Program-made: the position numbers and the translations under genes
Shown: piece by piece, positions 1 to 64,000 of the stretch
Layout: each line of letters begins with the position of its first letter
Position numbering within the stretch: position 1 is the first letter of the stretch
The notes under the pieces: generated by a model
Seen by the model: the letters and a program-made list of their open reading frames with translations, nothing else
Told to the model about the DNA's origin: nothing
Databases searched by the model: none
Assembly: GCA_034044135.1 (NCBI GenBank)
Contig: CP139021.1
Coordinates: 5,781,635 to 5,845,634 of the forward strand
Direction of reading: 5' to 3'
DNA: 64,000 nucleotides
Source of the DNA: Flammeovirgaceae bacterium SG7u.111
GTDB lineage: Bacteria > Bacteroidota > Bacteroidia > Cytophagales > Flammeovirgaceae

Positions 1-1
1 A

Positions 2-1633
2 ATAGTGGAAAAAGTGCGGGTAAACCCAGGCAACTATGCCGATAAAAAGAAATTCCAAGTAATAGAATACGACGATGCTTCGTACCAGACCGAGATTGAT
101 CGGATCAGGGAAAAATTCACCCCACTGGTAAACATTTGCAAGGAACATGGAACAGCGATGCGGATTGGCACCAACCACGGCTCTCTTTCCGATCGAATTT
201 TGAGCCGCTATGGCGATACGCCCATCGGAATGGTGGAATCTGCCTTGGAATTCCTCCGCATTTGCGAAGACTTGAACTACCACGACATCGTACTTTCCAT
301 GAAAGCCAGCAACACACAGGTGATGGTACAGGCTTACAGGCTTTTGGTACAAAAGATGGACGAAGAAGGATTGAAGCCTTATCCGCTCCACTTGGGTGTA
401 ACCGAAGCTGGCGATGGCGAAGATGGTAGAATAAAATCTGCGGTGGGCATAGGCACATTGCTGGAAGACGGCCTGGGCGACACCGTTCGCGTTTCCCTTA
501 CTGAAGAACCAGAATTTGAAGCGCCCGTAGCCGCTGCGCTTATCAACCGCTACACCCAAAGAGCCGAGCTTTCCAAACCAATTCCAAGCTTAGAAGACAG
601 CCCTAAAAACCCTTTTTCTTATGCTAAAAGAGAAAGTGCAGAAGTACTTTCGGTAGGCGGGGGAAATGTGCCCAGAGTTATAGCCGACTGGAGCAAGGTT
701 AGCGAAACGGAAATGAAAGACCTGAAAAACGTAGGTCACCATTACCTGTCCGAACTGGATAAATGGGCAATGGGCGAGCAAGGTGGTGATTTTATCTATA
801 CAGGAAAAACACCGTTGCCTTTTATGCCACCTAACGGTCTCAAGCAAATTATTGATCATGCTGGCTGGCTGGAGTTGGATGACAAAGACAATAGTTTTCC
901 ATTACTAAGCAAGGAAGAATTAATCAACGAAGCGCCTCTACACCATCAGCTGAACTTTATCACTTTGAGCCTTTCAGATTTTGATCCGAAGCTTACGCAG
1001 TTACTTGAATGGCGAGATAATTTGGTGATTTTGCTTTCTACCGAAAACGAACATGCCATGCCTGAGCTGCGCAAGGTATTTTTCGATTTGATGGATAAGA
1101 AACTAAAAACTCCAGTAATTGCCCAACGAGATTTTGTTCCGATGAGTGATGATAAATTGCAGCTTTTTGCCGCTACGGATGTAGGTGGATTGCTCATAGA
1201 TGGTTTTGGCGATGGAATCATGCTCGGTACTTCCAAGCTTGAAACTTTAGCCAAAGAAGAGCTCCTTAAAAAAATCACTTCGCTCAATAGTCTTTCCTTT
1301 GGCATTTTGCAGGCTGCCCGTACCCGCATGACCAAAACGGAATATATTTCCTGCCCTTCTTGTGGAAGAACCCTGTTCGACCTGCAAGAAACCACAGCAA
1401 TGATCCGCAAGCGTACCGACCACCTCAAAGGGGTAAAAATTGGGATAATGGGCTGCATAGTGAACGGACCTGGGGAAATGGCCGATGCCGATTATGGCTA
1501 CGTAGGCTCTGGAAAGGGAAAAATCACCCTCTACAAAGGTCAGGAAGTGGTGAAGCGTTCTGTCCCTTCGGAAAATGCCGTGGACGAACTTATCAACATC
1601 ATAGCCGAAGGCGGCGATTGGGTGGAACCGTAG
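2..1633 (+). CDS. ispG: 4-hydroxy-3-methylbut-2-enyl diphosphate synthase, 5'-truncated by window edge
   Basis: Converts methylerythritol cyclodiphosphate to HMBPP in the non-mevalonate isoprenoid pathway, in the cytoplasm, using a [4Fe-4S] cluster. The frame is open to the first base and begins in the conserved VRVNPGN stretch, so the N-terminal part of the TIM barrel lies upstream. The C-terminal cluster domain is complete: CPSCGRT supplies two cysteines, and GCIVNGPGEMADADYG supplies the third cysteine plus the conserved glutamate. About 540 residues are visible, much longer than the E. coli enzyme (about 370), because of the extra central domain (here roughly residues 195-430) found in Bacteroidota and plant enzymes. 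Identification is secure; only the start is missing. Confidence 0.96.
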   Translation: MVEKVRVNPGNYADKKKFQVIEYDDASYQTEIDRIREKFTPLVNICKEHGTAMRIGTNHGSLSDRILSRYGDTPIGMVESALEFLRICEDLNYHDIVLSMKASNTQVMVQAYRLLVQKMDEEGLKPYPLHLGVTEAGDGEDGRIKSAVGIGTLLEDGLGDTVRVSLTEEPEFEAPVAAALINRYTQRAELSKPIPSLEDSPKNPFSYAKRESAEVLSVGGGNVPRVIADWSKVSETEMKDLKNVGHHYLSELDKWAMGEQGGDFIYTGKTPLPFMPPNGLKQIIDHAGWLELDDKDNSFPLLSKEELINEAPLHHQLNFITLSLSDFDPKLTQLLEWRDNLVILLSTENEHAMPELRKVFFDLMDKKLKTPVIAQRDFVPMSDDKLQLFAATDVGGLLIDGFGDGIMLGTSKLETLAKEELLKKITSLNSLSFGILQAARTRMTKTEYISCPSCGRTLFDLQETTAMIRKRTDHLKGVKIGIMGCIVNGPGEMADADYGYVGSGKGKITLYKGQEVVKRSVPSENAVDELINIIAEGGDWVEP

Positions 1634-1782
1634 TTTAGAGGTCAGGTGTTGTGTTAGAAACGTAAACTTTCTCAGGTTATATCAAAAGAAAGATTATACC
1701 TTTTCTTTTTCCACAAAAAATGCCCATCTCCAATGGAAACAGGCAAATTACTTTTATCAAATTTAAGTCAAGTGCTCATCAA

Positions 1783-2160
1783 TTAATGGCTCTTGGCAAA
1801 CTTCCTATTATGGTTGATGTGCTTAGGAAAAGTAGATTCTCCTTTTTCTCTCATCACTAAGCTACCAGCTTCACTCGGCATGTGAGTAGCCTTATGAAGT
1901 TTATGGTTGTTTTTCTTAAAATCATTTGACCTAGGCGCTACGGAAATAGTTTCTTTCTGAACAACTATAGGGGCTACTGCACCTTTTAATTTATGGTTAT
2001 AAGCCAAGTAGCTTCCACTTTTTTTGCTTTTGGTCACAGCCTGTCCTTTTTTAGGTTTTTCCCCTTTATTATCCTTTCCTTTTTCTGGTTCAGTTCCGTT
2101 AGCCAAAGCTAGGCTAGCTCCTAAAAAAGTAATAGCAATAATCATTATTAACTTTTTCAT
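1783..2160 (-). CDS. Small secreted Lys/His-rich protein, unknown function
   Basis: A 125-residue protein with a clear Sec signal peptide (MKKLIMIIAITFLGASLALA). An upstream in-frame ATG would add 18 polar residues before the signal peptide, so the start at 2160 is preferred. The mature part is strongly basic: a Lys/Gly-rich stretch (GKDNKGEKPKKG) is followed by three NH-centred motifs (YNHKLKG, NNHKLHK, INHNRKF). No cysteines and no recognised domain. It stands alone between convergent ispG and the S9 peptidase gene transcribed the same way. Function unknown; export is inferred from the signal peptide only. Confidence 0.6.
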   Translation of the reverse strand: MKKLIMIIAITFLGASLALANGTEPEKGKDNKGEKPKKGQAVTKSKKSGSYLAYNHKLKGAVAPIVVQKETISVAPRSNDFKKNNHKLHKATHMPSEAGSLVMREKGESTFPKHINHNRKFAKSH

Positions 2161-2411
2161 AATTATGTGTTGGTTTAGGTGAACTGTGACCTCAGTGCTT
2201 GTTTTCCAAGCCAAATATCAATATTATTTCGAGATCACTATTTATTACTTTTTGATTGATGATATAAAAATATTGCTTTCTATTTATATATAAGGAAATG
2301 AACAAAGGTTTGTTACGTCCCTAGGTTAAAATCAGGGTTTATACGTATAGTCACCCTACTGGTTTTATGGCTATTTTTTGAGGTTTTTCGGTATTATATG
2401 ATTTTTCTCAT

Positions 2412-2443
2412 AAAAAAAGGGGCGAATCAACGCCCCTTTTTTT
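2412..2443 (-). terminator. Bidirectional intrinsic terminator
   Basis: GGGGCG-aatcaa-CGCCCC hairpin flanked by seven A on the left and seven T on the right, so it can work on either strand. It lies just past the stop codon of the S9 peptidase gene (minus strand). Confidence 0.85.
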
Positions 2444-2461
2444 ATTTTATTTAAAATTGTA

Positions 2462-5290
2462 CTATTCTTCGTTTTTACCTACTGGCTCATACCCGCTTTT
2501 TATGCCTTTATGGATAGCAGGTACTCCGCTGCCCATCCATTGGGGAATGGGTTCACCCTTTAGGTAATGATCAAAGAATTGCCCCATCCTTATGGCAAAG
2601 TCTTTTTGGTTTTGCCACTTGAGTGGCCAGTGGGGTTCGCCGTTATAGTTGAGCATCCATGCGGGCTTTCCCAATCGCCTCATCCCTACAAACAATTCAA
2701 TCCCTTGGTACCACGGCACGTGTCCGTCGGCATCGTTATGCATGATAAGAAGTGGAGTATTTACCTTGTCGAGGGTGAAGATGGGAGAGTTTTCCAAATA
2801 CCTGAGCGGATACTCCCAAATAGTACCACCTATTCGGCTCTGGGTGTTTTCATATTGAAACATGCGGCTCAGTCCTGTCCACCATCTAATTCCGCCGTAG
2901 GCGCTGATCATATTTGGAACGGGTGCGCCTGATTCGGCAGCTTTGAAAAGGTCGGTTCGGGTAACGAGATAAGCGACTTGGTAACCGCCCCAGCTATGGC
3001 CCTGCACCCCTATATTATCCTTGTCTATGTAGCCTTGGCTTATCAAGTTGGTAACGCCCGGCATCACCGCATTGAAACAGCTTTGCCCAGGGTAGCCTAC
3101 TTTATAAGGAATATCTGGCACAAAAATCACGTAACCATTACTCACATAATAGGGGTAATTGATAGTGGAGCGATGTGGTTCCGGAATACGGTGACGATGC
3201 AGGTTATGAGAATTCCTTTCGTAGAAATTGACCAACAACGGATACTTTTTATTCGGATCAAAACCTTCGGGTTTGTAGAGCAATCCTTCAAGAGGAATAC
3301 CGTCGAGGGAAACCCAAGTGACTACCTCGGCTGTACCCCACTGGTAATCGGCTTGCTGTGGGTTGGCTTTGCTCACTTCTTTTACATTTTCAAACGAAAG
3401 GTCGGAAAGCTGCACATCAGGAAATTTCACATAGCTTTCCATAGTAAAAAGCAACTCATCACTGTTTTTAGCTTTTATAGGGTTGGAAAGCGCATGCTCG
3501 GTTTCATAAAGCTTCGTAAGCGTGATTTTCTTCTTATAATCGAGTTGGTAAAAACCTTCGGCTCTGCTTTTTGCCTGAGTGCCATGCAATAAGATCGGCT
3601 TTTTAGAATCAATGTATTTTATCTCATCGTCAAAATGGATATAACGGTAAGAAGTATTTGTTTCCCTGCCGTTTTGGGTAATCCGCTCTGCCTTCCCCTC
3701 TACACTTGGGTCAAACGCCCAAATATCGTAGCGGTCATAAATCAAGAATTTTTCATCGCCTTTTGTCCAACCCGCACTTCCATAAGAAGAAGGATAGTCA
3801 GGGTAATCGTGGAACTCGCTATAAAATTGGTTATCGATGCTTCCGCTAAGGTTGGAAAGTTGCTTTTTTGTGATATCGTAGGTGAACCAAGCCGTATCGG
3901 TTGCCGAATACCAGTAGAAAAAGCGTCCTTCTGGGGAAATACGCGGGTTGCCTTTCACCTTGGCCGCAACTTTGGTTTTTCCCCCCGACCTCACATCTAC
4001 CAAATAAATATCATTGTAAGGAGGATAACCGTCCCAAGAAAGGGCTTGTCCATAAGGCAAATTCGAATAGCCCAAAGCTACATCGGCATTTCCCTCGGCA
4101 GCAAGGATAATTTCGGGAACTTCTGGCGAGCCGAGTAACGAAGCTACCTCATCACCAAGATCATACATTGCCAAATATGCCCGCTTCTTTTCCATTTCCG
4201 CCTCAATATTTTGCTGCGTTTGCAAGTAAGTATCCTTGTAGCCCCAAACTTCTACATTCACAATTTCCTCCTCTAGCAATAAGGTATCTTGCAAAACAGG
4301 TTCTGGAGAAAAACCAAAATACAGTTTGAAACCATCTCTGGAAAAATGCGGTGCATAATATTGGTTCACCACCCACCCATCAAGCGCAACGTTTGAAGAT
4401 TCATCAATAAGCTTTTGGGCAGAGTCAAGGCTGTTAGTCCAGTAGTACAAACCAAATTTCCTGATCTGTGCCTCAGTCGTGTCCGTATCGGCAAGGAAGC
4501 TGAGCTGTGAGCCCGTTTCGTCCCACGTGAGGTGGCTAAATGTAGCCTCGCCCCGCATCATCGGTTGCAAAGCTTTGTTAGAAATATCATACAGGTAGAC
4601 TCCTTTTTGGAAAAGGCTGTCGTCGCCAGTAGAGTGGAACATCAAGCCTGTCCCCGTTTTGGAAAGGGAGTATTCGGTCACGTACATAAAGGTGTCTTGC
4701 CTGCCTGTTTCCAGTTCGCGCAAAATGAGCTTCGTACCGTTTTCTTCCGACTCTTGCTTTGGCTCGGGCATATTGGCAATGGCAACGCTGTCGCCAGCAA
4801 CTAGTGAAGTATCTTTTTCGACCTTCTGCTCTTTAAGCAAATAGGCAAGCCAACCGCCTGCTTTCTCGGGCAACTGAAAAGAGGCAACTTCGGCAATTCT
4901 GACCGTGTCGGGCTTGGAAAGACCAACAATCAAAAGAGAGTCAGTAGGCAAATCGCTGTCCTCTACTTTGCGACGGCGCATTTCGGCAAGGCTGTCCAAG
5001 TGGGGCTTTAAGGTAGCCACTACGTATTTTTCATCGTAACTAAAAGCTGCTCCGCTGGCTCTCTCAAAACTAAATTCAGAGGTAGATTTCGAGTTTTTAA
5101 TTTTCAAAGTTTCGTCTCCGTGCTGAGGCCGCAAAGAGTAAAGCAACCAATTCCCCTCGGTGGAAATACTTTTGTTACCAACTCGCTTCCAGTCATCGTA
5201 CACCTCGTGGGTCAGTACTTTTTTTGCCTCTTGGGCAAATGTGCTGCTGCTTGCAACCAATAGGATTGCCGCTATCAAGATTTTTTTCAT
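2462..5290 (-). CDS. Secreted S9-family (prolyl oligopeptidase) peptidase
   Basis: A 942-residue exported serine peptidase or acyl-aminoacyl peptidase of the prolyl oligopeptidase family. A signal peptide (MKKILIAAILLVASSSTFAQ) precedes a long beta-propeller-like region and a C-terminal alpha/beta hydrolase domain. The nucleophile is Ser766 in GHSWGG; the likely triad partners are Asp855 in HNDADG and His887 in GEPHWP. This domain order and length fit the large periplasmic dipeptidyl/acylaminoacyl peptidases common in Bacteroidota, which trim peptides for uptake. The gene appears monocistronic, with a TAnnTTTG box upstream and a strong terminator downstream. Exact substrate specificity cannot be read from the sequence. 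Confidence 0.9.
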   Translation of the reverse strand: MKKILIAAILLVASSSTFAQEAKKVLTHEVYDDWKRVGNKSISTEGNWLLYSLRPQHGDETLKIKNSKSTSEFSFERASGAAFSYDEKYVVATLKPHLDSLAEMRRRKVEDSDLPTDSLLIVGLSKPDTVRIAEVASFQLPEKAGGWLAYLLKEQKVEKDTSLVAGDSVAIANMPEPKQESEENGTKLILRELETGRQDTFMYVTEYSLSKTGTGLMFHSTGDDSLFQKGVYLYDISNKALQPMMRGEATFSHLTWDETGSQLSFLADTDTTEAQIRKFGLYYWTNSLDSAQKLIDESSNVALDGWVVNQYYAPHFSRDGFKLYFGFSPEPVLQDTLLLEEEIVNVEVWGYKDTYLQTQQNIEAEMEKKRAYLAMYDLGDEVASLLGSPEVPEIILAAEGNADVALGYSNLPYGQALSWDGYPPYNDIYLVDVRSGGKTKVAAKVKGNPRISPEGRFFYWYSATDTAWFTYDITKKQLSNLSGSIDNQFYSEFHDYPDYPSSYGSAGWTKGDEKFLIYDRYDIWAFDPSVEGKAERITQNGRETNTSYRYIHFDDEIKYIDSKKPILLHGTQAKSRAEGFYQLDYKKKITLTKLYETEHALSNPIKAKNSDELLFTMESYVKFPDVQLSDLSFENVKEVSKANPQQADYQWGTAEVVTWVSLDGIPLEGLLYKPEGFDPNKKYPLLVNFYERNSHNLHRHRIPEPHRSTINYPYYVSNGYVIFVPDIPYKVGYPGQSCFNAVMPGVTNLISQGYIDKDNIGVQGHSWGGYQVAYLVTRTDLFKAAESGAPVPNMISAYGGIRWWTGLSRMFQYENTQSRIGGTIWEYPLRYLENSPIFTLDKVNTPLLIMHNDADGHVPWYQGIELFVGMRRLGKPAWMLNYNGEPHWPLKWQNQKDFAIRMGQFFDHYLKGEPIPQWMGSGVPAIHKGIKSGYEPVGKNEE

Positions 5291-5326
5291 CGTAGCTATT
5301 TTTGTGGTTCGATATTGTCAATAAAA

Positions 5327-5334
5327 CAAATATA
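5327..5334 (-). promoter_or_regulatory. Putative -7 box of the S9 peptidase gene
   Basis: Read on the minus strand this is TATATTTG, matching the Bacteroidota -7 consensus TAnnTTTG, about 37 bases before the ATG. No convincing -33 TTTG lies at the usual spacing, so this is tentative. Confidence 0.4.
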
Positions 5335-5442
5335 AAGGGAATGGTTACAAAACAGGTTTATATTTCGATCAGATTAGTTTTTAATAAAAGCCCTTGTTCA
5401 GATTCATTGAATAACCCGAAGCTTTAGCATTATAGATATTAC

Positions 5443-5451
5443 TTAAACCTT
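5443..5451. repeat. Left 9-bp target-site duplication of the IS4-family element
   Basis: TTAAACCTT occurs here and again at 6774-6782, exactly flanking the two ends of the IS. This direct duplication defines the insertion boundaries. Confidence 0.85.
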
Positions 5452-6773
5452 CACTAGTGTCCCATTAAAATTGGGACGTTATCAATAATTAAACAAATTT
5501 GGCTCATTCAGCCTAAAACGTTCTTTGTCATTTTGAAATTTAGTTCTCTGGAAGAGGTCTCGAAGATGAGTTTTATCGGTCAATGATATACTCAATATCT
5601 GTAAGACCTCATATGTGCTTCTGTCAAGTTTCATGTCTTTCTGGACAATTGCCACCAAACAGTAGGTGCATATAGCAACATAGATCTGTATACGGACCGC
5701 ATTTTCAGTAGTACCCCAGAATTTTTTGATTTTCAGATGTTGCTTTAACCATTTGAAGAACAACTCGACTTGCCAGCGATTTTTATAAAGCTGGGCAACT
5801 TGCAAAGCAGAAATGTGCATTGCATTGGTCAAGAATAGAAGCTGGCGCTTTTGTTCTTCATCCCAATATCTGACGAGCCGAAGATGTCCTGGATAATATT
5901 GTTTTGGATAAAAACCAGTCAATTCAATTGTAACATCAGAAAGTACGTTCTTGGGCAACCTCCGTTTCCATTTGATTGTCTTGCATTGGAGGTTCTTTTT
6001 TGCCCTGACAACGAAGAAAGCCCCTATCTGATGAATCTTATACAACATCTTGAAGTGGTTATATGCACGGTCAAATATGTAATAAGATCCTGGTTCATAA
6101 GGAATCTCTTTCATCGCCGTAGAATCGTGTACAGAAGCTTCTGTAATATGAAAGAATGCGGGGATCTGCGTCTCTACATCATATAAATGTATGCACTTTG
6201 ATTCCGCCTTTTTTCTTACGGAACTTCGCCCACCAGAATACAGAAAGGCACAAGTCAATCGTAGTAGAGTCAAAAGCGTAGACATTGCCGTCAAGCTTGA
6301 AGATGTCAGAAACCCGTTTCTGACGGGCTTCATCAACCAGATAGTAAGCATACTCTTCAAAGATGCGATGGTCCCTGTCCTGGTTGGCCCTAGACAAGGA
6401 TGACCTAGAAACATTCTTGCCCAAACCCAAATGATAAGATTTGGAATGATGGGCATCAAGTGCGACAATCAGATCTCTCAGGCTTTCACGATTGGATAAT
6501 TGCCCAAACATCAGGGCAAGCAGCTGGTTCCAACAAGTGAAATGCTTCACGTATTTGTTTCCGTCATACTTACGAACGATGTAGTTAAACTTATTCCTAT
6601 CCAGAAACGATGCTAACTGAGCGAAAACGTATTTATCCTTATGCATTTGCTATTCTCTTTAGGAATGAATGGCGAAAATGCAAATTGAAATCCGTTTAAT
6701 CGAAAAACACCTACAACTAACTAAATTTCAAATATTTAAAAGAGTCTTATTGGATTTTAATGGGACAGCAATG
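5452..6773 (-). mobile_element. IS4-family insertion sequence, 1322 bp
   Basis: The ends carry inverted repeats with a shared TGTCCCATTAAAAT core at 5458-5471 and, in reverse complement, 6754-6767. Each end has six further bases outward, CACTAG and CATTGC in matching orientation, that agree partially. Immediately outside both ends is the 9-bp duplication TTAAACCTT. The only gene is a minus-strand DDE transposase broken by a frameshift. At the left end GTCCCA-N7-TGGGAC (5459-5477) forms a hairpin just after the transposase stop and may act as a terminator. It inserted between the S9 peptidase gene and the ZU5-like protein gene without disrupting either. Confidence 0.9.
5482..6646 (-). pseudogene. 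Frameshifted IS4-family transposase (DUF4372 plus DDE domain)
   Basis: Two overlapping frames together give a complete transposase. The N-terminal piece (start 6646) carries the DUF4372-type region and the first catalytic Asp in AFDSTTIDL, and ends in GGIKVHTFI-stop. The C-terminal piece resumes at LYDVETQIPAFFHIT, with the second Asp in IFDRAYNHF and the Glu in YKNRWQVELFFKWLKQ. Homologues run directly from KVHT into LYDV, so one extra base (a T in the coding sense near 6184-6188) explains the break. The shift needed is +1, unlike the usual -1 programmed shift of IS elements, so a decayed gene or an assembly error is more likely. Confidence 0.85.
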
Positions 6774-6782
6774 TTAAACCTT
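6774..6782. repeat. Right 9-bp target-site duplication of the IS4-family element
   Basis: Second copy of TTAAACCTT, directly abutting the right IS end. Confidence 0.85.
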
Positions 6783-6874
6783 ATCAAATTAAGCTTCTGT
6801 TTTTGCCAGATTTTTGCTCTAAGTAACGTTGTTAAGAACGGCATAGATAGACTATTTTTTAACCAGCATACAAC

Positions 6875-8296
6875 ATGAAACAACTGATTTTTATAATATC
6901 CTCTTTCTTAGTAACCAACTTCACGTTTGCCCAAGAAGAAGAGCCAAAATACCACGGTCTAGTTATAGGCGAGGCTTTAGTTGAAGGTGATACAAAATTC
7001 GAGCACCTATTGGACGGGTTAAAAAAAGAAGCCCAATCTTTTTCCATTGACAGCAATGCAGATACGGTACTGGAATTGACATCGGGTACTAAAATCACAA
7101 TTCCAAGTGGGGCATTTACTAATTCTAGTGGGACTACCATCAATGGTGAAGTAGCTGTTTCATTCAATGAGTTTATCAGTATTTCTGATATGATTTTGGA
7201 AGGATTATCTACTGTAGATACCGAAGGACGATTACTAGAAAGTGGTGGGATGTTCAACTTGAACGCAACTGATAAAAAAGGCAATGAACTAGCAATTGAC
7301 GAGGCTAAGTCACTTCAGATAGAGTTAGTGACAGATGCCAAGCCCAAGCCTTTCAAGTTGTATAAAAGTAAAATAGGTAACAGATGGAAACTCCAAAATG
7401 AGGGGCGATTGTACCTCATCCCACTTGTGTTTTTTATATCTCCTAATAAAATAGAAAATGGACTACGGCTTGTCAATGGATCCAAATCTGTTAAATACGA
7501 TATTCTATTTGGAGGCTCTATGGTCGAGTATTACTACCATCCTTATAAATTAGGTTATCCATTTTCCGATAATTTCCCTTTTTCCTTGAAAAATGAGGAT
7601 GTCAACTTTTTAGATTTTGTTTTTCCTAAGCTAGTGGATAAAAACAAAATCGTAAAAATCATTTCCAACAAAGGAAAAGAAATTACAGCCTTAAAAGTAC
7701 GCCTTAAAGAGTATAAAACTGATGGGAGTCTAGATTCTGTAAAAATCGATATTCTGAGTAAAAACAACCAATTTAATACAGATATTCTTGAAGAGAAATT
7801 GACATCTGTAGTCAACTTAGCTATCCCTTTCCCAAATCTTTACAACCCATCAGAAAACTTGGTAATCAGAGTAGTGACATACAAAACACCAATACTGCCT
7901 TCAATTGGTTTGTTGAATGGTATTAATGTCTATACAGCTAATATTATTTCTATGGGATTTAAAAACCTAGATCAATTAATAGATGAACAATCGCCTAGGG
8001 TAAGTATAAAAATCAAAAGCGATGTGATACCTGTTGGTCGTTGCTATATCACTTTTAAAAACAGAAAAGTGGTAGCATATGAAACTTTTCAATACAAGAA
8101 TGAAACGACTTTCGAACAGATTGTAAAAGATGAGCCATGTAAAATAATAGCTTTTGGCATGAAAGAAGGAAAGGTGGTATTTGCTGAAAAAGATTTTGTG
8201 GCAACTGGAGAAGAAACTGTTTCGCTTGAGTTTGAAGAGCTGAATTCCAATGAAGATTTGAAAGCCAGAATTCAACGTATTTTTGCTGAGGATTAA
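6875..8296 (+). CDS. Exported protein with ZU5-like N-terminal domain, unknown function
   Basis: A 473-residue protein with a signal peptide ending in TFAQ (residues 1-20). Residues about 60-140 (KITIPSGAF, INGEVAVSFNEF, LESGGMFNLNA) match the pattern of the ZU5-like domains seen in many exported Bacteroidota proteins: a beta sandwich that begins IxIPxGAF and ends with an SGGMF turn. The remainder (about 150-473) is beta-rich with no recognised catalytic motif. It stands alone downstream of the IS and upstream of a repeat-rich spacer. Function is unknown; a periplasmic or surface location is inferred. Confidence 0.7.
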   Translation: MKQLIFIISSFLVTNFTFAQEEEPKYHGLVIGEALVEGDTKFEHLLDGLKKEAQSFSIDSNADTVLELTSGTKITIPSGAFTNSSGTTINGEVAVSFNEFISISDMILEGLSTVDTEGRLLESGGMFNLNATDKKGNELAIDEAKSLQIELVTDAKPKPFKLYKSKIGNRWKLQNEGRLYLIPLVFFISPNKIENGLRLVNGSKSVKYDILFGGSMVEYYYHPYKLGYPFSDNFPFSLKNEDVNFLDFVFPKLVDKNKIVKIISNKGKEITALKVRLKEYKTDGSLDSVKIDILSKNNQFNTDILEEKLTSVVNLAIPFPNLYNPSENLVIRVVTYKTPILPSIGLLNGINVYTANIISMGFKNLDQLIDEQSPRVSIKIKSDVIPVGRCYITFKNRKVVAYETFQYKNETTFEQIVKDEPCKIIAFGMKEGKVVFAEKDFVATGEETVSLEFEELNSNEDLKARIQRIFAED

Positions 8297-8354
8297 CGGG
8301 TTCAACCCCTATTCGGGTTCATTGAACTAACACGAGGCTTATAGGTGAAATTTA

Positions 8355-8470
8355 TGCAACCCCTCACGGGGTTGTATTGAATTATGGCAACTCCTTCTAC
8401 AATTGTGTAACCTCTACGAGGTTGAGGTTTGCACAAATATTCTACCCCGTGAGGGGTTGCACAATTGTAG
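8355..8470. repeat. Nested palindromic repeat cluster
   Basis: Non-coding DNA with several hairpins. TGCAACCCCTCACGGGGT (8355-8372) is perfectly inverted at 8444-8461, and CTACAATTGTG (8397-8407) is inverted at 8460-8470. Between them AACCTCtacGAGGTT (8409-8423) forms another hairpin, and a related AACCCC-tatt-CGGGTT stretch lies just upstream near 8304. They resemble dispersed palindromic repeats of Bacteroidota genomes. The whole 8297-8935 gap holds no credible gene. Confidence 0.7.
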
Positions 8471-8750
8471 CAATCCATCTTACCCCCAAAACAACGCCGT
8501 AGAGCCTGTCACGCATTTCGGAGGATGTGCACAAAATGTTTGCAGTCGTTTTTATAAACCCATGCAATCAACTCCCCTCCCAAATAAAAATCAAAAAAAG
8601 GGTGCTTTTTTAGCTTTAATAATGCAAATTGGCCGAAAGATTTTCGCCTTTGTTTTTTATTCCAAACTGATTCAAATTCAACTGCCACCCAAGCTTTTAG
8701 ATCTTGGGAAAAATATGTTCATCATCCTTGGCAACGACTGGATTATATTT

Positions 8751-8864
8751 AGAGCATGTTTAAAATTTAGGTTTTCCGAGTGTCGGTCCAAAACCGAAAA
8801 TGCTCAGATTGAGATTCTCGATATGTGCATTTGCAGCGAAATAGATAAAATTCAAACATGCTCT
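8751..8864. repeat. MITE-like element, about 114 bp
   Basis: Imperfect terminal inverted repeats: AGAGCATGTTTAAAATTT at the left and its near reverse complement (AAATTCAAACATGCTCT, 8848-8864) at the right, with no internal gene. The size and termini fit a miniature inverted-repeat element or an internally deleted IS. No clear target duplication was found. Confidence 0.5.
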
Positions 8865-8901
8865 TATTGAATATCAAATACTTGTAACCATAGGCAACAA
8901 T

Positions 8902-8909
8902 TATTTTTG
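8902..8909 (+). promoter_or_regulatory. Putative -7 box of the maltose phosphorylase gene
   Basis: TATTTTTG matches TAnnTTTG and lies 26 bases before the ATG. The -33 element is weak, so this is tentative. Confidence 0.35.
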
Positions 8910-8935
8910 AGGTAATTCTTAAATTCTCAAACATT

Positions 8936-11251
8936 ATGAAAGAATATTTGAAGCACGACGAGTGGTCGATCATAGAAGAAGGTTTCAAACCCGAATACAA
9001 CCGAATTTCAGAAAGTGTGTTTAGCATTGGCAACGGACACATGGGCATGCGAGCCAATTTTGAAGAGCAATATAGCGGAGATTCCTTACAGGGAAGTTAC
9101 TTGGCTGGAGTGTATTACCCCGACAAAACAAGAGTTGGATGGTGGAAAAATGGCTATCCCGAATATTTTGCCAAGGTGATAAACGCTCCCAATTGGATTG
9201 GGATAAATATAGAAATAGCAGGTGAATCCTTAGATTTGGCACATTGCGAAGTATTGGACTTTCGCAGGGAGCTAAACATGAAAGAAGGCTACCTCGAACG
9301 ATCTTTTACCGCAAGGTTGAAAAGCGGGAAAGAGGTGGCAGTGAATGCAAAGCGGTTTGTAAGCCTTCCTGCCAAAGATATTGGGGCGATCAGGTATGCG
9401 ATAAAGCCACTCAACTTTTCTGACTCTATTGAATTCACCCCTTACCTCGATGGCGATGTCCACAACGAGGATTCTAACTACGACGAGCAGTTTTGGGATG
9501 AAATCAGCCGAGAAATCCCGACCGAAGACGAAGGGTATTTGGTTTCAAAAACCAAGAAAACAGGTTTTGTTGTTTGTACAGGAATGAAGTTCAGCCTTAC
9601 CCAAGGCGGAAGGACGGTACAGCTGAACCCAATTCCTTCGGAAAAGAAACAATATGTTTCCCACACATTTACTGTAGATTGTAAAGAGGGTGAAGAAACC
9701 GTGCTTTTCAAATTTGGCTGCAACGTTACCTCGCGCGATTATCCTGAGGCTGAGCTTACAGATATTTGCAAGAAATTGCTCAATACCTATGCAGAGAAAG
9801 GCTTTGGCGTTCTGCTCCATGAGCAAAGCAGGGCTTGGGGCATGAAATGGGCTACCAGTGACATTATTATAAAAGGAGACGTAGCTGCACAGCAGGGAAT
9901 CCGCTTTAATATTTTCCAACTCAACCAAACCTACACGGGCGAAGACGAACGCCTGAACATTGGGCCAAAAGGCTTCACAGGAGAGAAATACGGAGGCGTA
10001 ACTTACTGGGACACAGAAGCATATTGCCTACCATTTTACCTCGCTACGCACGAGCCACATGTTGCCAAACAACTGGTAGTTTACCGCTACAAACACCTGC
10101 AAAAGGCGATAGAAAATGCGGAAAAACTAGGCTTTAAAAATGGAGCTGCACTGTACCCAATGGTGACCATCAACGGTGAAGAATGCCATAACGAGTGGGA
10201 AATTACCTTTGAGGAAATCCACCGAAACGGAGCCATTGCCTTTGCCATTTTCGATTATATCCGCTACACAGGCGACCATGAGTACATGGTGGAATATGGC
10301 TTGGAAGTGTTGATAGCTATTTCAAGGTTCTGGGCGCAGCGTGTGAATTTCTCGGAAGCGAAGCAGCAATATGTGATGCTAGGCGTGACGGGACCCAACG
10401 AGTACGAAAACAACATCAACAACAACTGGTACACCAGCACGCTAGCTTGCTGGACGATGAAATATACGATTGAGTCGTTGGGCTATGTGAAGTCGAAAAA
10501 CGAGGATAAGTACGATGACCTCATTGCAAAAGTGAACTTCAATTTTGAAGAAGAGACAACAAAATGGCTCGACATTTTAGAAAAAATGTACCTTGGCGAA
10601 GACAGCAAAAAAGGCATTTTCCTCCAACAAGATAATTTCTATGATAAGGAATTGATTCCTGCGGCAGAACTTCCTGCGGAGGAGACCCCTATCCACGAGC
10701 ACTGGTCGTGGGACAGGATTTTACGCTCTTGCTACATCAAGCAAGCAGATGTATTGCAAGGAATTTACTTGTTTGAAGATCAGTTTGACAAAGAAACAAT
10801 TGAGCGGAATTTTGATTTTTACGAGCCGCTTACTGTTCACGAGTCTTCGCTTTCGCCTTGCGTGCATTCCATTTTGGCGGCATCCATAGGCAGAAGGGAA
10901 AAAGCCTACGAGATGTATGTGAGAACTTCTCGCCTCGACCTAGACGACTATAACAACGACACAGACGATGGCCTGCACATCACCAGTATGGCGGGAACTT
11001 GGATGTCGGTAATCAAAGGATTTGGGGGAATGCGTGTGCAAAATGGAGAGGCTTACTTCGAGCCGTTTGTTCCTGGCAACTGGGAAGCACTCGCATTCAA
11101 GGTGTACTTTAGGGGGCATTTGCTCAGCGTAATGGCTACCAAAGAGAAGGTTGCCATTAGCAACCAAAGCGAAGAGCCGATCAGGCTTCACTTGTTTGGC
11201 GCAAGGCACAAAATAGAGCCAAACGGCGTGGTAGAAGTAGATGCCAAATAG
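8936..11251 (+). CDS. Maltose phosphorylase, glycoside hydrolase family 65
   Basis: A 771-residue cytoplasmic GH65 enzyme, close to the usual 750-790. It probably splits maltose with phosphate into beta-glucose-1-phosphate and glucose by an inverting mechanism. The N-terminal beta-sandwich carries the family pattern FSIGNGHMGMRANFEE. The catalytic (alpha/alpha)6 barrel includes GGVTYWDTEAYCLPF and the block TGPNEYENNINNNWYT, in which Glu489 is the expected general acid. Later motifs ADVLQG and HESSLSPCVHS fit the phosphate-binding region. Kojibiose or trehalose phosphorylase is possible, but the NEYENNxNNNWYT block points to maltose. No beta-phosphoglucomutase or sugar transporter lies next to it. 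Confidence 0.88.
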   Translation: MKEYLKHDEWSIIEEGFKPEYNRISESVFSIGNGHMGMRANFEEQYSGDSLQGSYLAGVYYPDKTRVGWWKNGYPEYFAKVINAPNWIGINIEIAGESLDLAHCEVLDFRRELNMKEGYLERSFTARLKSGKEVAVNAKRFVSLPAKDIGAIRYAIKPLNFSDSIEFTPYLDGDVHNEDSNYDEQFWDEISREIPTEDEGYLVSKTKKTGFVVCTGMKFSLTQGGRTVQLNPIPSEKKQYVSHTFTVDCKEGEETVLFKFGCNVTSRDYPEAELTDICKKLLNTYAEKGFGVLLHEQSRAWGMKWATSDIIIKGDVAAQQGIRFNIFQLNQTYTGEDERLNIGPKGFTGEKYGGVTYWDTEAYCLPFYLATHEPHVAKQLVVYRYKHLQKAIENAEKLGFKNGAALYPMVTINGEECHNEWEITFEEIHRNGAIAFAIFDYIRYTGDHEYMVEYGLEVLIAISRFWAQRVNFSEAKQQYVMLGVTGPNEYENNINNNWYTSTLACWTMKYTIESLGYVKSKNEDKYDDLIAKVNFNFEEETTKWLDILEKMYLGEDSKKGIFLQQDNFYDKELIPAAELPAEETPIHEHWSWDRILRSCYIKQADVLQGIYLFEDQFDKETIERNFDFYEPLTVHESSLSPCVHSILAASIGRREKAYEMYVRTSRLDLDDYNNDTDDGLHITSMAGTWMSVIKGFGGMRVQNGEAYFEPFVPGNWEALAFKVYFRGHLLSVMATKEKVAISNQSEEPIRLHLFGARHKIEPNGVVEVDAK

Positions 11252-11265
11252 ATGTTTAAGGTATC

Positions 11266-11291
11266 AAGAAGTAGCCCTAGGGCTACTTCTT
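11266..11291. terminator. Perfect 26-bp palindrome between convergent genes, likely terminator
   Basis: AAGAAGTAGCCCT is followed immediately by its exact reverse complement, making a 13-bp-arm hairpin. It sits between the stop of maltose phosphorylase (plus) and DUF4296 (minus); the last codons of the latter lie inside it. A short T-run follows on the plus strand. Confidence 0.65.
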
Positions 11292-11669
11292 TTGCGTTGG
11301 TATTGGTTTGTTTGGTTTCGTCTTTTCTTTTGCCTTGTCTCTATGCTCATCTCTAAGAGCATCGATGGAATCGTTTACTGCTTTAAAGATATCGCGAGAG
11401 TCTGCCAGCCTATTCATATAATAGTCGAAGCTTTGGGTATAAATTGCACTATCGATACCGTGCTTTTTATATAATTCATTTTGCAAGGCAGTAAAATATG
11501 CCTTTTGTTCCTCTTTCCCTTTTATCCTCATGTCCACTTTCGATTCGAGCATCTGCATGTCGACCGTTACATCTATCATCTGATCTTTAGGGATAACACC
11601 TTTGGGCAGCTTATTTTTATCACAAGCAACAAGGGATACCAACAAAAGGAAAAAGCCTATTTTTTTCAT
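11283..11669 (-). CDS. DUF4296 lipoprotein
   Basis: A 128-residue lipoprotein: MKKIGFFLLLVSLVACDKN has a signal peptide with lipobox VAC (Cys16). The sequence fits DUF4296: PKGVIPKDQMIDVTVDMQML, then YFTALQNELYKKHGID and the YYMNRLADSRDIF helix, followed by a Lys/Pro-rich tail. The family is confined to Bacteroidota and has no known role; an inner- or outer-membrane-anchored periplasmic location is inferred. It is a single gene, convergent with maltose phosphorylase. Confidence 0.8.
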   Translation of the reverse strand: MKKIGFFLLLVSLVACDKNKLPKGVIPKDQMIDVTVDMQMLESKVDMRIKGKEEQKAYFTALQNELYKKHGIDSAIYTQSFDYYMNRLADSRDIFKAVNDSIDALRDEHRDKAKEKTKPNKPIPTQKK

Positions 11670-11878
11670 GTTCCAAAATTATGCATTTCATTTTTGTATA
11701 AAACATTAAAAGCCTAGTTTTCATTTTACCGAGGTGGACAAACATAAAGACTCTGCTATCAAAAGGACAGCCCAAAATGAAGGATGGTAGGGGGAACTTG
11801 GCGAGCATCTGCGTTAAAAACTGTTAAATATAGAAAAGCAGAACTATTAAGCCCACTAGCGGTTTAAATTTGTTTGCT

Positions 11879-11915
11879 AGAAGCTGTTCAGAAATATAAT
11901 TCCCAAACAGTTTCT
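11879..11915. repeat. Short inverted-repeat element with AGAAGCTGTT ends
   Basis: AGAAGCTGTT at 11879-11888 faces AACAGTTTCT at 11906-11915. The ends resemble those of the larger element at 46613-46775 and the single end at 14921-14940. It lies within 60 bases of the DUF58 start and may overlap its promoter. Confidence 0.45.
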
Positions 11916-11971
11916 TACATTTGGCAAACAACCACCAATTTGGACTGGTTGCTAAACAAAACCACGGATAT

Positions 11972-12850
11972 ATGAATCTTCAGGAGATAATAGGAAAACT
12001 GAGGAATTACGAGATACGGATAAGAAAGGCGATAAACTCGCAGATGCAAGGCGATTACCATTCGGTGTTCAAAGGCTCAGGGCTGGAGTTTGACGATGTG
12101 CGCTCCTACCAATACGGGGACGATGTTCGGCATATTGACTGGAACGTTTCGGCTAAAGGGCATGGAGCGTTTGTAAAAACCTTTAAGGAAGAAAAGGAAC
12201 AAAACATCTTTTTTATTTTGGATGTGAGTGCTTCGCAAGAGATTGGAGCTGACGGAAAGCAAAAAATAGACATAGGAAAAGAAATTTTGGGCGTGCTTAC
12301 CCTTTCGGGAACAAAGGAGGACAGTTCTATTGGTTTGTTATGTTTTTCGGATAAAAAAGAAAAATACATTAAGCCCAACAAAAGCATCAAACATGCTTAC
12401 GAGATCATCAGTACGGTATATAAATTGAAGCCCGATTCGTCCAAAACGAACCTTCGCGAGGCAATGGGGCTGGCGTTGAATACCATTAAGAGAAAAAGTA
12501 TCTTCGTGGTTATATCCGACTTTTTGGACCAAGGGTATGAGCGGAACTTGAAGGCTATTGCCCAAAAGCATGATCTGATCATCATCCATATTTCCGATGA
12601 GCGGGAAACTGATTTACCGAAGTTGGGCATCGTACCTATGTACGATAAGGAAAGCAAGCAAACCGTATGGGTAAATACTTCATCGGCAGAGTTTAGGCAA
12701 AACCTCAAGCACTTTTACACCGATGGAAGAGCGACGTTGGAGGATATTGCCAAGAAATTCAATGCTAGTTACTTACATGTAAACACACAGGAAGATTACA
12801 TTCCTAAGTTGATTAGGCTCTTTAAAGTGAGAAATAGACATAAAAGATAG
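11972..12850 (+). CDS. DUF58 domain protein (VWA-like), bat locus
   Basis: A 292-residue cytoplasmic protein. The family signature GSGLEFDDVRSYQYGDDVR followed by IDWNVSAK lies at about residues 35-65, and a degenerate von Willebrand A fold follows with a MIDAS-like DVSAS. ATG at 11972 (MNLQEIIGKLRNYE) matches the usual family start; an upstream in-frame start would add 17 unrelated residues. In Bacteroidota this gene normally follows a MoxR AAA+ ATPase gene and precedes the bat genes. Here the BatD-like and BatA genes follow, but no moxR is upstream. It probably acts with the Bat proteins as a membrane-associated chaperone or assembly complex. Confidence 0.85.
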   Translation: MNLQEIIGKLRNYEIRIRKAINSQMQGDYHSVFKGSGLEFDDVRSYQYGDDVRHIDWNVSAKGHGAFVKTFKEEKEQNIFFILDVSASQEIGADGKQKIDIGKEILGVLTLSGTKEDSSIGLLCFSDKKEKYIKPNKSIKHAYEIISTVYKLKPDSSKTNLREAMGLALNTIKRKSIFVVISDFLDQGYERNLKAIAQKHDLIIIHISDERETDLPKLGIVPMYDKESKQTVWVNTSSAEFRQNLKHFYTDGRATLEDIAKKFNASYLHVNTQEDYIPKLIRLFKVRNRHKR

Positions 12851-12916
12851 AGTATGGAGCAGGAGTTTGAGGCAAGAGAAGTGAGTTGGGCGGTTTAGAA
12901 AAAGAGATAAACATTA

Positions 12917-13885
12917 TTGAACAATATAAAAATAAAGATATTGAACACAGTGCAATTGAGCTATAATGATTTTTTTGGGGCAAAAAGGCATTGTTTGGCT
13001 AAGGGATTAGGATTGCTTCTATTTTTGTTAGCTTTTGTAGGGCTTTCTGAAGAAGTTGCTGCACAACAATTGCCCAAGGGAAGGTTTATGAAAGATACGC
13101 TAAAGCTAGGTGAGCCAGTGGAGTATTTGCTAACTTTCAAGCACCCTTCTGATATGGAAGTGGTTTTTCCCGACTCCTCTCACGATTTTTCCCCTTTTGA
13201 GTTCTTGGAAAAAAAGTACTTCCCTACACAAACTGATAGCACGGGAAGTCTTGATAGTGTCATCTATGTGCTTGCAACCTTTGAGCTTCCTCCCGTACAA
13301 CATTTGGCAGTTCCTGTGTTTGTAGCTGGCGAAGAAGGAAAAATGGATACTTACAATCCTTTTTCCGATAGCATTTGGCTACAAGAAGTAGTAACAGCCA
13401 TTCCAGATTCGGTGGTGATGAAGGAAAACACCACTTGGGCTATTGTTCAAAAGCAATTCAATTTCCCCTTGCTTTGGCTTGTGTTGGCCACCATTTTGAT
13501 ATGGGCAATCGTCCTATTTATTATTTTCAACAAGCCGATTAGGAAGAAGTACAAACTTGGCAAAATGAATACCCACCACTTGCAGTTCCTTGAGGATTTT
13601 GAGGAACTGGTGAAGGGCAAAAAAGATCACCAAACACTCAATAGGGCTTTATTGATTTGGAAAACATACACCGGCAAGCTTATCGACTTGGCGCTGGTAA
13701 GTTTCACTACCAAAGAAATAAACGGCTATTTGCGAAACGATAAATTGCATCAGTCCCTAAGAAATATTGATAAGGCAATTTATTCGGGAGTGATCAATAA
13801 AGAAATAGAGCAAGACTTTGAGCTGCTCAAAGAGTTTACTGTTGAAAAGTACAACGAGAAAGTTGAAGAGCTGAAAAATGGATAA
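12917..13885 (+). CDS. BatD-like membrane protein of the bat locus
   Basis: A 322-residue protein with an N-terminal hydrophobic segment (about 31-50, ending EEVAAQ, probably a signal peptide). A periplasmic beta-rich part (50-180) follows, then one membrane span (about 185-204, LLWLVLATILIWAIVLFIIF) and a cytoplasmic helical tail. No ATG is available before the hydrophobic segment; the open frame uses TTG at 12917, so the start is uncertain. It sits between DUF58 and BatA, and its stop overlaps the BatA start by 8 bases, indicating translational coupling. The architecture fits the membrane protein found at this position in Bacteroidota bat operons. Its exact function is unknown. Confidence 0.7.
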   Translation: MNNIKIKILNTVQLSYNDFFGAKRHCLAKGLGLLLFLLAFVGLSEEVAAQQLPKGRFMKDTLKLGEPVEYLLTFKHPSDMEVVFPDSSHDFSPFEFLEKKYFPTQTDSTGSLDSVIYVLATFELPPVQHLAVPVFVAGEEGKMDTYNPFSDSIWLQEVVTAIPDSVVMKENTTWAIVQKQFNFPLLWLVLATILIWAIVLFIIFNKPIRKKYKLGKMNTHHLQFLEDFEELVKGKKDHQTLNRALLIWKTYTGKLIDLALVSFTTKEINGYLRNDKLHQSLRNIDKAIYSGVINKEIEQDFELLKEFTVEKYNEKVEELKNG

Positions 13886-14921
13886 TTTCAATATAGATTG
13901 GTTCAGTTTTAAATGGCTAAGTCCCGCTACGCTTCAGGGATACGAATGGCAGCAATTTTGGGTGCTTTATTTGATCCCTGCCGCTATCATTATCTTGCTG
14001 TTGCGCTGGCTTATTCTCAACCAGATGCGCCAAAAGCTGGAAATAGCCCTGCCAGAAGGTAAGGTTCGAAAAAGCAGTTCAGCTTGGCTGAGGTTCATCC
14101 CACCTGTTTTTATGGCACTGACCTTGGTGTTTTTATTGGTTGCCTTGGCTCGCCCACAAAAAACCAACGAGCAGATAGAGCAATGGACCGAGGGAATTGA
14201 CATCATGCTGGTATTGGATATTTCGGAGTCTATGCAGATAGAAGACTTTGTGCCCAACCGGCTGGAAGCTGCCAAAAAAGTAGCCCGAGAGTTTATTGGA
14301 GGACGCTTTCAAGATAGAATTGGCATCGTTATCTTCTCAGGAGAAGCTATTTCCTATTCCCCGCTTACCACCGACTACGAGTTACTAAACTCACTGGTAG
14401 ATGATATAGATTTCAATATGATAGCCAAGGGCGGAACAGCTATTGGAAGTGCAATTGCTGTAGGAATAAACCGCATGCAAGAGTCTGACTCTAAGTCGAA
14501 AGTTCTTATTTTGCTCAGTGATGGGGAAAATACAGCGGGTAGCCTAGATCCGATAACAGCAGCAAATATGGCGTATGCTTACGGAATAAAAATGTACACC
14601 ATTGGGGTGGGAAAAGAAGGGAAAGTTCCTTTTGGCACGGACATGTTTGGAAGGAAGCGTTACATTGAGCAAAGTCTTGATGAAACTGCATTGAGGGAAA
14701 TTGCCAAAATTGGTGAGGGAAAGTACTTTAGGGCTACCAACAACCGAGCGTTGGATCAGATTTTTAAGATCATTGATGAGTACGAAAAAGCGGAAATCAA
14801 AGAAACCCGTTTCAAAGATACGCGCGATTATTACTACATCTATCTCATTTATAGCATCATTAGCTTTTTGGTTTGGCTGGGGCTCAAGAGCACATTCATG
14901 AGCAACGTTTTGGAAGATTAA
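13878..14921 (+). CDS. batA: BatA, membrane-anchored von Willebrand A protein
   Basis: A 347-residue inner-membrane protein. It has two N-terminal membrane spans (about 28-48 and 72-92), then a VWA domain with a complete MIDAS: DISES at 114-118, the GGTAIGSAI threonine and the LSDGENT aspartate. A C-terminal span (about 318-338) closes it. The order matches BatA of the Bacteroides aerotolerance locus. The Bat proteins are thought to form an envelope complex with the DUF58 and MoxR partners. The ATG overlaps the upstream stop (ATGGATAA). BatB, BatC and a full-length BatD do not follow, so the locus is a reduced version or the rest lies elsewhere. Confidence 0.88.
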   Translation: MDNFNIDWFSFKWLSPATLQGYEWQQFWVLYLIPAAIIILLLRWLILNQMRQKLEIALPEGKVRKSSSAWLRFIPPVFMALTLVFLLVALARPQKTNEQIEQWTEGIDIMLVLDISESMQIEDFVPNRLEAAKKVAREFIGGRFQDRIGIVIFSGEAISYSPLTTDYELLNSLVDDIDFNMIAKGGTAIGSAIAVGINRMQESDSKSKVLILLSDGENTAGSLDPITAANMAYAYGIKMYTIGVGKEGKVPFGTDMFGRKRYIEQSLDETALREIAKIGEGKYFRATNNRALDQIFKIIDEYEKAEIKETRFKDTRDYYYIYLIYSIISFLVWLGLKSTFMSNVLED

Positions 14922-15060
14922 GAAGCTGTTTTGAATTTAATCAATCAAGACTTTCGTCGCCACTAGGCAAGTTAGTTGTCTTATTTGCCTAAAGCACGAT
15001 TCTTGAGTTTACCTATTATACCTGTAAAGGTGTAAAAGCTTCACAAACCAACTAAAAACT

Positions 15061-15423
15061 ATGTTTGCCTATATTTTATTATTTTTCACACTTCTCCTTG
15101 CTCCTACAGAATACACAGAGGAGTGGAAAAAAATAGCCTCCAAAGATGGCGTAGAGGTATATGTGTTGCACAAACCGTCCAAGATTTCCAGTTCGGTAAG
15201 TACCGTAGTGAAGCTTAAAAACACAAACTCGTACCAAGTTAAGGTAATTTTCAACCTTTCCATTACTTGCGGACACAGTAGCGAGGCTAAAGCACAGGGG
15301 AAAAAATCGGTCATTTTAGCTCCAAACGACGAATCATCACTCCATCATTACAAAGCCTGCCAGAGCAATGGAGCTACAGAAGCCACCATAAAGCTCCTAG
15401 AATTTACCGTGACTTCGCTTTAA
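15061..15423 (+). CDS. Small secreted protein, unknown function
   Basis: A 120-residue protein with a short N-terminal hydrophobic segment (MFAYILLFFTLLLAP), probably a signal peptide. The mature part is predicted beta-rich and holds two cysteines (in SITCGHS and YKACQSN) that could form a disulphide, consistent with export. No family recognised. It is flanked by the BatA and amidase-like genes on the same strand, but gaps of more than 100 bases argue against an operon. Confidence 0.6.
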   Translation: MFAYILLFFTLLLAPTEYTEEWKKIASKDGVEVYVLHKPSKISSSVSTVVKLKNTNSYQVKVIFNLSITCGHSSEAKAQGKKSVILAPNDESSLHHYKACQSNGATEATIKLLEFTVTSL

Positions 15424-15576
15424 ACTACTTTTGCCTACTCCAAAGTTGCTTCAACAAAATATGTCGGATGTAGGGAATAATTATTTTTTCTATTGTCTTT
15501 TGTTATTAATGCATTATATTGATGCTGATTAAAAGCCAATAAGCTTAATTATTCAAAAAGCGAAGATTTTAATGAA

Positions 15577-16341
15577 ATGAGGCAGACATTAGACCAAAAC
15601 AAGGTAGTATTGGAGCGGATGTATGGGAAGACCGATTACTTCTCTGAAATCAATCCTAAAAGGCAAATTTATATCCACCATAGCGTTTCCCATCCCAACC
15701 CTAGGCAAGTAATACAAAGTTGGAGAAAAAGCTCTTATCGTAAAGGAGCGGCATTTGTGATAGCAGGAAAACCTTACGAAAACGAGACTTCTTATGAGGA
15801 CGGGACTATTTTTAGCGCATTCTCTTCCAAATATTGGGCTTTGCACCTTGGAGTTCACAATGAGAAAAACGAAATTCCCAAACGATATAAAAACAGGACA
15901 CATACCAGGTTCTTAGAAAAGTATTCCATTGCTATTTCTATTTGCAACGCAGGAGAGGTAACTTGGGAAAGTGGTAAATTCTATTCAGCATTTCGGACAG
16001 TTGTGCCCGACACGGAGGTGATAGAATATGTAGACGGCTACAGAGGGAAACGTTTTTTCCATAAATATACCAAAGCACAAATCGAAAGCTTGAGGCAATT
16101 ATTGGTTTTCTTGTGTAACAAATACGATATTCCTGCCAACTATCAGCCAGATATGTGGGAATTGAGTGAAAATGCTCTTTTGGGAAGATTCGGGATTTTC
16201 ACATTGGCAAGTGTCCGTACCGATAAGGTAAGGTGTCACCCTCAACCCGACTTGGTGGAGATACTGATGGATTTACACAAAGATGCCGTGATGCCAGAAG
16301 ACCAAGCAAAGCAGCAAGCCGTTGGCGAGGCAACAACATAA
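15577..16341 (+). CDS. N-acetylmuramoyl-L-alanine amidase-like (PGRP/amidase_2 fold) protein
   Basis: A 254-residue protein with the amidase_2 pattern: IYIHHSVS (residues 31-38, first zinc histidine), WALHLGVH near 88-95, SIAISICNAGEV as the core strand, and a distal RCHPQPDLVEI region where the other histidine and acidic residue are expected. This suggests cleavage of the N-acetylmuramoyl-L-alanine bond of peptidoglycan. There is no signal peptide or membrane anchor, which is unusual for a self-wall enzyme; it may act in the cytoplasm on recycled muropeptides or leave by lysis or another secretion route. Divergence is considerable, so the assignment is to the fold with probable activity. Confidence 0.6.
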   Translation: MRQTLDQNKVVLERMYGKTDYFSEINPKRQIYIHHSVSHPNPRQVIQSWRKSSYRKGAAFVIAGKPYENETSYEDGTIFSAFSSKYWALHLGVHNEKNEIPKRYKNRTHTRFLEKYSIAISICNAGEVTWESGKFYSAFRTVVPDTEVIEYVDGYRGKRFFHKYTKAQIESLRQLLVFLCNKYDIPANYQPDMWELSENALLGRFGIFTLASVRTDKVRCHPQPDLVEILMDLHKDAVMPEDQAKQQAVGEATT

Positions 16342-16371
16342 AATGTAACATTATAAATATCACTTTTTCAA

Positions 16372-16400
16372 AAGGGCAAGGGAAACTTTGCTCTTTTTTT
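16372..16400 (+). terminator. Intrinsic terminator after the amidase-like gene
   Basis: A 10-bp stem (AAGGGCAAGG / CTTTGCTCTT, two G-U pairs) with a GAAA loop is followed by a T-run. Confidence 0.7.
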
Positions 16401-16600
16401 ATACCTTCAATTTTCCCTTTCATCTACATTTTAACAAGGATTAAGGCTTTTTAGACTGGGGAAATGGAAAATATCACATAAATTGCATAATTAAATCATT
16501 TTTCATCTTAGACAAAAAACGTAATCTTGGCGTCTGGTATTAGTAACTTTTGTGCAATACCACTATGAATCGTTAGCTTGTTTAATAAAATTACTATAAT

Positions 16601-17815
16601 ATGAACTTTGTAAAGCAACCCAAAAATCTACTAGCAGCACTAATCTTATTCCTATCCATCAATATTGCTACACATGCAGAAGGAATTGCTTTCGAGGAAA
16701 TTTTGGGGGAAGAAAACTGGAAAGAAGTACTAAGCAAATCATCTGAAAATGAGAAGTTGATTTTTGTAGACCTCTACACAACTTGGTGCGGGTACTGCAA
16801 AATGATGGATAAAAATGTGTTCAGCGACGAGGGTGTTGGGAGCTACTTCAACGAACAGTTCATCAATGTAAAACTTGATGCCGAAACTGAGTTTGGGGCA
16901 AAGCTGACTACAGAAAACAAAGTCTCAGGTTTTCCAACCTATTTATTTGTAGATAAAAATGGAAACACGGTAAAAACCGTAGTTGGCTATATGGAAGCCG
17001 AAGAATTTTTGAAAGCAGGGAAAGGCTCACTTACTCTTTGGAAAAACTTCAGCGAGCTAGACGATGCCTACAAAAAAGGTACACTCAAAAAAGAACAAGC
17101 GAGCGAATACTTAGCCGCATTGAAAGAGAAAGGACTTGAAGACAAAGCGATAGAAGTTGCCAATAGTTTCGTAAAAAGCTTTAAGGAAGATGATTATAAA
17201 CATGAGGCTAACAATGATTTAGTACTGTATGCGGGCTATGACCTAGAAGGGACAGCTTTTAAATATGTGTTGGATAATAAAGACTCTTTTGATGCCGACT
17301 ATTTGAAGTCTTTTGTAGAAGCAAGCTACAATCACAACTTGATGAACGCGATAGCTACGCAAGATGTAACAGTAATAGATAAAATCGTGGAGAAAATTGT
17401 AGCTTATAACTCTGAAACTGATGATGAATTAGCTCAGGGAGAGTTTTATACAAGGAAAATTTTTTATTTCCAACTTGGCGAATGGGAAAAATACTCAGCC
17501 TTGATTAACGATTACAGGAATGAATACGCAAGCACCGATGATGAATTTTTGTTTAGAGAGGCATATTCTATTATTGAAAACTCTGAAGACAAAAAAGGGC
17601 TTGAACTAGCAATAAGCTGGATTGAAGAAACTGAAAAAGAAAAACCTGAGTTTAAAGTATTTTTATTGCACTCGTATGCCTTAGGAATGGTTTCCGAATT
17701 TGAAGAAGCCTTGGTTTATGCTAAAAAAGCGGAGGATATTGCGGCAAATGAGGAAGAAAAGCAAACAATAAATGAAGTATTTGGTCTGCTCAACAAAGCT
17801 ATGCAGGCAAAATAA
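16601..17815 (+). CDS. Exported thioredoxin-family protein
   Basis: A 404-residue protein. A signal peptide (about 1-26, ending THAEG) precedes a thioredoxin fold at about 30-150 with the active site WCGYCK (Cys63 and Cys66) and the cis-proline motif GFPTYLFVD. The rest (about 155-404) is helical and TPR-like, as in many Bacteroidota periplasmic thioredoxins. It probably reduces or exchanges disulphides in the periplasm. It stands alone, ending in a strong terminator. Confidence 0.85.
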   Translation: MNFVKQPKNLLAALILFLSINIATHAEGIAFEEILGEENWKEVLSKSSENEKLIFVDLYTTWCGYCKMMDKNVFSDEGVGSYFNEQFINVKLDAETEFGAKLTTENKVSGFPTYLFVDKNGNTVKTVVGYMEAEEFLKAGKGSLTLWKNFSELDDAYKKGTLKKEQASEYLAALKEKGLEDKAIEVANSFVKSFKEDDYKHEANNDLVLYAGYDLEGTAFKYVLDNKDSFDADYLKSFVEASYNHNLMNAIATQDVTVIDKIVEKIVAYNSETDDELAQGEFYTRKIFYFQLGEWEKYSALINDYRNEYASTDDEFLFREAYSIIENSEDKKGLELAISWIEETEKEKPEFKVFLLHSYALGMVSEFEEALVYAKKAEDIAANEEEKQTINEVFGLLNKAMQAK

Positions 17816-17873
17816 CTCTTTCAATAGCATTAGATTGGCAGAATATAGTTTTTGCCAAATAATCGTATTTTTG

Positions 17874-17898
17874 AGCCCAGTTTCACTGGGCTTTTTTA
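17874..17898 (+). terminator. Intrinsic terminator after the thioredoxin gene
   Basis: AGCCCAG-tttca-CTGGGCT hairpin followed by six T. Confidence 0.85.
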
Positions 17899-17931
17899 GT
17901 TTTTGAACTTTTTGGGTCTAAAGCGGATTTA

Positions 17932-18091
17932 TACTAATTTACTTATAAAAGGACGCATAAGGTTCGTCAGCTGATATGACATTGTCGGAGGCAAAAAACG
18001 CAGGCTTAGCAGCGCTAAGGCAAGGCTTTTTAACGAACGAGAAGGACATAGCAGTCAAAAGATTAAGTGTCATTTTGTGAGTATATTAGTA
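17932..18091. repeat. MITE-like element upstream of mnmA, 160 bp
   Basis: The termini are an imperfect 19-bp inverted repeat: TACTAATTTACTTATAAAA on the left, and TACTAATATACTCACAAAA when the right end is read in reverse complement. The interior has no gene but contains a CTTAGC-agc-GCTAAG hairpin. It ends 23 bases before the mnmA ATG, so it probably supplies or alters the mnmA promoter and leader. Confidence 0.5.
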
Positions 18092-18114
18092 TTAAAGCTT
18101 AAAAAATAGTAGGA

Positions 18115-19317
18115 ATGGAACGAGTAATAGTAGGCATGTCGGGTGGAGTGGATTCGAGTGTAGCAGCTTATCTGCTCAAAGAGCAAGGATACGAAGTAGT
18201 GGGCTTATTTATGAAGAACTGGCACGATGAGTCGGTGACGATAAGTAAGGAATGCCCATGGCTAGAAGACAGCAACGATGCGCTGATAGTAGCCCAAAAG
18301 CTCGGTATTCCCTTCCAAGTAATAGACCTTAGCACCGAGTACAAAGAAAAGATTGTGGATTACATGTTTGCCGAGTACGAGAAAGGCAGAACTCCCAATC
18401 CTGATGTGCTCTGCAACAGGGAAATAAAATTTGATATCTTTTTAGAAAAGGCTCTTGCACTGGGTGCTAAATATGTGGCAACGGGCCATTATTGCCGAAA
18501 AAGCAGCTTTGAAAACAAAAATGGTGAGGTAATCCACCAACTGTTGGCGGGCAAAGATGACAACAAAGACCAAAGCTATTTTCTATGCCAGCTCAACCAA
18601 GCGCAACTTTCCAAAGCACTTTTCCCAATAGGCGAACTGGAAAAATCTGAAGTAAGGCAAATTGCTCGTGAACAAGGGCTGATCACTGCAGAGAAAAAGG
18701 ATTCCCAAGGCTTGTGCTTCATTGGTAAGGTGCGCCTACCTGAGTTCCTGCAACAGCAACTCAAGCCAAAAAAAGGGCAGATCATTGAAATGGATAGAGA
18801 GGCTGAAGTATTTAAGCCGGTAGAGCTAGCTGTTTCAAGCGAAAATGCGTTTGACCAAACCGATTTAGAAGCTTTAGCTGAGCCTTTTGCTTTGCAACCT
18901 GAGCTTGGAAAAGTGGTTGGTGAGCACCAAGGAGCACATTATTTCACCATTGGCCAACGCAAGGGGCTGAATGTAGGGGGAACTCCCGAACCACTTTTTG
19001 TGATAGGAACAGATGTGGAAAAAAATATTGTTTACACGGGGCAAGGCTCGGATCACCCTGGGCTTTATCGCCAAGCTATATTCTTAAAAAAAGAGGATAT
19101 ACATTGGATAAGACCAGATAAAGAACTGCAAATTGGGTTTTCGGTCAACTATCTTGTTCGTATAAGGTATCGCCAAGACCTAGAAAAAGCTACGCTATAC
19201 GCCACCGAAAAAGGAATATTTATCTTGTTTGAAAAACCACAGCGTGGAGTAGCGCCAGGGCAGTTTGCCGCTTGGCACGAAGGCGAAGAGCTAATTGGCT
19301 CAGGCGTTATTGATTAG
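18115..19317 (+). CDS. mnmA: tRNA-specific 2-thiouridylase MnmA
   Basis: A 400-residue cytoplasmic enzyme that inserts the 2-thio group at U34 of tRNA-Lys, -Glu and -Gln. The PP-loop SGGVDSS lies at 9-15. The catalytic cysteines are Cys100 in [10 protein letters not shown] and Cys201 in GLCFIGK. The central ATGHYC and the C-terminal beta-barrel ([11 protein letters not shown], and GVAPGQFA near the end) are all present. Length is normal for the family. The 3' end overlaps the convergent M20 peptidase gene by 11 bases. A tRNA-Gln(UUG), one of its substrates, lies 3.6 kb downstream, probably by chance. Confidence 0.97.
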
Positions 19318-20740
19318 ATTTTGCCACTTTCCCTTTGTTAGTCATCACGAAGTAAATGAAATCTTCAAATACTTGGATGCCTTTCAAGTATTGCTTCACA
19401 GAAATCCTTTCATTGGTCCCGTGAATGCAAGCAAACTGGCTGTTATCCATAAGCATGGGCATTATCCCAAAAGTGGGGATGCCCTTTGCTCTAAAAAAGC
19501 CATTGTCCGAAGTAGCAGGCAAAAGCATAGGAAGCACCTCAGCATCCGTATAATTTTTCTGGATAGCATTTTTAAAATAAATGAAAAAATCATTTGGGTT
19601 ACTCATGGGAGCGTCTACACTTTCCCCTATAATAGACACATCTATTTTCCTCCCAAACCCTCTCAACAACCCTTTTAGCTCTTTCAGAAAAGCTTCTGTG
19701 CTTACGCCGGGCAGCAATCGGCAATCGAGCGTAGCAGATATTTTATTGGCTATTTGATTTGCTGGCCCTGGAGGGTTCATTATTTTGGTAATTACAATAG
19801 TATTCGTACTAATAGCCAAAGTATTTGGATCGGCTATGAGCTTCTTTTTAAGTACAGAATTGAGAGGACCTCTGCCTGCATTTCTGAGCGCCATTCCTTT
19901 TAACCCAGTTTCAACCTTGCCTAGTTCACGCAACATTAGGATGTTTGCAGGCACAAATTGCACCTTCGGTTTTCTTCGAGTAAGTGCATAAAGCGAAGCC
20001 AGCATAGTTTTGTTGGCATACCTGCTAGGAGGTGCTGCACCATGTCCATACGCCTTCGATTTTAGGTCAAGCTTGAGCCACAAACTCTTTTTCTCTGCAA
20101 CCGAAACCCCAAAAACAGGTCTTTCAGGATCGGCACTGAGTACACCTTTCATTCCTCCTCCGCCTTCGCCAAATACCACTACGGCATTCAATTCATTCAA
20201 ATACTGGTTTATAATAATTTCTGCACCATTTTGTCCTCCAACTTCTTCCCCCGAAACACTTAACAGCGTTATATTATAAGCTAAATCAGCCTTTTTTGCG
20301 GTATCAACAAAAGCTTCCATAGCAGCTAATTGCATTGCACCAAGCCCTTTGCAATCGAGCGCTCCCCTAGCCCACACGGTATCATTTGCAACCATCCCGC
20401 TATAAGGATCATATTTCCACAAACTTTTATCACCAGCCTCCACTACATCTATATGATTTAACAAAATCACATTCGGCTTGCCTTCGCTTAGCGGATAAAG
20501 TGAAGCGGCAAAATTATACCTGCCCTGCTCTTGGGTAAAAGTTCGGATATGAAGCCCCATTTCGGCAGCCTTTTGGGCAAGAAACGTCCCTGCCTCAAGC
20601 TCATTTCCTGTTACCGATGGAATCTGTAGATACTCGGAAAGAAGCCTGACTGCCTCGTCTTCAGTAGTAGATTGCGCAAAACTCCCTGCAAAAGAGAGAA
20701 TGCTAAGTAGTAAAATTAATAGTGTAGCTTGCTTTCTCAA
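19307..20740 (-). CDS. Exported M20-family metallopeptidase
   Basis: A 477-residue zinc peptidase with a signal peptide (about 1-22, ending SFAQS). The M20 metal and catalytic residues are present: His96 and Asp98 in NHIDVV, the bridging Asp129 in ALDCKG, and the Glu165-Glu166 pair in SGEEVGG; a distal His lies in [11 protein letters not shown] dimerisation domain is inserted at about 200-350 (GHGAAPPS). It probably acts as a periplasmic amino- or carboxypeptidase; the substrate is not evident. Convergent with mnmA. Confidence 0.88.
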
Positions 20741-20968
20741 AATGCCCGTTAATTAAAAATTTGCAATCAGAATAGGATTGAAAAACTCCTCCAATTTAAT
20801 GAATTATCGCCTCAGTTATGAGGAGGCTGTTTTATTTAACAATTCTTTTATTTAAAACGGGTTATTAGGAATTTTGGCGTAATGTACCAGTACTATTTAC
20901 CTGAATTGGGAAAACAAGCTAAGCAACTGATTTGAGGAAGGATAAATGGTAGGGAGTAAAAATAAAAT

Positions 20969-20986
20969 GCCCGGGATTTCCCGGGC
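20969..20986 (-). terminator. Intrinsic terminator of the coiled-coil lipoprotein gene
   Basis: GCCCGGG-attt-CCCGGGC hairpin; on the minus strand it is followed by ATTTTATTTT. It lies 47 bases past the stop at 21033. Confidence 0.85.
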
Positions 20987-21032
20987 ACTTTGTCTGTTGT
21001 TCATTGAACAATTAAACCAATTTGCTCTTTTA

Positions 21033-21938
21033 TTAGTCTACTTTTACTACTAAGTATTTCGACGTTTCCCAAAATTTTTCAGGATCAAGGATCACTAAGC
21101 TAGAAAGGGCTTTTCCACCATCTTCAGCTTCTATTTTATACGATCCGTTAGGGTGAGCTGTGATAAGCTCTGCCTTTTTACCTGATATTGGGATAGACCT
21201 TGTTTCAGTTATATTTATCTTGTTAAATGCTTGAACACTAGCATCACTGTTTATCTGAGCAGATTTTCCAATTCCTAAGAATCCACCGTCTTTTACAACT
21301 ACGTTGTTTTTGATAAGCTCTTTGCTAGAGCCAGTAGCATAATAAGCAGTGTTTAGCTCAGTAGTTTGCTCAGCAATCATCGTTGCTTTTTCTGTAAGCA
21401 TGCTATCTTGAAGCGCATTGGCCAATGCCATTTCCTCAAGTTTTCCATTCAAATCTTGGATAGTGAAATCCATGCTCTCAAGTTCTGTTTTCAACATTGC
21501 TATAGAAGAGTCACGGCTAGAAAGCTGTACTTCATAATCTTCTTTAAGCGCTGCTATCGACTTTTTCAACTTAGAGTTTTGATACCAAGAACCTTTCAGT
21601 TTTTCGTCCAATTCTGCTATTTTTTCACGGTTTTGCTCCATAAGTGAATTGATCACCTGAATGTCTTCCGATATTCTCTGACGTGCATCTACGTCCATGT
21701 TTGCTCTGTCACCATTTCCAAGCTCTATATTTTGCTCGCGCTCCCTAATTTCCATTAGGTTTAAGCTTATCTGGTTGAATTCTTCCATAGCAGATACAAA
21801 AACAGAATCCTGCTCACTGATTTCCGAAACAAGTTGCTGGTTCTTGCTTCTTAACAATTCTACTTCTTGTACCAACTCTTTGTCTTTACAAGAAGCGAGT
21901 GTAATTACTGCTAAAAAGATAATACTAACTTTTTTCAT
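21033..21938 (-). CDS. Coiled-coil lipoprotein, unknown function
   Basis: A 301-residue protein. The ATG at 21938 begins a lipoprotein signal peptide (MKKVSIIFLAVITLASC, Cys17 in LASC); an upstream in-frame start would put nine polar residues before it. Residues about 22-200 are almost continuous heptad-like coiled coil rich in Glu, Lys, Ser and Leu. A compact C-terminal domain (about 205-301) follows, with KDGGFLGIGKSAQIN. This layout suggests a periplasmic spacer or tether anchored in a membrane. No named family was recognised. Confidence 0.7.
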   Translation of the reverse strand: MKKVSIIFLAVITLASCKDKELVQEVELLRSKNQQLVSEISEQDSVFVSAMEEFNQISLNLMEIREREQNIELGNGDRANMDVDARQRISEDIQVINSLMEQNREKIAELDEKLKGSWYQNSKLKKSIAALKEDYEVQLSSRDSSIAMLKTELESMDFTIQDLNGKLEEMALANALQDSMLTEKATMIAEQTTELNTAYYATGSSKELIKNNVVVKDGGFLGIGKSAQINSDASVQAFNKINITETRSIPISGKKAELITAHPNGSYKIEAEDGGKALSSLVILDPEKFWETSKYLVVKVD

Positions 21939-22197
21939 CGTTTTATAAGATTTAGTTAAATCCATTCTATTTGCGTAACTCCTATTAGAAAGGTCGTGCC
22001 AATTCCCAAAAAGTGTGTTTTTCGAGCTGAGAAAGGGGATAGACTACAGAATTATGGAGGAGAACACTACCAAAGTGTAGAGTTATTCAACAGAAATGAG
22101 GAAAAAAGTGGATACAACCCAAATGAATTTCGGGAGAATCAAACTCAGCCTCTATCTTTATGGTTTAGAATAGGTATTCTCATAGATTAAGAAAAGG

Positions 22198-22722
22198 TTG
22201 AAAACCAGTTATCATTATATACCCAAAAAGCAGAAGGTCCAAAAGTACTGGTATCCTTACCAAGGGACAGGCACGCCCAGTGGAAAACACCATTATAGTT
22301 ATACCTATAATTACGACTGGCTAAAAAAAGAAGAAAACATACTTGACAGTTGTAAGATAAGTGTATTCCAAGAATTGAAACTGACGGAAAACCAGCTTGA
22401 ACTAGTTCAGGAGAAAAAGACAAACACCTTCCCCCTTTCTCACCTAAAAAATATTTCCGTGAGCTATAGGTACATCATGCTGCCTATTATTATCGGTGGA
22501 ATACTCGCGCCGTTTTCATTGGTAGCTATTTTTGGAAACCATGCCCAAGGCTGGTCTGGTATAGTTGGGCTTTTTGCCGGGGTCATGCTTTTGTACTATG
22601 GATTCAATGGCTCATACCAACTGGTGATAGAAATGACACATAATACATTTACGACCTTTATAGGTGAGCAAAAAAACGAAGTTGAAGGTTTTGTCCAGAG
22701 GATGAAAAGTAAAAGAAGATGA
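22198..22722 (+). CDS. Membrane protein with two transmembrane segments, unknown function
   Basis: A 174-residue protein with a Tyr/His/Lys-rich N-terminal region (1-45) and two membrane spans at about 93-112 and 119-137. A short amphipathic tail (VEGFVQRMKSKRR) follows. The frame has no ATG before the soluble part, so TTG at 22198 (or an ATT just upstream) is the only plausible start; a TAG closes the frame shortly before. No family recognised. It lies between the divergent lipoprotein gene and tRNA-Gln. Confidence 0.55.
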   Translation: MKTSYHYIPKKQKVQKYWYPYQGTGTPSGKHHYSYTYNYDWLKKEENILDSCKISVFQELKLTENQLELVQEKKTNTFPLSHLKNISVSYRYIMLPIIIGGILAPFSLVAIFGNHAQGWSGIVGLFAGVMLLYYGFNGSYQLVIEMTHNTFTTFIGEQKNEVEGFVQRMKSKRR

Positions 22723-22868
22723 AATCTGCATAAGCTTTAATAGCAAGAGCTTGATTACGGGCAAAAAAACAAAATAATTTTTGCTTCATTAAAGCACTTA
22801 TTTACAGTAAATTACATTCTCACATCATTTCACACAAAGCATTATTTTAACTTTTTTATGAAAAGAAG

Positions 22869-22899
22869 TTTGCACAAAAAAATAATTGATATAATTTTG
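22869..22899 (+). promoter_or_regulatory. Promoter of tRNA-Gln (Bacteroidota type)
   Basis: TTTG (22869-22872), a 19-base spacer, then TAATTTTG (22892-22899) match the -33/-7 consensus TTTG-N19-TAnnTTTG. The tRNA begins 24 bases further on. This is the best promoter match noticed in the window. Confidence 0.8.
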
Positions 22900-22922
22900 C
22901 ATCCTCAATCGAGTAATACTCT

Positions 22923-22995
22923 TGTCCGATGGTGTAACTGGCAACACGTCTGGTTTTGGTCCAGAAGAGTCTAGGTTCGAGCCCTAGTCGGACAA
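22923..22995 (+). tRNA. tRNA-Gln (anticodon TTG)
   Basis: Folds as a complete cloverleaf. The acceptor stem is TGTCCGA/TCGGACA with discriminator A, and the D-stem is GTGT/ACAC. The anticodon stem TCTGG/CCAGA encloses loop TTTTGGT with anticodon TTG, and the T-arm is CTAGG-TTCGAGC-CCTAG. CCA is not encoded. It reads CAA (and CAG by wobble). Confidence 0.95.
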
Positions 22996-23071
22996 CTTGC
23001 TAAAATTACTTGATAAAAATAGAAGGAAATGGTCTAAACTGATCGTTTCCTTTTGTTCTTTTAAAAGACCT

Positions 23072-23085
23072 TTGACTTTAGTCAA
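23072..23085. promoter_or_regulatory. Palindrome TTGAC-TTTA-GTCAA before prs
   Basis: A Crp/Fnr-like dyad 17 bases before the prs ATG, with the same half-sites as the palindrome at 57767-57780. It could be an operator, or a small hairpin in the leader or tRNA trailer. Confidence 0.35.
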
Positions 23086-23101
23086 ATACTAAAAAGACCT
23101 C

Positions 23102-24034
23102 ATGTCCACCGTTAAAATCTTTTCCGCTTCGGCTTCAAAATATTTAGCCAAAAAAATATCACATTCCTACGGAAAAGATTTGGGAAAAGTAACCCTCCAG
23201 CGATTTAGTGATAATGAAATAGGTCCTTATTACGAGGAATCTATAAGAGGGGTCGATGTCTATATCATCCAATCTACTTTTCCACCCGCAGAAAATATGA
23301 TGGAGCTTTTGCTGATGATAGATGCAGCAAAAAGAGCCTCGGCAAATACCGTAACCGTTGTATTGCCCTATTTTGGCTATGCCCGACAAGACAGGAAGGA
23401 CAAGCCAAGGGTTGCAATTGGTGCTAAACTGATAGCTAACTTGCTAACTGCTGCAGGGGCAAGCAGACTAGTTACTTGCGACCTCCATGCCGACCAAATT
23501 CAGGGCTTTTTCGATATTCCTGTGGTTCACTTACAAGGTACGGCTATTTTTATGCCTTATATTGAGTCATTAGAACTAGAAAACTTTATCTTTGCAGCCC
23601 CAGATATGGGAGGGGTCAAAAGAGCCCGAAAATATGCTAAGCATTTCAAGACTGATATGGTCATTTGTGACAAGTACAGGACCAGAGCAAATGAAATTGC
23701 TTCCATGCAAGTGATAGGTGATGTGACTGGTGCCCATGTGATTTTGGTAGATGACATGATTGACACAGCAGGAACACTCACTAATGCAGCAGACTTGATC
23801 ATGGAAAAAGGGGCGCTGAGCGTAAGGGCAATTTGTACCCACCCTGTTTTGTCTTCGGATAAAGCTTACGAACGAATAGAGAACTCGGCTCTTGAAGCTT
23901 TGGTGGTAACAGACACAAAGCCATTGAGGAAAAAGTCGAGCAAAATAAAAGTACTTTCTGTAGCCGACCTTTTTGCGAAAGCTATCAGGAAAATAAATGA
24001 CAACGAGTCTATCAGTTCATTGTTTTTGGATTAA
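23102..24034 (+). CDS. prs: Ribose-phosphate pyrophosphokinase
   Basis: A 310-residue cytoplasmic enzyme making PRPP from ribose-5-phosphate and ATP for nucleotide, His and Trp synthesis. The sequence shows the N-terminal FSDNEI motif, the ATP/Mg segment YFGYARQDRKD (91-100), CDLHADQIQGFF (126-137) and the PRPP-binding loop VDDMIDTAGT (216-225). Length is typical. It is followed after 94 bases by rplY, the usual prs-ctc pairing; pth, often next in other bacteria, is absent. Confidence 0.97.
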   Translation: MSTVKIFSASASKYLAKKISHSYGKDLGKVTLQRFSDNEIGPYYEESIRGVDVYIIQSTFPPAENMMELLLMIDAAKRASANTVTVVLPYFGYARQDRKDKPRVAIGAKLIANLLTAAGASRLVTCDLHADQIQGFFDIPVVHLQGTAIFMPYIESLELENFIFAAPDMGGVKRARKYAKHFKTDMVICDKYRTRANEIASMQVIGDVTGAHVILVDDMIDTAGTLTNAADLIMEKGALSVRAICTHPVLSSDKAYERIENSALEALVVTDTKPLRKKSSKIKVLSVADLFAKAIRKINDNESISSLFLD

Positions 24035-24128
24035 TTATCCTATAAAAAATACTTCATTATACTCTCGGGATGAAGAAAGCAAACTGAGTACCGAGACATT
24101 TATTCATATATTTTAAAATTGCTATAGT

Positions 24129-24719
24129 ATGAAAACTATTGAAATTGTAGGTTACAAAAGAGACGGTCTAGGAAAAGGAGATTCTAAAAGGCTAAGAGAA
24201 AATGGTGATGTACCATGTGTATTGTACGGAGGTGAAGAAAACGTTCACTTTTATGCTCCAATGATGCTTTTTAGAGATTTGGTTTATACTCCAAATGTTC
24301 ACTTTGTAGAGCTAAACATTGAAGGAAAATTATACAAAGCTATCCTTCAAGATCTCCAAGTACACCCTGTAAGTGAAGTATTGCTACACATCGACTTTTT
24401 GGAGCTTAACGAAACAAAAGAGATCAAAATGGAGATCCCTGTTAAATTCACTGGATCTGCTCCTGGCATCTTGAAAGGTGGTAAATTGGTTACAAAGCTT
24501 AGAAAGCTGAAAGTACGTTCACTTCCACAACATATGCCTGAGTTTATCGAGGTATCTATCAATGGTTTGGAGTTGGGTAAATCAGTAAAAGTAAGTTCAC
24601 TTAAGGCTGAAGATTACACTATCCTCAACAACGAAATGGTAACCATCGGTACTATCGAGATTCCTAGAGCTCTTAAAAGTGCTCAAACAAAAGCTGGTGA
24701 CTCTGAAGACGAAGAATAG
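24129..24719 (+). CDS. rplY: 50S ribosomal protein L25/general stress protein Ctc
   Basis: A 196-residue protein of the long (Ctc) L25 type. An N-terminal 5S-rRNA-binding domain (about 1-92: KRLRENGDVPCVLYGG and LQDLQVHPVSEVLLHIDF) is followed by the C-terminal beta domain (about 93-180: IPVKFTGSAPGILKGG, PEFIEVSINGLELG). An acidic tail (GDSEDEE) ends it. It binds 5S rRNA in the large subunit. It probably shares a transcript with prs and is closed by a strong terminator. Confidence 0.95.
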   Translation: MKTIEIVGYKRDGLGKGDSKRLRENGDVPCVLYGGEENVHFYAPMMLFRDLVYTPNVHFVELNIEGKLYKAILQDLQVHPVSEVLLHIDFLELNETKEIKMEIPVKFTGSAPGILKGGKLVTKLRKLKVRSLPQHMPEFIEVSINGLELGKSVKVSSLKAEDYTILNNEMVTIGTIEIPRALKSAQTKAGDSEDEE

Positions 24720-24745
24720 TCATTATTGTTACAAATTATATAAGG

Positions 24746-24774
24746 AATCCCGGTTTTGCCGGGATTTTTTTTGT
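24746..24774 (+). terminator. Intrinsic terminator after rplY
   Basis: AATCCCGG-ttttg-CCGGGATT hairpin followed by a long T-run. Confidence 0.9.
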
Positions 24775-24868
24775 TTCAATACCTACCAGAATTTTATTAA
24801 TGCGCTTGGCTATGTACTTTTGGAAGCATTTGACCTAAAACGTGTAGAAAAATTAAGACTAGATAAAG

Positions 24869-25933
24869 ATGGATCTGGATCAACTGAGAGATCGAATTGA
24901 CAATATTGACACCCAGCTACTAGAGCTCCTGTCCCAACGGATGCAAGTGGTGAAAGATGTGGGCGAGCTTAAGCGGGCGCAAGGCTCAATTATCTATCGC
25001 CCAGAGCGTGAAAAAGCGATAATTGATCGTCTTTCTTCGCTCAATAAAGGATTACTTACCAGAGCTGCCATTCAAGATATCTTCTTGGAAATATTTGCAG
25101 TGAGCAGAAACCTTGAGCTTCCTGAGCGCATTGCCTATTTGGGTCCTGAAGGAAGTTTTACTCACCAAGCAGCAGAAAGCAGGTTTGGAGCAAACAGCGA
25201 ATATATTTCACTAAGAGATATAAAATCTGTTTTTGAAAATGTGGAAACAGAGCGGGTAAGGTTTGGGGTGGTACCGTTGGAAAATAACCAACAGGGAACT
25301 GTACCCGAAACCGTAGATATGCTTTGCAGCAAGGACGTCAAAATAGTGGCAGAAATTCCTATGGCTATTCACTTTACCTTTGCTACCAAAGAGGAAGATC
25401 TTTCAAAAATCACTAAAATCTACTCGAAAGATATAGCTTTCAGACAGTGCCGCAATTTTATAAATGAGTATTTTGATGCTTCAGTTTCCGAGGTAGAAGT
25501 AGCTTCTACTTCTAAGGCAGCGAGACTAGCATGCGAAAATGAAGGCAGTGCGGCTATTTGCTCTCATATAGGCGCTAAGCTCCACGGCTTGCCCGTGCTA
25601 TATGAAAACATAGAAGACAGTTCTTACAACATGACCCGTTTCTTGATTATTAGTAAGAACATCAAAAATCAGAAAGGTGACGCTGATAAGACCACGGTAG
25701 TCCTTAAAACACCGGACACACCTGGTTCGTTGGCTGTGCTTCTAGATGAATTCGAGCAAGAAGGGATCAACTTGAGCAAGTTGGAAAGCCGTCCGGCAAG
25801 AGATGGAACGACCTTCAAATATTGGTTTATCGTTGATTTTGATGGCCATTATAAGGATGAAAACATCAAAAAAATCTTCAAAAGACATAAAGAAGACCTC
25901 AAGTTCCTAGGTAGTTATGTAAAACTTTGCTAG
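24869..25933 (+). CDS. pheA: Bifunctional chorismate mutase/prephenate dehydratase (P-protein)
   Basis: A 354-residue cytoplasmic enzyme for phenylalanine synthesis (chorismate to prephenate to phenylpyruvate). A chorismate-mutase helical domain (1-85: LRDRIDNIDTQLLELLSQR) is followed by prephenate dehydratase (about 92-270: IAYLGPEGSFTHQAA, PLENNQQGTV, NMTRFLII). The C-terminal ACT domain (about 275-350, KLESRPARDGTTFKYWF) is the regulatory module where phenylalanine normally binds. All domains are present and the length is normal. The last 4 bases overlap the convergent pdeM gene. Confidence 0.95.
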   Translation: MDLDQLRDRIDNIDTQLLELLSQRMQVVKDVGELKRAQGSIIYRPEREKAIIDRLSSLNKGLLTRAAIQDIFLEIFAVSRNLELPERIAYLGPEGSFTHQAAESRFGANSEYISLRDIKSVFENVETERVRFGVVPLENNQQGTVPETVDMLCSKDVKIVAEIPMAIHFTFATKEEDLSKITKIYSKDIAFRQCRNFINEYFDASVSEVEVASTSKAARLACENEGSAAICSHIGAKLHGLPVLYENIEDSSYNMTRFLIISKNIKNQKGDADKTTVVLKTPDTPGSLAVLLDEFEQEGINLSKLESRPARDGTTFKYWFIVDFDGHYKDENIKKIFKRHKEDLKFLGSYVKLC

Positions 25934-26622
25934 CAAACTTGAAGAACTTTTCCTTCAACTATTGCAAAAATAGCATCACCGGGTTTGGCAGAAACACCTA
26001 CAAACCCGGTGAATTTTCCAAATGCAGGCATAATTCCCATTTCCTTCCCAAAATAAAAACAAGGCAACTGCAAGTGTTGTCGCCCTGCCCCTCTCAGCTT
26101 TACCGAAGGATGAATATGCCCACAAAGATTATAACACCCTTGTGGAATTTCATCTATAGAAAGTGGCTCATGGCTCAAGACCAATCTTCCTATAATATAA
26201 TAAGGTAACCCATGAGCTTTAAGCTTTTGGGGTAAGCTATCCATACTGTGCACGTCGTGGTTTCCAACTATCAATTCGAAGGAAATATCCTTCATTTCTT
26301 CAAGCCAAAGGCTTAAAATCCCCCACTCATAGTTAGCACGGCTGTGAAACATATCGCCTAACACAAGTACTTTTTCTGCACCCAAAGCTAAAATGGTTTT
26401 TTTGAGAGTTCCAAGGTCGGCTAAATGAACTGTAGGCGGAAGTGCTAAGCCCTCCTTTCTGAAATGGCCAACCTTTCCAAAGTGCAAGTCAGCAAGTAAC
26501 AACATCTTCTTGCTAGGTAAGAAGATGCATTTTTGCGGCAAGAGCCAAAGCTCTTCTCCATAAATGAAATGTTTGATATATATATGTGACATATAAAAAG
26601 AAACTCCACTGTCGATTTCCAA
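25930..26622 (-). CDS. pdeM: Ligase-associated DNA-damage-response metallophosphoesterase PdeM
   Basis: A protein of up to 230 residues with the calcineurin-type metallophosphoesterase motifs in order: LADLHFGK, VLGDMFHS, GNHD, LSHEP and GHIHPS, which together bind two metals. The pattern ADLHFGKxxHFRKEG, with no lid domain, is characteristic of PdeM, a nuclease family usually encoded with a ligase-associated helicase, exonuclease and DNA ligase. None of these partners is in the window, so this copy stands alone. A second ATG at residue 11 (26592) may be the true start, since homologous sequence begins there. Confidence 0.85.
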   Translation of the reverse strand: MEIDSGVSFYMSHIYIKHFIYGEELWLLPQKCIFLPSKKMLLLADLHFGKVGHFRKEGLALPPTVHLADLGTLKKTILALGAEKVLVLGDMFHSRANYEWGILSLWLEEMKDISFELIVGNHDVHSMDSLPQKLKAHGLPYYIIGRLVLSHEPLSIDEIPQGCYNLCGHIHPSVKLRGAGRQHLQLPCFYFGKEMGIMPAFGKFTGFVGVSAKPGDAIFAIVEGKVLQVC

Positions 26623-26959
26623 ACTCCCTTCTTCCTCAAAGTAAAGCTGAAATTATCCCAAATAATCTTCCTCTATTCTCATGACCCACCTAGACTCCCT
26701 ACCCTTCTAAGATTATTCATCCAAAATTTTCTTTGCTGGTCATATAGGAAGCTTGTTTTTGAAGCGTTAACAAGACTATAAGCAAAAGAATAAGACGTGA
26801 TAAAATCCGTTATTAGTCTGATTTCTAAAGTTACGAGATGCCGTTTAATTAAGCATTCTATTCAGCTGTGAATATTTTGTTCTTTAAACAAGAAGCTATT
26901 TGTAGTCAATTGTTTCAGTAAGATTTGAAACCAGTAGTTAAAGAAAAACTAATATAATA
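26623..26959. other. Intergenic, no gene seen
   Basis: AT-rich spacer between divergent pdeM and the TPR/propeller gene. No ORF, RNA or strong hairpin was recognised; promoters for both genes should lie here. Confidence 0.5.
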
Positions 26960-28483
26960 ATGAGGAATAAGATGAAATTTTTACTCTGTATAGTTTTGTC
27001 CTTGTTCATTTTGGGAGCTGAAAGTTCGATGGCTCAGACCAAAGACAAGGCGAAGTACAAACAATATAAGACAGAAGGGGATACCTATTTACAACAAGGT
27101 GCACTGCTCAAAGCAAAAGAGGCATATACTACTGCACTAAACAACAAGCCTAATGATAAATATGTAACGGCTCAATTGGCAACGGTTACTACATCTATTG
27201 AAACAAAATACAAAGAAACCATTGCCCTTGCCGATCAGAAATTTGGCAAAGGGGATTACCAAGCAGCCCAGAGCAAATACGAAGAAGCACTAACCTTCAA
27301 GCCTAATGATAGCTATGCAAAATCTCAAATAGGCGCATGTAATGTTGATTTGTCAGGTACTTTTGTCAAGAACTTTGGCGGTCGTAGCTACGATGAAGCC
27401 CGCGCAGTAATTCAGACAAAGGATGGTGGTGTAGTAATTGCCGGTCGCTCATCCCCAAGTACATCCAGTAATACAGATATGATCATTCTTAAACTTGACC
27501 GCGATGGCAACAAAGTTTGGGAAACAAAAATTGGTGGTGACGAGACTGATGAAGCAAAAGACGTAATTGAAACAGCCGATGGAAATATCATTGCCGTAGG
27601 CCATTCTGACTCTTACAATGGTCAGCCTGGCATGAAAGATATGTGGGCAGTGAAAGTGGACGGAAACGGAAGTGAGGTATGGAACAAAACTTTTGGTTCG
27701 GACATGTCCATAGATGAAGCGAGTGCGGTAGTTGAGACTGAAAGCGGTTTCCTTTTAGTAGGCAATTCTTTTGTTGAAAGCTCTTTGGACATCAAAGCAT
27801 TGATGATAGACAAAGACGGAGAAAAAGTATGGGAGAAAACATATGGCGGTGCTGCCAGTGAAGAAGGTTCTGATGTAATTTCTACTGAAGAAGGCTTTGT
27901 AATTGTTGGCAACACCGAATCGAAAGGTAAAGGAAAATGGGACATTTGGTTATTGAGCATCGATAAAGAAGGAAACCAGCAATGGGACATGACTTATGGA
28001 GGTGGAGATAACGAAACTGGAAACTCTGTAATACAAACTACAGATGGAGGCTTACTGATTGCTGGTTCTACTTACAGCTTTGCCTACGCCAGCCAAGATT
28101 TTTGGTTGATAAAAACTGACAATAAAGGAAAAGAAGAATGGAATAAAGCTGTTGGCGCATTGGCTGCCGAAGAAGCTTTCACAGTGAAAGAAACAAAAGA
28201 AGGTAGTTTCTTGGCTGTTGGTTTCCAAGAAATTTGGAACGAAGAAGAACAAGCGGTTAGTTCAAAAGGATATGATATATTCATGGTTAGCCTTGACCCT
28301 AAAGGCGAAAAGCTTTGGGAAAGAAATATAGGTGGCGATAGTGACCAAAGAGGGTTTGATGCTTTGATTATGGAAGATGGTGGAATCATCGTAGTAGGGA
28401 TGACCAAAATTGACCCAAAACAAGGTGTTGATATCTTGGTAATAAGGGCAAATAGCTCTGGAATGGTAGCCCCAGTAAAATAA
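26960..28483 (+). CDS. Exported TPR plus beta-propeller protein, unknown function
   Basis: A 507-residue protein with a signal peptide (about 1-25, ending SSMAQ). Two or more TPR-like helical pairs (about 35-110: YLQQGALLKAKEAYTTALNN and GDYQAAQSKYEEALTFKPND) are followed by about seven propeller-like repeats of roughly 50 residues. Each repeat runs approximately GGxxxDEAxxVxxTxDGGxxxxGxS followed by WLxKxDxxGxxxW (about 125-500). The architecture suggests a periplasmic or surface scaffold for protein binding. It ends in a strong terminator and is monocistronic. Confidence 0.75.
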   Translation: MRNKMKFLLCIVLSLFILGAESSMAQTKDKAKYKQYKTEGDTYLQQGALLKAKEAYTTALNNKPNDKYVTAQLATVTTSIETKYKETIALADQKFGKGDYQAAQSKYEEALTFKPNDSYAKSQIGACNVDLSGTFVKNFGGRSYDEARAVIQTKDGGVVIAGRSSPSTSSNTDMIILKLDRDGNKVWETKIGGDETDEAKDVIETADGNIIAVGHSDSYNGQPGMKDMWAVKVDGNGSEVWNKTFGSDMSIDEASAVVETESGFLLVGNSFVESSLDIKALMIDKDGEKVWEKTYGGAASEEGSDVISTEEGFVIVGNTESKGKGKWDIWLLSIDKEGNQQWDMTYGGGDNETGNSVIQTTDGGLLIAGSTYSFAYASQDFWLIKTDNKGKEEWNKAVGALAAEEAFTVKETKEGSFLAVGFQEIWNEEEQAVSSKGYDIFMVSLDPKGEKLWERNIGGDSDQRGFDALIMEDGGIIVVGMTKIDPKQGVDILVIRANSSGMVAPVK

Positions 28484-28519
28484 ATTTTCTAGTATTCATT
28501 TCACTCATTGATGGTGTAA

Positions 28520-28549
28520 AGCCAGCTCCTTTGGGAGCTGGCTTTTTTT
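28520..28549 (+). terminator. Intrinsic terminator, convergent site
   Basis: AGCCAGCTCC-tttg-GGAGCTGGCT with a seven-T tail, after the TPR/propeller gene and facing the SDR gene. Confidence 0.9.
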
Positions 28550-28560
28550 AGTATCATTCG

Positions 28561-29292
28561 CTACAGGTTTTTATGCAAAATCTTGTAAGCAAGGTTTGGA
28601 AACAAGAAGGCAACCCAAAGAAAAAACCGAACTTTCGAAGTAGTCAGCAGTCTATAATCTTTTTGGAGTTGGGGTAAAACTTCTGCTATTAAATCCTCAG
28701 GCAAAAGCACTGCCTCTTTTCTACCTTCCGTCATAGGTGTAGCGGTAACAGGCGGAATAAACTCCAAGACGTTAATTGAAGAGCTATTCAGGCTATTCTT
28801 TAGCCCAATTGTAAAGTTTCGAAGTCCCGATTTTGCAGCACTATATACCAAACCATTCGATTTGGGGAAAGCTCCAAGAGCAGAGGTAGTGTTGATAATA
28901 GTTGCTTGCTTTTGGGTGTTCAACAAAGGAATTAGCAATTGTGTCAAAATGATTTGCCCTGTTAAATTAATATTGATTTCCTTCCTTATTTTTTCAAAAG
29001 GAATAGCTGTTCCACTGAAGGAATAGTTGAACTGTACTCCAGCATTGTTGATAAGGCAATTGAGGTTTGGGTATTTATTTCCAAGCTCCAGTACTGCTGC
29101 TTCTATCTCTTCTTGGACTTCAAGGTCACACTTTATGATATGGAAACCAAGCTTTGCAACTTCCTCAAGTTTTTGTTGGCTTCTTCCCAAAAGAATTACC
29201 TTGTTGCCCTTTTCAGCAAAAGCTTTTGCCCATGCCAAGCCTATCCCTGAAGCACCTCCAGATATCAAAATTGTATTTCCTGATAAGTTCAT
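28561..29292 (-). CDS. Short-chain dehydrogenase/reductase
   Basis: A 243-residue NAD(P)-dependent oxidoreductase of the classical SDR type. The Rossmann motif is GGASGIG (12-18). NNAG follows near residue 87, and the catalytic Ser in NTTSALGA and Tyr-x3-Lys in VYSAAKSG are in place. The profile resembles DltE-like or uncharacterised SDRs; the substrate is not evident. It is followed upstream by a Crp/Fnr regulator on the same strand, 80 bases away, which may control it. Confidence 0.88.
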   Translation of the reverse strand: MNLSGNTILISGGASGIGLAWAKAFAEKGNKVILLGRSQQKLEEVAKLGFHIIKCDLEVQEEIEAAVLELGNKYPNLNCLINNAGVQFNYSFSGTAIPFEKIRKEININLTGQIILTQLLIPLLNTQKQATIINTTSALGAFPKSNGLVYSAAKSGLRNFTIGLKNSLNSSSINVLEFIPPVTATPMTEGRKEAVLLPEDLIAEVLPQLQKDYRLLTTSKVRFFLWVAFLFPNLAYKILHKNL

Positions 29293-29372
29293 ATTATAAT
29301 GTTAGATTTGGTTACAACTCAAAGATGAGCAGACCCAATCCCTTGGTCATTAACATAGGTTAATAAGTCAGA

Positions 29373-29957
29373 TCAAGAAGCAGAATTAGCAAGTTTAGCC
29401 CTAATTCTACTCAACTGGATGGGAGTGATTCCTAGGTAGGAAGCAATGTGATATTGGGGAATTAGTTGCTCAAGCTTGGGAAACTCTTCTTGGAAAATCT
29501 GATAATTTACCGTAGCAGAATTGGTGACCATGCGGATATCATGCTGCTCTTTTTTTATCCAATTGAACTCCATGATTTTGAGAAAAAGTAACTCCAAACA
29601 ACGGTGAGTGTTGAACAGTCCCCGAAAACTAGCATAAGAAAACCGTAATAATTTGACTGGAGTAAGTGCCTGAAAATTGAGTTGGGAAGGAGCAGCAGAA
29701 AGAAGGGCAGTAAGTGGAGTGGGAAAAGTACCCTCTACAAAAAAAGTCTTGTTATACTCAGATTCTCCGTTGCTATAAAATACCCTCACAACTCCTTCTA
29801 CCAAAAAGTAGCAATAGCTTGCTTTTTCACCTTCACTTATCAGAAAAGCATTTTTTCGAATATTCTTTTCTTCTAAAGTCATGTTCAAATCGTCCCAAGC
29901 TTTAGCCGTAATAGGATGAAGCTGATTCAGCGTACTATAAAAGAACTGATTCTCCAT
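29373..29957 (-). CDS. Crp/Fnr-family transcriptional regulator
   Basis: A 194-residue cytoplasmic regulator. The N-terminal cyclic-nucleotide-binding-like barrel (about 15-120: KNAFLISEGEKASYCYFLVEG) has no Fnr-type cysteine cluster, and the consensus cAMP-binding residues are not obvious. The C-terminal winged HTH is short (about 165-190: HIASYLGITPIQLSRIRAKL). It probably regulates the SDR gene just downstream on the same strand. The effector is unknown. Confidence 0.85.
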   Translation of the reverse strand: MENQFFYSTLNQLHPITAKAWDDLNMTLEEKNIRKNAFLISEGEKASYCYFLVEGVVRVFYSNGESEYNKTFFVEGTFPTPLTALLSAAPSQLNFQALTPVKLLRFSYASFRGLFNTHRCLELLFLKIMEFNWIKKEQHDIRMVTNSATVNYQIFQEEFPKLEQLIPQYHIASYLGITPIQLSRIRAKLANSAS

Positions 29958-30166
29958 GATCTACTTTTTCCAAGTTTCAGTTTTCCAATCAACACAATTG
30001 GGTCATTTTCTTCAAGTTCGGTATAGGTTTCTAAAAGTAAAACCTCGAATTTCTCACTAAAAACCTTATCCAAATCCATTTCCAAACGATAATTGAAAAA
30101 CATTCCATGCACCGTTTCAAAACCCTCTCCTTTCCAAAAGGTATCTCTTTTAAAAAACAGAAACAA
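29958..30166 (-). pseudogene. Possible C-terminal remnant of a SAM-dependent methyltransferase
   Basis: An open frame without an ATG (reading from about 30166 on the minus strand into the Crp/Fnr start) encodes KGEGFETVHGMFFNYRLE, then FEVLLLETYTELEENDPIVL and IGKLK. This has the feel of the last strands of a class I methyltransferase (YTEx-x-x-D-IVLIGK), but the Rossmann part is missing. The 5' side runs straight into the terminator of the next gene. I rate it a gene fragment with low confidence; it may be only a chance ORF. Confidence 0.3.
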
Positions 30167-30200
30167 AAAAAACCTCCCTGAACGAGTTCAAGAAGGGTTG
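30163..30200 (-). terminator. Probable terminator of the glycine-zipper protein gene
   Basis: On the minus strand a hairpin around TGAAC-tc-GTTCA, extended by imperfect GGG/CCC pairing, is followed by eight T. Confidence 0.45.
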
Positions 30201-30228
30201 TTTTGAATTTATATATATCAATACTGCT

Positions 30229-30771
30229 TTATTTCACAGTATATCCTCTACCTTCCATACTAGCGGTAAATGCCCTTTTAAAATTATCGAGCATTTCAGC
30301 TTCTTGTTGTTCGGCACTTGCATTTGCGGCAGCTTGAGCATGTTGACCACGGGCTTTCCTTCCAGCATGCCCTCCAAGTGCTCCTGCCGTAGCACCAATA
30401 GCAGCTCCCTTCCCTGTATCGCCTGCAATTGCTCCGATCAATGCTCCTGTGGCAGCCCCACGAGCAGCACCTCTTACAGCTGATCCGTCAGGACCTGTTT
30501 CTACTTGTTCAGGCCGAACTTCTGGCATACTCAATGGATCAATCCCAGTTTGTTCCACCGCCCATTTATAACTTTCAAACTCATCTTTTTCCTGTTGCTT
30601 GGCATCCTGACCCTTGTTAGGAAAAACATACAACCCAATTTTAGGAGCGATGGCATAGATACCGCCACCATCTTCACTAACTACAGCAGTTTGGGCATAT
30701 GATGTAGTTCCTAAAAATAAAACTGAAACTAATAATGCAACAATCGGTGTACTCAAAAATATCTTTCTCAT
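30229..30771 (-). CDS. Exported glycine-zipper protein
   Basis: A 180-residue protein with a signal peptide (about 1-26, ending SYAQT). A central glycine-zipper region (about 98-138: GAARGAATGALIGAIAGD and KGAAIGATAGALGG) fits the YMGG-like Gly-zipper family, whose members insert into or associate with membranes. It is followed by a basic, Ala/Gln-rich helix (ARGQHAQAAANASAEQQ) and a short C-terminal domain with FKRAFTASMEGRGYTVK. No lipobox cysteine. Probably an envelope protein; function unknown. Confidence 0.75.
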   Translation of the reverse strand: MRKIFLSTPIVALLVSVLFLGTTSYAQTAVVSEDGGGIYAIAPKIGLYVFPNKGQDAKQQEKDEFESYKWAVEQTGIDPLSMPEVRPEQVETGPDGSAVRGAARGAATGALIGAIAGDTGKGAAIGATAGALGGHAGRKARGQHAQAAANASAEQQEAEMLDNFKRAFTASMEGRGYTVK

Positions 30772-31155
30772 GGTTAGTTTTAACTTTAAATTGGCAATCC
30801 GTTTTGATTTACGATGCTAAGGTGGGCAATTGGGAAAAAACACGAAGCATATAGAGCAGCGAAGCAGTTATTTTTCCCTTGAACAGGAATTTTTTCCCAT
30901 GAACAAATGGGGATATTTCCAAACTAGAACAGGTGCAAAACAGAAGGCAGATACTTGGGTTTTTATTTACCCCAATAAAAAACGCTCATGTTCAGTCCAT
31001 TACACCAAATATTTCAACTGTAAAGCTTATATTTGTTGAAATATTATTAAAAACGGATGTTTTTGAATACCTAAAAAGCATGTAGCCCAGTGAGCGGCAA
31101 AGTTTTTTAAAGCGTGCTTTGCAGTTTTTACTATCAATTACCAAAAGAATACATT
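30772..31155. other. Intergenic, no gene seen
   Basis: Spacer between the divergent glycine-zipper and DEAD-box genes. Short open frames exist but show no protein-like pattern. Expected to hold both promoters and possibly a long helicase leader. Confidence 0.45.
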
Positions 31156-32415
31156 TTGAAATTCGAAGAACTTAATTTGAAGGAGGAGGTACTAGAGGGC
31201 ATTTTTGCGATGGGGTTTGATGAACCCACTCCAGTACAAGAGCAAGTAATACCAGTAATATTAGAAGGAAAAGACGTGATAGCCTGTGCCCAAACAGGAA
31301 CAGGGAAAACAGCGGCATTTCTGCTGCCCATCATGGATATGACCTTAGAAAGTACTGGGAAAATCAAAGCATTGGTAATTTCTCCCACACGTGAACTTGC
31401 ACAGCAGATAGACCAACAGCTCGAAGGGCTTGCTTATTTTACCAACACAAGCTCTATTGCCATCTATGGCGGCGGGGACGGCGCAGGCTGGGAAAGAGAA
31501 AAAAGAGCGTTGAAAGAGGGAGTAGATATAGTAGTGGCAACCCCTGGGAAACTACTTTCTTACCTCAAGCAAGGCATAGGTGATTTTAGTGGCTTAGAAT
31601 TCCTGATTCTAGATGAAGCTGACCGCATGCTCGACATGGGCTTCCTTGACGACATCATGACCATTATAAACATGTTGCCCAAAAAGCGTCAAAACTTGCT
31701 TTTTTCGGCGACAATGCCTCCTAAAATCCGTGATTTTGCTGCAAAAATGTTAGTAGAGCCCGTGGAAGTAACACTTGCTATTTCCAAAACTGCCGCAGGT
31801 GTTGTACAAGCAGCCTTCATGGTGTATGAAGAACAAAAAATTGATTTGGTTTCTTATCTGCTTAGGGATGATGATGTGCCAAGTGTCATCATATTTTCGA
31901 GTACAAAACGAAAGGTGAGCGAGATTACAAAAGCTTTAGCTGCCAAAAACCTTTCGGTAAGGGAAATGCACTCGGGCTTGGATCAGAAGGAACGAGAAGA
32001 TGTAATTCGCCAGTTCAAAAATAAAAGCTTCAACATCATGGTGGGGACGGATATTGTGGCGAGAGGAATCGACATCGACTCTATAAGCATGGTGATCAAT
32101 TTTGATGTGCCTAACGATGCCGAAGACTATGTACACCGGGTGGGAAGAACCGCAAGGGCTGCCTCAACGGGCGAAGCAGTTACATTCATCACCAAACAAG
32201 AAGCATATAAATTTTCCCAAATAGAAGAACTTATAGGACAGGAAGTACGAAAAGTGAAGCTTCCAAAATCCATTGGCGAAGGTCCTGTATACGACCCAAG
32301 TCAAAAAGAATCGAGAGGTGGAGGAAGAGGTTACGGTAAGAAACCTGGTAACAAATCAGGAAAGAAAAAAGGTAGCTTCACAAAAAAACCTAGGCTAAAA
32401 AAGAGAAATGACTAG
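31156..32415 (+). CDS. DEAD-box RNA helicase (RhlE-like)
   Basis: A protein of about 419 residues. The most likely start is TTG at 31156 (MKFEELNLKEEVLEGI), where homologues begin; a GTG at 31114 would add 14 residues. The helicase motifs are complete: Q-motif (GFDEPTPVQEQ), motif I AQTGTGKT, PTRELAQQ, motif II DEADRMLDMGF, motif III SAT, then VGTDIVARGID and HRVGRTAR. A basic Gly/Lys-rich tail (GGGRGYGKKPGNKSGKKKG) fits the RhlE group. It unwinds RNA duplexes, typically in ribosome assembly or cold response. Confidence 0.92.
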   Translation: MKFEELNLKEEVLEGIFAMGFDEPTPVQEQVIPVILEGKDVIACAQTGTGKTAAFLLPIMDMTLESTGKIKALVISPTRELAQQIDQQLEGLAYFTNTSSIAIYGGGDGAGWEREKRALKEGVDIVVATPGKLLSYLKQGIGDFSGLEFLILDEADRMLDMGFLDDIMTIINMLPKKRQNLLFSATMPPKIRDFAAKMLVEPVEVTLAISKTAAGVVQAAFMVYEEQKIDLVSYLLRDDDVPSVIIFSSTKRKVSEITKALAAKNLSVREMHSGLDQKEREDVIRQFKNKSFNIMVGTDIVARGIDIDSISMVINFDVPNDAEDYVHRVGRTARAASTGEAVTFITKQEAYKFSQIEELIGQEVRKVKLPKSIGEGPVYDPSQKESRGGGRGYGKKPGNKSGKKKGSFTKKPRLKKRND

Positions 32416-32443
32416 TTCTTTTATCAACTATAGTTTCTGAAAA

Positions 32444-32483
32444 ACAGGGCAAGTGACTGACTTCACTTGCCCTGTTTTTTTTA
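32444..32483 (+). terminator. Intrinsic terminator after the DEAD-box gene
   Basis: ACAGGGCAAGTGA-ctgact-TCACTTGCCCTGT with a run of eight T. Confidence 0.92.
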
Positions 32484-32591
32484 TTTAGCGTCAAAAAAAA
32501 TCAGACTAAGCATGTTGCAATTCAACTTGTAATGAGATATTTGCAGCTTGATTAATTTGCTTTTAGTTACAATCTTAACCATCGTCCCTAT

Positions 32592-33647
32592 ATGCCAAGT
32601 TTCGAAAACCTCAGCTTCGGAGAATTAGTAGTCCATTTTGTGGGAAACAAAACCCACGAAGAATATTTGTCGCTCTCGGAGCGTGCCGTAAACCTTGCCC
32701 CTGAGGTAGAAGAATTACTCAAACATTTCTTTCTTACCCCTTTCAAAACCGAAACCTATTACCATTTCGACTTGGAGAAAGCGGAAGGACGGAATAGTGT
32801 TTTTGAGCTGGTGAAAAGGCTTTTTGATAACGAAAGTGATTTGGTGCCTATTTCTAGGGCTATTGCCGAGCTGCTTTACGAAGAATCGACCCACCCAAAA
32901 ATAAAAGGTGGTGAATTCTACGTGGTCTATTTCAAAGATTGCATAGTAGAAGACGAAATTGCCGATGCCATTGGTTTATTCAAGTCGGAGAATAAGGAAA
33001 CCTTCATCAAAGTATATGAAACGGACAATAGCTTTGACGTAAGTGGAGAAGAAGGTATAAACATCAATAAACTGGACAAAGGTTGCCTTATTTTCAATAC
33101 TGAGCAGGAGCATGGCTACAAAGTAAGCATTGTAGATAACCTCAACAAAGGAGCAGAAGCACAGTATTGGTTAGATGCATTCCTAAAAGTGAAATTGCGT
33201 GACGAAAATTTCTACCACACCCAAAACTACATGAACATGTGCCTGGAGTTTGTGGACGAAGTACTTACAGAGGAAAAAGGCGTGGACAAGCTCTCAAAAG
33301 TTGCCATCAAAAACGACTCAGCGAAGTATTTCAAAGAAAAAGAAGACTTTTCGGAAGAAGAGTTTGTGGTAGAAGTGATCCAACAACCAGAAATAATTGA
33401 AGCATTTAAAGAGTACAAAGAAGAGTACAAAGAACGACCAGAGCGAGCTGAACAGCCCGTTTTTGAAGAGTTCAATATCTCCCCCAATGCGGTAAAAAGC
33501 ACCAATAAGTTCTTCAAAAGCGTATTGAAGCTTGACAAAAACTTCCACGTCTATATTCATGGAAACAAGGAAAACGTAGAGCAAGGCTTCGACGAGGAAA
33601 AAGGAATGAAGTACTATAAACTCTTTTACAACGAGGAAAAGGAGTAG
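32592..33647 (+). CDS. 37-kDa nucleoid-associated protein (NdpA family)
   Basis: A 351-residue protein matching the bacterial nucleoid-associated protein NdpA/YejK family in pattern: an N-terminal VVHFVGNK segment, the central KGGEFYVVYFKDC strand, the LDKGCLIFNTE motif and a helical, acidic C-terminal part. Such proteins associate with the nucleoid; their molecular role is unclear. It is a single gene after a terminator. Its stop lies 5 bases before a decayed copy of the GNAT gene 3' end. Confidence 0.78.
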   Translation: MPSFENLSFGELVVHFVGNKTHEEYLSLSERAVNLAPEVEELLKHFFLTPFKTETYYHFDLEKAEGRNSVFELVKRLFDNESDLVPISRAIAELLYEESTHPKIKGGEFYVVYFKDCIVEDEIADAIGLFKSENKETFIKVYETDNSFDVSGEEGININKLDKGCLIFNTEQEHGYKVSIVDNLNKGAEAQYWLDAFLKVKLRDENFYHTQNYMNMCLEFVDEVLTEEKGVDKLSKVAIKNDSAKYFKEKEDFSEEEFVVEVIQQPEIIEAFKEYKEEYKERPERAEQPVFEEFNISPNAVKSTNKFFKSVLKLDKNFHVYIHGNKENVEQGFDEEKGMKYYKLFYNEEKE

Positions 33648-33651
33648 AATC

Positions 33652-33771
33652 CTTAATGATCCCCACCCTTATAAATTCACATTGATTGTGTTTCCCCGGC
33701 TTTTTCGAAGCCACATTTTTCATAAAATTGAATAGCACCTCCTCGGCAACTAAGATTTGCTGGTGGAGGTG
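33652..33771 (-). pseudogene. Decayed 3' fragment of the GNAT acetyltransferase gene
   Basis: This stretch aligns with 35946-36066, the 3' third of the complete GNAT gene, with about nine substitutions and one missing base. Translated, it gives GAIQFYEKCGFEKAGETQSM, then TGA where the intact gene has the Trp codon TGG, then IYKGGDH-stop. The missing base (about 33751) breaks the frame further upstream. Similarity stops abruptly at 33771. The two copies, in the same orientation, bracket the BACON lipoprotein gene. Confidence 0.88.
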
Positions 33772-33944
33772 TTTTTTGTTTATTAAAACTTAATGTAATT
33801 CACAAGAGAGATATGCAAATATTTGCAAACAGAAACCTCAAACATCGCACTGTAAAATATTTATAGCTTATTATATGCTTTTACAAAAAACACAACGTTA
33901 AAAATTTAAAGAATAATTACATATAAACAACCTTAATTTTTATC

Positions 33945-35933
33945 ATGAAAAAAATATTGACAAGTCAGCTATTATTGATGTTTCTTTCAATAATTATTTT
34001 TTCTGGCTGTGATGAGAAAGAGCCTGTAATAGAAGAAGTAGAGCCTACTTTATCTCAGATTATAATGTCCCCTGGCAAATTATACTTCAACGATACCGAT
34101 ACCAGTAAAATTAGCCTTTCTACACAACCGAGCGGCAGTGAGTTCACATGGTCTGTTAGTTCCAAACCTGAGTGGTTAGAAATAAAGACCTTAACTGGTG
34201 AGATAAACCAAGGTATCTTAGAATTAGAAGTGATATCAAACCCTGAAGGACTTGATATAGGAAAGCATGACGGTACTATTGAAATCATTACCAGTGGTGC
34301 AGGAAAAGCTCTCTCGGAAGTTCAGCTTTATATAGATGCAAAACCTCAAATAAAAATCACAGAACAACCTGTTACAATTGATGAAACGGAATCTTACAAG
34401 AGATTTACAATTTCAAATGAAGGAACTGGTTTTTTGAACTGGAAACTTGACAACACTATTCCATGGATAAGCTTTGATATAAATAATGGAACAATTGCTG
34501 AGGATAGAGCAATAAGTGTAGGAGCATATATTAATAGAGATAGTTTAACAACACCTGGCACTAAAAGCATTTATGTACCTTTAGTATCTAATGCTATTGG
34601 TGGCGATACTGCTGTATTTTTTGATATTATTGTTCCAGAAGTATCTAGACTATCGAGAGTATGGCCATCCCCATGGTATTATGATTTAGTTTTTGACTTT
34701 ACCGAACAAAAAGATACTGTACAGTTTGTAAATACTGGGAACAAGGCAGTTAACTGGGAGTTAGCAGATGTAGAAGAGTATTTAAATATAAACATTAATT
34801 CGGGCTCAATAGCAGTTGGAGATACCGTCGAGCTAGTTCTCACAATCGATCGCTCAAACCTCACCGAAAATTTGACCGCCTCCAGCTTTAAGATAAAATA
34901 TGGAGAAGAGTACGGGTTAGATATCCCTGTTAAGATATATGACTACAAGGAGTCAAAAACATTAATCGATGGTCAAATAATAGATGCTGAATATGATAGG
35001 CGCAACGATGTCGTAATTGCGGTAACCACATCGCCAAATAAGTTGTTAAAATATGACCCCTCTACCCAAACCTTTACATCCATGCCGCTGAATATGTACC
35101 CGTTCTGTGTCTCAGTCAGTAAGGATGGTAATTATGCTGTTGTAGGTCATGATGGCAGGTTTAGTTATGTTGATTTGGGCAAAATGACGACCTTGTTTAC
35201 GGAGCACATACAATTTAATATTGATGACATTATTATTTCACCTGACAACAACTGGGTCTATACATTCAAGGGATCATCAAGCTCATATAATAACTATGCC
35301 AGCTATGACTTGTCTAGGGATACAGTGATTTACGGTAGCGGATCTTATTATTGGGGAACTGCAAAATTGCATCCTACTCAAGATTATATATATACACTTG
35401 GATATTCGTACTCTTATTGGAATAAGCTAAATATTGCTGGTGGAGCTATGGTCAGAAATACCTACTACTACAATAGCAACTATTCAATAGGTAGCAATAT
35501 GTGGATCTCAGATGATGGAGAAAAGATCTTTGGTCAAAGTGGAACTATATTTACCTCCTCTACAGATCAAAATTCAGACATGAAGTATTATGGACGTTTA
35601 CAAGGGAAAGATGGGTCTTATAATGCCAATCTTATAGCTTTTGATTATAATTCGAAGAATAATATCGCAGCTGGAATCCTTGGGGACTCCTACAGTTCTA
35701 GCACGATTGCATTTTATGATGCAGAATATCTGACAAAACAGAATGAAGTAAGGCTACCTGGTTTTTTTGAAGAATCAGAAGCTAATGTAGGCAGGGGAAA
35801 AGTAGTCAACTCTTTAGGACAATTTGGTTTTTTTAATGAGGCCGGAACCCAATTCTATGTATTGTTGAGGAAAAACAATAGTAGTTCGTACTACCTAGAT
35901 GAATGGGCTATTACAACAATAGACGTAGAGTAA
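33945..35933 (+). CDS. BACON-domain lipoprotein with C-terminal propeller
   Basis: A 662-residue surface or periplasmic lipoprotein: signal peptide with lipobox FSGC (Cys22). Three BACON-like or related Ig-type repeats occur at about 45-130, 133-230 and 240-335 (for example FTWSVSSKPEWLEIKTLTG and FLNWKLDNTIPWISFDINNG). The C-terminal half (about 340-660) is a WD40/YVTN-like propeller (VSVSKDGNYAVVGHDG, IISPDNNWVYTF). BACON domains are linked to carbohydrate or mucin binding in Bacteroidota. The coding sequence looks more AT-rich than its neighbours and is bracketed by GNAT gene copies, suggesting it arrived by insertion. Confidence 0.8.
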   Translation: MKKILTSQLLLMFLSIIIFSGCDEKEPVIEEVEPTLSQIIMSPGKLYFNDTDTSKISLSTQPSGSEFTWSVSSKPEWLEIKTLTGEINQGILELEVISNPEGLDIGKHDGTIEIITSGAGKALSEVQLYIDAKPQIKITEQPVTIDETESYKRFTISNEGTGFLNWKLDNTIPWISFDINNGTIAEDRAISVGAYINRDSLTTPGTKSIYVPLVSNAIGGDTAVFFDIIVPEVSRLSRVWPSPWYYDLVFDFTEQKDTVQFVNTGNKAVNWELADVEEYLNININSGSIAVGDTVELVLTIDRSNLTENLTASSFKIKYGEEYGLDIPVKIYDYKESKTLIDGQIIDAEYDRRNDVVIAVTTSPNKLLKYDPSTQTFTSMPLNMYPFCVSVSKDGNYAVVGHDGRFSYVDLGKMTTLFTEHIQFNIDDIIISPDNNWVYTFKGSSSSYNNYASYDLSRDTVIYGSGSYYWGTAKLHPTQDYIYTLGYSYSYWNKLNIAGGAMVRNTYYYNSNYSIGSNMWISDDGEKIFGQSGTIFTSSTDQNSDMKYYGRLQGKDGSYNANLIAFDYNSKNNIAAGILGDSYSSSTIAFYDAEYLTKQNEVRLPGFFEESEANVGRGKVVNSLGQFGFFNEAGTQFYVLLRKNNSSSYYLDEWAITTIDVE

Positions 35934-35946
35934 GAAAAGGCGGGGC

Positions 35947-36351
35947 TTAATGATCCCCACCCTTGTAAATCCACATGGACTGGGTTTCCCCAGCTTTTTC
36001 AAACCCACATTTTTCATAAAATTGAATGGCACCTCCATCGGCAACTAAGATTTGCTGGTGGAGGTGTCCGTATTTTTGGGCAAACTTTTTCATAATCATC
36101 TTGCCAACACCTTTCCCATGGTACTCGGGAAGCACCAACAAATGTGGGTAATATACTACCAAATATCCATTGGAAAGCGCATTTCCAATTCCCACAAGTT
36201 TTCCAGCATCCCTAGCGGTCACCAAGTAATCGGAATTTAGCAAAGCTTTATAAAGTTCGTCGGGCTTCTTGGCCGACGACCATTTATTTGCTTCGTATAA
36301 GGCTACTATTTCTTCTTGGCTCACTTCTCTAGCATCACTTATCTTTATCAT
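35947..36351 (-). CDS. GNAT-family N-acetyltransferase
   Basis: A 134-residue cytoplasmic acetyltransferase of the single-domain GNAT fold. The acetyl-CoA loop is LPEYHGKGVGKMIM (about 73-86), preceded by the VVYYPHLLVL strand and followed by GGAIQFYEKCGFEKAGETQSM, the typical C-terminal motif B. The acceptor is unknown. The 3' third is duplicated as a decayed copy at 33652-33771. Confidence 0.87.
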   Translation of the reverse strand: MIKISDAREVSQEEIVALYEANKWSSAKKPDELYKALLNSDYLVTARDAGKLVGIGNALSNGYLVVYYPHLLVLPEYHGKGVGKMIMKKFAQKYGHLHQQILVADGGAIQFYEKCGFEKAGETQSMWIYKGGDH

Positions 36352-36447
36352 TTGCAGGATTTTTAGGATGTGTACTTTTAATAGCCTTAAAACAATCTAT
36401 ATTTATAGAGAATGAAAAATTTTATTTAACGATAAATCCCCCCACTC

Positions 36448-37746
36448 ATGAAAAAAAACTACAACAACCTATTAACACTACTCGCCCTACTTCTTCTCAG
36501 CAGTCAATTTTCTTTTGCCCAACAAACCTATATCCACTGTGGAAAGTTGATAGATGGCGTGGGCGACAAAGCACAAAAAAAGATGACAATAGTGGTGGAA
36601 GGAGAAAAAATTATTTCGGTGCAAAAAGGCTTCAAAAAGCCGGGTGACGATGATAAGTTGATAGACCTTTCTTCCCAAACGGTAATGCCTGGCTTCATGG
36701 ACATGCACGTGCATTTGGAACAGGAAACCAGTCCTACTCGCTACATGGATCGTTTTCGGAAAAATGAGGCAGATATTGCCTTTGAATCTACTGTTTATGC
36801 GAAACGTACCCTAATGGCAGGCTTTACCACCGTGCGCGATTTGGGCGGAAGCGGGGTAAATATATCCATGAGAAAAGCCGTAGATGCTGGCTATATCGTT
36901 GGTCCTAGAATTTTTACCAGCGGAAAATCAATTGCTACCACAGGCGGACACGCCGACCCTACCAACGGAATGAAAAAGAGCCTAATGGGCGACCCTGGCC
37001 CTGCCGAAGGGGTGGTGAACAGCCCTGAAGATGCGAGAAAAGCCGTTCGCCAACGCTACAAAAATGGGGCTGATGTGATAAAAATAACTGCTACGGGTGG
37101 CGTACTGAGCGTGGCAAAAGACGGGCAAAGTCCCCAGTTCAACATGGAAGAGCTTAAAGCTATTGTTGAAACCGCCAAGGACTACAACATGATCACTGCG
37201 GCTCATGCACACGGAGCTGAAGGCATGAAACGTGCAGTACTTGCAGGAATTACTTCGATAGAACACGGTACAAAAATGACGGAAGAAGTGATGGATTTGA
37301 TGATAGAACGAGGAACTTACCTCGTGCCGACCATTACGGCAGGTAAGTCGGTAGCTGAAAAAGCTAAAATCCCTAATTATTATCCAGCTGTAGTAGTTCC
37401 CAAGGCGTTGGAGATAGGTCCTCAAATTCAAGGGACTTTTGCAAAAGCTTATGAAAGAGGTGTAAAAATCGTTTTTGGAACGGATGCCGGCGTATTCCCC
37501 CATGGCGAGAACTGGAAAGAATTTGGATACATGGTAGAGGCAGGAATGCCAGCGATGGAAGCTATCAAATCGGCAACTATGGAAGCTGCCAAACTGCTCC
37601 GCATGGAAGACGAACTTGGCTCGATCCAGCCTGGCAGGTTTGCCGATATAGTAGCCACTCCCGAAAATCCGCTTGAAGAAATAAGCACAATGGGAGAAGT
37701 TATGTTTGTGATGAAAGGAGGGAAAGTTTACAAGTATACAGAGTAG
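36448..37746 (+). CDS. Exported metal-dependent amidohydrolase
   Basis: A 432-residue amidohydrolase-superfamily enzyme with a signal peptide (about 1-25, ending SFAQQ). Metal ligands are visible: His87 and His89 in DMHVHLE, a likely carboxylated Lys in GADVIKI, His in AAHAHG, His in SIEHG and Asp in FGTDAG. The flanking beta-sandwich includes GRFADIVA near the C-terminus. The pattern matches the Xaa-Pro dipeptidase/imidazolonepropionase-like group. Export suggests peptide or amide degradation in the periplasm; the substrate is not evident. It is convergent with the O-methyltransferase gene. Confidence 0.88.
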
Positions 37747-37763
37747 CGGACAAAAAGCCCAGA

Positions 37764-37812
37764 AACAAGAAAAGGCAAAGGTGCATTAATTGCAGCTTTG
37801 CCTTTTCTTGTT
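37764..37812. terminator. Bidirectional terminator with perfect 17-bp arms
   Basis: AACAAGAAAAGGCAAAG, a 15-base loop, then its exact reverse complement. It lies between convergent amidohydrolase and methyltransferase genes. Confidence 0.8.
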
Positions 37813-37830
37813 CAAATGCGTTTACATCAT

Positions 37831-38835
37831 TTACACTAACTCAGCTTCCAAAATATACAATGGGGACTTTGTAGGGATCACTCTTGTAAGCTTAAAGCCC
37901 GCCTCATTCAATAAGGAACTAAACTCTTCTCTGGTACGCTCGGCTGCCTGCAACAACATCAACATAACCACGTCCATTGATTTTTCAAAAACCTGCCTTT
38001 TGTCGTTATCAATCAACATTTCTACTATAAGCAACTTCCCTCCTTCTCGCATCGATTTTCTGCAATTTTGGAGAATCTTCAAGCATTGCTCATCTTTCCA
38101 ATTATGCAACACATATTTTATGAGTATGCAATCTGCCGGTGTTTTTATCTCTTCAAAAAAGCTACCTGCTTCATAGGCTAAGCCACTATCGGTCGCTTTC
38201 ACCTGCTCTATTACATGTGGCAAATCGAACAATACAGCGTTGATTTCTGGAGATTTCTGTTTAATATTTTTCAACAAGTTACCTTCCGCTCCGCCAATAT
38301 CCAAGAGGGTATCAAATCCAGAGAAATCATAACTATCAGCCACTGTAGCGTCATAGGTAGAAGACATACTCGACATCGACTGCGAAAATATCTTCCCTCC
38401 TTCAGGATTGATACTCGAAAAATATTGAAATAAATTATCAGCTGCTGGAAAGGCTTGGCTAAAGCTACTTTCTCCTGTTTTTACACTGCTATCGAGATGG
38501 TTAAAAATAGTCCACATCCAGTCGCTACCCATCATCCTGATGAAATTACGTTGCGAACCCGGCACATCGCTTCTCAAAAACTCAGATACATCCGAATTAG
38601 CCACATACCCTTTCTCGTCGAATATGAAAATACCTTGATCAACTAGGACACGTAATAATCGGAAAAGAACTTTGCTTTCTGCCTCGCATTTCTGTGCGAT
38701 CTCATCGACTGACATTGACCCATTGGCCACAATATCGGCAATGTTCAATTCAGCAACAATGTTAAGTGATTTGGTCAATAGCATTTGAGGAAGATAACCC
38801 TTCAAAATAGCTTGTGGAGGCAATTGATTATGCAT
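37831..38835 (-). CDS. SAM-dependent O-methyltransferase (acetylserotonin OMT-like)
   Basis: A 334-residue protein beginning at ATG 38835 (MHNQLPPQAILKGY); the longer frame adds 29 implausible residues. An N-terminal winged-helix dimerisation domain (about 8-95: NIADIVANGSMSVDEIAQ) is followed by a class I methyltransferase domain. SAM motif I is LLDIGGAEGNLL, then DLPHVIEQ, and the later segment KYVLHNWKDEQCLKIL contains the His/Asp region used for catalysis in plant-type O-methyltransferases. It probably methylates a hydroxyl on a small aromatic or polyketide-like molecule. No biosynthetic cluster surrounds it. Confidence 0.82.
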   Translation of the reverse strand: MHNQLPPQAILKGYLPQMLLTKSLNIVAELNIADIVANGSMSVDEIAQKCEAESKVLFRLLRVLVDQGIFIFDEKGYVANSDVSEFLRSDVPGSQRNFIRMMGSDWMWTIFNHLDSSVKTGESSFSQAFPAADNLFQYFSSINPEGGKIFSQSMSSMSSTYDATVADSYDFSGFDTLLDIGGAEGNLLKNIKQKSPEINAVLFDLPHVIEQVKATDSGLAYEAGSFFEEIKTPADCILIKYVLHNWKDEQCLKILQNCRKSMREGGKLLIVEMLIDNDKRQVFEKSMDVVMLMLLQAAERTREEFSSLLNEAGFKLTRVIPTKSPLYILEAELV

Positions 38836-39130
38836 GTATACAAAGTTTTTTTTAATAAAAAGGATTCTGATAAAAAACAAACGAATATATACATATAAAG
38901 TATACTTATAAATAAAGCTCACAAATATTTAACACTGAACCTGTGCATATAAAAATAATTGTTCTTAATGTTTTTGGTATAACAAAAACATACACAAAAG
39001 CCCCTACCCCAAAATCAAAATACGTTAGAACATTGTCTTTTTTGATAGTAAACAATAGACTTTTTATATGAAGGCGAGGTTCTAGGCAAAAACAAAGCCA
39101 TCACCCAAGGTGTTTCCCTCCAAAAGTTGC

Positions 39131-39138
39131 TACCTTTG
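39131..39138 (+). promoter_or_regulatory. Putative -7 box of rlmN
   Basis: TACCTTTG fits TAnnTTTG, 14 bases before the ATG at 39153. The -33 element is weak. Confidence 0.4.
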
Positions 39139-39152
39139 CAGCTTACAATAGT

Positions 39153-40211
39153 ATGTTTATGTCAGAAAATCAACCTGTTAAGAAGGATATACGCAAGTTG
39201 GACTTGCCCGCCATTATCGATTTTTTTGAGAGCAATGGCGAAAAAGCATTCAGAGCCAAGCAAATATATGAGTGGCTGTGGAAAAAATCTGCCCAAAGCT
39301 TTGCCGAAATGACCAACCTTTCCAAAAAAACAAGGGAAATGTTGGAAGCGAACTTTGAAATAAAGCCCGTTGCCGTCCACCAGTCTCAAAAAAGTAGCGA
39401 TGGCACGGTAAAATCATCTTTCAAGCTTCACGATGGACACTTGGTAGAAGGTGTATTGATCCCCACCACCACCCGAATGACAGCTTGTATTTCCTCCCAA
39501 GTAGGCTGCTCGCTTACCTGCAAATTCTGCGCTACAGGCTACATGGACAGGCTCAGAAATCTCGATGCATCAGAAATCTATGACCAAGTAATTGAAGTAA
39601 AAAAGCAGGCGGAGGAAAACTTTGACATGCCTCTTTCTAATATCGTTTATATGGGAATGGGCGAACCTTTACTCAACTACAAAAATGTGTTGCAATCGGT
39701 GGAGTTTATCACTTCTCCTAAGGGCTTGGGCATGTCCCCAAAACGGATCACAGTTTCCACGGCGGGCATTGCCAAAATGATCAAAAAACTAGGGGACGAC
39801 GAAGTGAAGTTCAATCTAGCGCTTTCCTTGCATGCAGCCAACGATGAAAAGCGCGATAAAATCATGCCCATAAACGAGCAGAATAGTTTGCCCGTACTGA
39901 GAGATGCTTTAAAATACTATTTCCAAAAAACGAAAAACCCGATTACTTACGAGTACATCGTTTTCCATAATTTCAACGATTCACTCCAAGATGCTGAGGA
40001 ACTTTACCGCTTCACCAAGCATGTCCCTTGTAAGGTAAACATCATCGAATACAACCCTATTTCCGAGGCAGACTTTGTGAATACGGAAGCCGACAAGCTA
40101 GATAAATTCAGCGCCTATTTGGAGCGAAAAGGGGTAAATGTACATGTCCGCCGAAGCAGGGGAAAAGACATTGACGCAGCTTGTGGGCAATTGGCCAATA
40201 AGGGAAGTTAG
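39153..40211 (+). CDS. rlmN: Dual-specificity 23S rRNA/tRNA adenine-C2 methyltransferase RlmN
   Basis: A 352-residue radical-SAM enzyme methylating C2 of A2503 in 23S rRNA and A37 in some tRNAs. The CxxxCxxC cluster motif is Cys119-x3-Cys123-x2-Cys126 (GCSLTCKFCATG). The catalytic cysteines are Cys112 in TACISSQ and Cys344 in AACGQL. These spacings match E. coli RlmN. MGMGEPLLNYKNV is the SAM-binding motif. The ATG at 39153 (or the second ATG, residue 3) fits family length. Secure call. Confidence 0.97.
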   Translation: MFMSENQPVKKDIRKLDLPAIIDFFESNGEKAFRAKQIYEWLWKKSAQSFAEMTNLSKKTREMLEANFEIKPVAVHQSQKSSDGTVKSSFKLHDGHLVEGVLIPTTTRMTACISSQVGCSLTCKFCATGYMDRLRNLDASEIYDQVIEVKKQAEENFDMPLSNIVYMGMGEPLLNYKNVLQSVEFITSPKGLGMSPKRITVSTAGIAKMIKKLGDDEVKFNLALSLHAANDEKRDKIMPINEQNSLPVLRDALKYYFQKTKNPITYEYIVFHNFNDSLQDAEELYRFTKHVPCKVNIIEYNPISEADFVNTEADKLDKFSAYLERKGVNVHVRRSRGKDIDAACGQLANKGS

Positions 40212-40370
40212 CGGATGTTTTATCATTTTATGTGAAACTTCTGTGAAACTACCACACTTTCTAGCCTTGGTGTTTTAGTTTGTTTTTTTTTCTTTTAAAT
40301 TGGACGACCGCCCGTGTTGGGTAACTTTTTATCTAAAAAAATTATTGTTTAAAGATTTCTCGCTTAGCCA

Positions 40371-40811
40371 ATGGAGACGGAAAAAGTTTTGTTTGAAATC
40401 ATCGATTTCATAGCCAAAGCTACCAAAGAGAACAAAGAAGGGGTATTGAGCGAAGATGAGTTTTCCCGACTAACTATCAATCAGTTTTATTACCTCGACC
40501 TGATAGGGCGTCTTGAAAAACCCACGCTTTCCAAACTTGCCGAAGAGCTGCAGATCACACGCCCTTCGGTTTCTGCTATTGTGAACAAACTCATAGAAAA
40601 AGGCTATGTGTACAAGACCCAATCGGAAGACGACCAGCGAATCTTTTATCTATTTGTATCGGACAGGGGACGGGAGCTCATAGATGCCGAACACAAAATT
40701 TACCGAGCTTTTGCCCTCCATGTAAAAACCACGCTCAACCAAGAAGAGCTTACCCAATTCACAAATATCCTCTCCAAAATCCTCAAAAATCTTCCTGATG
40801 TAAATCAGTAG
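40371..40811 (+). CDS. MarR-family transcriptional regulator
   Basis: A 146-residue winged-helix dimer-forming repressor. The HTH lies at about 60-85 (TLSKLAEELQITRPSVSAIVNKL) and the wing at about 88-105 (GYVYKTQSEDDQRIFYLFVSDRG), with dimerisation helices at both ends. It has no obvious target operon nearby: rlmN is upstream on the same strand and the next gene is convergent, only 34 bases away. The effector is unknown. Confidence 0.87.
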   Translation: METEKVLFEIIDFIAKATKENKEGVLSEDEFSRLTINQFYYLDLIGRLEKPTLSKLAEELQITRPSVSAIVNKLIEKGYVYKTQSEDDQRIFYLFVSDRGRELIDAEHKIYRAFALHVKTTLNQEELTQFTNILSKILKNLPDVNQ

Positions 40812-40844
40812 TCTTAGATGGAAAGCTCCTATCTCCAACTCCGC

Positions 40845-41891
40845 TTATTCTACAAACACCTTTCTACTTGGTTGGCGAAATACCATATCGAGGTTCATAA
40901 ATAATATCTCGCCCATATTTTTACATTGCATAAAGCTTTTTTCTCCATAAAATTCACTGAGCTCAGCACGTAGCTGGCGAATATTTTCTTGTGTAGAAAG
41001 GGTATCTTTTGCCATTGTACTTAGCAGAGCATTTAGCTCCTGTTGGGCACTTTTTATCCTTGTCGCTATTCTCGAGCGCTCTTCTTTCTCGTATTGAGCT
41101 TGGAGCTGGGGAGTCATATACTTAAGCCCTAGCTGGATAATAGGGTTGTTTTCCTTAAAATACTGCGGCATATAAATCGCCCGCCTGCCCTCATAGCAAT
41201 GCTGGTCAAAGTCTATGGCCCGCAACCTAAAATACACCTCATCAAAATCGGGGATAATCTCTACCACATAGTTGTCGGAGCGCATATCGCCCAAAAGCTG
41301 CACCAAGCAACGCTCGTTGAACTTCACAAACTCTTTTGCCAAACGGTGTTCTTGAACCCCTCCTGCATTGAGGTGGTCTTGGATAAATTTATCGCCAGGA
41401 ATACCAGCTATATGCTCTTCTATAAGCGTATTCCCAGTTACCAAATAGTTGATTTTATTGGGTGAGAGCAAATGTTCTATTTCCTGACCGTAAATCCGCG
41501 AAGCATCAGCTTCTTTCACATAAAAATAATCAAAAAGGTCATTGATTTTGTTCACTATCCTGATGCGGAAAGGTTTCGTATTTCCGTGGAGGCAAATATC
41601 AATTCTATCGATATAAAGATGTTCAAAAACAGAGGTATCCCCGCTCGACTTTAAGTGGGCATAAACAAGTTTCAATCCCTGGTGAATCTGCTCTCTGTCC
41701 GAATCCGAATAAAACAATGTTTCCCAAAGTGTATCTTCGCCTCGGCTGTCTTGCAGCGCTACAGACCCAGAATAATGGAATAAGTCCGTGTAGGCAAATG
41801 GGACAGAAATTTCCCGGTTAGACTCTATCAAATAGCTCCTTAGGTAAGGACTTATTTCAAAGGCTGGTTTTTTGGTTGTGATTACTGCCAT
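40845..41891 (-). CDS. Conserved-type hypothetical protein with kinase-like motifs
   Basis: A 348-residue cytoplasmic protein without signal peptide or membrane segment. I did not recognise a named family. The order of motifs suggests a phosphotransferase fold: FYVKEADASRIYGQEIEHLL (Lys126 and Glu137 could be the beta3-Lys/alphaC-Glu pair), EEHIAGIPG as hinge, GDMRSDN (201-207; Asp202, Asn207) as catalytic loop and IDFDQ (226-230) as the metal-binding aspartate segment. This is how APH/HipA-like kinases are laid out. A C-terminal helical region (about 262-315) is coiled-coil-like. Kinase activity is inference only. It is convergent with the MarR gene. Confidence 0.55.
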   Translation of the reverse strand: MAVITTKKPAFEISPYLRSYLIESNREISVPFAYTDLFHYSGSVALQDSRGEDTLWETLFYSDSDREQIHQGLKLVYAHLKSSGDTSVFEHLYIDRIDICLHGNTKPFRIRIVNKINDLFDYFYVKEADASRIYGQEIEHLLSPNKINYLVTGNTLIEEHIAGIPGDKFIQDHLNAGGVQEHRLAKEFVKFNERCLVQLLGDMRSDNYVVEIIPDFDEVYFRLRAIDFDQHCYEGRRAIYMPQYFKENNPIIQLGLKYMTPQLQAQYEKEERSRIATRIKSAQQELNALLSTMAKDTLSTQENIRQLRAELSEFYGEKSFMQCKNMGEILFMNLDMVFRQPSRKVFVE

Positions 41892-42383
41892 GTAAGTGCT
41901 GGCATAAGCCTATTTCTAGTTAAAAAAATAAAAGAAAATCAGTGCCAGAATTAGCTCAAAAAAAATAGCTTCATCCTTTAATTTCACTGCAGTTTTTACT
42001 CTCTGTAAAAATAAACGATTTTTTCAATACTCTCGCTTTTGAATACCCCATTCTTTTTGATGATAATCGTCATGTTTCTCCGACTGTAATATAGCCTACT
42101 TTATTTTTTTTAGGCAAAAAACACTAATAACAACCCCCAATTAATAACTAGATATTGTATTTAGAACCCTTTTTTTGGTAAAAGACAAAAAAGTACCTCT
42201 TAATAAAATGATTGCATACCTACCCCGTTTTTAAGCTGTAACTGAAAAGTGCTATACAACTAACTTAGCTTAATTCAACCATCCTTTTAGCAAAAATATC
42301 TTACAACAAATTCAATAAAACCAATACCGATCAACGAGCTGCTTCAATAGCAACTATTTCTATATGTTAAAGTATTAATTGAA
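41892..42383. other. Long AT-rich intergenic region, no gene seen
   Basis: Nearly 500 bases between divergent genes, with many A/T runs and no credible ORF, tRNA or terminator. It should contain both promoters; the rest is unexplained. Confidence 0.5.
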
Positions 42384-43580
42384 ATGAAACTCAACCTGTA
42401 TTATCTATTTATTTTCGGATTCTTTCTGCTCTTTGCCCATCAAAGTGAAGCCCAAAAATGGAGAATGTCTTTCCAGCCTGAAGAGCCTGTAGATTTTTAT
42501 ATGACCCAAAGTGATGGAAGCGTGTATGCTATGCTGAAGTCGGAGAACTCCCAGAACTTGTTTCTGAGAGTTACCAATAATGAAGGAGTGCATTCACGCT
42601 ATTATTTTAAAGAAGACCCTTATATCCAAGTCCCCTTACCCGAAAATGGATACATAGCACTTATTTCAGAAAATACCGATAAAAGAGTGCAATATGTTTA
42701 TGCATCGCAGCGGATAAACAGACTAGCCTATTCGGATACTAAGAAATTTTTCAGTGCCGCAGAAGGCGCTACGCCCAAAATGATGCTACAAGGACAAAAA
42801 TCCTCTAAAAGAGAACCTGAAACAGTAGCTGAAAGTGATGGTGGAGTTGCTAATATCCAAGACAATGGTGATTTCGAGCCAACCCGGAAAAAGGATATCA
42901 AAAAGGTAGAAAAAGAAGTAGCGGCATTGGCAGAGCAAAACTTGAGTGAAAACCAAAGTACTGCCGAAAGCGCTAGGCTCACCGAAGCACTTGCTGCCAA
43001 CGAGGAATATAAAAACAAAATGGAAACATTGGAAGCCAAGCTCAACAAACTCAACCAAGCCGTTGATCAGCTTCAGAGCGAGCTAGAGGCTTGTGATGGC
43101 AAAGTAAGAAACTATGAATCACCAGTGTATAGCAACAAAAGCATAGTAGTAGGTTTCTCAGGTGGCTTTTTCAACATAAATGAAAAATGTGAAGAATGTG
43201 ATTTAGAGAAGATTACAGGCACCCCTGCAACTTTAGAAGTAGGCATTTCTTTCAATACTGGCAAAATACACAAAGCAGTAATGGTTACTGGCGGTATGCT
43301 TCCTATCAACAAAACTCCCGAATCGTATGTGATGAATCCTATTTTTGGATTGAAAGGAGTATTACAAGCTAAAAAATATGGCGTTTCTGGAGCTATCCAG
43401 ATGACATCGGATATGAAATATACTTCTGGAAAAGCAGGATTTGGACTTTGGGTAATGCCAAATACATTGCTAATGGCCGAAGTTGGGTTTGTGGCAGGAG
43501 ATATGAATTTACTTAATACCAAACAAGTAGCACCTTCAGTTGGCCTTTCATTGGTAAGAAACTTTAGAAAATTAAAATAA
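42384..43580 (+). CDS. Exported coiled-coil protein, unknown function
   Basis: A 398-residue protein with a signal peptide (about 1-24, ending SEAQK). An N-terminal beta domain (25-115) is followed by a disordered linker, and about residues 170-240 form a coiled coil (VEKEVAALAEQNLSENQ, YKNKMETLEAKLNKLNQ). A C-terminal part (250-398) has alternating hydrophobic strands and ends SVGLSLVRNFRKLK, like a small outer-membrane barrel. One CxxC (EKCEECDL) lies at about 271. No family recognised. An envelope location is inferred. Confidence 0.65.
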   Translation: MKLNLYYLFIFGFFLLFAHQSEAQKWRMSFQPEEPVDFYMTQSDGSVYAMLKSENSQNLFLRVTNNEGVHSRYYFKEDPYIQVPLPENGYIALISENTDKRVQYVYASQRINRLAYSDTKKFFSAAEGATPKMMLQGQKSSKREPETVAESDGGVANIQDNGDFEPTRKKDIKKVEKEVAALAEQNLSENQSTAESARLTEALAANEEYKNKMETLEAKLNKLNQAVDQLQSELEACDGKVRNYESPVYSNKSIVVGFSGGFFNINEKCEECDLEKITGTPATLEVGISFNTGKIHKAVMVTGGMLPINKTPESYVMNPIFGLKGVLQAKKYGVSGAIQMTSDMKYTSGKAGFGLWVMPNTLLMAEVGFVAGDMNLLNTKQVAPSVGLSLVRNFRKLK

Positions 43581-43610
43581 GGGTTGGTTAAATGGTTTCT
43601 ATTTGTTCCG

Positions 43611-43637
43611 AAGGAGGCGAAAGCCTCCTTTTTTTAT
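43611..43637 (+). terminator. Intrinsic terminator after the coiled-coil protein gene
   Basis: AAGGAGGC-gaaa-GCCTCCTT hairpin followed by a T-run. Confidence 0.9.
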
Positions 43638-44246
43638 TATAAATACGTTAGATGAGTAGAAACCCCAAAGTGTTTTCTACAATGTTTGTCCACAAACAAA
43701 GGACAGGTGTCATAGCAAAGACCAATTATTCAACTTCAGGTTTTATTCTTCTGGGGCAAATAGCCTTCCCAAAAAAGCCGTACGCAAAAGCCTAAAACAG
43801 CTTAAAGAAAAATGTGGTTGCTAGAAAACAGAACCACTTTACACCTTATGTACAAAAGTTTCCAAAAAAGCTAAGCCTTTGGGCTTAGAATAACGTAGAA
43901 AACTGAAGTGAAGAAGTGGAAAATTTACTTTGGGACAAAAACCAATAAGGATGTTAAAAAATCGTTTTTATAAAAAAATAAAAAATCCCTAACAAATTTT
44001 GAACCAAATACGGAAAAGTATCGTATTTTTACTAATATTCGAACTTTCAATTGGCATCAAAACATGTCAATATTCAAATAGATGAATCTAATAGTCAACG
44101 TAACTAACGAAGGGCTTTTTCAATTAAGTTTTAACCTAAATAATATACTATCAATCTATTTCCTGTAGTTTATTGATTATCAATTACTGCGGCTAATAAA
44201 AGAGCAACATGGTGCTTGAGCGATAAAATCCCTAAAAACTACCTGT
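43638..44246. other. Long intergenic region before rpoN
   Basis: About 600 bases with no credible ORF or RNA. CTAAGCC-tttg-GGCTTAG (around 43871-43888) is a hairpin lacking a T-run. The 3' third is very AT-rich and should carry the rpoN promoter. Confidence 0.5.
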
Positions 44247-45722
44247 ATGCAAAAACTCAATTTAACCCAATCACTATCGCAGAAACTATCTCCGCAACAG
44301 ATACAGTTTATAAAACTGTTGCAGATACCTACCATGGAACTTTCTAGCAGGATAGAAGAAGAGCTAGAGATTAACCCAGCTTTAGAAGAAGGAAAAGACG
44401 AAGGTCCGGAAGATGAAGCAATTGGCTCCGATAGCGAAGAGGACTATGCAGATGATTACGATGAACTTGCCGATGTAGACCCTGTACAGGAAGTCAACAT
44501 AGAAGAATATATAAGTGGTGATGATATCAGCGGTTACAAAATGCAAGGTGATGGTGGAATGGAAGAAGAAGATAGGGAAATGCCTATTGCTACCATGTCT
44601 ACCCTTACAGAATCCTTGCTCGACCAACTGGGCTATTTACGCCTAGATGAAAGGCAGCTTACCATAGGAGAACAATTAATAGGCAGTATAGATGGAGATG
44701 GGTACGTAAGAAGAGATATTGAAGCTATAGTAAATGACCTTGCTTTTACAAGAAATATCGATACTACCGAGCAAGAAATCGAAGCAATTTTAAAGCAAAT
44801 TCAACACTTCGATCCGCCTGGAATTGCTGCTAGAGATTTGCAAGAATGCCTGTATCTGCAACTTCTTCGCAAAGACCAAGAAAGCCTAACGGTAAAGCAC
44901 GCTATCAAAATAGTGATGCTTTGCTTCGAAGAATTTAAAAAGAAGCATTATAGCAAAATAGAAAAGAAGATTGGGCTTACCGAAAGCCAGCTGAAAGATG
45001 CTATAAGCATTATTATAAAGCTTAACCCCAAACCGGGCGAAAGCATTAGCTCGTTCTCCAAGACCCAATACCTCACTCCCGACTTTATATTAAAAGAAGT
45101 AGCAGGGCGACTTGAAGTTTCCCTCAACTCTAAAAATGCCCCCGAACTCCGGGTGAGTAGGTCTTATGCCGATATGCTCGATTCGTACGACAAGAGCAAG
45201 AATAAGAAAAAAGACAAAAAGCTGAGACAAACAGTCACATTTGTAAAGCAGAAACTCGATGCCGCCAAATGGTTTATAGATGCCATTAAACAGCGCCAAG
45301 AAACGCTACTAAAAACCATGCGGGCAATCATCATGTATCAAGAAGAGTTTTTCTTCACCGGCGATGAGGGCAAACTCCGCCCCATGATCCTCAAGGACAT
45401 TGCCCAAGAAATTGGGATGGATATTTCCACTGTATCGAGGGTGGCAAACAGTAAATCTGTTCAGACTGATTTTGGCTTATTTCCCCTAAAGTTTTTCTTC
45501 TCCGAAAGCATCACTACCGATACGGGCGAAGATGTAAGTAGCAAAGAAGTGAAACATGTGCTCAAAAATATTATTGAAGCAGAGGACAAACGTAAACCGC
45601 TTTCCGATGATAAATTGGAAAAAATGCTAAAGGACAAAAGCTACCAAATTGCCCGACGGACAGTTGCCAAATACCGCGAGCAGTTAGGCATTCCCGTAGC
45701 AAGGCTCAGGAAAGAGCTTTAA
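44247..45722 (+). CDS. rpoN: RNA polymerase sigma-54 factor
   Basis: A 491-residue sigma-54. Region I (1-50: LTQSLSQKLSPQQIQFIKLLQ) is the activator-responsive domain, followed by an acidic region II (about 50-110, rich in Glu/Asp). The core-binding domain (about 115-300) includes FDPPGIAARDLQECL. The DNA-binding part has an HTH (AQEIGMDISTVSRVANSK) and the RpoN box ARRTVAKYRE near the C-terminus. It needs AAA+ enhancer-binding activators, none of which is in the window. Monocistronic, with a strong terminator. Confidence 0.97.
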   Translation: MQKLNLTQSLSQKLSPQQIQFIKLLQIPTMELSSRIEEELEINPALEEGKDEGPEDEAIGSDSEEDYADDYDELADVDPVQEVNIEEYISGDDISGYKMQGDGGMEEEDREMPIATMSTLTESLLDQLGYLRLDERQLTIGEQLIGSIDGDGYVRRDIEAIVNDLAFTRNIDTTEQEIEAILKQIQHFDPPGIAARDLQECLYLQLLRKDQESLTVKHAIKIVMLCFEEFKKKHYSKIEKKIGLTESQLKDAISIIIKLNPKPGESISSFSKTQYLTPDFILKEVAGRLEVSLNSKNAPELRVSRSYADMLDSYDKSKNKKKDKKLRQTVTFVKQKLDAAKWFIDAIKQRQETLLKTMRAIIMYQEEFFFTGDEGKLRPMILKDIAQEIGMDISTVSRVANSKSVQTDFGLFPLKFFFSESITTDTGEDVSSKEVKHVLKNIIEAEDKRKPLSDDKLEKMLKDKSYQIARRTVAKYREQLGIPVARLRKEL

Positions 45723-45748
45723 ATACTCACCAAAAAGACACTACCTGT

Positions 45749-45774
45749 AGGCGCAAGAAATTGCGCCTTTTTTT
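45749..45774 (+). terminator. Intrinsic terminator after rpoN
   Basis: AGGCGCAA-gaaa-TTGCGCCT hairpin with a seven-T tail. Confidence 0.92.
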
Positions 45775-45930
45775 ATCCCTCATCATAACAAAATTCCAAA
45801 CACACCATCTTTTTAGAGCTACAAGGTTTGGATAAAAACAAAACATTGTGTATATTAAAATAATATTCTCACACACCCAGTTTCAACTCCACTTCACACC
45901 ACTCTCTTTTTTAACTCATACATTAAAACT

Positions 45931-46553
45931 ATGAAATCAGTTTTTTTACTTGCCCTATTATTTGCACTTACTTCTACTTCTTCCTTTGCCCAAAAAAAGC
46001 TCATCCCCATAGAAAATCTTATAGTTGGAATAGGCTATGGAAAGCTACTCGATGGTTGGGGAGATATCCCTGGAAAACACTTTTATATTAGCGCCCAAGC
46101 ACCACTCAAACAAAGTCGTTTTTTTACCGTGGCAAGCAAGGTTAGGTGGAATTAAAGCTGAACAAGTACACTACGATTATATAGCACCTGTATCGGAAAA
46201 GAACAATGGGGTAAACTTGGATGGAGAGATTGCTTTTCACCTTAAAGTAAAACGTTTTGATTTTTTCCCTTCATTAGGACCTTCTCTGAGGTACCATTCT
46301 TCAAGGCATATGAAAACCGGGTCTTTCCTTACAGAGGTAAAAGGAGGTGTGGAAAAACTATTAGATTATAGGTGTAAATTATACCGAAAAAGAAGGTCTT
46401 GAAATAGGCTACGTAGCCGCTGTAAACTTGGACATTTGGATTGAAGAAAATCTGATAATTGGAGGAAGGGCAGGTTGGATGTCTTACACACATAACACAA
46501 TGATGCCCAACTGGTCTATTACCCTCAAATATAGGTTAGGAAATGGCTGGTAA
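45931..46553 (+). pseudogene. Outer-membrane beta-barrel protein broken by two frameshifts
   Basis: Three successive reading frames make one protein of about 205 residues. Frame 1 has the signal peptide and first strands (MKSVFLLALLFALTSTSSFA, then LIVGIGYGKLLDGWG) up to TAA at 46155. Frame 2 continues GGIKAEQVHYDYIAPVSEKN to about 46370. Frame 3 finishes with YTEKEGLEIGYVAAVNLDIW and ends SITLKYRLGNGW-stop at 46553. Each switch fits one extra base: near 46140, and in GATTATA near 46366. Alternating strands and the aromatic C-terminus suggest a small outer-membrane barrel. Sequencing error cannot be excluded. Confidence 0.8.
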
Positions 46554-46612
46554 CTTTAGATAGTTACTTTCCCCTATCAAAACTTGCAATCTACTTTTGT
46601 TTGGGCTTACTT

Positions 46613-46775
46613 AGAAGCTGTTTTGAAACTAAATTTAAAAATGGTTATAGCTTATTTTGGATGCAGAATGAGGAAAAATCGACAAAGATAGTGGATCTAT
46701 CTGCGGAGATTTTAACAAAATTATGCACCGAAAGAAGCTATAATAAATTTGAAGTTATGTTTCCAAACAGCTTCT
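46613..46775. repeat. MITE-like element with AGAAGCTGTTT ends, about 163 bp
   Basis: AGAAGCTGTTTTGAAAC at the left and GTTTCCAAACAGCTTCT at the right are near-perfect 17-bp inverted repeats. The interior shows no convincing gene. The right end lies 34 bases before the sulfatase ATG, so it may carry that gene's promoter region. Related ends occur at 11879-11915 and 14921-14940. Confidence 0.55.
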
Positions 46776-46809
46776 TAGATCAAGTATTTTTTATCACAAA
46801 AGACCCAAC

Positions 46810-48441
46810 ATGAAAACGAAAAGCTCCCTGATAGTAAAATCGCTACTTTTGAGTATGCTAACCGCATTCACTCTTTCTTGTACTAAGCAAGAGGAAGAGG
46901 TAAAAGAAGAAACTCCTAAGCCCCCAAACATCGTCTTCATCATGAGCGATGACCATGCCTACCAAGCCATCAGCGCTTATGGCTATGGACTAAACAACAC
47001 TCCTAACATTGACAGGCTAGCAGATGAAGGGGCTCTTTTTACCCGTGCTTGCGTCACCAACTCAATTTGTGCGCCTAGCCGTGCCGTAATGCTCACGGGC
47101 AAGCATAGTTTCATCAATGGCAAAGTAGATAATGTCCAGCCATTCAACTGGGACCAAGACAACTTCCCCAAACTGCTCCAAAAAGCAGGCTATCAAACAG
47201 CCATGATCGGCAAAATTCACCTCGATGGCTTGCCACAAGGTTTTGATTACTCGATGGTACTTCCCGGACAAGGACATTATTACAACCCCGATTTTTTGGT
47301 AGATGGAGAGAAAAAAAGGTTTGAAGGCTATTGTTCTGATATCATCACCGAAGAGGCACTCAAATGGCTGAAGGAATCGAGAGACGAGGAAAAGCCATTT
47401 TGCCTACTCTATCACCACAAAGCTCCGCATAGAAACTGGAAACCTGCTCCAAAATATCTCACACTTTTCGATGACACTACGTTTACTCCACCTGCCAATT
47501 ATGTAAGCGATTACTCAACCATGGGCACTGCTGCCCAAGAGCAGGAAATGCAGGTTGATGGCCACGCACGCTGGGGACATGATTTCAAGCTGAAAGTTGA
47601 CCCAGATGGCAATGAAACCGAAATTAATGGAGAACTTAAACGCTTTAGCGAAAGCCAATTGGAACAGTGGGATGCCGCTTACGAGCCAAAAAACAAGACG
47701 TTTTTAGATGCAAAACTGGAAGGCGAAGAGTTGGGTGTTTGGAAATTCAACCGCTACATCAAAGATTATTTGCGTACCATCCAGTCGGTAGACGACGGCG
47801 TGGGCGAGGTACTTGATTACCTCGATGCCAACGGGCTGACGGAAAATACCATCGTAGTTTATACTTCCGACCAAGGCTTCTACCTAGGCGAGCACGGCTG
47901 GTTCGATAAACGATTCATGTACGAAGAATCGTTCCGTACCCCGCTCATTATCCGCTACCCAAAAGCGGTGAAGGCGGGAACGAAGATCGACAAGCTGGTT
48001 CAAAACCTTGACTTTGCCCCTACTTTCTTGGAATATGCTGGCGTGGAGATTCCTACCGATATGCAAGGAGAATCGATGAAAGACTTGGTAGAAGGAAAAG
48101 CGAGCGAGTGGAGAGATGCCATTTACTACACCTACTACGAATATCCTTCGGTTCATATGGTAAAAAGGCACTACGGCGTAGCAACCGACCGCTACAAGCT
48201 CATACATTTTTATTACGACATAGACGAATGGGAGCTTTACGATTTGCAAGAAGACCCTTCGGAAATGAAAAATGTGTATGACGACCCCGCCTATGCCGAT
48301 GTGCAAGAAATGATGCACAAACGCTTGGTAGAAATGAGGGAAAAATACGGCGACTCCGACGAGAACGACCAAAAATTCTTAAAAGCCTACCTCGACCATA
48401 TTGAGAAAAGGAAGAAAAAACAAGCCCAGAAGAAAGGGTAG
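46810..48441 (+). CDS. S1-family sulfatase, lipoprotein
   Basis: A 543-residue sulfatase of the formylglycine-dependent S1 family. Lipobox LSC (Cys24) predicts membrane anchoring. Metal ligands begin with SDDH (46-49). The catalytic Cys87 lies in CAPSRAVMLTGKH and would be converted to formylglycine by an anaerobic-type or FGE maturase, not seen here. Later motifs YHHKAPH, TSDQGFYLGEHGWFDK and the C-terminal ELYDLQEDPSE are typical. It probably removes sulfate from polysaccharides such as algal or host glycans, although no glycoside hydrolase cluster adjoins it. Monocistronic with a terminator. Confidence 0.92.
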   Translation: MKTKSSLIVKSLLLSMLTAFTLSCTKQEEEVKEETPKPPNIVFIMSDDHAYQAISAYGYGLNNTPNIDRLADEGALFTRACVTNSICAPSRAVMLTGKHSFINGKVDNVQPFNWDQDNFPKLLQKAGYQTAMIGKIHLDGLPQGFDYSMVLPGQGHYYNPDFLVDGEKKRFEGYCSDIITEEALKWLKESRDEEKPFCLLYHHKAPHRNWKPAPKYLTLFDDTTFTPPANYVSDYSTMGTAAQEQEMQVDGHARWGHDFKLKVDPDGNETEINGELKRFSESQLEQWDAAYEPKNKTFLDAKLEGEELGVWKFNRYIKDYLRTIQSVDDGVGEVLDYLDANGLTENTIVVYTSDQGFYLGEHGWFDKRFMYEESFRTPLIIRYPKAVKAGTKIDKLVQNLDFAPTFLEYAGVEIPTDMQGESMKDLVEGKASEWRDAIYYTYYEYPSVHMVKRHYGVATDRYKLIHFYYDIDEWELYDLQEDPSEMKNVYDDPAYADVQEMMHKRLVEMREKYGDSDENDQKFLKAYLDHIEKRKKKQAQKKG

Positions 48442-48464
48442 CGAAATTTCCTTCAATTAGATTT

Positions 48465-48500
48465 AACCCTCCCAATATATAGATTTGGGAGGGTTTCGTT
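48465..48500 (+). terminator. Intrinsic terminator after the sulfatase gene
   Basis: AACCCTCCCAA / TTGGGAGGGTT arms with an 8-10 base loop, followed by TTTCGTTTT. Confidence 0.75.
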
Positions 48501-48521
48501 TTATAAATAAATTAAAACGCA

Positions 48522-49127
48522 ATGTTTAGTTATCAACAAGTTGGGAAGAAGGTAATTGTGAAGTACAAAAAGAAGTATGTAAATATTATACAGAAGTTGA
48601 TAATGTTGATATTCAGTTTGATGGTTTCTTCAATAGGTTTATTCATGTATTTAAAGTCTGTTTTTGACGAAGATTCAGAGGATAAGGTGTTTTTGTTATC
48701 ATTGGGCTTGTTTTTCTTGCTTTTAGGGCTTTTTGGCGTTATTATGTACGTTAGGGAAATTGTTATTTATTCTAGGTGGCAATTAGAAATTGAAAACCAA
48801 CAGATATCAATTAAAAATATTCATGGACTAATGGAACCTATATATGGGGTAGATGAAATTGTGCTACAAGGAAGAATAGAGAGGGGAAATAAATATGTGA
48901 ATTATTATATACAATTGAACTTGTTCAACAAAAAAAGAGAGCTTTCAAAAGCAATTTTTGAATCACCTAGAAGGTGGAGTATTTATGCTGCTATTGATGA
49001 TTCTTTCAAAGAAATGGAAGAGCTTGCGGAAGTGCTTTCAACTGCAACTGGAAAAGAATATAGAATTATTGAGGAATTTACTGAGGTGACACATGAGTCA
49101 AAGTTAGATACATCCTATATTAGTTAA
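48522..49127 (+). CDS. Membrane protein with two spans, unknown function
   Basis: A 201-residue protein with a basic cytoplasmic N-terminus (KKVIVKYKKKYV). Two membrane spans follow at about 22-44 and 56-83, then a soluble C-terminal domain of about 115 residues with PH-like beta strands (IENQQISIKNIHGLMEPIYG). No family recognised. It ends 5 bases before the target duplication of the downstream IS, which therefore spared the coding region but probably separated the gene from its original terminator. Confidence 0.6.
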   Translation: MFSYQQVGKKVIVKYKKKYVNIIQKLIMLIFSLMVSSIGLFMYLKSVFDEDSEDKVFLLSLGLFFLLLGLFGVIMYVREIVIYSRWQLEIENQQISIKNIHGLMEPIYGVDEIVLQGRIERGNKYVNYYIQLNLFNKKRELSKAIFESPRRWSIYAAIDDSFKEMEELAEVLSTATGKEYRIIEEFTEVTHESKLDTSYIS

Positions 49128-49132
49128 TTATT

Positions 49133-49141
49133 AAAATATTT
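49133..49141. repeat. Left 9-bp target-site duplication of the second IS
   Basis: AAAATATTT, repeated at 50303-50311 just outside the right IS end. Confidence 0.85.
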
Positions 49142-50227
49142 CTAAGTACATGACAAAAAAATCTTAAAAGCGATTTTGATGTCGTTTCTAATTGTATTGA
49201 TAAAAGCATTGGTAAGGAAATCAAGCCCGTAAGTAAAGAAGCTTACGGCCCTCCTGCCGTGGTTTTTAATTGCTATTTTTTTGACACAATCATTAAGGTA
49301 AATGCCTACGCTGTAAGACCAAACAAAAGCAATGGAAATGACTTTTATCAGGGTGTCTAATCTTTCATAATCAGTAATATGGGTATCTTCCAAATTAAAA
49401 CCAGCCGACTTGAAAGCCCTGAACATAGTTTCTATCTGCCAACGGTTTTTATAGATGTCTAGGCTTAAGTCTTCTTGGTTATAGGAAACCAATATCAGGT
49501 AATCAATTTTTCCATTTTGACCAACATATTTAATACCTGAGAAATAGCCCAACGTATCATTGAGATAAACAATTTTAGGGTGAAAATATACTCGGTTTAG
49601 CCGTTGAGCCATTAATAACCAATAAGCTTTCACCGTTTTGCCTTCCGCCAAAGTAATATGCATATTATTGCGGACCCTGATAAAATAACGGATTTGATGG
49701 CTCGTCAAATACGCCAACCAATCTTGGCCAACAAACTCTCTATCAGCTGTCAAATAGGCAATCTTATCATCTCCAAAGTTGAGCATAAAACGATTGAGTA
49801 GGTCTTTTCGCTCTTTTTGAGAGGAATTGCCCCGCTTATTTCCCAATGTGCACCAAAATACGGGCAGGCCTACTCCTTTATAAATTACTGATAAGAACAA
49901 AATGTTGATGTTGAGCTGTCCCAGCTTCCAATTTGTCCGGTCCAGGCTTAATTCATATTTACCTTCTATTGGTAAGGTTTTCATTATCAGCTTACAATAA
50001 AGGGCTTCTGCAAAGGTGAATTGGCTGAAGAACCGCTGGACTCTACGAAGTTTTGATGATAGAAGAACCCCATTATCATATCCTGTCGCCAATCGTTTGA
50101 AATTCACGCTCCTTACTTTCAAAACCGATATGATTAAATAACTCAACAACGTTATTCTGGCTTTATTTCCTCCCAACTCTTGCTGCAAAATCAATTGCAA
50201 TTCTTTACTTTTATACAGGCTTGTCAT
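49142..50227 (-). CDS. IS4-family DDE transposase
   Basis: A 361-residue transposase that cuts and rejoins the IS ends. The DDE residues are visible: Asp in LSLDRTNWK, Asp in YLTADREFVGQDW, and Glu in the YxxRWQIETMFRAFKSAGF signature. A basic N-terminal region probably binds the ends. The last codons (FLSCT-stop) lie inside the left terminal inverted repeat, so this IS end also encodes the protein's C-terminus. The ATG at 50227 leaves a 75-base leader within the IS. The frame is intact, unlike the transposase of the element at 5452-6773. Confidence 0.93.
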   Translation of the reverse strand: MTSLYKSKELQLILQQELGGNKARITLLSYLIISVLKVRSVNFKRLATGYDNGVLLSSKLRRVQRFFSQFTFAEALYCKLIMKTLPIEGKYELSLDRTNWKLGQLNINILFLSVIYKGVGLPVFWCTLGNKRGNSSQKERKDLLNRFMLNFGDDKIAYLTADREFVGQDWLAYLTSHQIRYFIRVRNNMHITLAEGKTVKAYWLLMAQRLNRVYFHPKIVYLNDTLGYFSGIKYVGQNGKIDYLILVSYNQEDLSLDIYKNRWQIETMFRAFKSAGFNLEDTHITDYERLDTLIKVISIAFVWSYSVGIYLNDCVKKIAIKNHGRRAVSFFTYGLDFLTNAFINTIRNDIKIAFKIFLSCT

Positions 50228-50302
50228 CTAGGTTGTTTTTTTGTCTCGCAACTCAAAAATAACCTTTTGATGGCTTGCCTTTTATTTTTGTCATGTACTC
50301 AG
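49142..50302 (-). mobile_element. Intact IS4-family insertion sequence, 1161 bp
   Basis: The terminal inverted repeats of about 18 bp differ by one base (CTAAGTACATGACAAAAA at the left; CTGAGTACATGACAAAAA at the right in reverse complement). Both are flanked directly by the 9-bp duplication AAAATATTT. The single transposase gene fills the element and is uninterrupted. It appears potentially active and recently inserted. Confidence 0.92.
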
Positions 50303-50583
50303 AAAATATTTCTTGTAATTCTTTAGACTGTATCACAGTTTGCCACATGGGTGATTTTATATAATTGGAGTAAATCAAAAAAACTATACAAATCAAACCG
50401 TGATATAGTCTTTTGTTTAAGAGGGTTGGTGATTTCACCAACCGCCAACAATTAAACTTCTCGTTGCCTGTGGCTCACCTGCAACATTGAGGGTGTATCG
50501 TAATATACTATTTTGTTTCGGTCTGTGTAACTTTTCCTTCCCACAACAGGCTTAGGCTTTTAACCAGAGACTTTGAAGTAAAC

Positions 50584-50620
50584 AATCCCCTTTTAGCTAG
50601 AAGCTTAGGAGGGGTTATTT
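50584..50620 (+). terminator. Terminator-like hairpin
   Basis: AATCCCCT and AGGGGTT arms enclose an inner AGCT-aga-AGCT helix and are followed by ATTTTTT. No obvious upstream gene remains, so it may have served a gene lost beside the IS. Confidence 0.5.
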
Positions 50621-50635
50621 TTTATAAGTCAGTAG

Positions 50636-50683
50636 GTCGAGCTTCCAGCTCGACAATCAATTAAAAACGGTCAGGATGACCGT
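50636..50683. repeat. Twin-hairpin repeat
   Basis: Two perfect hairpins in tandem: GTCGAGCT-tcc-AGCTCGAC (50636-50654) and ACGGTCA-gga-TGACCGT (50667-50683). The compact design suggests a dispersed palindromic repeat. Confidence 0.55.
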
Positions 50684-50880
50684 GCTAAGTCAACTCAACA
50701 TCATTGCAAAACCCTACCTCGGAAAACCTCATTCCAATACAAAATTCAGGCGTCGTGCCAATAACAACTTGTTTTTTTAGATAAGTAGGGTTTGTTAAGC
50801 AAATTCAGGCTAGGTGTGCCAAACTCTTTGGAGGTAATTGTTAATTTGCGAGTAGGTTAATAATTAAACATTGATGGCGG

Positions 50881-51672
50881 ATGAATTTTACAGGGAAAAC
50901 TTTTTGGCTTACTGGCGCATCGTCAGGAATGGGGAAAGCAACAGCCATAGAGTTAGCAAAATATGACACACGGTTAATTATTTCGAGCCGTGATGTGAAT
51001 GGGCTAGAAGATACTGCCGAAAGCATTAGACAACTGGGAAGTGAAGTAAGGATAGAACCTCTCGATATGTCAGATACAGAAGCGATTTTTGCTGTAGCTG
51101 AAAAAGTGTTGGCAGATGAAAAAATTGCCGGGCTTTACCAGTTTGCAGGAATTAGCCAGCGATCTTTTGTATCTGAAACCCCTTTGGAAAATGATCGAAA
51201 GATCATGGAGATCAACTTTTTTGGTGTAGTCGCTTTAGCCAAAGCCGTATTGCCGCACATGTTAAAAAATGGTGGAGGACAATTTGCCGTAGCCTCAAGT
51301 TTGGTTGGAAGGTTTGGCTTTCCCTACCGCTCCGCTTATGCAGCTTCCAAACATGCTTTACATGGATTCTTCGAAAGCCTATTGGCAGAAAATTATAAAA
51401 ATGGCATCCGAGTTTCCATGCTTATGGGCGGGCGGATTCAAACAAACATTTCGAAATTTGCCCTAACCAAAGACGGAAAAGAACATGGTGAATTGGATGC
51501 CGGCCAAGCCAATGGCATTTCTGCAGAAAAAGCTGCCAAACAAATAATTCGTGGACTAAAGCGTGATAGAAAAGAGATACCAGTAGGTGCTGGGGAATTG
51601 ATCATGTTAAAAATCAAGAGGTATTTACCCGCATTACATTATAAATTAGCAAGGACAATTAATCCATTATAA
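50881..51672 (+). CDS. Short-chain dehydrogenase/reductase
   Basis: A 263-residue NAD(P)-dependent SDR. The cofactor motif GASSGMG is at about 12-18, and the catalytic Ser in AVASSLVG and Tyr-x3-Lys in AYAASKHAL are in place. A C-terminal hydrophobic stretch (IKRYLPALHYKLARTINPL) is typical of DHRS7-like reductases acting near membranes. Starts at ATG 50881. It is followed after 58 bases by the VOC gene on the same strand, so they may be co-transcribed. Confidence 0.9.
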   Translation: MNFTGKTFWLTGASSGMGKATAIELAKYDTRLIISSRDVNGLEDTAESIRQLGSEVRIEPLDMSDTEAIFAVAEKVLADEKIAGLYQFAGISQRSFVSETPLENDRKIMEINFFGVVALAKAVLPHMLKNGGGQFAVASSLVGRFGFPYRSAYAASKHALHGFFESLLAENYKNGIRVSMLMGGRIQTNISKFALTKDGKEHGELDAGQANGISAEKAAKQIIRGLKRDRKEIPVGAGELIMLKIKRYLPALHYKLARTINPL

Positions 51673-51730
51673 ATAACTTTAGGCAACTTCATAGATTAGG
51701 TGGGGAAACTCAAAGAAAATAGAAGAACAA

Positions 51731-52810
51731 ATGACAAACAAAATGGCGAAAAGAATTAATGGTATCCAACAACTCGGCGTAGGAGTTATCGATGTAAAAG
51801 AGGGCTTTGATTGGTATAGGAAACATTTTGGCATGGATGTGAAAATGTTTGAAGAAGCAGCAGTTGCAGAACTAATGTTACCTCATACTGCTGGGGAAAC
51901 AAGAGAACGCCACGCAATTTTAGCTCTGAATATGCAAGGCGGTGGCGGATTTGAAATATGGCAACATACCGCAAAAACCCCTGAATTACCAAAATTCGAT
52001 TTACAAATTGGAGATTTAGGAATCTGTATAGGTAAGTTGAAATCAGCAGACTTACAAAAAGCCTATGCACAATTTCAGGAATTAAAGATTGATCTTCTTA
52101 CCCCAATAGTTAAAGACCCTTCCGGCAACGAGCATTTTTATTTGAAAGATAGCTACGGAAACATTTGGGAAGTTGTGTATGATGCCTATATATTGAAAAA
52201 TAGAAAAAACCTTGTAAATGGAGGCGTCTATGGCGTTGTGATTGGGGTTAAAAATATGGAGGAAAGCCTAAAAGTCTATAAAGATATTTTGGGTTATGAT
52301 ACTATTGTTTACGATAAAGATGGCTCGTTCGATGATTGGTCTGGCGTTCCCGGAAGCCAAAATAAGTACAGAAGGATGCTCTTAGAGCATTCGGAATCTC
52401 GCAACGGTTCGTTCAGTCCTATGTTTGGCCCCAGCCAAATTGAATTGGTGCAAGTGCAAGACCGCGAAGCTCGCGATATTTATGAAGGGCGGATTTGGGG
52501 CGATCCGGGTTTTATCCATCTCTGCTTCGACATCAACGGCATGGACGAATTGAGAAAAGAGGTGAAAGAGAAAGGCTTCCCATTTACCGTAGATAGCGCA
52601 AAAGCCATGGATACTTTTGACATGGGTGAGGCAGCTGGCAACTTCGCCTATATTCAAGCCCCTGAAGGAACACTGATCGAATTTGTAGAAACCCACAAAA
52701 TCCCATTACTCAAAAAAATGGGCTGGAACCTCGATTTGGTAAAACGTGGAGAGAAACCTCTACCCAGATGGATGTTTAGCATGTTTGAGTTTATGAGGGT
52801 AAAAGGGTAG
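51731..52810 (+). CDS. VOC-family protein with two glyoxalase-like domains
   Basis: A 359-residue cytoplasmic protein of two vicinal-oxygen-chelate domains, at about 10-150 (GVGVIDVKEGFDWYRKHFG; LKDSYGNIWEVV) and 165-320 (GVVIGVKNMEESLKVYKDILG; QAPEGTLIEFVETH). Glu residues at the domain ends are candidate metal ligands. Such proteins include dioxygenases, glyoxalases and isomerases; the reaction is not evident. It probably forms a short operon with the SDR upstream and ends in a strong terminator. Confidence 0.82.
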   Translation: MTNKMAKRINGIQQLGVGVIDVKEGFDWYRKHFGMDVKMFEEAAVAELMLPHTAGETRERHAILALNMQGGGGFEIWQHTAKTPELPKFDLQIGDLGICIGKLKSADLQKAYAQFQELKIDLLTPIVKDPSGNEHFYLKDSYGNIWEVVYDAYILKNRKNLVNGGVYGVVIGVKNMEESLKVYKDILGYDTIVYDKDGSFDDWSGVPGSQNKYRRMLLEHSESRNGSFSPMFGPSQIELVQVQDREARDIYEGRIWGDPGFIHLCFDINGMDELRKEVKEKGFPFTVDSAKAMDTFDMGEAAGNFAYIQAPEGTLIEFVETHKIPLLKKMGWNLDLVKRGEKPLPRWMFSMFEFMRVKG

Positions 52811-52824
52811 ATACTTAATAGAGT

Positions 52825-52851
52825 AAGCCAACCGAAAGGTTGGCTTTTTAG
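52825..52851 (+). terminator. Intrinsic terminator after the VOC gene
   Basis: AAGCCAACC-gaaa-GGTTGGCTT hairpin with a T-run. Confidence 0.88.
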
Positions 52852-52894
52852 TTAACCTTAATAATTTCCCGATATACTAACTTAACTGCGCAAG

Positions 52895-53605
52895 ATGTCC
52901 TTCCTCAAAGCCGAATGGCGAAAATTAGCGATTGCGAATTATGAAGTTGATCCTTCTGTGCTGAAACCACATGTTCCCTACGGCACGGAGCTAGATTTGT
53001 GGAATGGTACCTGCTATGTGAGTTTGGTCGGTTTCATGTTCCTCAACACCAAACTCCTTGGGGTCAAAATCCCTTTCCATGTCAATTTTGAAGAGGTGAA
53101 CCTGCGGTTTTATGTGCGAAGGAAAGTAGATGGAGAATGGCGCAGAGGCGTGGTGTTCATCAAAGAAATTGTGCCCAAACCTGCCCTTACTTTTGTGGCA
53201 AATACGGTGTACAAAGAGCATTACGAGACCATGCCCATGTTGCACCGCTGGGAGGAAACTCAGGAGGCAAGAGAAGTGGAATACCTGTGGAAATGCAAGG
53301 GAAACTGGCAACGATTTAAGGTAACGGCAGACTCAGAAGCTACGGAAATGCCACTCGGTAGCGAGTCCGAATTCATTACAGAGCACTACTGGGGTTATGC
53401 AAAAGTAGGCGAACAAAAAAGCAACGAATACGAAGTAACCCATCCCAAATGGCTGAAATACGATGTACAATCTTACGAAGTAGAAGTAGATTTTGCCCTG
53501 ACCTACGGACAAGAATTTAACTTCCTCAACCAAATAAGCCCGGTTTCCGTCATGCTTGCCGAGGGATCGGAAATTACGGTGGAAGGGAAACAGGTGTTAA
53601 GATGA
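52895..53605 (+). CDS. DUF2071 (YqjF-like) protein
   Basis: A 236-residue protein matching DUF2071/YqjF in pattern: MSFLKAEWRKLAIANYEVDP and PHVPYGTELDLWNGTCYVSL at the N-terminus, then VNFEEVNLRFYVRR and a C-terminal DFALTYGQEFNFL. The family resembles acetoacetate-decarboxylase-like folds, but its role is unknown. No signal peptide. A single gene between the VOC and DinB genes, all on the plus strand. Confidence 0.8.
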   Translation: MSFLKAEWRKLAIANYEVDPSVLKPHVPYGTELDLWNGTCYVSLVGFMFLNTKLLGVKIPFHVNFEEVNLRFYVRRKVDGEWRRGVVFIKEIVPKPALTFVANTVYKEHYETMPMLHRWEETQEAREVEYLWKCKGNWQRFKVTADSEATEMPLGSESEFITEHYWGYAKVGEQKSNEYEVTHPKWLKYDVQSYEVEVDFALTYGQEFNFLNQISPVSVMLAEGSEITVEGKQVLR

Positions 53606-53807
53606 TCTGAGGTTTCGCAATAACAACTTCCTTGTTCTTTGCTTATGACGTACTGGTTGCTGGTTACTTGTTCCTAGTTGCTGGATGAAAAATAAAAATC
53701 GATACAACCTGAAATTAAAGGATAACAAGCAACCCAATCAGAAGCGTTAGTAGATAACCAAAATACTTACTAATTTGACTTACCATTAAAACTTAAAACA
53801 TTGACCT

Positions 53808-54326
53808 ATGAAATCCCCTACCCTCGTCAGTGAATTTGTAGAACAATCTATTTTTAGACTGAAAGAAAACCTTGGGAAAATTGAAAAATGTGTGGCAGAA
53901 CTGAGCGAAGAGGAAATTTGGAAGCGACCAAACGAATCATCGAACAGCGTGGGAAACCTGATAGTCCACCTGTGTGGAAACGTGACACAATACATTATTT
54001 CCTCCCTTGGTGAAAAAGAAGATTTGCGAGAAAGGAACAAGGAGTTTGAAGCCAAAGGGGGTTGGAGCAAAGCCGAACTGCTCGCCAAGCTTTCGACAAC
54101 AGTACGGGAAGCTTCGGAGGTAATAAGCACAATGGATGAAGAAACCTTATTGAAAATGCGCTCGGTGCAAGGCTACGAGTTTTCCAGCTTGGGAAATATC
54201 CTTCACGTAGTTGAACATTTCTCCTATCACAGCGGGCAAATCGCCTTTTGGGTAAAACTCCTCAAAGACAAAGACCTAGGCTTTTATGCTGGTCTGGATT
54301 TGAATGCTAAAAATAAGGTGGGGTGA
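53808..54326 (+). CDS. DinB-family (DUF1572) protein
   Basis: A 172-residue four-helix-bundle protein of the DinB/YfiT-like metalloenzyme superfamily. The three-histidine metal site is visible: His in LIVHLCGN and the HVVEHFSYHSGQ segment, whose last two histidines provide the other ligands. Members include thiol-transferases using bacillithiol or mycothiol; many have no known role. The start at 53808 fits the helix-1 position (VSEFVEQSIFRLKENLGKI). Confidence 0.85.
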   Translation: MKSPTLVSEFVEQSIFRLKENLGKIEKCVAELSEEEIWKRPNESSNSVGNLIVHLCGNVTQYIISSLGEKEDLRERNKEFEAKGGWSKAELLAKLSTTVREASEVISTMDEETLLKMRSVQGYEFSSLGNILHVVEHFSYHSGQIAFWVKLLKDKDLGFYAGLDLNAKNKVG

Positions 54327-54495
54327 TGGCTGCGCGATGGGGAATGTCGCAAAAAATTGAGTACGTGGACAAATATTACCATACAATAAAAACCCGTGGT
54401 TTGTCCACTTTTTGGAACAACGGCTATGAGACTAGAATCTAAGAGGCGTCCCCACCACAGCCCTAGGCATTAATTGATTTCTTTTGGGCAGGTAC

Positions 54496-54753
54496 TTAAT
54501 CGTAGTGAAACCTACACTTTGCAATTAAGATTTCATCTTCTTGGTATTTATAAATGAGCCTATGTTCACTATCAATTCTTCTCGACCAAAATCCTGAATA
54601 TTTGTGTTTTAATGGCTCAGGTTTGCCTATCCCGTCAAATGGGTTTCGGGCAATATCTTTTAGCAATTCGTTGATTTTCTTTAGCTTCTTTTTATCTGTT
54701 TTTTGCCAATACAAATAATCTTCCCAAGACTCATCCACAAAAACATACCTCAT
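54496..54753 (-). CDS. yoeB: YoeB-family toxin (ribosome-dependent mRNA interferase)
   Basis: An 85-residue RelE-superfamily toxin that cleaves mRNA in the ribosomal A site. The catalytic residues fall at the same positions as in E. coli YoeB: Glu46 (GKPEPLKH), Arg65 (EHRLIYKY) and His83-Tyr84 near the C-terminus (CRFHYD). Its start lies one base after the antitoxin stop, so the two are co-translated. Autoregulated with YefM via the TGTACA pair upstream. Confidence 0.93.
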   Translation of the reverse strand: MRYVFVDESWEDYLYWQKTDKKKLKKINELLKDIARNPFDGIGKPEPLKHKYSGFWSRRIDSEHRLIYKYQEDEILIAKCRFHYD

Positions 54754-54754
54754 C

Positions 54755-55009
54755 TTATTCCTCGATTAAGCCTTTTGAAACACCCTTTCCAGCTTTTAGT
54801 TTTTCAATAGCGGAATCTAGCCTCATTTCATTTTTTCGGGACGATAATTCATGACTAGTAGCCATGAGGGAGTTGTATTCTTCCAAAGACATTACTACAA
54901 TACCAGACTCTTTCCCTCGATTGATAATCAAGGTTTCAAAGTTCTTTGCAACTTTGTCTAAATAGGATTTGATATCTTTTCTGAAATCTGAAACAGTTGT
55001 GGTCAGCAT
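54755..55009 (-). CDS. yefM: YefM-family antitoxin
   Basis: An 84-residue Phd/YefM antitoxin. The N-terminal DNA-binding and dimer domain has the family pattern (VSDFRKDIKSYLDKVAKN, ETLIINRGKESGIVVMSLEEYNSL). The C-terminal tail (KLKAGKGVSKGLIEE) would fold over YoeB to neutralise it. It is the first gene of the pair and acts as repressor at the operator 20-37 bases upstream of its ATG. Confidence 0.93.
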   Translation of the reverse strand: MLTTTVSDFRKDIKSYLDKVAKNFETLIINRGKESGIVVMSLEEYNSLMATSHELSSRKNEMRLDSAIEKLKAGKGVSKGLIEE

Positions 55010-55028
55010 ATTTTTTTGTATCTAATGA

Positions 55029-55046
55029 TGTACAAATATATGTACA
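55029..55046 (-). promoter_or_regulatory. YefM operator, paired TGTACA motifs
   Basis: TGTACA occurs at 55029-55034 and 55041-55046, 12 bases apart centre to centre, so on the same helix face. E. coli YefM-YoeB binds palindromes built on the same hexamer, so this is very probably the autoregulatory site. Confidence 0.75.
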
Positions 55047-55079
55047 TTATTAATACAAGTCAAGTTTTATATATGGTAA

Positions 55080-55116
55080 AAACCGACGACGTCGTTTGAA
55101 ACGACGTCGTCGGTTT
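55080..55116 (-). terminator. Strong intrinsic terminator of the TonB receptor gene
   Basis: 18-base perfect arms (starting AAACCGACGACGTCG) around a single G; on the minus strand followed by TTTTTACC. It lies just past the receptor stop at 55126 and separates it from yefM-yoeB. Confidence 0.88.
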
Positions 55117-55125
55117 GTTTGCAGC

Positions 55126-57510
55126 CTAAAACAAAATCCTAAACTGTGGAATGGGGAATAGCCCCATTTGGTATTGTGTCACTATCGAATTGGAACGAGC
55201 ATTAAATGTGTGCCTGTACTCGTTTTTCCTGTTCGTAACGTTTTGGATATCGATGGCAAACTCTTGGGTAGTTTTCTTCTTATTCACCCGATAAGTAATT
55301 TTCAGATCGGTTCGGAAATAATCACTATACCTTTCCGAGTACGCCAGCTCTTCAAGCCTTTCTTCCTGCCCTGTCTCAATAGATTTTTCAAGATCTATTG
55401 GCGTGTAGTAACGGCCCCCAGCGCTAGTCAGTTTCAAATCCACCGCCAACACCTTGTTCTTACTTCCCAAATTCCACTCTTTTCCACCCAACACATTCAC
55501 CACATAATTCCCATTAAAAGCCGTATTTCTTTCTATCCCGTCACTCCCCTCGTACTTAGAATTAAACAGAGAAGTAGTTGCTAAAAAGTAGTATTGCTTG
55601 CTAAATACCTTTTCCAATGTTAGTTCTAGTCCATAGTTCGTCCCTTTTCCCTCGTTCACTAAAAAACCTTTGTCGGGCGTACCGAAATTATCTCCAGCAT
55701 TGAGCATGGAAAAAGAGCTAGGGAAAGACTCAACCGGTGCATTTTGGAGCTTTTGATAATAGGCTTCAGCTTTTATCCTGAAATCGGGGAATAGCTGGTA
55801 GTTGTAGCCAAGGACAAAATGGTGGCTTTGGGTAAAATCCATGTCTTTATTAGAGCTGACAAACGAGCCATCCGCCAATTCGGAAAGTGTATAATACGTA
55901 GGCAACGGCTGTACTTGATGGTGCAATCCATAGCCAGCGTTAAGCGATTGTTTAGAGTTTAGGTTTATCCTAAGCCCAAGGCGAGGCTCTAGTGCCTGGC
56001 TTCCGCTTAGGTCAAAATATTGATGATGGAGACCCGTATTAAGGACTATATTTTGCGAAAACTTATGTTGCCAAGTCACATAGCTCCTTACAAGCGTGCT
56101 AAAGCCCTCGCCTTGTTTTATTGGAATCCAACCCGTCTCAGTTAGCGTGCTATCCACAAATTTGATGTCGTAAATATCCACTATCGAACCAACCAAAAGA
56201 TTATCTTTCGCATTGAACTTATGGCTAAACATCAGGTGCGCACTATATTTATTTTGCCTATTATTGATGCTCGTATTATGGATAATTTGGCTTCTATCTT
56301 CCACACTTACCGAATCAATTTCCACCGACTCTTTCTGGTGTGTAGCCGCTACGGAAAGTTTGTAAGAAGTATTTGGGGTAAAAAAGTAGGTATGCGAAAC
56401 ACCAAAAACACCTGTTTTTGTTTTGTTATAAATATCAATATTTTCATCGCCATACAAATCGTCTTCCTTTTCACTAGCTACATCCACTTCACTACCTAGC
56501 AACTCGATATTGCTATCCCCACCCAAGCCGAAAACGGTGAACGTGCCTGCATTTTTGGTCGGGAGGTTGATTTTGAAATTGAGGTCTTGGTATTGAGGTA
56601 CTGCTGATCCCGTACCAAAGTTTATCCCCAAGGCTTTGAACACCCCAAGGGTAGAATAGCGGTAATTTACAGAATAAGAGGCTTTAGACTTTGAAGAAAA
56701 AGGCCCTTCCGCCCCAAACTCGAAGCCGTTGAAGCCTATTTGCCCCAAAAACTCTCGCTTGCCATTATTTCCATTTTTCATTCGGAGGTCAAAAACACCT
56801 GCCAGCGCATTGCCATATTCGGAAGGGAACGCAGCCGTCATAAAATCAGATTTTGCCAAAGAATTGTAGTTCAGCATGCTCACAGGCCCACCTGTGCTGC
56901 CAAAAGATGAAAAGTGGTTGGGGCTTGGTATATCAATTCCTTCTAGCCTCCACAGCACCCCGTTGGGCGAGTTTCCCCTGATAATGATATCGTTACGAGC
57001 ATCGTTTGCTCCGCTTACTCCGGCAAAATTGGTGGCCATTCGGGCAGGATCGTTCCTTGCCCCGGCAAATCTTGCTGTCTGTTCCATGTCAAACGAACGG
57101 GCGCTCACCACGGCCAAGTCGTTGTTCAAATCATCAATGCCACCATCGTTAGCGGTTACCACTACTTCACTCAGCTCGGTAATACTCTCCACCAATTGCA
57201 GATTGACTTGGGCTTCTTTCCCAGAAAGCACCAAAATATTGGGCACAATCATCTCCTCATAGCCAATCGCACTTATTTTCAACTCCTGCCTTCCAATAGG
57301 AACATTTTTAAGGGTAAAATACCCATTTGGGTCGGTTGCCGCACCTATGAGCGGATCGCTACCTACCACCGTTACAGTAGCTCCAATTATGGGCGATTTT
57401 GCATCTTTATCAGTTATTTGCCCTCTAATAGTCTGGACAGATTGGGAAAAAGAACTAAAGGAAAAACATAGGAGTACTGAGAGCAAAAATATTTTTTTTA
57501 CTTCGTTCAT
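55126..57510 (-). CDS. TonB-dependent receptor with carboxypeptidase-regulatory-like domain
   Basis: A 794-residue outer-membrane receptor. Signal peptide about 1-23 (ending SSFSQS); the carboxypeptidase-regulatory-like beta-sandwich at about 28-112 (IRGQITDKDAKSPIIGATV, FTLKNVPIGRQELKISAIGY); then the plug (about 120-235, RGNSPNGVLWRLEGIDIPSP) and a barrel ending in the strand LFPIPQFRILF with a terminal aromatic. It imports a ligand across the outer membrane with TonB energy. No SusD partner or ExbB/ExbD gene is adjacent, so the substrate is unknown. A Crp/Fnr gene lies upstream. Confidence 0.92.
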   Translation of the reverse strand: MNEVKKIFLLSVLLCFSFSSFSQSVQTIRGQITDKDAKSPIIGATVTVVGSDPLIGAATDPNGYFTLKNVPIGRQELKISAIGYEEMIVPNILVLSGKEAQVNLQLVESITELSEVVVTANDGGIDDLNNDLAVVSARSFDMEQTARFAGARNDPARMATNFAGVSGANDARNDIIIRGNSPNGVLWRLEGIDIPSPNHFSSFGSTGGPVSMLNYNSLAKSDFMTAAFPSEYGNALAGVFDLRMKNGNNGKREFLGQIGFNGFEFGAEGPFSSKSKASYSVNYRYSTLGVFKALGINFGTGSAVPQYQDLNFKINLPTKNAGTFTVFGLGGDSNIELLGSEVDVASEKEDDLYGDENIDIYNKTKTGVFGVSHTYFFTPNTSYKLSVAATHQKESVEIDSVSVEDRSQIIHNTSINNRQNKYSAHLMFSHKFNAKDNLLVGSIVDIYDIKFVDSTLTETGWIPIKQGEGFSTLVRSYVTWQHKFSQNIVLNTGLHHQYFDLSGSQALEPRLGLRINLNSKQSLNAGYGLHHQVQPLPTYYTLSELADGSFVSSNKDMDFTQSHHFVLGYNYQLFPDFRIKAEAYYQKLQNAPVESFPSSFSMLNAGDNFGTPDKGFLVNEGKGTNYGLELTLEKVFSKQYYFLATTSLFNSKYEGSDGIERNTAFNGNYVVNVLGGKEWNLGSKNKVLAVDLKLTSAGGRYYTPIDLEKSIETGQEERLEELAYSERYSDYFRTDLKITYRVNKKKTTQEFAIDIQNVTNRKNEYRHTFNARSNSIVTQYQMGLFPIPQFRILF

Positions 57511-57977
57511 AAGGTTTTAAATAGGTTAATGAATGAGTTAGTATACAGGCTGTAATCCTTTAAAAACCGGGGTTACCTTGGTTTTTAATCATAAAGAACC
57601 TACAGACCTGAAAGTATTTTCAAGACATAATGGTAAAACAATACCCGACCGAAGGATTCGACCAGTAGCTAGTTGGGGTTGTAGTTATGAGAAGCAGGTG
57701 GTTGTATTCTTCTTCCCTTTGGTGTGATCACTCTGCAAATATGTGCAAGCTTGGAGGTATATTTCATTGACGCGCGTCAAGAAAGTAAAACTAAATACAT
57801 TGTAAACTAAGTTTTCGTTTTTTTTTAAATAAAGCATATTGTTGATTTGCTACCGTAATTGATTGTTGCTTAGTTGAAACTAGTAACCCGTAACTAGCAT
57901 CTAGTAACCGTCAGCAGGGTCTAAAAATCAAAATAATTAGCATCATTAAAGCACTCGGTTATTTAGTTTACAGTGTA
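57511..57977. other. Intergenic region between the TonB receptor and Crp/Fnr genes
   Basis: About 470 bases with no gene. It carries the palindrome at 57767-57780 and a direct-repeat-like stretch around 57880-57915 (AGTAACC repeated). It must hold the receptor promoter. Confidence 0.5.
57767..57780. promoter_or_regulatory. Perfect palindrome TTGACGCGCGTCAA, candidate Crp/Fnr operator
   Basis: It has the TTGAY-N4-RTCAA geometry of Fnr-type sites and lies upstream of the TonB receptor gene, beside a Crp/Fnr regulator whose recognition helix reads AETLSRIRKRI. The E-x-x-S-R pattern is the one that contacts TTGA in E. coli Fnr. Confidence 0.5.
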
Positions 57978-58562
57978 CTAAACCGTAATTCTTTTCCGGA
58001 TCCTGCTGAGCGTTTCGGCACTTACGCCTACATACGAGGCCAGCATATATTGTGGAATTTCTTGGATAAGCCTCGAGCCTTTAGCTAGCAACGCTTGATA
58101 GCGTTGCTCTGGAGTTTCGTACACAAAACTTTCGAGCCTTCGCACTATCATGGCAAACAGGCGCTCCGCCATGAGCCTTCCTAAGCGTTCTAGTTGGTGA
58201 CTTTCCTCAAACAGCCTAACCATGTCTTCTTTTTTGATTTTCCATACCGCCCCATCTTTCATGCAGTCTATGTAGTAAGTAGAAGGCTCTCTGTTCGTAA
58301 AACTTGGATAATTGCTCATCATATCATTTTCGAAAAAAAATCCAGAAATTTTCTCATCTCCTTCCTTGAGGTGGAAAAACCTAAAAATACCGGATTCAAC
58401 AAAAGCCACAAAGTCACAAACATCACCTTCTGCAAGAAGAACCTCTCCTTTCTTATAGACCGTCTTTTGGAAGCAGCTCCCTATCAATTCCCAGTTTTCA
58501 TCATCCAGTTGATACAGCCCATCAAAATACTTACGGATTTCCTCCATATGTTTTAATTTCAA
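57978..58562 (-). CDS. Crp/Fnr-family transcriptional regulator
   Basis: A 194-residue regulator. The cNMP-binding-like domain (about 15-120: KKGEVLLAEGDVCDFVAFVESG) lacks an Fnr-type N-terminal cysteine cluster. The C-terminal HTH (about 170-194: MLASYVGVSAETLSRIRKRI) carries the E-x-x-S-R contact pattern. It is transcribed toward the TonB receptor gene, with a palindrome in between, so it may regulate that gene. It is a distinct paralogue of the regulator at 29373-29957. Confidence 0.87.
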   Translation of the reverse strand: MKLKHMEEIRKYFDGLYQLDDENWELIGSCFQKTVYKKGEVLLAEGDVCDFVAFVESGIFRFFHLKEGDEKISGFFFENDMMSNYPSFTNREPSTYYIDCMKDGAVWKIKKEDMVRLFEESHQLERLGRLMAERLFAMIVRRLESFVYETPEQRYQALLAKGSRLIQEIPQYMLASYVGVSAETLSRIRKRITV

Positions 58563-58770
58563 GTTACAACACCAGTTTGCACAAACTTAAAAAAGCAGGC
58601 AATAATGCATACGAAACAACTCTATGTCGGGTCTACATAATTATGATGAAAGGCAAATTCCTTACAAACAAGTAATAATAAAACGACAATCTCTCTTTCC
58701 ATTAAATTTCAAAACTAAAAAACACAATGAGTTTATTTATACTTGCAATAAAAAAGACCTTACCCGTATA

Positions 58771-59280
58771 ATGAACAAAGGAATAGTACAAAACGCTACA
58801 ATTACTGGGCTGCTATCTGCCCTTTCGGTTTTTATTTACCTCCTCCTGCTCCACCTTCTTGGGCAAAACCCTTTTGGGCAATACAAATTTATGTATATAG
58901 GTATCTATGCCCTCATTTTTGCACTTGGTCTCCGCCACTTTCGCGACAAGAAAAACCACAACCGCCTAAGTGCCACCCAAGGTCTTGGTTTTGGATTTAT
59001 AGTAACCGCCGTAGCCGCAATAGCTTGTACGTTGATGGTTTTTGGATTCCTTAATAGTTTTGGACAAAGCGCTTTTGATCTCTACCTCAAAGAATCTATT
59101 GAACTTCTGGTGGCTTCTAAAGATTTTATAGTAGAGCAACTGGGGGAAGATGCTTATTTAACTACTTATGATAATTTACAAAAACTAACACCATCCGAGC
59201 TTGCCCTAGACCATTTTACCAGCATGTCACTAACTGGTGTCTTCCTAACATTCTTATTTATGCTAATTTTTAAAAATTAA
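58771..59280 (+). CDS. DUF4199 membrane protein
   Basis: A 169-residue protein from ATG 58771 (MNKGIVQNATITGLLSALSV); the longer open frame adds an unlikely polar leader. It has three or four membrane spans (about 8-30, 36-54, 73-97 and 147-167) and a helical loop rich in charged residues (FIVEQLGEDAYLTTYDN). The pattern fits the Bacteroidota-specific DUF4199 family, whose role is unknown. Divergent from the Crp/Fnr gene. Confidence 0.75.
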   Translation: MNKGIVQNATITGLLSALSVFIYLLLLHLLGQNPFGQYKFMYIGIYALIFALGLRHFRDKKNHNRLSATQGLGFGFIVTAVAAIACTLMVFGFLNSFGQSAFDLYLKESIELLVASKDFIVEQLGEDAYLTTYDNLQKLTPSELALDHFTSMSLTGVFLTFLFMLIFKN

Positions 59281-59762
59281 AGAAGGTACTTTTTTAAAAT
59301 ATACGTCAAACAATATTTCATTTTGCTTGTTTGAATTGTTGAAAAATTTTTAATTAGCAGTTACTTTTTATATTATCGGCAAGCAGTGTTTGCGCTAAAT
59401 AAGTCAGCCAAACTATTCTTGTACTACTAAAAAATCTACCTTAAATTATTGACTTGGTTCATACTTGTTTGAAATTGATGAAAAGATAACCTTTCATTAA
59501 ATGAACAATGTCTGAAAAAATATTTGCGCAACATAAGCCACCTGATAAGTGAGTTCACTTATTTGGTGCTGTTATACGTGCAAAAGCTGACTCACTAAAC
59601 CCAGTCAAAACTACCTCAGTTCTACTTTTTTATTCACAACCAACTTACTTGGAATCACTGAGTAGGAACTGTGATATACATCACTAAAAAATGACGGCTT
59701 GGTGAAAAGACAAGCTTCAATTACAATCTATTTAATTAACATAATCCAAATTTAAAGTAAAT
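59281..59762. other. Intergenic region before the second TonB receptor, no gene seen
   Basis: About 480 AT-rich bases without a credible ORF, RNA or strong hairpin. It should contain the promoter of the receptor-lipase operon. Confidence 0.5.
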
Positions 59763-62594
59763 ATGAGAAACCATAACTCCACATTTTTCAAATCTATCGT
59801 TGCCAGCCTGGCAATGATATTATTCATGCTTCCGGCGTATGCCCAGACTTCCATCACAGGGAAGGTCACCGATAAGGAAACGGGCGAACCAATGGTAGGC
59901 ACCAACATCGTCATTAAAGGAATGACCATTGGCGCAACTACTGATATAGATGGAAATTTTAAGCTTCAAACTAAAGTAAGCCCTCCTTTTACACTCGTCT
60001 TCTCTTCTATTGGGTATGACAACCAAGAGGTAGAAGTTACTTCTGCTAGTCAAGTGATAAATATGGGTTTGGCTTCCTCTGTTATTATGGGGCAAGAAGT
60101 GGTAGTTTCTGCTTCTAGGATTGAAGAAAACATCATGGAATCACCCGTTACCGTAGAGAAAATGGGAATCTTAGATATTCAAGAAACTGCTACCCCAGAC
60201 TTTTACGATGCCATAGCCAATATGAAAGGTGTGCAAGTAAACAAGGGTAGCTTGACTTTTACCTCGGTAAATACCCGTGGTTTTGCCACCAACGCCAACA
60301 CCCGATTTGTCCAGTTGGTAGATATGATTGATAATTCAGCTCCCTTGCTCAATTTCCCTACCGGTAACTTAGTTGGAATTGATGAGCTTGACCTAGAGTC
60401 GGTAGAACTTGTACCCGGTGCCGCATCTGCTCTTTACGGACCAAATGCCTTCAATGGAATTTTGTTCATGACCAGCAAAAACCCGTTTGACTACCAAGGA
60501 CTTAGCGCCCAAGTAAAGTCGGGAGTTACCCGCTCTGATGCTCAAGGGGAAACCAACCCTATGTGGAGTGGCTCTATCCGTTATGCGAAGGTGTTCAACG
60601 ATAAGCTAGCAGTAAAAGTGAATTTCTCGATGTTGGATGCTACGGACTGGGTAGGCAACGACTATGCTTCCGACAGGCGCTACCCTAACCAATTTGTGAG
60701 CAACGACCCAGGCATTACGCCAGACTTTGATGGACTGAATATGTATGGCGATGAATTTAAAATTACCATCCCCATAAACACCTCCATAGCAGATGCGGCT
60801 GAAGCAGGGCTATTGCCTGGCTTACCAGCCAGCAAAACATTGGCCGATGGTTTCAGAACGCTTGATCCAATATCTGTAACAAGAACTGGCCTGAGGGAAG
60901 AAGACATTATAGATGCCTACGAGGCAAAATCGATAAAAGCAGATGCGGCTATTCATTACAAAATTAATGACGACCTTGAAGCGTCCTACACCTACCGCTA
61001 CGGTTCGGGTAGCTCTATCTACCAAGGTGGCGAGAAGTACGCCATTAGGGGCTTTAGCCAACAGTTCCACAAAGCGGAGTTACAAGGGAAAAACTATTTC
61101 CTAAGAGGATATGCTACCTTAACTGATGCTGGTGATTCGTACAACATGACTGCTTTGGCCACTTTTACCAACGAAGAATTTTCTCCAACAGCAGCAAGGT
61201 GGGCGCCTACTTATGGTATTTACTATGGGTTGGCAAGATTGGGCTTGCTCTATCAAGCAGACCCTAGCGTTCCTGCTGGAAAAATATACTCTGAGGAAGA
61301 AGCGCATAGGATAGCTCGCGGGGCAGCAGATGCTCCACCTCCACCCGAAGGTGGCTTTGGTATTCCTCCAGCTGGTTCTCCAAGGTTTAATGAAGTAGTA
61401 AAAGATGTGAGGGAAAACCGTTATTTCCAACGTAACCCTCCTGGCGCTAGGTTTATAGATAACTCAAGAACTTACCACGTGGAAGGTAATTACAACTTTG
61501 CCGATGTAATAGACTGGGCCGAACTGATGGTTGGTGGTAACTTCAGGAGGTACTCGCTACTTTCGGAAGGAACTATCTTCAACGAAGACCCTGAAAACGG
61601 GGAGAACTTTGAAAGGATCGCCATCGACGAATTTGGTATTTATGCCCAAATAGCCAAAAAGTTTATTGAAGATCGCCTGAAATTGACAGGTTCATTGCGT
61701 TTCGATAAAAATGAGAACTTTGAAGGGCAAATCACACCAAGAATTTCTGCGGTAATGCGTGCTGGTGACAACCATCACTTCCGTACTTCATTCCAAACTG
61801 GTTTCCGTAACCCCGATACCCAAGCGCAATTTATCTACTTCCCTTCTACTTCAGGCATATTGCTTGGTGGTACGGAAAGCAATGCGGGTAGGTATGGAAT
61901 CTACAAAGGAGGTGCGATTTCCCCCCGAACTGGCGAAACGCTCAACCTAGATTATGTGCAGCCAGAGAAGCTTTCTGTATGGGAAGTTGGCTACAAAAGC
62001 ATTATCAACGGCAACGTGATGGTAGATGTAAACTACTACTATAACTGGTACCAAGATTTTATGAACCAGATAGTGGTGGCATCTAAAGAGCCTAGCACAC
62101 ACCAAGGGCAAACCTTGCCAGCAGGTACGCTTTTCGCCCCTTATATAAATGCAGAAGAAGAAATCACCTCGCAGGGTATAGGCCTAGGGGTTACCTACAA
62201 ATTGCCAAAAGGCTTTACTTTCAATGGCAACTACAACTGGGCTAAAATGAAACTGAACGAAGATGAAGGAAGTGACTTCATTCCTGATTTCAATACTCCT
62301 GAAAACAGGTTCTCACTCTCGTTGGCTAATAGAGATTTGGTAAAAAACCTTGGGTTCAACGTAAGCTACCGTTGGCAACAACAATTCTACTGGTGGAATA
62401 CTTTTGGTGCAGGCAACATGCCATCGTATGACGTAGTGGACGCACAAGTTAGCTACAGGATAAAAAGTATCAAATCGATGATCAAGGTTGGGGGAAGTAA
62501 TTTATTTGGTGGAGATTACCGTACCAGTATAGGCGCACCTTTTGTAGGCCAGATGTATTATATCTCTGTTACTTTCGACGAAGCAATGCGCTAG
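59763..62594 (+). CDS. TonB-dependent receptor paired with SGNH lipoprotein
   Basis: A 943-residue outer-membrane receptor. Signal peptide (about 1-28, ending AYAQT), carboxypeptidase-regulatory-like domain at about 30-112 (ITGKVTDKETGEPMVGTNIV), then a plug (about 125-245) with GQEVVVSASRIEENIMESPV and SVELVPGAASALYGPNAFNG, which ends in the usual ALYG-type motif. A large barrel follows to the C-terminus (YISVTFDEAMR). The next gene, 49 bases downstream, encodes an SGNH-hydrolase lipoprotein, so the pair probably forms an operon for uptake of an ester-containing or acylated compound. This is an inference from context. Confidence 0.92.
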   Translation: MRNHNSTFFKSIVASLAMILFMLPAYAQTSITGKVTDKETGEPMVGTNIVIKGMTIGATTDIDGNFKLQTKVSPPFTLVFSSIGYDNQEVEVTSASQVINMGLASSVIMGQEVVVSASRIEENIMESPVTVEKMGILDIQETATPDFYDAIANMKGVQVNKGSLTFTSVNTRGFATNANTRFVQLVDMIDNSAPLLNFPTGNLVGIDELDLESVELVPGAASALYGPNAFNGILFMTSKNPFDYQGLSAQVKSGVTRSDAQGETNPMWSGSIRYAKVFNDKLAVKVNFSMLDATDWVGNDYASDRRYPNQFVSNDPGITPDFDGLNMYGDEFKITIPINTSIADAAEAGLLPGLPASKTLADGFRTLDPISVTRTGLREEDIIDAYEAKSIKADAAIHYKINDDLEASYTYRYGSGSSIYQGGEKYAIRGFSQQFHKAELQGKNYFLRGYATLTDAGDSYNMTALATFTNEEFSPTAARWAPTYGIYYGLARLGLLYQADPSVPAGKIYSEEEAHRIARGAADAPPPPEGGFGIPPAGSPRFNEVVKDVRENRYFQRNPPGARFIDNSRTYHVEGNYNFADVIDWAELMVGGNFRRYSLLSEGTIFNEDPENGENFERIAIDEFGIYAQIAKKFIEDRLKLTGSLRFDKNENFEGQITPRISAVMRAGDNHHFRTSFQTGFRNPDTQAQFIYFPSTSGILLGGTESNAGRYGIYKGGAISPRTGETLNLDYVQPEKLSVWEVGYKSIINGNVMVDVNYYYNWYQDFMNQIVVASKEPSTHQGQTLPAGTLFAPYINAEEEITSQGIGLGVTYKLPKGFTFNGNYNWAKMKLNEDEGSDFIPDFNTPENRFSLSLANRDLVKNLGFNVSYRWQQQFYWWNTFGAGNMPSYDVVDAQVSYRIKSIKSMIKVGGSNLFGGDYRTSIGAPFVGQMYYISVTFDEAMR

Positions 62595-62643
62595 GCTTTA
62601 CTCAACCCGACTTTTACACATTAAAAAAATTCAATATAGAAAA

Positions 62644-64000
62644 ATGAAAAGACTTATATATATAGTATTTGTCGCTGTCATCTCATTTCTGACAGCCTGC
62701 GAAGACAATCTATTAAAAGATACGCCAGCTGTTCCTGCGCCACCACCAGATGTGCCAGCCACGCCGGGAAATGCAGATTTTACCACCGTAGTTTCATTAG
62801 GAAACTCGCTTACTGCTGGCTATATGGACGGGGCTCTCTATGACCGAGGGCAAAACAACTCTTTCCCCAACCTTTTTTCTAAGCAATTGATGGAATTGAG
62901 TGAAAATACCCTTACCGAGTTCAACCAGCCAGATATAAACGCCGAAAACGGCTATTTTGGCTTAGGCCCGGGTGGGATAATTTTAGGTAGGTTAAAGTTG
63001 AACGCAAGCTCACTTCCCGAGCCAATTATACCTGGAGATGCAGTAACTGCCTATGCTGGAGACAAAACGAAGCTCAACAACTTTGGCGTACCTGGCATTT
63101 TGCTAGGCCAAGCACTCACGCCAGATACGGGAAATCCTAACTCGCCCCTTTACAACCCCTTATATGCAAGGTTTGCTTCTGCTCCTGGCACCTCCACTAT
63201 TATAGGTGATGCTGTAGCTAGGCAACCATCGTTCTTTACCTTTTGGCTAGGAAGTAACGATGTATTGGGCTACGCCATTTCTGGTGCTACCAACGATGCT
63301 ATTTTTACCGATCCTGCTGCTTTTCAATTACAATATGGAGCTGCCATGCAAACATTGCTAGCTACAGGGGCAGATGGTGTAGTGGCAAATATTCCAGATG
63401 TAGTTGATATTCCTTTTTTCAAATTGGTGCCTTACAATGCTTTGGTATTGGATCAAGCTACAGCAGACCAACTGAACGACGGCTTTGCCCCTTTCAATGC
63501 TGGAGTTGATTTGTATAACTCAACACCTGGCTTGCCAGAAGAAATGAAAAGGTCAAAAGTAGCATTCCAAGCTGGTCCTAACAATTTTGTGATAGACGAC
63601 AAAGACCTGCCACAAGTGCCGGGCTTGCCAAGTATTCGCCATATAGATGCAACAGAGTTAGTGGGATTGACAGTACCCCAAGATTCTATTTCCATTTGGC
63701 TAGCGCAGGGAAAGGGCATTCCTGATAGGTACGTACTTACATCGCCTGAAATCACAAAAGTTTCGGAAAGAACAATTGAGCTAAACCAGATTATAGCGGG
63801 AATAGTAGCAGCAAATTCTGAAAAAGTAGCCCTAGTGGATATTTACAATATCTTCAAAGAATTAGCTGGCGCTGGTGTAACCCGGGAGTATGACGTAACT
63901 ATTTCGGCTGATGTTGCCCCGCCTTATGGAATGTTTTCACTTGATGGCGTACATCCTAATGCAAGAGGCTCAGCCTATGTTGCCAATAAGTTTATAGAGG
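62644..64000 (+). CDS. SGNH/GDSL-family hydrolase lipoprotein, 3'-truncated by window edge
   Basis: At least 452 residues; the frame is open to the last base. Lipobox LTAC (Cys19) predicts a lipoprotein, followed by a proline-rich linker. SGNH blocks are visible: block I VVSLGNSLTAGY (nucleophile Ser in GNSL, a variant of GDSL), block III WLGSNDVLGY, and the terminal DGVHPNARG with the catalytic Asp and His. This indicates an esterase or lipase acting outside the inner membrane. It follows the TonB receptor by 49 bases. The gene's 3' end lies outside the window, though block V is already reached, so little is missing. Confidence 0.88.
   Translation, partial: MKRLIYIVFVAVISFLTACEDNLLKDTPAVPAPPPDVPATPGNADFTTVVSLGNSLTAGYMDGALYDRGQNNSFPNLFSKQLMELSENTLTEFNQPDINAENGYFGLGPGGIILGRLKLNASSLPEPIIPGDAVTAYAGDKTKLNNFGVPGILLGQALTPDTGNPNSPLYNPLYARFASAPGTSTIIGDAVARQPSFFTFWLGSNDVLGYAISGATNDAIFTDPAAFQLQYGAAMQTLLATGADGVVANIPDVVDIPFFKLVPYNALVLDQATADQLNDGFAPFNAGVDLYNSTPGLPEEMKRSKVAFQAGPNNFVIDDKDLPQVPGLPSIRHIDATELVGLTVPQDSISIWLAQGKGIPDRYVLTSPEITKVSERTIELNQIIAGIVAANSEKVALVDIYNIFKELAGAGVTREYDVTISADVAPPYGMFSLDGVHPNARGSAYVANKFIE

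Follow-up and report, generated by a model that had tools for sequence, protein, structure and literature searches.

The locus considered here raises two questions: how a gene encoding a BACON-domain protein came to stand between two copies of the end of a GNAT acetyltransferase gene, and how those two copies came to differ. We examined it within a 64-kb stretch of DNA, called the window throughout, which covers positions 5781635 to 5845634 of contig C1 in a genome of 7.72 Mb and two contigs. Positions are those of the window unless C1 is named.

The BACON gene is bracketed by a repeated GNAT gene end

The genes of the locus are arranged in the order DEAD-box helicase, ndpA-like gene (NA37 family), displaced copy of the GNAT 3′ end, BACON gene, intact GNAT gene and amidohydrolase, and the BACON gene is the sole ORF of at least 100 aa called between the two GNAT ends (Table 1). 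In the profile search, the match of the BACON protein to PF19190 spans two stretches and lies above the curated cut-off; the start of the protein, read by eye, is lipobox-like.

Table 1. Features of the GNAT/BACON locus, in window coordinates.
Feature	Position	Strand	Evidence
ndpA-like gene (NA37 family), left flank	32592..33647	+	PF04245, 129.7 bits (cut-off 24.6)
Orphan copy of the GNAT 3′ end (left copy)	33652..33772, probably on to 33778 past a 5-nt deletion	−	Alignment
Candidate ndpA terminator, hairpin with immediate TTTTTT	33734..33777	+	Fold of 33730-33782, −23.3 kcal/mol, z −5.3
BACON-domain lipoprotein-like gene, 662 aa	33945..35933	+	ORF; PF19190 BACON_2, 53.5 bits (cut-off 25)
Matching 3′ end within the intact GNAT gene (right copy)	35946..36067	−	Alignment
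Intact GNAT acetyltransferase gene, 134 aa	35947..36351	−	PF13673, 51.8 bits (cut-off 23.6)
Candidate BACON terminator, hairpin antisense to the GNAT coding end	36026..36071	+	−30.7 kcal/mol, z −6.8

A preliminary description of this DNA had reported a copy of the GNAT 3′ end of about 120 bases, with about nine substitutions, a one-base deletion and a premature TGA, and the alignment confirms each of these points. The left copy (121 nt) has the same orientation as the GNAT gene and differs from the right copy (122 nt) by nine substitutions and by a 1-nt deletion on the left (91.8% identity, E = 4.5e-43). One of the substitutions converts codon 127 (W127) from TGG in the intact gene to TGA. The TGA is the derived state, because 24 of the 25 relatives compared visibly have TGG at this codon; for the remaining one (L159) the tail compared begins past codon 127. 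The homology ends 1 nt past the stop codon, and at the inner edge it probably runs 6 nt further, to 33778, following a 5-nt loss in the left copy (P about 0.005). The inner 30 nt of the two copies are identical (P = 0.058).

The repeat is the only direct repeat of at least 45 nt listed within the window, and the 7.7-Mb genome has no third comparable site, the next-best match being 22 nt long (E = 0.012). The GNAT end is thus found at two places in its own genome and forms a local bracket, and we reject the idea, raised at the outset as a challenge to such a bracket, that it is a dispersed repeat. We also considered whether the stretch upstream of the BACON gene (33760-33960) had been copied from elsewhere; it occurs at a single place in the genome.

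The two GNAT tails differ almost exclusively at silent sites

All nine substitutions between the tails fall at third codon positions; eight of them are silent, and the ninth is the change from TGG to TGA. The chance that nine random sites would all be third positions is 3.1e-5. A fairer null allows the intact copy to gain silent changes freely and the left copy to take any change. Under this null, the probability of the pattern if the left copy had been neutral since the duplication is 0.0009, 0.0024, 0.0053 and 0.0091 at a transition bias of 1, 2, 4 and 8, respectively. The silent divergence between the tails is about 0.31-0.46 per site. A divergence confined to third positions, and silent but for the stop codon, argues that both tails were still being translated when they diverged and that truncation of the left one came late. 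Judged from these codon positions, nearly all of the divergence would have arisen under protein-level selection on both tails, before the left truncation.

The preliminary description had held that the event that brought in the BACON gene duplicated the GNAT end and that the left copy then decayed. The codon positions do not bear this out, and they disfavour a copy that was dead from birth. The reading of the BACON gene as a bracketed newcomer stands, and it is the account of how the copies came to differ that has to be replaced. The pattern by itself does not choose the replacement: it is equally expected if the second end belonged to an imported allele, if it belonged to a tandem paralogue, or if the allele of the intact gene was replaced later. 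What the silent-site test can do, in a single genome and without a sister strain, is to tell a tail that was copied and then decayed from one of two working versions that was truncated.

The BACON gene appears to have been gained in this lineage

No match to the BACON protein was found at E 1e-10 in 17 other genomes of the family. At E 1e-20, a sample of the order (389 other genomes) yielded four genomes with a match and a sample of the phylum (394 others) two. These matches lie within residues 248-660, that is, only in the part after about residue 250, at 24-34% identity. The relatives in the order are 356-459 aa long and begin like lipoproteins; two of the genes (in L131 and L133) sit between genes that we take to be mnmA and rlmB. 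The GC content of the BACON gene (0.366) and its GC3 (0.319) rank at the 6.4th and 6.8th percentile, respectively, among 251 sampled ORFs, in agreement with the initial impression that the gene is AT-rich, but its deviation in codon usage is unremarkable (72nd percentile among 101 long ORFs). With no match in the 17 family genomes and few in the order, the gene looks as if it was gained in this lineage, which supports the earlier view that it entered the locus as a newcomer. A phage or plasmid origin received no support, as tblastn searches of 50,697 phage records and 72,556 plasmid records gave nothing at E 1e-5. The single-sequence structure model of the protein (mean pLDDT 32.2) was unusable, and a profile comparison with solved structures gave six weak, partial matches (E 1.7e-6 to 0.43, the best to Hydin), which we do not use as evidence.

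The GNAT gene itself is patchy: of 96 other genomes sampled as relatives, 17 have a match, and none of these 17 has a second match at E 1e-10. Similar genes occur as far away as in MAGs of Leptolyngbya (56%) and Verrucomicrobiaceae (61%). Because of this patchy presence and these similar genes in distant records, the GNAT gene may move between lineages.

We compared gene order in 40 regions of other genomes, several of which end at contig ends: 15 from 20 ndpA matches, 16 from 17 GNAT matches in relatives, and nine from named genomes, the latter being the best 9 of 80 GNAT-like loci kept, by E-value (50-70% identity). None of the 40 regions (15 ndpA, 25 GNAT) holds both ndpA and GNAT. Ancestral adjacency of the two genes, from which the preliminary description had started, is therefore an assumption. 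Neither an empty site, with ndpA beside GNAT and no BACON gene, nor a donor was seen in the 40 regions, and alternative cassettes between ndpA and GNAT were not seen in them either, since none holds both neighbours. The 25 GNAT regions contain no convincing second copy of the GNAT end, only short weak matches. Conservation of the same arrangement in relatives, which would have spoken against an insertion, thus has no support in the family genomes or in the 40 regions. In two relatives of one genus (L175 and L176), ndpA adjoins a homologue (56% identity) of the gene at 40845-41891 of the window; in the window, this gene lies about 7 kb from ndpA.

The opposite strand of the GNAT end folds into a strong hairpin

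The inner part of the repeat folds into a strong hairpin in RNA of the plus strand, from which both ndpA and BACON are read (Table 1). Among 6000 random antisense coding 58-mers from the genome sample described below, two reach the energy of the intact copy (−30.7 kcal/mol) and eight that of the remnant (−23.3 kcal/mol), and the GNAT-end hairpin ranks first among 188 convergent pairs. No comparable hairpin is present in the aligned segments of the 25 relatives, where the lowest z is −2.97 (L028). In the left copy, TTTTTT at 33772-33777 follows the stem directly; five bases lie between stem and T-run in the intact copy. A simple consensus terminator scan, which found seven sites versus 2.9 expected, listed the right hairpin (36028-36068) and not the left.

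Hairpins of −23 kcal/mol or stronger occur in 7 of 150 tightly convergent tails (gap below 60 nt) versus 5 of 726 codirectional tails, an excess with P = 0.0014 (0.0049 without the GNAT locus). Loosely convergent tails have hairpins of this strength in 7 of 240 cases and show no clear rank difference (P = 0.09). Strong hairpins at other tightly convergent ends are accompanied by T-runs at L150, L154 and window position 25930, and lack them at L222, L143 and L231. At the first three (window 25930-26622, L150 and L154), the antisense hairpin and T-run lie inside the opposite gene and are perhaps embedded terminators.

Intrinsic terminators of convergent genes have been described as a hairpin followed by a T-run in the tail-to-tail region (PMC1852404). 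The left GNAT copy has both elements in such a region. Unlike the terminators of that account, the hairpin here is embedded where the gene on the other strand still codes, at its end, and its displaced copy may serve another gene. Judged by fold and position, the opposite strand of the GNAT remnant may end ndpA transcription, and the right-hand hairpin is a candidate terminator of the BACON gene.

A second locus has the same layout

The sample of the organism's own genome comprised 81 stretches, including the window, with 1.664 Mb and 1190 ORFs of at least 100 aa. Two scans for same-orientation copies outside ORFs gave 7 and 2 rows for gene tails, 5 and 0 for heads, and 1 and 0 for middles. 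After transposases (L145 and L218) and apparent tandem paralogues (L146 and L232) had been set aside, displaced tails of ordinary genes remained at three places: the window, L142 and L195. At L202 and L226, single genes are flanked by what look like non-coding repeats, and at L194 a short repeat overlaps the start of an ORF; we did not count these as displaced tails. The count also excludes L209 (three head rows and one middle row), the L203 and L204 repeats and a 94-nt repeat in L218.

A gene lies between the copies only in the window, our starting point, and in L142 (13178-17418; C1 about 2703178-2707418). There, a nitrilase-GNAT fusion gene and a glycoside hydrolase family 16 gene are followed by a copy of the end of the fusion gene, 77% identical to it and found at two genome places only. 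The 29 substitutions are distributed 5/6/18 over the codon positions, and 18 are silent and 11 are not (P = 0.0014 for the third-position excess). No comparable hairpin is formed at the inner edge (−12.9 kcal/mol at best). As read from the alignment, the layout and the coding type of divergence recur at L142, but the hairpin does not. At L195 (9603-11340; C1 about 939603-941340), a copy of the tail of a thioredoxin-like gene immediately precedes the complete gene on its upstream side, and no gene separates the two. It carries 13- and 11-nt deletions and mixed substitutions, six of nine at third positions and four silent.

Three repeats of other kinds were encountered. A YhcG/DUF1016 nuclease gene (L226, 7519-9345) and a SUKH-like gene that scores below the curated cut-off (L202, 18577-19829) are each flanked by palindrome-bearing direct repeats of about 200-290 nt. 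A 169-nt element in the window (46610-46778) has 51-nt inverted ends that are 78% complementary. It has 11 near full-length genome places including its own, the others being 74-87% identical, and 37 matching pieces, and it looks like a member of a small, MITE-like family of non-coding transposable elements.

Discussion

We tentatively propose, with a confidence just short of even, that 33652-33778 is the tail of a second, once functional version of the GNAT gene, that the BACON gene came with a diverged GNAT end, and that the displaced tail may now serve as the ndpA terminator. The incoming DNA would have contained the BACON gene and, adjoining it, a GNAT end of its own in which silent sites had already diverged. 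It would have joined the resident GNAT gene through one homologous and one illegitimate junction, or through a single crossover of a circularised piece, so that the BACON gene was placed between an intact GNAT gene and the orphaned old tail. Only after this would the orphan tail have gained its stop codon and small deletions. We infer that ndpA formerly terminated inside its convergent neighbour; the orphan tail has probably been retained for the hairpin and T-run on its opposite strand, which would end ndpA transcription, and the right hairpin would serve the BACON gene likewise. Several points count against this proposal: no empty site or donor turned up in the 40 regions, the silent-site pattern suits a tandem paralogue or a later allele replacement equally well, the codon usage of the BACON gene is ordinary, the inner edge of L142 lacks a comparable hairpin, and the scan did not list the left hairpin. 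A ComEC-family gene is present in the genome; it says little about competence, because 10 of 14 control genomes also have one.

Recombination routes that could produce such a locus have been described. Minimal mobile elements have no mobility gene and are exchanged through recombination in the conserved genes on either side. Exchange of gene cassettes between genomes is described for Neisseria (PMC2649163); unlike there, alternative cassettes at the BACON site were not seen in the regions that we examined. Foreign DNA can also be inserted through a homologous junction on one side and an illegitimate one on the other, in most cases with a deletion; in an E. coli experiment, single crossovers made up most of the events recovered, and they left 109-950 bp of the end of the target gene in duplicate (PMC3240628). 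As in those events, foreign DNA would here be anchored at a homologous gene end, the 121-122 nt GNAT repeat. They were, however, selected in the laboratory, whereas here we see only the product, with ends already silently diverged and no empty site. Such a route has been proposed for the T6SS clusters of Vibrio cholerae, in which incoming modules push old genes downstream (PMC5361080). The GNAT tail resembles these in being old gene material pushed to the far side as an orphan; it differs in that intact immunity genes are kept there under selection, and what is kept here is a non-coding tail, possibly a terminator. The locus appears to fit the routes of PMC3240628 and PMC5361080 best, because under both the ends can be different from the outset. 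In one account, direct repeats flank 10-18% of variable segments (PMC2884548).

An alternative to import, which we consider unlikely though by no means negligible, is that the locus once had two full-length GNAT genes in tandem, paralogues that diverged silently, the 5′ part of the left one being lost when the BACON gene arrived or by a later deletion. It explains the silent-only divergence without import of a GNAT allele, and the genome sample does contain local paralogues and, at L195, a displaced tail without an intervening gene. But none of the 17 other GNAT-bearing genomes has a second GNAT match at E 1e-10, and the BACON gene needs a separate event.

The insertion step of the preliminary description is retained if the GNAT end was duplicated at insertion, as a long target duplication, and the intact GNAT gene was afterwards replaced, through ordinary recombination, by a diverged allele from another strain. 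Insertion with a long target duplication is described for Helicobacter pylori (Nobusato et al. 2000, as described in PMC1643837), and the BACON gene is likewise bracketed by a long direct repeat of the target. There, copies are identical at the start, whereas the differences here are of the protein-coding kind; the replacement would yield such silent-only differences. This history requires two events, neither of which is shown by any allele or relative among those examined, and we regard it as distinctly improbable.

Less probable still is site-specific integration at the GNAT 3′ end, by which an element brought a replacement end and displaced the old one, its integrase being later lost or acting in trans. 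Integrative elements in the ends of protein genes, such as icd, leave a restored end and a displaced end. This geometry and the silent divergence fit the locus, the homology stops 1 nt beyond the GNAT stop codon, and the identical inner 30 nt resemble a crossover core. None of the 12 PF00589 matches of the genome lies in the window, however, no ORF of at least 100 aa other than BACON was called between the copies, and the 25 relative loci have no duplicated GNAT end, so that we think it very unlikely. Simple duplication, with the left copy decaying from birth, would account for its stop codon and frameshift, but the silent-only substitutions (P 0.0009-0.0091) make it the most improbable of all.

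Returning to the proposed import of the BACON gene with a diverged GNAT end, the bracket is not a new system. It is a gene-acquisition scar of a kind already known, though its history can be read unusually well, and it amounts to one well-read case and one probable second. More speculatively, and with considerable doubt, genes might be gained in this lineage through recombination at those gene ends in which an antisense terminator is embedded; the import would bring a diverged end, the intact gene would stay whole, and the orphan tail would be kept because it still terminates the neighbouring gene. If so, displaced tails with silent-only differences would be import scars that can be read without a sister genome, and gene remnants would be reused as terminators. 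Tails that mark import and persist in this role would offer a route to recently gained genes and would explain why such remnants have not been deleted.
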